From IMG/VR virus record IMGVR_UViG_3300013126_000249, positions 1 to 23,590 of that record: a DNA stretch of 23,590 nt; one strand, written 5' to 3'. The DNA is from a virus. The notes under the pieces were generated by a model, which worked only from the letters and a program-made list of their open reading frames with translations, was not told where the DNA came from and did not search any database. A program made the translations under genes and the position numbers. Positions within the stretch are counted from its first letter, which is position 1; each line of letters opens with the position of its first letter. Shown here piece after piece: positions 1 through 23,590 of the stretch.

Positions 1-329
1 CGTTCATATATAGAATTAAATTCATGGTTTGATAAAATTACATCTGGTTTGAATGCTGTTATACATTCTAACATCTTTTGATGAATTTTAGATCTATATT
101 GTTTCTCGTATTCTTTAGCATTCATACCATCGGGTAGATCTTTAATATAATGATCAATACCGGGAATGTGATCCTGAAGATTACCAAGTGGAGCATAAAG
201 TCTTACATCATAACCTAAGTCCTGAAGAACTTTAAGCTGTGATAGCATTGATGTCTCAATGCCGCTACCACGCTTATTATGTGTATAATAGGTTTTAAAT
301 GTATAAGGTAATATGTAAATCTTTTTCAT
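1..329 (-). CDS. Glycosyltransferase-like protein, N-terminal part (runs off left edge)
   Basis: About 109 codons are visible, starting at ATG 329; the frame is open to the window edge, so the C-terminus is missing. The start MKKIYILPYTFK leads into a glycine-rich turn (GSGIETSMLSQLKVLQDLGY, about residues 21-40) and then VRLYAP. This is the usual N-terminal layout of GT-B fold (GT4-like) glycosyltransferases, in which a first strand is followed by a GG/GS loop and a helix of the form 'xxxLxxLGHxV'. The ATG overlaps the upstream stop as TAATG, so translation is probably coupled. It lies next to a second glycosyltransferase-type gene (585-1547), which suggests modification of phage DNA bases or of a surface glycan. 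The family call rests only on the N-terminal half. Confidence 0.6.
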   Translation of the reverse strand, partial: MKKIYILPYTFKTYYTHNKRGSGIETSMLSQLKVLQDLGYDVRLYAPLGNLQDHIPGIDHYIKDLPDGMNAKEYEKQYRSKIHQKMLECITAFKPDVILSNHEFNSIYE

Positions 330-592
330 TATGCCTCTGATTCATCAATCCAACGGTTTAAAGATGCTGCATTACGTTCAAGGATAGGATGCCAAATTGA
401 TTTGGTTTTCTTATTGATTGAAGGTTGGTTTAATAATGTAGCAAATTCTCTAAGATCTTCTTCATTACGGATACGTACATTGATTACTGCATATGCTTCA
501 TTATCTTCTTGAACAAATTCTGGCATACCATCCCATTCATATGGGGTTTGCTGTTCTTCTTGTCCAGTAAGTACAAATAAATCATTACTCAT
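329..592 (-). CDS. Conserved small phage protein, unknown function
   Basis: This gene encodes 87 aa beginning MSNDLFVLTG. The start at 592 is chosen because GAGG lies 9 nt upstream; a longer frame to 652 exists but would sit inside the glycosyltransferase gene. It overlaps the end of that gene by 8 nt and hands over to the next gene through TAATG. The central part has alternating hydrophobic residues (AYAVINVRIRNEEDLREFATLL) followed by a KTKSIWHP motif. I recognise this layout from small proteins of many phages, often near DNA-modification genes, but I know no established biochemical role. No membrane segment or signal peptide is visible. Confidence 0.75.
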   Translation of the reverse strand: MSNDLFVLTGQEEQQTPYEWDGMPEFVQEDNEAYAVINVRIRNEEDLREFATLLNQPSINKKTKSIWHPILERNAASLNRWIDESEA

Positions 593-1547
593 AATTATCA
601 TCCTCTGTTGTAGTTGTTCCCCAGTATTTAGAATCATCTGGAGGTGTGTCATAATGTTTTAAAGTTAATCCATATTCATTAATGGAACCCTTCGGTATAT
701 TTAGACCTTCTTTTTTAATCAGTTTATTTTCCAATCTAAATTTAGAATAATCTACATGGTGGTGCCATCTACCCCATTTTTGTGTGATTTCAACTACATC
801 AGGGTGTTGATCATATAATGATTTGGCAAAGGTGTATCTATTATCAAATTGTTTACCTTGATCATCTGTACCATCACGAGCATATAATGCTTCTGTATTA
901 CCACCCTTCATTGTCATAGTTCCCGCTTTGCCACACAAGAAGTTATTGAATAGGAATGTGCAATACTTATCCTTTAGGATTCTAATCGACAAGTCAGTAT
1001 CTTCATTATAGCGACCACGCCAGCGATGTGGAATATCATTACTTAATAAGATACAGCTGTAAACTCTAGTATTTAGATAATAAGGTGGTCGCTTAGCATT
1101 TGCTGGTGCAAAGTATGCATAATTCATGCCAGACATTTTTACATTTTCATATCTGTCAGTAAAGTCTTCACATGCTCTAAAACAAACACCATTACCGACT
1201 CTGTATTTTGTATTACGATTTAATCTATAGAAATAACGAATATTATCATCAAGGATCCAATGGCGTTTATGTCCTTCTGCAGTTGCATGGTCCCAGACCC
1301 AATTACGTGCTGGAATACCACCACCAACTAGACCTGCTTCATCTTTAATTGCCCATTTTGGATTTTCTCTAAATCCTTCGGGTAAAACAAGAATTTTCTT
1401 AGGGTCGATTACTGCGGCATAGTCTTCATATTCACTAGATTCAATAACAATTCTATATGGGACATTTAGTTGTTCAAGTGTTCTAGAAGTTAGACGAGAG
1501 TCCGCTCTACCTTTAGAAATAATATAGATAGGGTATTTTGGTTGCAT
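585..1547 (-). CDS. TET-associated-type glycosyltransferase (TAGT/GREB1-like)
   Basis: The 320-aa product opens with PIYIISKGRA (residues 5-14), the usual start of GT-A-like TAGT domains. It continues with GGIPARNWVWDHA (76-88), the acidic strand HWILDDNI (96-103, a DxD-like metal and sugar-nucleotide site), RYNEDTDL (179-186) and the late WGRWHHHVDY element (257-266). In known phages, TAGT proteins are predicted to add sugars to oxidised or hydroxymethylated pyrimidines in DNA. The partner that would make the hydroxylated base is not in this window. The gene has its own early-type promoter (1572-1600) just upstream, with a leader of about 18 nt and only a weak GGA ribosome site. Its 3' end overlaps the next gene by 8 nt. 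The family call is good; the actual substrate is unknown. Confidence 0.75.
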   Translation of the reverse strand: MQPKYPIYIISKGRADSRLTSRTLEQLNVPYRIVIESSEYEDYAAVIDPKKILVLPEGFRENPKWAIKDEAGLVGGGIPARNWVWDHATAEGHKRHWILDDNIRYFYRLNRNTKYRVGNGVCFRACEDFTDRYENVKMSGMNYAYFAPANAKRPPYYLNTRVYSCILLSNDIPHRWRGRYNEDTDLSIRILKDKYCTFLFNNFLCGKAGTMTMKGGNTEALYARDGTDDQGKQFDNRYTFAKSLYDQHPDVVEITQKWGRWHHHVDYSKFRLENKLIKKEGLNIPKGSINEYGLTLKHYDTPPDDSKYWGTTTTEDDNYE

Positions 1548-1571
1548 ATCAATTTATCCATTTAAAATATA

Positions 1572-1600
1572 ATTATACTACAAAAGTCCATTTTTGTAAA
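1572..1600 (-). promoter_or_regulatory. Early-type sigma70 promoter for the TAGT glycosyltransferase
   Basis: The -35 TTTACA (1595-1600), a 17-bp spacer and the -10 TATAAT (1572-1577) are read on the minus strand. It differs from the other eight copies in lacking TTAAT after TTTACA and in lacking an extended TGn. The spacer also holds a weak ACAAAA/TTTTGT inverted repeat that could act as a weak terminator stem for the polymerase gene. The predicted start is near 1565. Confidence 0.65.
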
Positions 1601-1611
1601 ATTATTTAGTA

Positions 1612-4104
1612 TTACCCAAAGAAGTCCTCAAGTGAAGCAGATGCCTCTGTTTTCCATCCCATAGGTTCAATTAGATCTTCCAAAGCACTTAGGAATACCT
1701 TTTCAAACTGCATATCATAATCAATGTACTGATCAAGATTAAATTCCTTAGGCCAAACTCCAGGGAATGCAATAACATTTTCATAGAATGGATTTGGCAT
1801 TTTAAGATAAACATACTTGATCTTTTCACCTTCCTTGATCAGTTCATACTTTTTATCCAAACCAAGACGTTTCAAATGATGATTATAAACAAGTGCTGCA
1901 CGAACATGGAAAGGAACTCCCTTAGTATATAAGGAATTTGAACCAGTATATTGTGCTAGGTTATTAGCAGACCTTGATGATGCAATTGATTCAATAGGAC
2001 TATTAAAGAATTCTGTTTTGGCATTTTTAATATAGTCTTGAACTTGGGATTCAGAACCACTTAAAGCAATATTAACAGAGTCACGTAAAGCATCTCTACA
2101 AATTGCTGGAGTAGATGATTGAATCATACTCAACCCTTTGATTTCCAATTTAGGTTTAGCATAAACAACACCTTCTGAACTATGGACATTCAATAGATAT
2201 TTTTTACGTTTGTAGAAAATACCAGAGTCTGCCAATACCTCAAGTTTCATTTTCATCATCTGAGCATATGCATTCATATATTCAGCAAGTTCGTTATATG
2301 ATCTATCAATAAATGGTTGAATAACTTCAATACAGAACTTATTCATAACCTTGATACGTTCCTCAGTAGTTTTATCCTTGGCATAATCAGTAATGAATTT
2401 TTCAAGAGACAAGTAAATAGAATCCGTATCAGAATAGATTACATAATCAATACTGTCAGTTTTCAATGACTTGTTCATAAACTCATTAAGTTTGCGTGCT
2501 ACCCAACGAGAAGCAAGTTGTCCTGAAGTTGTAATGCCTTCACCAATACGAATATCAAAGTATCTAAAGTAAGCATTAGTAACTGCGCCATATCCTGAGT
2601 TTAGTGTAACCTTAATTGCTTTCTGAAGTGTATCAAGTCTGGCAATTTCCTGTTCTGTGACAGGATCCTTAGTTGATTCATATTCCTGTTCAAGTTTAAG
2701 CATTTGTTTTTTGGCAACATCGCGATCCTTGTAAAGTTGTTCCATCAACTCAGGTAGGAAACCACGAACATCTTTTCTGTAACACCAACCATTAGCTGCC
2801 ATTGAAAGATTCTTTTCAATGGCAATTGAAGTATCATCACGTTTTTCAACAAGATTATCAACAGTTACTGGTAATTGTGTATCAGTAATAGTTTCAGGAC
2901 TCATGTTATAACCCATAATGATATGAGGATATAGTGAAGTCAAGTCAAAAGATGCAACCCATTTATGTAAACCAGAGATAGGTTCCTTAACATAACCACC
3001 AACAAATGGTGCAGATTTGGAATTTTTCTTGAAAGGTACTACAACATTTTTATCACGAAGATAGTTATAGACTAGAATGTCCCAAGTTTTAACTGGCGAA
3101 TAAACATCATCAAAGTTAATTTTGGCCTTATATGCAAGAGTAAATGCTAGTGTAATTAGTTTAAGACGATCCTCTAGTTTATCTACAAGGTATACGTCGT
3201 GGATATTATAATCAACAAACTTCTGAGGATCGTTAGTGTAGAATTCCTTAAATGTTTCATAAGGGTTTTCTAGTTTATTTTCACCAAGTTCCACCTCTGC
3301 AATATAATCCAATTTATAGGATTCACGGGGAGTAAATGTAAACTTATCATATAGATCATAATAGTCTAGGATTGCAATGCCTGGGATACTAAATGTTTCT
3401 ACTTCCTCAGCATTAACAAACGTTTTACGATCACGAAGCATATTCCATGGTGATAGTGGTTCTGCATCAATATTTAGATAACGTAACCGTCTAATAATGT
3501 ATGGAATATCAAACTGGTTACAGTTCCATCCAGTGACAACATCTGGGTAATTATTAGACCAATATGCAATGAATTGTCTAAGCATTTCCATTTCATTGTT
3601 GGCCTTCATATAAGTTACATCAGACCGAGTATTAGTATAGTTTAATGTACCAAATGTTATTGTTTTCTTTGTTGTATAATCTTTGATTGAAATTAAAGAA
3701 ATTTCCTCATTTGCCATAGCAATGTTAGGAAACCCAAATTCAGTTTTAGTTTCAATGTCGACTGTAAAGATTTTGATTAGAGATGTATCAGGTGCAAGTT
3801 CACCTTCATAAACTTCTGAAATGAATTGATATTCATATTGGTTCATTCCGTAAATACCAAATCCATGAACATCTTTATACTGTTCAATGAACTCTTTACA
3901 TTCTCTTAGTGAACCAGGTTTGATTGGATAAACAGTTTTGTTATCCAAAGTTTTCCATTCTGACTGTTGACCTGCTTTAGGTGTATCAACAAATAGAGTT
4001 GGGTTGAATTCAATCTTGCGATTGAACTGACGTCCGTTGTCAAACCCACGGACAAGCATGCGGTTGCCTAATTGATAGACTGATGTGTAAAATGTTTTAT
4101 TCAT
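1612..4104 (-). CDS. 43: Family B DNA polymerase, T4 gp43 type
   Basis: The 830-aa replicative polymerase has an N-terminal 3'-5' proofreading domain and a polymerase domain. Exo I is VDIET (D116, E118), Exo II is GWNCNQFD (about 192-199) and Exo III is YNIHD (Y299, D303). Polymerase motif A is FDLTSLYP (D387), motif B is KVTLNSGYG (498-506) and motif C is YSDTDS (D559, D561). The C-terminus SLEDFFG matches the clamp-binding tail of T4 gp43 (SLDFLFG), so it should bind the gp45 clamp encoded at 16768-17451. The N-terminus MNKTFYTSV aligns with T4 gp43 MKEFYIS, which fixes the start at 4104. No Shine-Dalgarno sequence precedes it. A perfect promoter -10 ends only 7 nt upstream, so the transcript from that promoter may be leaderless. 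All catalytic residues are intact. Confidence 0.97.
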   Translation of the reverse strand: MNKTFYTSVYQLGNRMLVRGFDNGRQFNRKIEFNPTLFVDTPKAGQQSEWKTLDNKTVYPIKPGSLRECKEFIEQYKDVHGFGIYGMNQYEYQFISEVYEGELAPDTSLIKIFTVDIETKTEFGFPNIAMANEEISLISIKDYTTKKTITFGTLNYTNTRSDVTYMKANNEMEMLRQFIAYWSNNYPDVVTGWNCNQFDIPYIIRRLRYLNIDAEPLSPWNMLRDRKTFVNAEEVETFSIPGIAILDYYDLYDKFTFTPRESYKLDYIAEVELGENKLENPYETFKEFYTNDPQKFVDYNIHDVYLVDKLEDRLKLITLAFTLAYKAKINFDDVYSPVKTWDILVYNYLRDKNVVVPFKKNSKSAPFVGGYVKEPISGLHKWVASFDLTSLYPHIIMGYNMSPETITDTQLPVTVDNLVEKRDDTSIAIEKNLSMAANGWCYRKDVRGFLPELMEQLYKDRDVAKKQMLKLEQEYESTKDPVTEQEIARLDTLQKAIKVTLNSGYGAVTNAYFRYFDIRIGEGITTSGQLASRWVARKLNEFMNKSLKTDSIDYVIYSDTDSIYLSLEKFITDYAKDKTTEERIKVMNKFCIEVIQPFIDRSYNELAEYMNAYAQMMKMKLEVLADSGIFYKRKKYLLNVHSSEGVVYAKPKLEIKGLSMIQSSTPAICRDALRDSVNIALSGSESQVQDYIKNAKTEFFNSPIESIASSRSANNLAQYTGSNSLYTKGVPFHVRAALVYNHHLKRLGLDKKYELIKEGEKIKYVYLKMPNPFYENVIAFPGVWPKEFNLDQYIDYDMQFEKVFLSALEDLIEPMGWKTEASASLEDFFG

Positions 4105-4111
4105 AAAGGCT

Positions 4112-4140
4112 ATTATACCACAAGATGGGATTAATGTAAA
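4112..4140 (-). promoter_or_regulatory. Early-type promoter directly abutting the polymerase start codon
   Basis: The -35 TTTACA (4135-4140) is followed by TTAAT, a 17-bp spacer and the extended -10 TGGTATAAT (hexamer 4112-4117). Only seven bases separate the -10 from the ATG of gene 43 at 4104, so transcription should begin at or within a base or two of the start codon. The -35 region overlaps the stop codon of the upstream gene. Confidence 0.8.
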
Positions 4141-4370
4141 CTTATTGTTGATTTTTCATAAACGATTACAGTTTCAAGAAGACCATTGGCTCTTACAATT
4201 GCACGTTTTTCTGCACCTTCTTTATCACAGTAATGAATAAGATTTGAATCTCGTTTATCATACCCAAAAACTTCATCAAGTTGCCAAAATAAAAATGTTT
4301 TGTACCATACTTCATAACGGTCAGCTGACCCATTGAAAACTACTTTTACTTTTCTATATACTGGTTTCAT
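4131..4370 (-). CDS. Small hypothetical protein
   Basis: This gene encodes 79 aa starting MKPVYRKVKVVFNG. GGAG stands 7 nt before the ATG, which supports the start at 4370, and the gene overlaps the end of the DexA-like gene by 17 nt. The sequence is rich in aromatics (YEVWYKTFLFWQLDEVFGY, about residues 19-37) and ends in a basic, helix-prone stretch (EGAEKRAIVRANG). There is no membrane segment. I do not recognise the family. Its stop codon lies inside the promoter of gene 43, so the two signals are interleaved. Confidence 0.75.
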   Translation of the reverse strand: MKPVYRKVKVVFNGSADRYEVWYKTFLFWQLDEVFGYDKRDSNLIHYCDKEGAEKRAIVRANGLLETVIVYEKSTISLH

Positions 4371-4935
4371 TAGGTACTCCGCGCAACATCATAAGTACAT
4401 CATAAGCACAATCATGAATTGGGTTATGTTTATGGACTATAACAGGATCAAAATTTTCTACTGTAGCATATCCATTAGAAGATCCTGTCATTAAATCAAC
4501 TGCAGTTCTAACATCACGCCAACGCCAGAATGGGAGAATATTATCTAATCCGCAAGTAGTTTCAAGAGAACAGAATACAACTTGGTCAAGATTTCCACGA
4601 GCCCATACAATGCATTTGTCATGGTTAGGAAACTGTTCTGTCCATTCTTTAAACTTTGCCATAGCATCTTCTGCTTTTAGGTCTGAATCTTTAGGTGTAA
4701 ATGATACAGCTTTGATTTCACTACCCATAGAACCCCACCACTTTAGTGTGTCTTCTGAAGCAGTTCTTTTAAGACGAGACAATTGGTCTTTAGCATCTAA
4801 TTTAGCAAAGAATGCTGAAGCCAATAGTTCTTCATATGTGACATCTTTCTTTGACGGATCAAAGTAGATACAAGAGAAAGATAAAATAACAGAGTTAGAC
4901 TCTACACCAAGAGTCTCAATATCAAACATAAACAT
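4354..4935 (-). CDS. dexA: DexA-like 3'-5' exonuclease (DEDDh)
   Basis: The 193-aa DnaQ-fold exonuclease resembles T4 exonuclease A. Motif I is FDIETLG (D5, E7), the Exo II region is around WARGNLDQVVF (about residues 110-120), and motif III is IHDCAYDVLMM (173-183; H174 and D179 in the HxxxxD pattern). T4 DexA has the nearly identical IHDCAKDILMM. T4 DexA is 227 aa, so this version is somewhat shorter. T4 DexA degrades single-stranded DNA 3' to 5'; the same is inferred here, in support of replication or host DNA breakdown. AGGA 7 nt upstream supports the start at 4935, which overlaps the previous stop as TAATG. Confidence 0.9.
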   Translation of the reverse strand: MFMFDIETLGVESNSVILSFSCIYFDPSKKDVTYEELLASAFFAKLDAKDQLSRLKRTASEDTLKWWGSMGSEIKAVSFTPKDSDLKAEDAMAKFKEWTEQFPNHDKCIVWARGNLDQVVFCSLETTCGLDNILPFWRWRDVRTAVDLMTGSSNGYATVENFDPVIVHKHNPIHDCAYDVLMMLRGVPNETSI

Positions 4936-5126
4936 TATTTAATTCCTAGGTGCTTACGTACAATTTTATCCTTAATCATATCTGGGATAGACAACCAAGG
5001 TTCTTCTAATACGAATGGGCAACCTTCTTTACCCCAAGCATTATTTTTAAGATATTTAGTAACAATATTCATATGTTTATTGTCGTTAATATCAAATACA
5101 ACTCTAGGTTTAGTAGTTAAAATCAT
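4935..5126 (-). CDS. Small hypothetical protein
   Basis: This gene encodes 63 aa starting MILTTKPRVVFDIND. I take ATG 5126 because AAGGA lies 5 nt upstream, in the gap after the preceding stop; a start at 5153 would lack a ribosome site. The protein is basic, and its C-terminus (IPDMIKDKIVRKHLGIK) looks amphipathic. No family is recognised. It is translationally coupled to the exonuclease gene through TAATG. Confidence 0.7.
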   Translation of the reverse strand: MILTTKPRVVFDINDNKHMNIVTKYLKNNAWGKEGCPFVLEEPWLSIPDMIKDKIVRKHLGIK

Positions 5127-5133
5127 ATAGTCC

Positions 5134-5424
5134 TTATAGTTTAATAGTTTCACCGGTAAATAAATCTACAACTTCTTCATCACCAAATGCTGCACGCATT
5201 TCGAATTTTTCTTCATCTGAGTAACCATATTTTTGGCGGCGGGCAATGTATTGATCAAGTGCTGCTAGTGATTCTGTTTTACGAGCATTCATACTTAAGA
5301 TAACATTCTCTTGATCAATAAACCCAGCAATTAAGAATTCAGTTAACTTGTCATCAAATGGTACTTGATCATTTGAATCCCATCTAACAATTCCATTACC
5401 ATCAACATAAAAATTTGCAGTCAT
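5134..5424 (-). CDS. Small conserved myophage protein, unknown function
   Basis: This gene encodes 96 aa starting MTANFYVDGNGIVRWDSNDQ, a short beta-rich N-terminus followed by a predicted helical stretch (NARKTESLAALDQYIARRQ) and an acidic end containing RAAFGDEEVVDLFTGE. It is the first gene after the promoter at 5462-5490, and AGGA precedes the ATG. I recall similar small proteins with an RRxKYGYSDEExFEMRAAFG segment in T4-like phages of marine hosts, with no known function. No catalytic motif is visible. Confidence 0.8.
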   Translation of the reverse strand: MTANFYVDGNGIVRWDSNDQVPFDDKLTEFLIAGFIDQENVILSMNARKTESLAALDQYIARRQKYGYSDEEKFEMRAAFGDEEVVDLFTGETIKL

Positions 5425-5467
5425 AATTTAGTTCCTACTCAATAATTTATTTAATAAAGTTATTATA
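5422..5467 (-). repeat. Duplicated promoter-leader module, copy 1
   Basis: The 46 nt from the -10 hexamer to the start codon match 8225-8270 at 43 of 46 positions, with no length difference. The segment includes the ribosome site AGGAACTAAATT. The downstream coding sequences are unrelated, so the regulatory module alone was copied or kept under selection. Confidence 0.8.
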
Positions 5468-5490
5468 TCAAAAGACTTAATTAATGTAAA
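5462..5490 (-). promoter_or_regulatory. Early-type promoter
   Basis: The -35 TTTACA (5485-5490) is followed by TTAATT, a 17-bp spacer and the extended -10 TGATATAAT (hexamer 5462-5467). It drives the gene starting at 5424 and probably the dexA group. The whole -10-to-ATG segment is nearly identical to that of the promoter at 8265-8293. Confidence 0.8.
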
Positions 5491-5498
5491 CAAAAGTT

Positions 5499-5669
5499 TT
5501 ATACTATATCATAAAATTTATCTAAAGTACCTTCAAAAATTCGATGATTCTTTTTAGAACCACCTACCTTAATAGAATTCCAATGTCCATTACCATTATG
5601 CTTACTGGTAAGTTTTATGATAACATCAGAAGTCTTAGATTTTAAGATCATCCCAATTTTGTATTTCAT
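5499..5669 (-). CDS. Small basic hypothetical protein
   Basis: This gene encodes 56 aa from ATG 5669, two bases after the stop of the preceding gene. It is lysine-rich, with a beta-like first half (MKYKIGMILKSKTSDVIIKL) and a GSKKNHRIFEGTLDKF end. The first half resembles small 'DUF-like' beta proteins of phages, but I cannot name a family. A clear ribosome site is not evident (the region reads AACTAGCTCC on the opposite strand), so coupling to the upstream gene is likely. It ends about 10 bases before the -35 of the next promoter. Confidence 0.55.
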   Translation of the reverse strand: MKYKIGMILKSKTSDVIIKLTSKHNGNGHWNSIKVGGSKKNHRIFEGTLDKFYDIV

Positions 5670-5671
5670 TA

Positions 5672-6148
5672 TTACCAACTAGCTCCTGTACCACCATCAT
5701 CTGCATAAACTTCTTCTAGTGTGACTGGAGCTGTTATTAATTTAAGACCTTGGTTTGTCATGATATAATTTTCATCTGTGTAAGGATTATATTGATAATC
5801 ACCAACATTTGTGCCAATATGTTTCTCGGATTTAAACATATTTAACCATTTTTGTCTCCATAATTCCTTTTCACCAGGAAATAACTCTTTAGTCAATGGC
5901 CATTTGTTTAATTCTTTAATTTTTCTAGTAATATCTAAGAGATCTATACGAGCTTTATATGTACCAATAAACACACCTGTAATGGGCAAAAAAGAATCTT
6001 CAGCAGCATGATCAAGTATCTGTACACTAGAAATTTCTATAAAGTCATGAGCATACATACCAAACAGATGAATTTTTTTATCCACATAATCGTCATATTC
6101 CTGAATAGTACCAGCAATAACAAATTTAGCTTTAACTGTCCTAGCCAT
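5672..6148 (-). CDS. Hypothetical protein
   Basis: This gene encodes 158 aa starting MARTVKAKFVIAGTIQEYDDY. ATG 6148 is preceded by GGAG at good spacing; a TTG 12 nt upstream is less likely. It contains a hydrophobic beta segment (FLPITGVFIGTYKARIDLLDI, about residues 54-74), a basic Trp-rich helix region (ELWRQKWLNMFKSEK), and an acidic glycine-rich tail (YADDGGTGASW). No family is recognised. It overlaps the preceding gene by 8 nt. Confidence 0.8.
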   Translation of the reverse strand: MARTVKAKFVIAGTIQEYDDYVDKKIHLFGMYAHDFIEISSVQILDHAAEDSFLPITGVFIGTYKARIDLLDITRKIKELNKWPLTKELFPGEKELWRQKWLNMFKSEKHIGTNVGDYQYNPYTDENYIMTNQGLKLITAPVTLEEVYADDGGTGASW

Positions 6149-6449
6149 TAGTATCTCCAAAATGACCTGATTCTATAATCATAAGTTGCTGTTCAGTGAA
6201 TGGTTTAAAACACAAGTCATAATAAGAATTTAAATATTTCACAGGATAAAATTTCATCCCTTGTTTTTCAATGACTGATGGTACTATATCAATAGTTGAC
6301 CCCTTACCTTTAAGTCTTAAATCATACACATTCTGTAAATGATACTGCTTATCTTTTGTTTGAAACATAACTGTCATCGTTTCAAATGTTCTTTCTTGTT
6401 CTAAATTTCTAAAGAAAGGTCTGTCGATGTCGAAAGTAATTGGTATCAT
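6141..6449 (-). CDS. Hypothetical protein downstream of DNA ligase
   Basis: This gene encodes 102 aa starting MIPITFDIDRPFFRNLEQ. It overlaps the ligase stop as ATGA, so it is probably translated by re-initiation. The sequence alternates short beta-like segments (YHLQNVYDLRLKG, GSTIDIVPSVI) and has no membrane helix. I do not recognise it. The tight coupling suggests co-expression with the ligase but says nothing certain about function. Confidence 0.75.
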   Translation of the reverse strand: MIPITFDIDRPFFRNLEQERTFETMTVMFQTKDKQYHLQNVYDLRLKGKGSTIDIVPSVIEKQGMKFYPVKYLNSYYDLCFKPFTEQQLMIIESGHFGDTNG

Positions 6450-7741
6450 TTAATTAGCTCTGAGCTGTCTGCTTCAGTTTTATCTTCGCGTAACTCAATA
6501 AAGATTGGTAAAAATAATGATTCTTCCCCCTGCTTGTTCTTAATACGGGCATTGTATTTTACCGCTATAACTTTTCCAAGTATCGTAGTAGTGTTTAAGT
6601 TTATCCGGTCTTCGTCTGTTAGACCTGACCCAACGGAGACCTTCAAGATGCCGTCTGAGGACTCTACGAGAAGTGCCCCTAGTTTGCCTTGGTATTTTCC
6701 TGCACCCTCTTCCAAGCCAACGATTTTTAAGTCGCATTCTAGTTCACCCTTATACTTAATTTGTGATTTGCTACGTTTATTTTCCCAGATACCTTCTACA
6801 TCTTTAAGAATAATACCTTCTTCACCATCTGCAAAATATTTGGCAAATAAATCATTGGCTTCATCTGCATTATTAACTATGTTATTAGGAACAACTTTAA
6901 CCTTGTCACTAGTAAGTTTAGATACTTGAACAGTAAGATATGAAAAGCGCTCTTGATATTTACGGTCATAATATCCTTCCATAAAGTATTCGTATGGGAT
7001 AGCATCCCATACTGTGGCATTAACTAGTGATGCTTCATCTTCCTTAATAGTACCCTTTGATGCTTTATTAAGAATACCATTACCTGTTTGACGATCTAGG
7101 ATTTGCCCATTTTGTTTTACAAGTAATTCACCATCAAAAACCATGTCAATGTTACCTGCCATAGTTTTGAATTCATCATCAAGGAAACCTAAAATGTTAA
7201 TTTCCTTGCCATTACGTGAACGATATTCTACTTCACCTGATCGAACAATAGCGTTAAATCGCATACCATCCATTTTAAGTTGTACATATGCTGGGAATGG
7301 GATTTTATTAACTAACTTTTCTTCGTAACCAGAACATAACATACATGGATATTCATGGATAAGTCCAGGCCAAATTTCATTAACTGTTGACGTAGAAACA
7401 CCACATTTAAGATCCTTGGCAATAATTCGTTCGATAACCTTAGCTGATTCTGGTGGTAGGTTACACAGAATTGAACGCAAGTGTTCGATGCCTTTATTAC
7501 CAGTATATGTTCTACTAGATAGATATCCTAATTGATCTAATGCTTCACCAAGACTGATATTAACATTTTCAATTTGTTTATACTGTGGAATTTTACGGAT
7601 GTAAAATTGTGTGAATGGGTCTAGAGCAAGTTTGATAACACGTTTAAGTAACTCATTATCTACTTGTTTTTTAAGATAATCAATCTTAAATAGTCTAGAA
7701 TTATTTGCTGCTAGGTCTTCAAATATTTGATTAACGTGCAT
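6446..7741 (-). CDS. 30: ATP-dependent DNA ligase, T4 gp30 type
   Basis: The 431-aa ligase would seal nicks in replicating or recombining phage DNA. The nucleotidyl-transfer lysine is in KMDG (K156), matching the KxDG of the ATP ligase family. Other motifs are FDGEL (202-206), EEGIILK (307-313) and the IKYKG region (about 328-332). The N-terminal part (VDNELLKRVIKLA, then KVIERIIAKDLKCGVS and IWPGLI) aligns with T4 gp30 (KDNELLKRV..., MMRDLECGAS, VWPGLIP). T4 gp30 is longer (487 aa). ATG 7741 is chosen because the T4 alignment begins there; an open frame to 7885 lies inside the preceding gene. It overlaps that gene by 11 nt and has only a weak GGA ribosome site. Confidence 0.95.
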   Translation of the reverse strand: MHVNQIFEDLAANNSRLFKIDYLKKQVDNELLKRVIKLALDPFTQFYIRKIPQYKQIENVNISLGEALDQLGYLSSRTYTGNKGIEHLRSILCNLPPESAKVIERIIAKDLKCGVSTSTVNEIWPGLIHEYPCMLCSGYEEKLVNKIPFPAYVQLKMDGMRFNAIVRSGEVEYRSRNGKEINILGFLDDEFKTMAGNIDMVFDGELLVKQNGQILDRQTGNGILNKASKGTIKEDEASLVNATVWDAIPYEYFMEGYYDRKYQERFSYLTVQVSKLTSDKVKVVPNNIVNNADEANDLFAKYFADGEEGIILKDVEGIWENKRSKSQIKYKGELECDLKIVGLEEGAGKYQGKLGALLVESSDGILKVSVGSGLTDEDRINLNTTTILGKVIAVKYNARIKNKQGEESLFLPIFIELREDKTEADSSELIK

Positions 7742-7988
7742 ATACATATACATCCATTTTAACTGCATGACGAAGTGGTAGAGATTGATTGTAAACCCAA
7801 GGTAATGCACCATCTGCCTTAGCATTAGATACACGTGGGCCACGAGCTTGACATTTAACATAATATGAACTGCCATCTGAAGCATTCATATATTTAATTG
7901 ATCGACGTAGAATAGCCAATTGTTGCATATCTGTTGCAGATAATGGATCTACTGTCATAACATAACTAGTTGATAGACGTTTTTTCAT
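7731..7988 (-). CDS. Hypothetical protein upstream of ligase
   Basis: This gene encodes 85 aa starting MKKRLSTSYVMTVDPLSATDMQQL. It is basic, with a helical N-terminal half (ATDMQQLAILRRSIKYMNAS) and a C-terminal half rich in Tyr, Val and Arg. It is coupled to the gene before it by TAATG and to the ligase by an 11-nt overlap. No family is recognised. Confidence 0.75.
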   Translation of the reverse strand: MKKRLSTSYVMTVDPLSATDMQQLAILRRSIKYMNASDGSSYYVKCQARGPRVSNAKADGALPWVYNQSLPLRHAVKMDVYVYAR

Positions 7989-8227
7989 TAAACTGTCTCC
8001 CCAACTGAAGGGATTTGACGATTCAACGTACGGATTTTAGAAATGGCTTTTGAAATTTGGGTTTCACAATAGTATTTCATACCTTCGGCTATACCTTCTT
8101 GTTTCATAGTATCTTGCCAGAAGATTACTTCTTTAACTAAATCATTCTTACGGATTACCTTTTTGGCATGTTCTACTGGCCATAACATTTTATTACCAGT
8201 AACCATTGTGATCATAACTTTATTCAT
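7988..8227 (-). CDS. Hypothetical protein, first gene of the ligase transcript
   Basis: This gene encodes 79 aa starting MNKVMITMVTGNKMLWPVEHAKKVIRK. AAGGAAC precedes the ATG. It is the first gene after the promoter at 8265-8293 and leads the group ending in the DNA ligase. The sequence is largely helical and basic, and the C-terminus contains KAISKIRTLNRQIPSVGE. No known motif is seen. Confidence 0.75.
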   Translation of the reverse strand: MNKVMITMVTGNKMLWPVEHAKKVIRKNDLVKEVIFWQDTMKQEGIAEGMKYYCETQISKAISKIRTLNRQIPSVGETV

Positions 8228-8270
8228 AATTTAGTTCCTTCTCATTAATTTATTTAATAAAGTCATTATA
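8225..8270 (-). repeat. Duplicated promoter-leader module, copy 2
   Basis: This is the second copy of the 46-nt segment from -10 to ATG, matching 5422-5467 with three substitutions and no gaps. It supplies the ribosome site AAGGAACTAAATT. Confidence 0.8.
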
Positions 8271-8293
8271 CCATATTATTTAATTAATGTAAA
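8265..8293 (-). promoter_or_regulatory. Early-type promoter
   Basis: The -35 TTTACA (8288-8293) is followed by TTAATTAAA, a 17-bp spacer and the extended -10 TGGTATAAT (hexamer 8265-8270). It drives the group 8227 to 5499, which includes DNA ligase. Confidence 0.8.
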
Positions 8294-8301
8294 CAACTAT
8301 T

Positions 8302-8463
8302 TTATTGATCACAATCACTAAATGCTTGAAACCATCTTTGGTGGCATGCTTTATCATCTGAATCGCAAGGACATTCGGCAATCTTGTCTGCGTATATATG
8401 TTTCTCAACTAATTTTTCTTTAGTTGGATCTATTGATGGTACTTCTTTTAATAATTCTGGCAT
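8302..8463 (-). CDS. Small Cys-containing hypothetical protein
   Basis: This gene encodes 53 aa from ATG 8463, two bases after the preceding stop. The C-terminal half carries four cysteines and a histidine (AECPCDSDDKACHQRWFQAF, then SDC). That spacing could bind a metal, though it is not a standard zinc-finger pattern. AAAGGAAT lies just upstream as a ribosome site. It is the last gene of its group and ends about 9 nt before the next promoter. No family is recognised. Confidence 0.65.
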   Translation of the reverse strand: MPELLKEVPSIDPTKEKLVEKHIYADKIAECPCDSDDKACHQRWFQAFSDCDQ

Positions 8464-8465
8464 GA

Positions 8466-8621
8466 TTATTCCTTTTGAGAATTTTGTTGTGGTTTTTGAC
8501 CAATCATGTATTTATAAAAACGACATTGCCATTCAAACCTTTTGGGTTCGTGATCAGGGTGAGCTAAGTTATCACCAAAGAATTCACATAACTCATCCCA
8601 GATCTTTTCTGCATTATCCAT
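8466..8621 (-). CDS. Small hypothetical protein
   Basis: This gene encodes 51 aa starting MDNAEKIWDELCEFFGDN. It is coupled to the exonuclease gene by TAATG. It contains HPDHEPKRFEWQCRFYKYM, rich in His and aromatics, and ends in a Gln-rich tail. A perfect TATAAATA occurs inside it (8509-8516), but it encodes the residues YKY and need not be a promoter. No family is recognised. Confidence 0.65.
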   Translation of the reverse strand: MDNAEKIWDELCEFFGDNLAHPDHEPKRFEWQCRFYKYMIGQKPQQNSQKE

Positions 8622-9055
8622 TAAATGGCTTTACCTTGCAATTTATACCATGCTTCTTTAATACCAATAGCATCTTCAAGAGCATTATGAGGTAAACTAG
8701 ACTCTACACCCATACGTCTTTGGATTTGCATTGTAATATTGTTACCAAGTTCCATCATTTCACCAGGTGCAGTAATTACTTGTTCACAGAAGTATTTGAT
8801 ATCATCTGGCCAGTCAGCAATAACTTCAATAGAATTATATTTCTTTAGATAGTTATATAGACGATGTTCAAACTGTTCTTTAGTAATAGGTTCTTTTAAT
8901 AAAATAGGAAGAACATTCTGTGTTACCCATGGATGACACTTTGATTCATCAAACTCAATAACTTCATAGAAATAGGTATCATTTTCATCAATCAATGCCA
9001 TTGAAATAAGATCACCTTGAAAACTGGTGAATTCACAATCTAAAAATAGTTTCAT
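8621..9055 (-). CDS. DEDDh-type 3'-5' exoribonuclease-like protein
   Basis: The 144-aa DnaQ-fold nuclease begins FLDCEFTSFQGDLISMALI (D6, E8 as motif I), has ADWPDD in the Exo II position (about residues 80-85), and ends with HNALEDAIGIKEAW (motif III, H and D in the HxAxxD pattern). This matches the small exoribonuclease family (Rv2179c-like) found in bacteria and phages rather than the larger DexA, which is encoded separately at 4354-4935. The likely substrate is RNA or short oligonucleotides, which is inference. The start ATG overlaps the upstream stop as ATGA. Confidence 0.85.
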   Translation of the reverse strand: MKLFLDCEFTSFQGDLISMALIDENDTYFYEVIEFDESKCHPWVTQNVLPILLKEPITKEQFEHRLYNYLKKYNSIEVIADWPDDIKYFCEQVITAPGEMMELGNNITMQIQRRMGVESSLPHNALEDAIGIKEAWYKLQGKAI

Positions 9056-9219
9056 TTATTATCCTTAACCTTTGAAGGTTTCTCTGGTCTTTCTTTACAG
9101 TAATCACAATCTTTTAGAGGACAGGTAAATTCCAACCACTCGTCACACTGTTCACAATAAAATGTGTCATATTTAGTATTATATTTAACTTCACTAAAAC
9201 AACCAGGACAAACTTTCAT
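9052..9219 (-). CDS. Small zinc-ribbon-like protein
   Basis: This gene encodes 55 aa from ATG 9219. It contains CPGC (residues 4-7) and CEQC (22-25), a classic pair of CxxC knuckles for one zinc, plus a second set of cysteines (C33, C38, C41 in TCPLKDCDYC). The rest is charged, with a Lys-rich C-terminus (KPSKVKDNK). Small zinc-ribbon proteins of phages often bind nucleic acid or RNA polymerase, but no specific partner can be named. It overlaps the exonuclease start as ATGA. Confidence 0.75.
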   Translation of the reverse strand: MKVCPGCFSEVKYNTKYDTFYCEQCDEWLEFTCPLKDCDYCKERPEKPSKVKDNK

Positions 9220-9221
9220 TT

Positions 9222-9797
9222 TTAATCCCATAATGCTCTAAAGTATTTGCCAAATAAGCGAGTACCATTAGTAATACGTGTTTCATTGGCAAAATATGAA
9301 TCTTTATCCCATTCACCTAAAAAGTATTTAGTATCATAGTCATCATCACAAATTTGTTCAAATGCCCATATCATTTCGCCGAGAACCCAATCCCAACGGC
9401 GATGGATTAAATCTTCTGAATCTTCAATAATTCGATGAGTATTGTTTGGGTGTTTCTTAGTTTTAGTTTTCTTATTGTATTGCAATTCTGCAGGTACATC
9501 TTCATCTTCTACATTTGGACTACCATGTTTAGTAGCTTTCAATTGCTTTAACATAGGAAGGATAATAGGAGCTAATGTTGAGTCCATTCCCCACGTATCC
9601 CATTTATCAATCTTAACATATTCAATTTTACGATTGAAAAAATTTGCAATCTTTAACCATACTTCACAAGTTTTTGTTAACCATTCTGGTGGTTCTTTTT
9701 CATGTGCGTCATAGTCTTTCTTCCAGAAGAAGAACTTTTCCTTAACTGTATAAGGACTGACCCAGTTATAACGTGGTTTATTTAGATAAATTTTCAT
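9222..9797 (-). CDS. Conserved myophage protein, unknown function
   Basis: This gene encodes 191 aa starting MKIYLNKPRYNWVSPYTVKE. It is strikingly rich in Trp and acidic residues: YVKIDKWDTWGMDSTLAPI (about residues 59-77), then MLKQLKATKHGSP, and HRRWDWVLGEMIWAFEQI (about 132-149). I recognise this pattern from a conserved protein of T4-like phages of aquatic bacteria; its function is not known to me. AGGG precedes the ATG, and the start overlaps the previous stop as ATGA. Confidence 0.85.
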   Translation of the reverse strand: MKIYLNKPRYNWVSPYTVKEKFFFWKKDYDAHEKEPPEWLTKTCEVWLKIANFFNRKIEYVKIDKWDTWGMDSTLAPIILPMLKQLKATKHGSPNVEDEDVPAELQYNKKTKTKKHPNNTHRIIEDSEDLIHRRWDWVLGEMIWAFEQICDDDYDTKYFLGEWDKDSYFANETRITNGTRLFGKYFRALWD

Positions 9798-10003
9798 GAT
9801 ATTACCCTACATTTAGATTTAGTTCCATCAAACCAACATAAATTCTTTTTAGCTTCTTTTTCTGTAGAAAATGTATCAGTTACCCATTCATAAGTATTCA
9901 TTGATGCTGGAACCCATGACCAACGGAATAACCAATGTTTCTGTTGGATAACATACATAATTTTACCATCAGGTTTAGTAACTTCTACAATACGAGCTTT
10001 CAT
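9794..10003 (-). CDS. Hypothetical protein
   Basis: This gene encodes 69 aa starting MKARIVEVTKPDGKIMYVIQQ. ATG 10003 forms TAATG with the stop of the preceding gene, so I prefer it to an open start at 10027. The pattern is a beta strand, then WLFRWSWVPAS, then STEKEAKKNLCWFDG. That resembles small beta-sheet phage proteins with an 'FxTxEEAxxxL' element. No function is known. Confidence 0.75.
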   Translation of the reverse strand: MKARIVEVTKPDGKIMYVIQQKHWLFRWSWVPASMNTYEWVTDTFSTEKEAKKNLCWFDGTKSKCRVIS

Positions 10004-10149
10004 TATAGATCTTCCCGACACATCCATCCAAGGACTAATAGATATGTAGCACGAGCATATTCATCTAACCATACACCATAGTATGCAGAATATCCAAGTA
10101 AGACTAATGATATAATTTTGCCAGCTAAATTAAAAATATTTCTAAACAT
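10003..10149 (-). CDS. Small membrane protein
   Basis: This gene encodes 48 aa from ATG 10149 with AGAGG upstream. Two hydrophobic segments (IISLVLLGYSAYYGVWL, about residues 12-28, and ATYLLVLGWM, about 34-43) suggest one or two inner-membrane helices. It sits beside another one-helix membrane protein (10151-10360), so the pair may act at the host envelope. No family is recognised. Confidence 0.65.
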   Translation of the reverse strand: MFRNIFNLAGKIISLVLLGYSAYYGVWLDEYARATYLLVLGWMCREDL

Positions 10150-10150
10150 T

Positions 10151-10360
10151 TTAATTACCTCTTTTCAGTAGTTTTTCACGACATAGTTTTCTTACTTCTT
10201 GTGGAAAGTCAGGACTAATCTCAACTAACCTACAATCATACTGTACTGATACCATTGGGTTTCTGTCTTTTAAGTCTACTAGATTTATAGTAGCAATAAT
10301 GATGAAGACACCACAAGTAAATGCAACTAACATTGCAACAAAATCTTTAATAAATCCCAT
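10151..10360 (-). CDS. Small membrane-anchored protein
   Basis: This gene encodes 69 aa with one strong N-terminal transmembrane helix (FVAMLVAFTCGVFIIIATI, about residues 7-25). A soluble tail follows with two cysteines (DCRLVEISPDF, RKLCREKLLKRGN), perhaps disulfide-bonded if it lies in the periplasm. The helix could be an uncleaved signal anchor. Translation is coupled by TAATG. No family is recognised. Confidence 0.75.
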   Translation of the reverse strand: MGFIKDFVAMLVAFTCGVFIIIATINLVDLKDRNPMVSVQYDCRLVEISPDFPQEVRKLCREKLLKRGN

Positions 10361-10698
10361 TATCTAAACATTCTATTCATTCTAATTAATTCATTTTTAT
10401 ATAAACGTGATGCTGCTGTTTGTGCAGCTTCTAAGTCGATATATCGATTACGCATAACCAATTCGCAAGTCTTTTCTTCTTGCGTATATAGTTCATATAT
10501 TCCGTCGTTAAATTTAACGATAGCGTAAATCGATTGGTCTTTATGATAACCGTACCACGTAAAGTCTGATATCGACATTCTTTTTATCCATCCAAATGCA
10601 CTTAACTCTTCTATCTCTTGGTCTGTAAATAATGGTTGCATAATAATCTCAGGACTTTCAACTGGTTTAAAGTATTGTAACATTTTTCCAAACATCAT
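10360..10698 (-). CDS. Hypothetical protein
   Basis: This gene encodes 112 aa starting MMFGKMLQYFKPVESPEI; either of the two adjacent ATGs may be used. GAAGGTGGTG lies just upstream, and the start overlaps the previous stop as ATGA. The middle alternates beta-like segments (FTWYGYHKDQSIYAIVKF, GIYELYTQEE), and the end is a basic helix (AAQTAASRLYKNELIRMNRMFR). No family is recognised. Confidence 0.75.
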   Translation of the reverse strand: MMFGKMLQYFKPVESPEIIMQPLFTDQEIEELSAFGWIKRMSISDFTWYGYHKDQSIYAIVKFNDGIYELYTQEEKTCELVMRNRYIDLEAAQTAASRLYKNELIRMNRMFR

Positions 10699-10889
10699 TC
10701 ACCACCTTCTTCAACATCAATAACTTGATGTACAACAATATACCCTTCTGAATGTCGCATATCATCTATTTCATCCTGAGCATCAATCCAGGAATGAAAT
10801 GGCCCAGACCTATATCTTAACTCACCATAAGCTTTAATAGAATCTGGGTGTGTATACTTACGAACAACATAATATAAAGGTAATTTCAT
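10695..10889 (-). CDS. Small hypothetical protein
   Basis: This gene encodes 64 aa starting MKLPLYYVVRKYTHPDSIKAY. Both ends are coupled (TAATG at its start, ATGA at its end). It has the layout of a small alpha/beta protein: a strand, a loop with RYRSGPFHSWIDAQDEIDDM, a strand (GYIVVHQVIDV), and an acidic tail. No family is recognised. Confidence 0.75.
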   Translation of the reverse strand: MKLPLYYVVRKYTHPDSIKAYGELRYRSGPFHSWIDAQDEIDDMRHSEGYIVVHQVIDVEEGGE

Positions 10890-11230
10890 TAACCTCTCCG
10901 CATTTTGGCAATATCAATAGCATCTTCTGCTTTGAAAATTGGTACTGCATTAGATTTATGTAGTTGTCCAATGCCAATCATAGAGTCACCTGTATATTGT
11001 GGTGACTCTTTTTTTACAGCGGTGCCGTAGCCACTATCCAAGCTAGGTATATGGCTAGTGCTAGAACCGTCACGAATAACCCTGACAGAAGTAGGTCGTG
11101 TAGAAATTGTCTTTTTAGTTTCTTTAACATCATATTTTTTAAGAATATCTTCCCATGAAGCTTTTAATGCACGTTGTTTGGCATTAGGTTTACGTTGTTT
11201 ACGTTTTGGAATATGTGGATGAATGATCAT
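10889..11230 (-). CDS. Conserved T4-like phage protein, unknown function
   Basis: This gene encodes 113 aa starting MIIHPHIPKRKQRKPNAKQR. I use ATG 11230, just after the preceding stop, rather than an upstream frame start at 11302 that lies within that gene. The N-terminus is strongly basic, followed by ASWEDILKKY, a Ser/Thr-rich linker, and a conserved-looking C-terminal block (SPQYTGDSMIGIGQLHKSNA, then VPIFKAEDAIDIAKMRRG). I recall this block from proteins of T4-like marine phages without known function. The basic tail could bind nucleic acid, which is inference. Confidence 0.8.
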   Translation of the reverse strand: MIIHPHIPKRKQRKPNAKQRALKASWEDILKKYDVKETKKTISTRPTSVRVIRDGSSTSHIPSLDSGYGTAVKKESPQYTGDSMIGIGQLHKSNAVPIFKAEDAIDIAKMRRG

Positions 11231-11231
11231 A

Positions 11232-11444
11232 TTACCACTCTTTCTTTCCACCAAATTGTTCATTATCATCATAACCAGCATGATATGCATCAATTTCAGC
11301 ATCTGTCATGCCAGCCATCATAACTAAATCTGATTGATGTGTATCACCTACAAAGTAATGTGGTACACGACCGCGGCCATAATAAGAATCAGCTGAACCG
11401 CGGTCCCATGGACCACCGTGACGTTTATCATATACTGTTGACAT
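11232..11444 (-). CDS. Conserved small phage protein, unknown function
   Basis: This gene encodes 70 aa starting MSTVYDKRHGGPWDRGSADS. It contains a Gly/Tyr-rich motif (DRGSADSYYGRGRVPHYF) and ends DAYHAGYDDNEQFGGKKEW. I recognise this pattern in small proteins of phages and bacteria from aquatic habitats; the function is unknown. It has a strong AAAGGAG ribosome site and is first after the promoter at 11475-11503, so it is probably made in quantity early. Confidence 0.8.
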   Translation of the reverse strand: MSTVYDKRHGGPWDRGSADSYYGRGRVPHYFVGDTHQSDLVMMAGMTDAEIDAYHAGYDDNEQFGGKKEW

Positions 11445-11474
11445 AATGTACTCCTTTTATTAATTTATAGGTAC

Positions 11475-11503
11475 ATTATATCACCTAATTTAATTAATGT
11501 AAA
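11475..11503 (-). promoter_or_regulatory. Early-type promoter
   Basis: The -35 TTTACA (11498-11503) is followed by TTAATTAAA, a 17-bp spacer and the extended -10 TGATATAAT (hexamer 11475-11480). It drives 11444 down to 8302. The transcribed start GTACCTATAAATT is shared with the promoter at 21146-21174 and contains a near late-promoter box (TATAAATT, 11462-11469). Confidence 0.8.
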
Positions 11504-11512
11504 CAACTATTT

Positions 11513-11818
11513 TTAAATTTTAAATGCCGCATCGTTAGCTTGAGCAATAACAATACCAGAACCAAAGATACGTTCAAATTCATCTTTTAGATCTTTTTGG
11601 GGATCACCAACACCTAAAATAGATGTATTATATAATGTAATTTTACCTTCAGAATATGGCATAAAAGGAGCAAACCCAACAGTCATAGTTCCATCTTCTT
11701 TAGGACGGTAAACCAAAGTTACGGGATCAGCAATAATTTTAGAAGTATCATCTTGTCCAAGAAGATCAGCAATAATTTCTTCACCACTTACAAATTTAAT
11801 TAATACAATATTAGCCAT
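11513..11818 (-). CDS. Conserved myophage protein, possibly Sm-like fold
   Basis: This gene encodes 101 aa starting MANIVLIKFVSGEEIIADLL. It has the run of short beta strands and the 'SGEEIIADLLGQDDTSKIIADP' opening that I know from a conserved family in T4-like phages of marine bacteria, followed by GFAPFMPYSEGKITLY and FERIFGSGIVIA. An Sm/LSm-like barrel is plausible from the strand pattern but is not shown. The start overlaps the preceding gene by 8 nt. Confidence 0.8.
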   Translation of the reverse strand: MANIVLIKFVSGEEIIADLLGQDDTSKIIADPVTLVYRPKEDGTMTVGFAPFMPYSEGKITLYNTSILGVGDPQKDLKDEFERIFGSGIVIAQANDAAFKI

Positions 11819-12002
11819 ATACGTCTTTCTCTACTATAAATTCAATAAAAATGTCCGCATCAAGTGCATCTTTAAAATATCGGACTTGTGTTTTTGTTTC
11901 ATCTTCCATGTGATGAGCAATAAGAAGGAATGAACCGCCAAACTCTGACAGTTTCAGAAGATAGTTACCGCGTCTTAATGTGGGAAATGAGATAATTTTC
12001 AT
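11811..12002 (-). CDS. Small hypothetical protein after the hsp20 terminator
   Basis: This gene encodes 63 aa starting MKIISFPTLRRGNYLLKLSE. ATG 12002 lies about 10 nt after a terminator-like hairpin and lacks a clear ribosome site; an alternative GTG at 12032 would read through the hairpin and overlap the hsp20 stop. The sequence ends in an acidic hydrophobic helix (ALDADIFIEFIVEKDVYG). No family is recognised. Read-through of the hairpin would be needed for expression from upstream. Confidence 0.65.
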   Translation of the reverse strand: MKIISFPTLRRGNYLLKLSEFGGSFLLIAHHMEDETKTQVRYFKDALDADIFIEFIVEKDVYG

Positions 12003-12004
12003 AA

Positions 12005-12026
12005 TATAAGAAGGGGCCAAAGCCCC
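12005..12026 (-). terminator. Intrinsic terminator after hsp20
   Basis: The minus-strand stem GGGGC / GCCCC (12026-12013) with loop TTTG is followed by a T-rich tract (TTCTTATATT). It lies just after the hsp20 stop and immediately before the start of the next small gene. Confidence 0.7.
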
Positions 12027-12031
12027 ATTCA

Positions 12032-12523
12032 CTATTCTGTTAACAGTTCTTGTTTAGGAGTAGATACAGTTGGAATAACTCCATCAATTGGAATTTTCTT
12101 AGGTAATTTATGTTCAGGGATAATACGTTCTAGTGAGATGGTTAGTACACCATTCAATACACTAGCACCCTTAACTTGAACATCTTCACCTAATCCAAAT
12201 GTACGAGTAAAATCTCTAGTTGCTAAACCTTGATGGGTATATTCAACAGTTTCATCAACTGTTTTCTTTTTACCCTTAACTGTTAGTTTATCTTGAACTA
12301 ATTCAATATCCAACTCATGGTCAGCAAAACCAGCAACAGCAATTTCGATAGCACTATGAGTGTCATCTACTTTATAGATATTGTATGGTGGATAACCTGA
12401 TGAGTTTTTGTTTGCTGCTTCAGCAATTGAATTCATTCGGTCAAGTAAATCATCATAACCAATAAAGAATTTATCGAAGTCCTTGAACCCTGGACCAAAG
12501 GTAACTCTGTTGAAATTTGTCAT
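12032..12523 (-). CDS. hsp20: Hsp20/alpha-crystallin small heat-shock protein
   Basis: The 163-aa small heat-shock chaperone starts at ATG 12523 (AAGGAG six nt upstream); an upstream ATG at 12547 lacks such a site. The N-terminal region resembles IbpA-type proteins (GFDKFF-like: FGPGFKDFDKFFIGYDDLLD). The alpha-crystallin domain runs from about residue 44 (YPPYNIYKVDDTHSAIEIAV) to the conserved 'AsxLNGVLTI' motif (GASVLNGVLTISL, about 123-135). A short C-terminal tail contains KIPID, the I-x-I/V-like anchor used in oligomer assembly. Hsp20 is frequent in T4-like phages of aquatic hosts. A perfect TATAAATA late box and a UUCG hairpin lie in the upstream region, suggesting late expression, perhaps to hold virion proteins during assembly. 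Confidence 0.92.
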   Translation of the reverse strand: MTNFNRVTFGPGFKDFDKFFIGYDDLLDRMNSIAEAANKNSSGYPPYNIYKVDDTHSAIEIAVAGFADHELDIELVQDKLTVKGKKKTVDETVEYTHQGLATRDFTRTFGLGEDVQVKGASVLNGVLTISLERIIPEHKLPKKIPIDGVIPTVSTPKQELLTE

Positions 12524-12560
12524 TTCATTCTCCTTAAAATTAAGCAAGATTAATAAATTA

Positions 12561-12580
12561 GATACCCCGAAGGCATATCC
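12561..12580 (-). promoter_or_regulatory. UUCG-capped hairpin in the hsp20 leader
   Basis: The minus strand reads GGATATGCCTTCGGGGTATC, an imperfect stem capped by a UUCG tetraloop. It lies where a transcript from the late box at 12586-12593 would begin, so it may be a 5'-end stabilising hairpin of the hsp20 mRNA. It could instead be the terminator of the tmRNA transcript. Confidence 0.5.
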
Positions 12581-12585
12581 AATTA

Positions 12586-12593
12586 TATTTATA
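12586..12593 (-). promoter_or_regulatory. T4-type late promoter box for hsp20
   Basis: This is a perfect TATAAATA on the minus strand in an intergenic region, about 65 nt upstream of the hsp20 ATG. In T4 this octamer is the only strong element of late promoters and is recognised by the gp55 sigma factor. Confidence 0.65.
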
Positions 12594-12595
12594 AA

Positions 12596-12626
12596 GCTAG
12601 GTTATTCTGTTACGAGGAAACCTAGC
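12596..12626 (-). terminator. 3' hairpin of the tmRNA, possible terminator
   Basis: An 8-bp perfect stem GCTAGGTT / AACCTAGC (12626-12619 with 12603-12596) encloses a 15-nt loop and is followed by TTTATAAATATAATT. It may be a structural hairpin of the tmRNA coding piece or a weak terminator; the following tract also forms the late box for hsp20. Confidence 0.5.
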
Positions 12627-12842
12627 AAAACCCTAAGCAGCAACTAGGCTGCTAATGCGAATACTTCATCGTTTGCGATTAGATTCAATTTAACTTTAAC
12701 GTGTTATTTCCACGATTCTCCAGTAGTCTTTTGACCTCAATCGATTCCAGTTCACCCACACTAAAGATACTTTTTCAAATACCCTTAGTGTAGATGGCGG
12801 GAATTGAACCCGCGTCTTGAACTCATACCTCTACCTTCAACG
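12600..12842 (-). ncRNA. ssrA: tmRNA (ssrA), circularly permuted two-piece form
   Basis: In transcription order the acceptor half comes first. It has a T-arm with stems GCGGG/CCCGC and loop TTCAATT (12813-12797), acceptor 3' strand CATCTAC (12796-12790) and end ACTA, with no encoded CCA. After a processed spacer comes the 5' acceptor strand GTGGGTG (12759-12753) and the D-loop-like CTGGAATCGATTGAGG. The two strands pair fully with G3-U70 present, the alanine identity element. The acceptor helix continues into the spacer for 17 continuous pairs. The tag frame (12676-12644) encodes ANDEVFALAA-stop, preceded by AATC as in bacterial tmRNAs, inside a GCAGC/GCTGC stem. A final hairpin spans 12596-12626. 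tmRNA rescues stalled ribosomes with SmpB. The 5' limit is approximate, and it overlaps the end of the homing endonuclease gene. Confidence 0.9.
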
Positions 12843-13446
12843 AATTTTTTTGTGTCTTACCCTTAACAAACCCAAACGGTATATCTAAATTCTTATCTAA
12901 CTTTATATTAGATATACCATCAGTTATCCACATAAATCTTTTACCATATTGAGAATTCTTTTCACCTTGTTGATGATTAGACTCTTTCATAGTATCTTTC
13001 ATTTTTTGAATTGCATCATCAGTTTTTGATAATCTAATAACTTTTTTATGATGTTCTGGATCATTAAATGAACCCTTTCTACCCGCTTTATTTTGCAAAC
13101 TAACTCGTTTAGCCCATGCTTCTGCAAACACTAAATCAGATTTCATTTTCTCTGAAAATGATTTTCCACCATATTGTCCTAGACCACCTATTGCTAGATT
13201 ATACGTATCATCTCTTTTAATAAAATCTATATTTACAAGTTCTTTTTCTTTATCATACATCTCATCTTCTGATAAAAACTCTTGTAATATTTCTTTCTTA
13301 AAATTGTCAATACCATATTTTTCTATAGCATCTTTAACAACTTGTCCAGAACCCATATAACCGTCATTTAGATTGCTAGTTTTATGAACTCCAATATAAA
13401 TTTTATTATTAATTAGATTAGTTATTTTATAAATGTAATAATGCAT
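12823..13446 (-). CDS. GIY-YIG homing endonuclease (Seg-like)
   Basis: The 207-aa product starts MHYYIYKITNLINNKIYIGV, the GIY-YIG signature (YIY at 4-6, YIG at 17-19). The family's glutamate follows within DKEKELVN, and then TYNLAIGGLGQYGG, typical of T4 Seg-type enzymes. The C-terminus has NUMOD-like DNA-binding repeats (QQGEKNSQYGKRFMWITDG, then DIPFGFVKGK). ATG 13446 has AGGAG 5 nt upstream; a longer frame to 13530 would translate the tmRNA fragment. The gene is inserted between a truncated tmRNA copy and a complete one, and its last codons overlap the acceptor piece of the complete copy. It has its own late promoter (13464-13471), as is common for T4 homing genes. There is no room for a group I intron, so it is a free-standing endonuclease. 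Confidence 0.9.
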   Translation of the reverse strand: MHYYIYKITNLINNKIYIGVHKTSNLNDGYMGSGQVVKDAIEKYGIDNFKKEILQEFLSEDEMYDKEKELVNIDFIKRDDTYNLAIGGLGQYGGKSFSEKMKSDLVFAEAWAKRVSLQNKAGRKGSFNDPEHHKKVIRLSKTDDAIQKMKDTMKESNHQQGEKNSQYGKRFMWITDGISNIKLDKNLDIPFGFVKGKTQKNSLKVEV

Positions 13447-13463
13447 AGTTTCTCCTATACATA

Positions 13464-13471
13464 TATTTATA
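13464..13471 (-). promoter_or_regulatory. T4-type late promoter box for the homing endonuclease
   Basis: This is a perfect TATAAATA on the minus strand, about 17 nt upstream of the endonuclease ATG and placed just after the tmRNA remnant ends. Confidence 0.7.
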
Positions 13472-13480
13472 AAAATAATA

Positions 13481-13613
13481 CTCTCACCCAATCGAAACCT
13501 GGCCATCTCCACCAAAAGCATACTACCCAATTTATCGATATGGTGCTCATTGAAGAGCTATAATATGCTTTTGGTGGAGATGGGCGGAATCGAACCGCCG
13601 TCTTGAATGCCTT
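13481..13613 (-). pseudogene. ssrA: Truncated permuted tmRNA (ssrA remnant)
   Basis: In the same permuted order there is a T-arm with stem GGCGG/CCGCC and loop TTCGATT (13599-13583), acceptor strand CATCTCC with encoded ACCA (13582-13572), a 61-nt spacer, then the matching 5' strand GGAGATG (13510-13504) and the D-loop-like CAGGTTTCGATTGGG. The RNA breaks off at about 13481, where the homing endonuclease region begins, so the pseudoknots and tag frame are missing. Position 3-70 is A-U, not the G-U needed for alanine charging. It therefore cannot be a working tmRNA alone. The T-arm and acceptor sequence differ from those of the intact copy, so it is not a recent tandem duplicate. Confidence 0.8.
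13504..13582 (-). repeat. 19-bp perfect inverted repeat in the tmRNA remnant
   Basis: The arms 13564-13582 and 13504-13522 are perfect reverse complements, separated by 41 nt. They combine the 7-bp acceptor stem with a 12-bp extension through the ACCA end and spacer. This mirrors the precursor hairpin of permuted tmRNAs, from which the spacer is cut out. Confidence 0.85.
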
Positions 13614-13634
13614 ACTTTAGAGTTTACGTCGTTC

Positions 13635-13787
13635 TTATTCTGTTACTGCTTCTGATGCAGGTTGGAATGCTTCTTTAGCAATACGAACTGCTGCATTTAG
13701 ATTTGTTGCAACAAACAAACCATTCTCTGTTGAAATGATAAAACCACCATTTGCTGCTGTAATTGTTACGTTAGAACCTGGATTCAT
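13635..13787 (-). CDS. Small hypothetical protein
   Basis: This gene encodes 50 aa from ATG 13787, two bases after the omega-like gene. The sequence begins MNPGSNVTITAANGGFIIST, continues with two short beta segments (GFIIST, GLFVAT), and ends in a helix (NAAVRIAKEAFQPA). The layout, a hydrophobic beta hairpin plus helix, is like many small phage accessory proteins. The ribosome site is weak (AGTGAA), so coupling to the gene upstream is likely. It ends about 20 nt before the tmRNA remnant. No family is recognised. Confidence 0.65.
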   Translation of the reverse strand: MNPGSNVTITAANGGFIISTENGLFVATNLNAAVRIAKEAFQPASEAVTE

Positions 13788-13789
13788 AA

Positions 13790-14026
13790 TTATTCACTTT
13801 CCTTATTTACTTCATTTTCAAATTCCTTTAAAGCTTCATTAATTGGCTTTAAAGGGTACTTATTTAGCCGTTGCTGTTTAGAATCTAAAAAGTTTCTCGA
13901 TTTAGAAATATCTTTAGCTCTGCCAGCAGCTGCTAAAATTAGATCGTACACACTAAGACCTTCTTTTTCCTGAAGTTTCTCTGCTGTACCCCATACATCA
14001 ATATTTAAATGTTCTGGTTGTTTCAT
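13790..14026 (-). CDS. RNA polymerase omega-like small protein (tentative)
   Basis: The 78-aa product contains YDLILAAAGRAKDISKSRNF (residues 27-46), followed by KPINEALKEFENE (about 60-72). This follows the bacterial RpoZ pattern: E. coli omega has FDLVLVAARRARQM and later a K-[TP]-x-x-[AE]-L-x-E segment. Omega stabilises the beta-prime subunit, so a phage version could take part in assembling or redirecting host RNA polymerase. That role is inference from a short similarity. It is the first gene after the promoter at 14056-14084, which also fits an early function. An alternative is an unrelated helical small protein. Confidence 0.55.
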   Translation of the reverse strand: MKQPEHLNIDVWGTAEKLQEKEGLSVYDLILAAAGRAKDISKSRNFLDSKQQRLNKYPLKPINEALKEFENEVNKESE

Positions 14027-14055
14027 AATATTCCAATATTTTAATTAATAAGATT

Positions 14056-14084
14056 ATTATATCATAATTATTAATTAATGTAAA
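14056..14084 (-). promoter_or_regulatory. Early-type promoter
   Basis: The -35 TTTACA (14079-14084) is followed by TTAATTAAT, a 17-bp spacer and the extended -10 TGATATAAT (hexamer 14056-14061). It serves the omega-like gene, the 50-aa gene and possibly both tmRNA regions. Confidence 0.8.
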
Positions 14085-14099
14085 TATATTGAGGTTTTA

Positions 14100-14203
14100 T
14101 ACAGGTGATCCTCTTCCTGCTTAACGGTCCTAAGGTTAAGACCTACCACCGACATGACAACACTGACTCTAAAGACCAGATGTGAGAGGTTGGTGGGTGT
14201 TGT
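14100..14203 (-). ncRNA. Candidate structured late RNA with H-type pseudoknot
   Basis: The stretch between the pqqA terminator and the next promoter has no convincing reading frame but strong potential structure. Stem 1 is ACAACAC/GTGTTGT (14203-14197 with 14163-14157). Stem 2 is CCACC/GGTGG (14196-14192 with 14150-14146) and crosses stem 1, giving an H-type pseudoknot. A 7-bp hairpin follows (14143-14126, GGTCTTA / TAGGACC with loop ACCT, one G-U pair). A perfect late box at 14209-14216 would start RNA at about 14203, exactly the first base of stem 1. The 3' end is uncertain. I do not recognise a known riboswitch or RNA family. Confidence 0.55.
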
Positions 14204-14208
14204 AAATT

Positions 14209-14216
14209 TATTTATA
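14209..14216 (-). promoter_or_regulatory. T4-type late promoter box for the candidate RNA
   Basis: This is a perfect TATAAATA on the minus strand, located directly after the pqqA terminator. The predicted start, about 6 nt downstream, coincides with the 5' base of the pseudoknot. Confidence 0.65.
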
Positions 14217-14242
14217 AAATAAAAAGGGTCCCGGAGGACCCT
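14216..14242 (-). terminator. Strong intrinsic terminator after pqqA
   Basis: A perfect 7-bp stem AGGGTCC / GGACCCT (14242-14236 with 14231-14225) is closed by a TCCG loop and followed by TTTTATTTT. This is the best terminator in the window. It isolates the pqqA transcript from the RNA downstream. Confidence 0.9.
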
Positions 14243-14262
14243 ATACCCATCCCGAACAGGTA

Positions 14263-14334
14263 TTATTTATTCATCACATACATCGTGACTTCAAACCCAA
14301 AACGCATTTCTGTAGCTGCTGGTTTAGTCCACAT
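14263..14334 (-). CDS. pqqA: PqqA, pyrroloquinoline quinone precursor peptide
   Basis: This 23-codon gene reads MWTKPAATEMRFGFEVTMY then VMNK. It matches the PqqA family (usual length 22-29 aa) across its length: WxKP near the start, the [RV]xGxEVTxY core, and the crosslinked pair E15 and Y19 in E-x-x-x-Y spacing. In bacteria the radical SAM enzyme PqqE with the chaperone PqqD joins these two side chains, and further enzymes excise them to form PQQ, the cofactor of methanol and glucose dehydrogenases. A good ribosome site (AAGGAG, 8 nt upstream) and a strong terminator just after it show an independent expression unit. No pqqB-E genes are present here, so host enzymes would have to process the peptide. 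It is easily missed because of its size. Confidence 0.92.
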   Translation of the reverse strand: MWTKPAATEMRFGFEVTMYVMNK

Positions 14335-14357
14335 ATTATTTCTCCTTAATTAAGATA

Positions 14358-14383
14358 ATGTAGAATTTTCCTACATAATTATA
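14358..14383 (-). promoter_or_regulatory. Possible pqqA promoter and leader hairpin (weak)
   Basis: A -10-like TATAAT (14378-14383) within TATATATAATTATG is followed by a 6-bp hairpin ATGTAG/CTACAT (14358-14376) about 25 nt before the pqqA start. There is no TTTACA at the right distance, so this is neither a typical early promoter nor a perfect late box. Together with 14384-14441, which is very AT-rich and shows nothing else, this is the only candidate promoter for pqqA. Confidence 0.35.
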
Positions 14384-14441
14384 TATAAAATATAGTTAAA
14401 AATTCACTAATTAAAATTATTAAAAAGAAATAATTAACTAA

Positions 14442-14624
14442 TTATGTTTTAGAAATTTCTTGTGCTTGAGGTTGTGCTTGTTCAATAGCTGTTAACTGTG
14501 CATCACCTTGTTGTTTGATTTTACCAATCAAAGCTGCAATTTCATCAAATGGGTGTTTACCTAGTGAACGCAAAATTGCATTAACTTCATTCACACTCAA
14601 TTCTAATTTAATTACTGGTTCCAT
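14442..14624 (-). CDS. Conserved small phage protein, unknown function
   Basis: This gene encodes 60 aa starting MEPVIKLELSVNEVNAILRS. I choose ATG 14624 because GGAG stands 7 nt before it; another ATG at 14636 lies inside regA. It has a strand, then NEVNAILRSLGKHPFDEIAALIGKIKQQ, a two-helix pattern that I recall from small proteins of many myophages, and a Gln/Ala-rich tail. No function is known. Its position directly after regA, overlapping the regA stop, suggests coupled translation. Confidence 0.8.
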   Translation of the reverse strand: MEPVIKLELSVNEVNAILRSLGKHPFDEIAALIGKIKQQGDAQLTAIEQAQPQAQEISKT

Positions 14625-14625
14625 A

Positions 14626-15063
14626 TTATTCTCCATTATTTAAGTTGCGTTTAACTCCACCGATGTTATATTTCGGCACAAGTTCCCACTCTGCTTTCTC
14701 TTTAAATGAAACTACTTTAATTTGAGAAAGAGAAGCTTTTGGTTCTGCTTTAGTTTTATCTAAAATCTTAAGCAAACCCCAATCCTGTAAGAGTTCTGCA
14801 ATAACATTGCGTCTCTCAATATCAGACATACTGATATCAGACTCTTTGCCATCTAAAGCAAATAGTTCTTTGAAGTGTACAATAAAGTACCTTCCTTGTT
14901 TATGTAAAATGTGGCATGACTGAAACAGCTTCTTATCTTTTTTTGAAGCAATGCCGATGCGTGTTAAAGTTTCTCTAACCTTTAGAAAATTATCTGGTTC
15001 GATCAAATCAACTTCAAGCATGGCATCTGGAGTCCAGTCATAGTAAATCATACTAATGGTCAT
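14626..15063 (-). CDS. regA: RegA translational repressor
   Basis: The 145-aa homologue of T4 RegA (122 aa) binds the start regions of early phage mRNAs and blocks ribosome loading. The match runs from PDNFLKVRETLTRIGIASKK through FQSCHILHKQGRYFIVHFKE and LLQDWGLLKI to AEWELVPKYNIGG, nearly residue for residue with T4 (KPEDFLKVKETLTRMGIA, YQSCHILQKKG, WKLVPKYTIGN). It has a 14-residue N-terminal extension (MTISMIYYDWTPDA) compared with T4; ATG 15063 has GAAGGTGA upstream, so the extension is probably real. The gene follows gp62 as in T4. A perfect late box precedes it (15095-15102). Confidence 0.96.
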   Translation of the reverse strand: MTISMIYYDWTPDAMLEVDLIEPDNFLKVRETLTRIGIASKKDKKLFQSCHILHKQGRYFIVHFKELFALDGKESDISMSDIERRNVIAELLQDWGLLKILDKTKAEPKASLSQIKVVSFKEKAEWELVPKYNIGGVKRNLNNGE

Positions 15064-15094
15064 GACAAAATCACCTTCTATTATTATTGTTTTT

Positions 15095-15102
15095 TATTTA
15101 TA
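15095..15102 (-). promoter_or_regulatory. T4-type late promoter box for regA
   Basis: This is a perfect TATAAATA on the minus strand in the short gap between gp62 and regA, about 30 nt before the regA ATG. It would give regA and the small gene after it a late transcript in addition to early read-through. Confidence 0.6.
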
Positions 15103-15105
15103 ATT

Positions 15106-15489
15106 TTATGGATTTCGTCCACCAGTTTCAAATTTAGTTCTTAATTCCTGAATAAGTTCTGGTGGTAACATATCTATAATCTCATAAGCTTTTTGCTCCG
15201 AGTATTTATAATACTTACATACCAGTTTTATATCTTCAGACTGTGCATCTTTCTTGTGCCATTTACTGAATCTTTTCTTTTGTTTAATAGCAAGTCTAAG
15301 AAAATCAAACTGCCACTGTTTTGATATTCCGTGATTGCGATTCATTTCATTAGCATAAAGAATAGTATCAGGAAAATAAGATAACCCACGATTAATCATA
15401 AATGAAGAATAATCTTTTTCTGCTTGAGGGTCTTCAAACAAATTCTGTTTATTATCATTAATTGCATTCAAAAAATCAAATGGTGACAT
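15106..15489 (-). CDS. 62: Clamp loader small subunit, T4 gp62 type
   Basis: The 127-aa gp62-like protein starts MSPFDFLNAINDNKQNLFED. Typical features are the short N-terminal helix, SSFMINRGLSYFPDTILYANEMNRN (residues about 28-52), then FDFLRLAIKQKKRFSKWHKK and the C-terminal YYKYSEQKAYEIIDMLPPELI. T4 gp62 is 187 aa; phages of aquatic hosts often have shorter versions such as this. With four gp44 subunits it forms the loader that places gp45 on DNA. The start overlaps the preceding stop as TAATG. Unlike T4, it is separated from gp44 by a small membrane-type gene. Confidence 0.93.
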   Translation of the reverse strand: MSPFDFLNAINDNKQNLFEDPQAEKDYSSFMINRGLSYFPDTILYANEMNRNHGISKQWQFDFLRLAIKQKKRFSKWHKKDAQSEDIKLVCKYYKYSEQKAYEIIDMLPPELIQELRTKFETGGRNP

Positions 15490-15788
15490 TATAAATCAAC
15501 TTCTTTCAAATTATCAGCAGAAGCATTAAATGACATATTAGGGTATTTCTTAGTTAATATGTCAATTATTTCATCTTTTGAACTACCTTGAGCAAGGAAC
15601 TCACCAGTCTTTGCATTATATACATAACATTGAGATCCTTCACGAGTAATTTCAACATTAATTCTATTAGGTTTAGTATGTTCTTGTGCTTCAAGAGAAG
15701 ATAACATTTTATGTGCTCTATATGTTACCCAGTACTTAAGGCAATTCCAACCAACAATAAACCCACAAATAAAGATTAAAAATTCCAT
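15489..15788 (-). CDS. Small membrane-anchored protein between gp44 and gp62
   Basis: The 99-aa product has an N-terminal hydrophobic helix (MEFLIFICGFIVGWNCLKYW, residues 1-20). It is followed by a soluble part with INVEITREGSQCYVYNAKTG and FLAQGSSKDEIIDILTKKYP, which resembles small phage proteins with a beta hairpin and a helix ending in a 'KYP' turn. It probably sits in the inner membrane with its tail in the cytoplasm. It lies between the two clamp-loader genes with only 5 nt after gp44 and a TAATG overlap into gp62, so it interrupts an otherwise obligate pair. No family is recognised. Confidence 0.8.
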   Translation of the reverse strand: MEFLIFICGFIVGWNCLKYWVTYRAHKMLSSLEAQEHTKPNRINVEITREGSQCYVYNAKTGEFLAQGSSKDEIIDILTKKYPNMSFNASADNLKEVDL

Positions 15789-15793
15789 ATGGC

Positions 15794-16750
15794 CTACTTG
15801 AACTTACACTGAGCCATAATTTCAGTTAATGCGGCCATTAGATTTAACTCTTGGTCCGCAACAAAAGCCGCCTTATATTGATAATCTGCCAAGATAAGAA
15901 TGAGTTGTGGAATACTTTGTGCTTCAAGATTATTGTAGGAAGTATCATATAACTGCCTGAAAATACTTACTGTTTCAGAGTCGCCATTCTTTGCAACCCA
16001 TTTACGAACTTCAGTAAAGTTCTTTTCGGATAGGTTCTTTACCAACTCTTTGAATGAATCCTCAGTAAGATTTAATAAAATACCAGAGTCAATCTTACCT
16101 GATACTGAATAACGTTGTAGTTCATTTAATACACGGCGCCAGTCAGGGAAGTGTTTAGTGATTAGTTCACCAACAACTTTAGGGTCAAATTCAACACCCT
16201 CTTGATTTAGGATATTAATAACACGTTTATAGAAGGCTGCTGCTAGTGCAGGTTTTTCTGAGTTATCAATCTTAAATTCAACAACTGCACATCGTGAATG
16301 TAAAGGTTCAATGATTCGGTTTTTATAATTACAGGTAAAGATGAACCGACAATTATTACTAAACTCTTCGATGAAGGAGCGTAGAGCTGGCTGAACCGAT
16401 TGTGCGTTCATATAATCAGCCTCATCAATGATAACCATTTTCTTAGCGTCTGTTAGCGACACCGTAGACGCAAAGGATTTAATCGCTGTGCGTAGAATAT
16501 CAATTGATCTACCTTCATCGGATCCGTTAATGAATAGATATTCTGCACCTACTTCATTACACAAAGCCTTGGCTACTGTTGTTTTACCAACACCCGCAGA
16601 ACCACATAAAAGAAAAGTAGGTAATTCACCTTGTTTAATGTAGTCCTTAAATGTTTGTTTAATTGAAGCAGGTAGAATACATTCATCTATAGTCTGTGGG
16701 CGGTATTTTTCCACAAATAAGAATTCATTCTGTTTTGTTGTTAGTGTCAT
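15794..16750 (-). CDS. 44: Clamp loader large subunit, T4 gp44 type (AAA+)
   Basis: The 318-aa AAA+ ATPase is almost the same length as T4 gp44 (319). The start FLFVEKYRPQTIDECILPA (about 11-29) matches T4 LEQKYRPSTIDECILPA. Walker A is GSAGVGKTT (50-58), Walker B is VIIDEAD (106-112), sensor 1 is FTCN (138-141) and the clamp-loader SRC motif is at 152-154. The C-terminal collar domain ends LMAALTEIMAQCKFK, comparable to the T4 end. It opens and loads the gp45 clamp using ATP. No good Shine-Dalgarno sequence lies in the 17-nt gap after gp45, so initiation may rely on coupling or an unstructured AT-rich start region. Confidence 0.97.
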   Translation of the reverse strand: MTLTTKQNEFLFVEKYRPQTIDECILPASIKQTFKDYIKQGELPTFLLCGSAGVGKTTVAKALCNEVGAEYLFINGSDEGRSIDILRTAIKSFASTVSLTDAKKMVIIDEADYMNAQSVQPALRSFIEEFSNNCRFIFTCNYKNRIIEPLHSRCAVVEFKIDNSEKPALAAAFYKRVINILNQEGVEFDPKVVGELITKHFPDWRRVLNELQRYSVSGKIDSGILLNLTEDSFKELVKNLSEKNFTEVRKWVAKNGDSETVSIFRQLYDTSYNNLEAQSIPQLILILADYQYKAAFVADQELNLMAALTEIMAQCKFK

Positions 16751-16767
16751 AATATAGTATTTTTCAA

Positions 16768-17451
16768 TTAAAAGTCAAAAGTTGATGCAGCTTCAACAGC
16801 AATGTAGAACATGTTTTCTTTGGATGTGAAACGTGAGATACATTTACGAGCAGAACCTTCACCAATTAATGCCAAGTCAACTTGATAGTCTGCTGGGATT
16901 AATTTAAAGTGTTCAACCTTAAGAATTGCATTAAATGTTTTATCTGTTGTTGCAATTGAAGTACTATATGATGTACTTGTTGCATTGTTAACTTCACCAA
17001 CATTAACACTTAGAGTTGAACCGTCACCACTAAAGTGAATACAAGATACATTCAACACTGACGCCGCACGACGAATAGAGTTGATTACATCTGCAGTAAG
17101 TGTAAACGTGATTACTGGTGCAGGGAAAGCAATATCTTTAACTGGATAAACAAGGACTTCCTTGTTTGCAGCAAAATATTTAATACTTGACTTGCCTTCA
17201 TTGATTGTGACAAACTTCTCAGAGAAGTTTAAGTCAGGGTCCGTAAATAATGAAAGTACGCCTAGGAATTCATTAAGATCATAGATACCAAAACCTTCAC
17301 CAACACCTAGTTCTTCTTCAATAGTAGTTTGACCTAGTAATGATTTACTAGGGTTAACAGTTTTAAGAATTTTGCCAGATGTTAATAGAATATTACTATT
17401 AATCTCTGAAAATGATTTTAATTTACTTAAGGTTTCTTTAGACAGTTTCAT
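16768..17451 (-). CDS. 45: Sliding clamp, T4 gp45 type
   Basis: The 227-aa DNA polymerase processivity factor has nearly the T4 length (228). It begins MKLSKETLSKLKSFSEINSN (T4: MKLSKDTTALLKNFATINSG), has FGIYDLNEFLGVLSLF (T4: VAIYDLNGFLGILSLV), and ends IAVEAASTFDF (T4: VALEADSTHDF). It forms a trimeric ring around DNA that tethers gp43; in T4 it also activates late transcription together with gp33 and gp55, which fits the late boxes in this window. AAGGAAA lies 6 nt upstream. The start overlaps the previous gene by 14 nt. Confidence 0.97.
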   Translation of the reverse strand: MKLSKETLSKLKSFSEINSNILLTSGKILKTVNPSKSLLGQTTIEEELGVGEGFGIYDLNEFLGVLSLFTDPDLNFSEKFVTINEGKSSIKYFAANKEVLVYPVKDIAFPAPVITFTLTADVINSIRRAASVLNVSCIHFSGDGSTLSVNVGEVNNATSTSYSTSIATTDKTFNAILKVEHFKLIPADYQVDLALIGEGSARKCISRFTSKENMFYIAVEAASTFDF

Positions 17452-17725
17452 TAGATGTTTCCTTTAACATTTCTTGAAGTTTAATTTCTTCTTTTTTAGA
17501 CATAACAAATTTGATGCCAGCTTTTTTAATTAAAGCATCAAGTAATGGGTATGATTTTGCTTGATATTTAGATACCATTTCACCCATACGTAACTGATAA
17601 GCAATTTCACGTCCATTACGTTTCATAATAGGATCTTTACCAACTACTTCACCAGTATGAATGTTAGTTGTTGCTGACCAATCACCTGATGGTTCTTTTT
17701 TTGCTAGTTTTCGCCAAAGTTTCAT
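17438..17725 (-). CDS. Small basic hypothetical protein upstream of gp45
   Basis: This gene encodes 95 aa starting MKLWRKLAKKEPSGDWSATT. It is basic and largely helical in its second half (REIAYQLRMGEMVSKYQAKS, MSKKEEIKLQEMLKETSNE). It is the first gene of the transcript that carries gp45, gp44, gp62 and regA. AAGGA precedes the ATG, and the 14-nt overlap with gp45 implies coupled translation. No family is recognised; the position suggests, but does not show, a role near replication. Confidence 0.75.
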   Translation of the reverse strand: MKLWRKLAKKEPSGDWSATTNIHTGEVVGKDPIMKRNGREIAYQLRMGEMVSKYQAKSYPLLDALIKKAGIKFVMSKKEEIKLQEMLKETSNETV

Positions 17726-17752
17726 AATATATCCTTTTTGATTTGAAATAAC

Positions 17753-17781
17753 ATTATAATATAAGATTGAATTAATGTAAA
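17753..17781 (-). promoter_or_regulatory. Early-type promoter of the clamp/clamp-loader operon
   Basis: The -35 TTTACA (17776-17781) is followed by TTAATT, a 17-bp spacer and the -10 TATAAT (17753-17758), without an extended TGn. It is placed to drive 17725 down to regA. Confidence 0.75.
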
Positions 17782-17782
17782 A

Positions 17783-18151
17783 TTACTTACGTTTATATTT
17801 TGCTGCAAGATACTTATTAAATTCTTCTACTAAACGATTGTGTTCATCAAGAGAACATTCTAAAACCCATTCGCGGATTTCATCCTCTTGTTCTTTACCA
17901 GTACCTACAGCATTATGATACCCAAGAACGGTTTCGTCAATATAAAGACATGATGAAGAATGTTTACGAACTACACGTTCAATTGAGAATACACGCATAG
18001 ATTCCCAATCAATAGCAACATTAGCTTTCAAGCTGCGATCATACCATCCATAAAAATTAGCGCTTTTAGCTTGAGTTTCTTGAATTTCTTTTAGTTCTTC
18101 GCGTTCTTCTTTAGTCATTTTATACCCATTATCATTTTTAAATAAAAACAT
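17783..18151 (-). CDS. Hypothetical protein
   Basis: This gene encodes 122 aa starting MFLFKNDNGYKMTKEEREEL. The first part is a charged helix (KMTKEEREELKEIQETQ). The middle contains FYGWYDRSLKANVAIDWESM, and the end is another helix (HNRLVEEFNKYLAAKYKRK). AAGGAG precedes ATG 18151, which overlaps the upstream stop as TAATG. It ends right at the -35 of the clamp operon promoter. No family is recognised. Confidence 0.75.
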   Translation of the reverse strand: MFLFKNDNGYKMTKEEREELKEIQETQAKSANFYGWYDRSLKANVAIDWESMRVFSIERVVRKHSSSCLYIDETVLGYHNAVGTGKEQEDEIREWVLECSLDEHNRLVEEFNKYLAAKYKRK

Positions 18152-18714
18152 TACTTTTCTCCTTCAAGGATTTTATGAACTGTTGGATTATTAATTGCAT
18201 CAATTGCTTCATGATTTAATGGTTCTGGTTTCTGTTCATCTAAGTCTACCATAAACATTAAACAACAAATAGCATGAGCCATATGATTGATGCCAGTTTC
18301 AGGATCATTCATTTCACCCATCTTGTATGCCCACATATGTCTTTGTGCTGCATCAAAATATCTACGATGCGCTTCTGGTACATATTTCCAATTATCTGGT
18401 TCATATTTTTCTGCACCAAACATTAATACCTTTACAACTTCCTGTAAAGCTAGTGGAGGTAATAAACCGTATTGTAACTTATTACCATCAAATTTTCGCC
18501 CACCTGTAAAATTTGGGTCTTGTGATTCTTTTAATTTGTCTTTACTCAAGAGTCCTTGCTCCTCTAATGCTTTAATTAAAGCTTTTTCTTTTCTTGCAAT
18601 ATACTCTGGATTTGGTGCATAAAGTGCAGCCATATATTTGCGTGCATATTCTTCAACATTAAAATTCGGAAACATCTTTTTATTAAATAATTTCATATAG
18701 AAGAAAGGGGGCAT
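18151..18714 (-). CDS. dATP/dGTP diphosphohydrolase-like protein (DUF5664/MazZ-type)
   Basis: This gene encodes up to 187 aa. The central block GRKFDGNKLQYGLLPPLALQ, followed by VLMFGAEKYEPDNWKYV, AAQRHMWAYKMGEMNDPETG and a helix with HMAHAICCLMFM, is the signature of the MazG-like phage dNTP diphosphohydrolases that cleave dATP/dGTP to the monophosphates. Acidic residues of the E-x-x-x and EKY/DPETG segments would bind magnesium. In some phages such enzymes feed modified-purine synthesis, but no purZ or datZ gene is seen here, so pool balancing is the safer reading. Start choice is uncertain: ATG 18714 has a GAGGGGG ribosome site but lies inside a strong hairpin, while ATG 18696 is outside it but lacks a site. 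Confidence 0.8.
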   Translation of the reverse strand: MPPFFYMKLFNKKMFPNFNVEEYARKYMAALYAPNPEYIARKEKALIKALEEQGLLSKDKLKESQDPNFTGGRKFDGNKLQYGLLPPLALQEVVKVLMFGAEKYEPDNWKYVPEAHRRYFDAAQRHMWAYKMGEMNDPETGINHMAHAICCLMFMVDLDEQKPEPLNHEAIDAINNPTVHKILEGEK

Positions 18715-18724
18715 TGCACCCCCT
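18700..18724 (-). terminator. Terminator-like hairpin covering the next gene's ribosome site
   Basis: The minus-strand stem AGGGGG / CCCCCT (18724-18719 with 18711-18706) is followed by TTCTTC. It fits an intrinsic terminator for the winged-helix gene, but its 5' arm is also the G-rich ribosome site and its loop and 3' arm contain the ATG of the dNTP diphosphohydrolase-like gene. Confidence 0.65.
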
Positions 18725-18742
18725 CATTTGACTTACTTTAGA

Positions 18743-18994
18743 TTAAAACAACGCAGCGCCAGATAGTGCATATGCTGCAGCTACCATAGCTTTAGAAGGA
18801 CGGCCTAAACGATACTTAGTAGTTTCTGTACCATTCCACAATGTTGCCTTGTTAGCATAAACTGCATAACCTTTAAGGCGTAATTGACGAACTACTTCTT
18901 GTGGATTACCAGCACCAAATTTACCAGCAATTTCTGCTGCAGTTACTGTGTTACCCTTTAACAAATGACGAAGTACTTTTGCTGTTTGACTCAT
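18743..18994 (-). CDS. Small winged-helix DNA-binding protein
   Basis: The 83-aa product starts MSQTAKVLRHLLKGNTVTAA. The order helix (AKVLRHLLKG), TVTAAEIAGKFGAGNPQEVV (helix-turn-helix), RQLRLKGYAVYANKATLWNG (recognition helix and wing), ETTKYRLG is that of a winged helix. I recall related small proteins in T4-like phages of marine bacteria. It probably regulates transcription or binds phage DNA. AGGAG precedes the ATG, behind an unusually long leader of about 70 nt with an internal stem. It is expressed alone between a promoter (19071-19099) and a terminator-like hairpin (18700-18724), which suggests high early output. Confidence 0.8.
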   Translation of the reverse strand: MSQTAKVLRHLLKGNTVTAAEIAGKFGAGNPQEVVRQLRLKGYAVYANKATLWNGTETTKYRLGRPSKAMVAAAYALSGAALF

Positions 18995-19008
18995 ATAAAT
19001 CTCCTATT

Positions 19009-19043
19009 GTCGCTTTCAAATAATGATATAGTACGGCCGCGAC
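19009..19043 (-). promoter_or_regulatory. Stem in the long leader of the winged-helix gene
   Basis: GTCGC (19043-19039) and GCGAC (19013-19009) pair across a 25-nt loop containing GGCCGTAC. The leader is the longest of the promoter set and unusually GC-rich locally. It does not cover the ribosome site. No riboswitch family is recognised. Confidence 0.4.
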
Positions 19044-19070
19044 TTACCTTACCTATCAATTTAAAATAAT

Positions 19071-19099
19071 ATTATATCAAATAATTCAATTAATGTAAA
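19071..19099 (-). promoter_or_regulatory. Early-type promoter of the winged-helix gene
   Basis: The -35 TTTACA (19094-19099) is followed by TTAATT, a 17-bp spacer and the extended -10 TGATATAAT (hexamer 19071-19076). The -35 overlaps the last codons of the upstream gene. Confidence 0.8.
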
Positions 19100-19440
19100 G
19101 TGTTTTCTAATAAATTATATTTGCTTACTACTTCTTTAAACATATCAGAAAATTTATCCAGATTTAGTTTAGCATCTACATCACCATTGCGGAATGCTTC
19201 TAGATCATCTTCTGTTGGAATTGGTAGGTGATATACAGATTTAGAAACTTTATTATCTGGATCAATTAACCAATTAGGATAACCATATTTTGGACCACCC
19301 TTATCACGTTCATATACCATAAGTTCGTGATATGATTTCATTGCTGTTAAAGTAATTTCATTAGATTTATGTTTAAATCGTTCCATAACATAGATAACAT
19401 AATTCTTTTGGGTTTCATTTAGTTCAATAAAGTCAATCAT
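19090..19440 (-). CDS. Hypothetical protein
   Basis: This gene encodes 116 aa starting MIDFIELNETQKNYVIYVME. The first part is a long helix (NETQKNYVIYVMERFKHKSN), then a region with GGPKYGYPNWLIDPDNKVSK, then charged helices to the end. The start overlaps the upstream stop as ATGA. Its stop lies inside the next promoter. No family is recognised, and no membrane segment is seen. Confidence 0.75.
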   Translation of the reverse strand: MIDFIELNETQKNYVIYVMERFKHKSNEITLTAMKSYHELMVYERDKGGPKYGYPNWLIDPDNKVSKSVYHLPIPTEDDLEAFRNGDVDAKLNLDKFSDMFKEVVSKYNLLENTLH

Positions 19441-19643
19441 TCGAAATGCTTTCTAAATTCTTCTACTGGAGTAGACATTTGATTTAAGATATGATCGTCT
19501 GACCATTCACCAATATCTGCAGTACCCTGTTCTTTAACAGCAAAGACATAAGGGAAATTACTATATTCTAATTGTAAAAGAATTTCATCTCTACCTGTAT
19601 CTTCAAAGTCAAAGATATACATTTCAACTTTATGTAGTTTCAT
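19437..19643 (-). CDS. Small acidic hypothetical protein
   Basis: This gene encodes 68 aa starting MKLHKVEMYIFDFEDTGRDE. I use ATG 19643 (AAGGA six nt upstream); an open frame to 19763 only shadows the preceding gene. The sequence has two beta segments (KVEMYIFDF, FPYVFAVKEQG) and an acidic end (GEWSDDHILNQMSTPVEEF), a layout like small phage 'VYxFD' beta-alpha proteins. No function is known. It overlaps its neighbours on both sides. Confidence 0.75.
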   Translation of the reverse strand: MKLHKVEMYIFDFEDTGRDEILLQLEYSNFPYVFAVKEQGTADIGEWSDDHILNQMSTPVEEFRKHFE

Positions 19644-19806
19644 GACAGTCCTTAATCTTACGAAGTAACTCAACGCGTTCCATGTCCCAACCTTTTTGTT
19701 TGGTTGCCATAACCGTATTTGCAATGCGATCACATTGAGCAGCATGATTAAGTTGAACTTCAATCATACCATCAATCAATTCAATTTCACGAGTAGTTAA
19801 TTTCAT
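19630..19806 (-). CDS. Small helical hypothetical protein
   Basis: This gene encodes 58 aa from ATG 19806, which overlaps the preceding stop as ATGA. The sequence MKLTTREIELIDGMIEVQLN continues HAAQCDRIANTVMATKQKGW and DMERVELLRKIKDCHETT. It is probably a two-helix protein, with a pattern common in small phage proteins that pair as helical hairpins. The next gene's ribosome site (AAGGA) lies inside its 3' end. No family is recognised. Confidence 0.7.
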   Translation of the reverse strand: MKLTTREIELIDGMIEVQLNHAAQCDRIANTVMATKQKGWDMERVELLRKIKDCHETT

Positions 19807-20024
19807 TTTGATTTACTTTCCTCAATTGCAGTTTCAAGTTTAATTTCAAACTCACGATCTAGACTAAAACGTCCAATCTGATACATAGTCCAAACAAATA
19901 GTAGACCATCCCAGTTGGCAAGAGGATTACCCTCCCGCACCCAACTTAGTGTAATGTTTAGAGCAAGTAATGATAAAAAGATCATGTGCCACTGGTTAAT
20001 TTTCTTAAATGTAATATTAATCAT
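19803..20024 (-). CDS. Small membrane protein
   Basis: This gene encodes 73 aa starting MINITFKKINQWHMIFLSLL. Two hydrophobic segments (MIFLSLLALNITLSWV, about residues 13-28, and WDGLLFVWTMYQIG, about 38-51) suggest two inner-membrane helices with a basic N-terminus and an acidic/basic C-terminal tail. ATG 20024 follows the CobS stop by one base; a TTG at 20036 is possible. It has no clear ribosome site and is probably coupled to CobS translation. No family is recognised. Confidence 0.7.
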   Translation of the reverse strand: MINITFKKINQWHMIFLSLLALNITLSWVREGNPLANWDGLLFVWTMYQIGRFSLDREFEIKLETAIEESKSK

Positions 20025-20025
20025 C

Positions 20026-21108
20026 TTAGAATTCAATCTCTACTAGTTCAGGTTCTTGTTCAACTGCAGCAGCTTCAGGTTCAGGATTAGATACCTTATC
20101 AAATAGATCCTCAAATGCTGCCTTAGTTGATTGATCAAACCGATTGCAACATAATTCAACTGCCTTAGTTTTATTTTTAAAGATACTGAATGCACGTACA
20201 ATATGTGTCATACGACGAGTAGTAATTGTTTCATCAACACCACCATCTTCAAATGTACGACGGATTGCATCCGCCCATTTAACTAATGTATCAGCAAATT
20301 CTTCATCAAGACAACCATATGATCCCATTAGGTTCTTAATAATTTTTAACTCAACAGTTGCTGATGGATATTCTTGTTCAAATGTAACAGCAAAACGTTC
20401 CAAGAATGCTTCGTTAAGAACATTAGTACCAATGTAACGACCATCATCTGAACCTTTACCCTTGGTATTAGCAGTAGCAAAGATATTAAAACCAGGTGCA
20501 GGTACAATAGTTTCATTACTTAATTTGAAATAATATGGTTTACCTTCCAAGATTGGTTGTAAACATAATAAAGTATTAGCAGAACCAGCATCAATTTCAT
20601 CTAGTAACAATGTAGAACCCGTACGCATAGCAATTAAGACTGGACCTTCAACAATTTCAACGTTACCGTTATTCAATGTTTTGGAACCAATCAATTGATC
20701 TTCATCTGACATCATGTTAAGGTTAACACGGATCAAATTCTTAGATTGTTTAGCACAAATTTGTTCAACCATAGTTGATTTACCATTACCAGTTGGACCA
20801 GTAATATAAGTTGGGTAAAAGATACCAGATTTAATAATCTGTTCTACATCTTTATGGTTACCAAAGGCTACATAATTTTTGTCTACATTTGGGATCAAGG
20901 TAGTTTCCTTAGATGGGAATGGAATAACTTCTGAAGCAGATTCAGATTTTGCATTAATTGCATATACACCACGTGACATACGGGTTACTGCATAGTCTGG
21001 GAACTTTTTAATACCTACTGCATTCATAGCATCATAGATGCCTTGCCGGGTTACTGTACCGTCCGGGTTCATTTCAAGTAATTTTTGTTCTAACATTTGA
21101 TTTTTCAT
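20026..21108 (-). CDS. cobS: CobS/MoxR-like AAA+ ATPase
   Basis: The 360-aa AAA+ ATPase has Walker A GPTGNGKST (about 104-112), Walker B LLLDEID (about 167-173), sensor 1 FATANT (about 210-215) and the arginine region EAFLERFAV (about 233-241). The N-terminal part (PDGTVTRQGIYDAMNAVGIK) is a small helical domain. CobS of cobalamin synthesis pairs with CobT, and MoxR ATPases pair with VWA proteins. Here the VWA/CobT-like partner is encoded just upstream (21631-23590), so the two likely work together as a remodelling machine rather than in B12 synthesis. ATG 21108 is used because GAGGAAA precedes it; an ATG at 21126 overlaps that ribosome site. Confidence 0.88.
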   Translation of the reverse strand: MKNQMLEQKLLEMNPDGTVTRQGIYDAMNAVGIKKFPDYAVTRMSRGVYAINAKSESASEVIPFPSKETTLIPNVDKNYVAFGNHKDVEQIIKSGIFYPTYITGPTGNGKSTMVEQICAKQSKNLIRVNLNMMSDEDQLIGSKTLNNGNVEIVEGPVLIAMRTGSTLLLDEIDAGSANTLLCLQPILEGKPYYFKLSNETIVPAPGFNIFATANTKGKGSDDGRYIGTNVLNEAFLERFAVTFEQEYPSATVELKIIKNLMGSYGCLDEEFADTLVKWADAIRRTFEDGGVDETITTRRMTHIVRAFSIFKNKTKAVELCCNRFDQSTKAAFEDLFDKVSNPEPEAAAVEQEPELVEIEF

Positions 21109-21132
21109 AATATAAAATTTCCTCACTTAATC

Positions 21133-21140
21133 AATTTATA
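21133..21140 (-). promoter_or_regulatory. Near-consensus late box in the cobS leader
   Basis: TATAAATT, seven of eight bases of the late box, lies within the shared initial transcribed sequence GTACCTATAAATT. The same arrangement occurs at 11462-11469, so these two early promoters may be paired with weaker late ones. Confidence 0.35.
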
Positions 21141-21145
21141 GGTAC

Positions 21146-21174
21146 ATTATACCATATTAAGTAATTAATGTAAA
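21146..21174 (-). promoter_or_regulatory. Early-type promoter of the cobS group
   Basis: The -35 TTTACA (21169-21174) is followed by TTAATT, a 17-bp spacer and the extended -10 TGGTATAAT (hexamer 21146-21151). It drives cobS and the five small genes after it. Confidence 0.8.
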
Positions 21175-21177
21175 CAC

Positions 21178-21321
21178 TTATTTGATCAATTTCAATAAAT
21201 CTTCAATATCTGCTTCACTAAAGATATAAACTTTAGCCTTAGTAGTTACTGCACCAGCTTTATTGTCTTTTAACATAGTAAACTTAGACTTTGCTATGGT
21301 ATGTTCATTAAGTTTTGGCAC
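21178..21321 (-). CDS. Possible small GTG-start ORF overlapping the preceding gene
   Basis: This is a 47-codon frame from GTG 21321, directly after an in-frame TAG, to TAA at 21178. It reads (V)PKLNEHTIAKSKFTMLKDNK, then AGAVTTKAKVYIFSEADIED and LLKLIK. Its amino-acid pattern is protein-like (basic beta part, acidic C-terminal helix). It overlaps the end of the preceding gene by 14 nt in the +1 frame and lacks a good ribosome site. It could be a re-initiated small gene, a +1 frameshift extension of the preceding protein, or the tail of a decayed gene. Confidence 0.4.
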   Translation of the reverse strand: MPKLNEHTIAKSKFTMLKDNKAGAVTTKAKVYIFSEADIEDLLKLIK

Positions 21322-21622
21322 CTAAAGCTTGTTTGATTCTTTTCTTATAATCTTCCTCTGGAATAGATTCAAATGTTATCATATCAACTACTTCTTGAAT
21401 AGTTAATAGACGTGAAGCAATAAACTCTTTAACATTATCATATGGGTATACAGACATAATTGCAGAACCATCAACTACTGGATTAATGCCAACGGCAGGT
21501 GAAACTGCAACAGTTGTAGACATTAGTGCTTTATAAGCTTCTATTGATGCCTGTGCTTTTCGTAATTCATCTGCATATTCATCGTAATACCACGTCTTAC
21601 TTGTTGGTGCTGGTAATTCCAT
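21308..21622 (-). CDS. Hypothetical protein between CobT-like and CobS-like genes
   Basis: This gene encodes 104 aa starting MELPAPTSKTWYYDEYADEL. It has a helical N-terminal half (DELRKAQASIEAYKALMSTT), a Val/Ala/Gly-rich linker (VAVSPAVGINPVVDGSAIMS) and a C-terminal helical part (EFIASRLLTIQEVVDMITFE). AGGAG precedes the ATG. It lies 8 nt after the VWA gene stop and is probably co-transcribed with it. No family is recognised. A second frame opens at its end (21321-21178). Confidence 0.75.
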   Translation of the reverse strand: MELPAPTSKTWYYDEYADELRKAQASIEAYKALMSTTVAVSPAVGINPVVDGSAIMSVYPYDNVKEFIASRLLTIQEVVDMITFESIPEEDYKKRIKQALGAKT

Positions 21623-21630
21623 TTTATCTC

Positions 21631-23590
21631 CTATGCTACATAATCAATAAACTTGCTCAAGAGTACTCGAGAAGTTTTACGTTTGTTTAACATTTTACCA
21701 AATTGACGAGCAATTGATGCTGATGTACCAGAAGTTTTAATTTGGTCAATATTAACTTCTTCAATTTTATTTTGAAGTGGCACAACAAACAATTCGTCAC
21801 GGCCAGTACCCTTTAAAGATGCATAACCTTTTTCCTTAAGTTCCTTACGCATACGTTCAATAGTAACTGAAACATTCATTGGTATTAGATAGTGATCACA
21901 TAATACTCTGTGAAGTTTATCATAACCAGTGTTAGTTAAGTAGAAACCTAGTACAGTAGCATCAAAACGTTCCTTAATCATAGATAAGTATGCATTAGTA
22001 AATGTTTCTGCGTGGTATTTGTCAAGTTCATATGACTTACCAGTAACTTCATCTTGCAAGAAGTTCTTATAGGTTTTACCATATGATTCACCTTGATACC
22101 AATTTCTATTTTCTGGTTGTAGTGTTTCACCTTGACCATCTGTTAAAGTAATAAATGTTAATTTTTCTACATTATATTGTTTCTTGAATTTGCCAACGTA
22201 AGTTGTCATATAATCCAAAGCTTGATTTAATGGTGTTCCACTCAAACTAAAAATTGCTTTACCATAAGATTTAATATTAGAAACCATTAGATTGAATTCT
22301 GATGAAGTCATCTTGTGATTAAAGAATTCGAGTAATGCTAATGAACTATAATTAACATCTAGTCTAGATTCAGTTTCATCATATAACATTTGAGAATGGT
22401 TAAGATTTTTATAAGACTCTGTAGCATATGAATCAGTAAATGCCATAACTTGGAATGGAATTTGTGCTGAACGACAAAACATAGCAAGGTTGATCACTTG
22501 ATCTAAAGTTTGATCAATACACCCAGACATAGAACCAGACCAGTCCAATAAGAAAATCATACCATGGTTCTTGCCAGTTTTAACTGATGAGATACGTTTA
22601 AATAAATCATCTTTAATTTGGTAAGCATAAATCTTACGCATATCCAACTGACCAGTTCTAGAGATTGTGGTACGTTTATAAGCAGTTGCTGCTTTTTTCA
22701 TCTCAAATTCTTTGATCAGATAGTTAACCACTGGAACTGAATTAGTTTTTAAGTCAGTAACACGTTTTCTTTTCTCATCAGTCATTTCATAATAATCATA
22801 ACCTTGATCTAATTTACGTTGTACTTGACTTCTAATAATTGAAGCAACTTGTTTATATGATACAAATGGATCAAATTCAAACTTACCAGTCTTTACATAT
22901 CTATATTCTGTATTAGTATCTGCAAGTTCTTCCATTTTCTTTTGATATGCAGTTTCAGTTTTAGCTTCAAGAAGATCTTTTAATTCTTCTAAGGATTCAG
23001 AACCAATTGATGGTATGTTTGATGAACCTTCACCGTCATCATCTTCTTCTGAATCAGAAAGATTACCATTTACTGTAATTTGAATAGCACCAAATTTATC
23101 TTGTTCCTGCTCGGCTTTATCCATAGCTTCTTTAAGTTCATCTTTTGTATAGTCAAAGATTTCTTTAGCTAGTTCAATAACTTGTTGAATAGTTTCAGTA
23201 CGTTCTGCACGGTCAACAAAAACTTTTTCTGCAGTATTAAATTTAACACCACAATTATAACCAACTTTAAAATATAGATTGATTTTATCAATTAAAAGCA
23301 TATCAGTAAAGTCTTTTGATTTAACTTCAAAGAAGTCTTTATCATTAAGTTCTTTATAGCCAGTAATGAATGTTTTACGTATGCCTGGGTATTTACGTTT
23401 CATTAACTTTTCAATACGGACATCTTCAAGAATATTTAGATATCCTTGAAATGCTTGAGCATATTCTGAATTGATAAGATCATGAGATAGATATTCATCG
23501 GATGTATATAATGCATGGCCAACTTCATGGCCAACCAACATACCAATTAAATCTTGTGAAGCATCTTTCCAAATAGGTAAAGTTAATACC
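21631..23590 (-). CDS. cobT: CobT-like VWA protein with HExxH motif (N-terminus off the edge)
   Basis: About 652 codons are visible, and the frame stays open to the window end, so the true start lies beyond 23590; the first ATG at 23541 is internal. Near the visible start, DLIGMLVGHEVGHALYT contains HEVGH (23515-23529), a zinc-peptidase-like HExxH. An acidic, low-complexity linker follows (SDSEEDDDGEGS, as in CobT). A von Willebrand A domain comes next, with the metal site DWSGSMSG (about 22524-22545) and later FITLTDGQGE. This HExxH plus VWA architecture occurs in T4-like phages of marine hosts next to a CobS-like ATPase, and cobaltochelatase CobT or MoxR-partner VWA proteins are the nearest named relatives. 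The cellular target is unknown; real B12 synthesis is unlikely. Confidence 0.82.
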   Translation of the reverse strand, partial: VLTLPIWKDASQDLIGMLVGHEVGHALYTSDEYLSHDLINSEYAQAFQGYLNILEDVRIEKLMKRKYPGIRKTFITGYKELNDKDFFEVKSKDFTDMLLIDKINLYFKVGYNCGVKFNTAEKVFVDRAERTETIQQVIELAKEIFDYTKDELKEAMDKAEQEQDKFGAIQITVNGNLSDSEEDDDGEGSSNIPSIGSESLEELKDLLEAKTETAYQKKMEELADTNTEYRYVKTGKFEFDPFVSYKQVASIIRSQVQRKLDQGYDYYEMTDEKRKRVTDLKTNSVPVVNYLIKEFEMKKAATAYKRTTISRTGQLDMRKIYAYQIKDDLFKRISSVKTGKNHGMIFLLDWSGSMSGCIDQTLDQVINLAMFCRSAQIPFQVMAFTDSYATESYKNLNHSQMLYDETESRLDVNYSSLALLEFFNHKMTSSEFNLMVSNIKSYGKAIFSLSGTPLNQALDYMTTYVGKFKKQYNVEKLTFITLTDGQGETLQPENRNWYQGESYGKTYKNFLQDEVTGKSYELDKYHAETFTNAYLSMIKERFDATVLGFYLTNTGYDKLHRVLCDHYLIPMNVSVTIERMRKELKEKGYASLKGTGRDELFVVPLQNKIEEVNIDQIKTSGTSASIARQFGKMLNKRKTSRVLLSKFIDYVA

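Follow-up and report, generated by a model that had tools for sequence, protein, structure and literature searches.

PqqA, the precursor peptide of the cofactor PQQ, is the source of all carbon and nitrogen in PQQ and is about 20-fold more abundant as a protein than PqqC or PqqE (PMC2294125). It is defined by a Glu-X-X-X-Tyr motif in the middle of a peptide of 23-39 aa, and no PQQ is formed when Asp takes the place of Glu or Phe that of Tyr (PMC2294125). Methylophilaceae from Lake Washington hold 3-12 pqqA genes and typically one copy of the remaining pqq genes (PMC4109929), and we found 2-12 pqqA per genome in 20 Methylophilaceae genomes, chosen for holding the pqqA form described here. For a PQQ producer, five pqqA copies have been described and PqqB-D were discussed as possibly reusable or rate-limiting (PMC9851590). 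In viruses, a PqqA gene together with a methanol dehydrogenase was reported in 2020 in VP_266, a T4-like Methylophilaceae phage population from Lake Baikal (PMC7678222), and a study of a reservoir also lists pqqA from viruses (PMC13188868).

The stretch that we analyzed (the window, a 23.6-kb virus fragment from IMG/VR) resembles VP_266 in being T4-like, in its predicted Methylophilaceae host, in its PqqA gene and in the functional idea proposed for it. It is a further case of published phage PqqA, because the Lake Baikal population came first, and the suggestion of the sequence-only reading that such genes are undescribed in related phages has to be withdrawn. There are also differences: pqqA of VP_266 occurs in a population with methanol dehydrogenase, whereas no PQQ enzyme or methanol dehydrogenase was recognized among the window ORFs that we read (a reading of ORFs, not a family search, in a fragment). 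Moreover, the VP_266 paper describes one case and does not treat a host-tracking pattern over several lineages, selection, or the absence of PqqB, PqqD and PqqE (PMC7678222). What appears to be new here, as we found none of it in the literature searched, is that all Methylophilales phage lineages examined have the gene, that they bring only the substrate, that the gene is under selection and that its site is linked to regA.

The pqqA gene of the window occupies positions 14263..14334 (stop codon included) on the minus strand, and translation of 14334..14263 gives the 23-aa peptide MWTKPAATEMRFGFEVTMYVMNK followed by a stop. The coordinates given by the sequence-only reading were right; the plus strand holds no gene there. 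Profile searches with PF08042 (E 6.4e-11, 42.4 bits, cut-off 21.1) and TIGR02107 (40.4 bits, cut-off 20) both scored around twice their cut-off, and the PqqA family search across the full record hit this one place (E 1.6e-11). Glu15 and Tyr19 are present with Glu-X3-Tyr spacing in 23 aa, as in the definition of PqqA, and by its sequence 14334..14263 is a canonical PqqA gene. The PHROGs phage library gave no match to these 72 nt. The gene has its own Shine-Dalgarno sequence, AAGGAG at 14342..14347 (minus strand), 7 nt before the ATG, as had been claimed, and is followed by an intrinsic terminator at 14225..14242 (minus strand), the hairpin AGGGTCCTCCGGGACCCT and then TTTTATTTTA. Calling it the strongest terminator in the window was an overstatement, because its folding energy of -11.5 kcal/mol ranks third over the whole window, after 10982-11009 on the plus strand (-13.9) and 18725-18705 on the minus strand (-13.2).

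We then placed the gene in its genomic setting. It is the last gene before the terminator in a co-directional minus-strand cluster, gp45-gp44-gp62-regA-ORF64-pqqA, in which we identified a gp45-type sliding clamp (16768..17451, phrog_223), a gp44-type clamp loader (15794..16750, phrog_168, 429 bits) and the T4-type translational repressor regA (14626..15063, PF01818 154.8 bits, phrog_242), with the gene between gp44 and regA taken as gp62 because of its place there. Between regA and pqqA lies a 64-aa ORF with no assigned function (14442..14636), and a similar ORF was present in 9 fetched pqqA-bearing loci that were searched. From this arrangement we infer early or middle expression of pqqA together with the replication genes. 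The record also contains an Hsp20 small heat shock protein gene (12032-12547, minus strand, PF00011 61.4 bits). Directly past the pqqA terminator, TATAAATA at 14209..14216 (minus strand) matches the T4 late promoter consensus; this late promoter-like site would start the next unit and not pqqA. A megablast of 10 kb of the window against annotated phages gave no match. Among RegA relatives at 88-93% identity, all five have pqqA 233-657 nt downstream of regA, and so do 16 of the best 80 RegA relatives (115-657 nt downstream). The other 64 of these closest loci have no pqqA nearby, part of them being cut off by the contig end, and pqqA is absent at many more distant RegA loci, long contigs included. 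With regA, gp44 and gp45 as neighbors, the same place in related phages and complete isolate genomes with pqqA, this is a metabolic gene in a genuine phage genome and not host contamination.

To see which phages carry the gene, we searched the window peptide by tblastn against 50,697 phage records. Nine of the matching records have a Methylophilales or Methylophilaceae host (four of Melnitz, and Venkman, P19250A, MEP301, MEP401 and MEP402), and the tenth carrier is the uncultured phage ctXG6705 from Manatee Spring, whose TerL is 74% identical to that of Venkman. The only other matches were two contigs labelled as Acinetobacter phage MD-2021a, which we rejected as a phage PqqA outside methylotrophs, the longer contig being chromosomal. 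This contig (CAKLQF020000010.1, 144 kb) has an unannotated pqqA with pqqB, pqqC, pqqD and a PqqE-like gene beside fur and ppk, and is for that reason a bacterial chromosome mislabelled as phage. Additional queries with the Acinetobacter-type PqqA (the peptide of that contig) and a Klebsiella PqqA gave the same carrier set and nothing further; since both still reach the divergent Methylophilales copies, the sensitivity of the search seems fair.

The carriers comprise Kyanoviridae (T4-like), Zobellviridae and the types of Venkman, P19250A and MEP301. Because Venkman and P19250A have been placed in one genus-level cluster (PMC8163748), we count the independent lineages as four or five. In IMG/VR, single-link clustering merged all contigs, and under a stricter gene-sharing measure the carriers formed 11 communities and 12 singletons. 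The phages of other hosts that are nearest by terminase, namely Pelagibacter phage Hodr, Vibrio ICP2, Roseobacter and Lentibacter phages and Pelagibacter HTVC024P, did not appear among the pqqA matches. The gene is present in all cultured Methylophilales phage lineages examined, which are part of the known ones, and every annotated carrier whose host is known infects a methylotroph. From its sequence, the host of the window phage would be a methylotroph. In the isolates, pqqA is either missing from the annotation or overlaid by an annotation on the opposite strand (Melnitz and ctXG6705), and the published accounts of Melnitz, MEP301, MEP401/402 and Venkman do not mention it. Where tested, Melnitz, Venkman, P19250A, MEP301 and MEP401/402 resemble the window in having the same peptide and lacking PqqB, PqqD and PqqE, but the cultured Methylophilales phages differ from it in lineage and in the genomic place of pqqA. 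Even Melnitz, T4-like as the window is, has pqqA beside a tRNA-Leu gene and not after regA. Between ctXG6705 and the first 20 kb of Venkman, nucleotide likeness is limited to the pqqA cassette (~85 nt, 90.6% identical); pqqA may be a mobile cassette or a sequence under unusual constraint.

To collect viral copies, we scanned IMG/VR with degenerate DNA patterns. The pattern GGNTTYGARGTNACNATGTAY was found in at least 120 loci, and all 120 were PqqA-like small ORFs. A second pattern, made from the N-terminal half only and leaving out Glu15 and Tyr19, gave 121 distinct places among the fetched loci; 120 of them keep Glu15, Tyr19 and the length of 23 aa, and one is frameshifted. Profile scores across all loci were bimodal (one of 1.1, one of 33.1 and the others above 42). 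Altogether, pqqA is present in at least 216 IMG/VR viral loci, a few of which are the same contig twice, and in annotated phages it is nearly always unannotated, which bears out the expectation that it would be widespread and missed by gene callers. The conservation across these copies also bears on what the peptide does. One could argue that it is a decoy or inhibitor that occupies PqqD/PqqE, shuts down host PQQ synthesis and redirects metabolism, as the sequence-only reading had offered as an alternative; the retained N-terminal part, as binding would need, and the carriage of no other pqq gene (in searches for PqqB, PqqD and PqqE) are both compatible with this. A decoy could dispense with the reactive residues, yet they persist in 120 of the 121 copies retrieved by the pattern that leaves them out, and when phage and host sequences are pooled, no form of the first 19 residues is commoner than that of the window peptide. 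We consider a decoy very unlikely.

For 166 distinct phage coding sequences, pS was 0.587 and pN 0.085, giving a pN/pS of 0.144; these are pairwise Nei-Gojobori counts and not tree-based, and pN is lowered because the search patterns fix part of the sequence. The same method gave 0.102 for the host copies. W2, P5, R11 and T17 are invariant in the 166 sequences. Of 192 phage copies, 184 have a Shine-Dalgarno-like motif in front. A terminator-like hairpin follows 61 of 188 phage copies (32%); for host copies the count is 107 of 134 (80%), and for control ORF ends it is 85 of 2528 (3.4%). Taken together, the pN/pS, Shine-Dalgarno and terminator counts indicate that phage pqqA is coding, selected and often a self-contained unit. 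On this sequence evidence, it is maintained as a functional coding gene under purifying selection; two of the observations named beforehand as refuting, non-conservation in related phages and a non-coding substitution pattern, were looked for and not found. In its 23-aa peptide, Shine-Dalgarno motif and frequent terminator, the phage gene is like the stand-alone pqqA of Methylophilaceae chromosomes, from which the window copy differs in standing in a phage replication cluster after regA. Phage peptides are also more varied, with 62 among 166 sequences as against 12 among 100 host sequences, the host set coming from a narrow pattern. Eight viral contigs (L025, L028, L075, L077, L079, L100, L109 and L119) hold PqqA forms unlike the common Methylophilaceae one, such as MKWETPSFEDLRFGFEVTMYINASN; from these peptides, they are perhaps phages of other PQQ makers, e.g. 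methanotrophs.

A small gene with many host copies (2-12 in our genomes) could also be a neutral passenger, picked up by chance and without benefit. Its 72 nt fit this explanation, and so does the fact that the closest phage copy and the closest host copy are equally near the window gene (best 92.8% each over 69 nt), which makes a host and a phage origin of this copy indistinguishable. Nevertheless, a pN/pS of 0.144 at a mean pS of 0.59 disfavors it strongly, and the conserved place after regA, the presence in all cultured lineages seen and terminators after 32% of phage copies against 3.4% of other ORF ends likewise go against neutrality, which we regard as extremely improbable.

Regarding the partner genes, profile searches of the 23.6-kb window detected neither PqqE nor PqqD, and neither PqqD nor a PqqE over the cut-off was present in 40 PqqA-bearing records, of which 34 are larger contigs and 6 are annotated phages. 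PqqB was absent from all 40, window included. A radical-SAM match in one PqqA-bearing contig was rejected as PqqE (27.7 bits, cut-off 381). The earlier statement that no other pqq gene is present in the fragment thus holds for PqqB, PqqD and PqqE; PqqC gave a negative result too, which we leave out of account because that search lacked a positive control. The idea that the phage brings the substrate only extends to the approximately 40 larger PqqA-bearing phage records, from which PqqB, PqqD and PqqE are absent.

A PQQ-dependent alcohol dehydrogenase was detected in one of the 40 larger records, a Melnitz-like phage contig (L462, IMGVR_UViG_3300025120_009955, 28000-47000) with the gene region at 5990-14790. 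The enzyme is a methanol dehydrogenase of 624 aa whose best solved relatives are XoxF (6oc5, 668 bits). The contig also encodes a formate dehydrogenase alpha (TIGR01591, 884.8 bits) and a quinoprotein dehydrogenase-associated SoxYZ-like carrier (TIGR04557, 197.5 bits), and carries pqqA plus the curli genes csgF and csgG, as in Melnitz, with an adjoining CHASE2 cyclase. XoxF and formate dehydrogenase alpha put both ends of the methanol-to-CO2 route in one phage. Scanning IMG/VR with this XoxF gave five contigs; the three that reach more than 0.7 kb past the xoxF end all have pqqA downstream (at ~0.2, 3.6 and 6 kb), and the other two stretches end before that. The proposed link to methanol dehydrogenase is in this way supported, by three phage contigs in which pqqA lies downstream of a XoxF-type gene and by annotated carriers that infect methylotrophs. 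For a decoy, occurrence in phages with their own methanol dehydrogenase would be self-defeating. A further explanation is that PQQ is made for another end than methanol oxidation: it could, for example, act in redox reactions, protect against radicals or serve a different quinoprotein. The lack of a recognized PQQ enzyme in the window fragment and its rarity (1 of 40 larger pqqA-bearing records) could be read in this way. Since the phage PQQ enzyme, where there is one, is a XoxF-type methanol dehydrogenase and all known hosts of annotated carriers are methylotrophs, we find this explanation unlikely.

We therefore favor, with good confidence, a functional phage pqqA whose peptide is supplied so that host PQQ synthesis and methanol dehydrogenase continue during infection. 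Supply is preferred over a decoy because of the retained reactive residues, the linkage to phage xoxF and the restriction to methylotroph phages. The phage would make PqqA during infection, host PqqD/PqqE would cross-link it at Glu15-Tyr19, and the remaining host enzymes would trim and oxidize the product to PQQ. PqqA is the sole component consumed, one peptide per PQQ, and PqqB-F, being catalytic, outlast a fall in host gene expression. If a phage shuts off the genes of its host, PqqA would be the first component to run out, and the peptide alone would restore PQQ flux for 72 nt. Substrate-only supply would thus be the cheapest route, as PqqA is consumed and the enzymes are catalytic and persist. 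PQQ-dependent methanol dehydrogenase would then stay active and sustain the energy supply of the methylotroph host. Cyanophages follow the same logic when they replace the fast-turning D1 protein. Expression of the peptide, its processing by host enzymes and an effect on the PQQ level and on the burst are what we infer from these sequences. Points against the supply reading are the small number of XoxF-bearing contigs (five) and the 64 of the 80 closest RegA loci that show no pqqA nearby. PQQ demand during infection may also be modest, because pqqA loss in Methylorubrum extorquens leaves 10-20% of the PQQ (PMC2294125) and a single infection cycle may get by on the PQQ that enzymes have already bound.

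These viruses probably keep the methanol oxidation of their hosts supplied during infection. More broadly, and with somewhat more reserve, we think it likely that having pqqA without the other pqq genes is a trait defined by the host: unrelated Methylophilaceae phage lineages would each have acquired and kept a 23-aa RiPP precursor because PQQ supply during infection is limited by the substrate that is consumed and not by the enzymes. It would be a consumable-substrate auxiliary gene missed by standard gene calling and a marker for methylotroph phages. If supply of the PQQ precursor is common among phages of the dominant freshwater and coastal methylotrophs, viruses would partly control methanol oxidation in infected cells, which is relevant to one-carbon cycling. 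A 72-nt gene with wrong-strand or no annotation in isolates can rank among the metabolic genes that occur most widely in a phage guild, and a 23-aa peptide could predict the hosts of uncultured phages. The cultured Melnitz, Venkman and MEP301 make the supply idea directly testable.

Besides pqqA, we observed other features in its surroundings. After its terminator and behind the late promoter-like site, 150 nt on the minus strand (14060-14208) have no annotation and are possibly a phage small RNA; folding of the RNA downstream of pqqA is not better than that of shuffled sequences (z -1.06). The motif CGGGATGGG is common to the sequence right after pqqA in the window and in two other loci (L060 and L265). 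Finally, two circularly permuted tmRNA-like matches to RF04321 were found on the minus strand, neither of them detected by ARAGORN in the window: that at 12644-12845 (90.3 bits) is complete, with the tag ANDEVFALAA, and that at 13476-13619 (62.0 bits) is without the tag half. A SegE-like GIY-YIG homing endonuclease ORF lies between the two, and this looks like a tmRNA gene duplicated or broken by the homing endonuclease.
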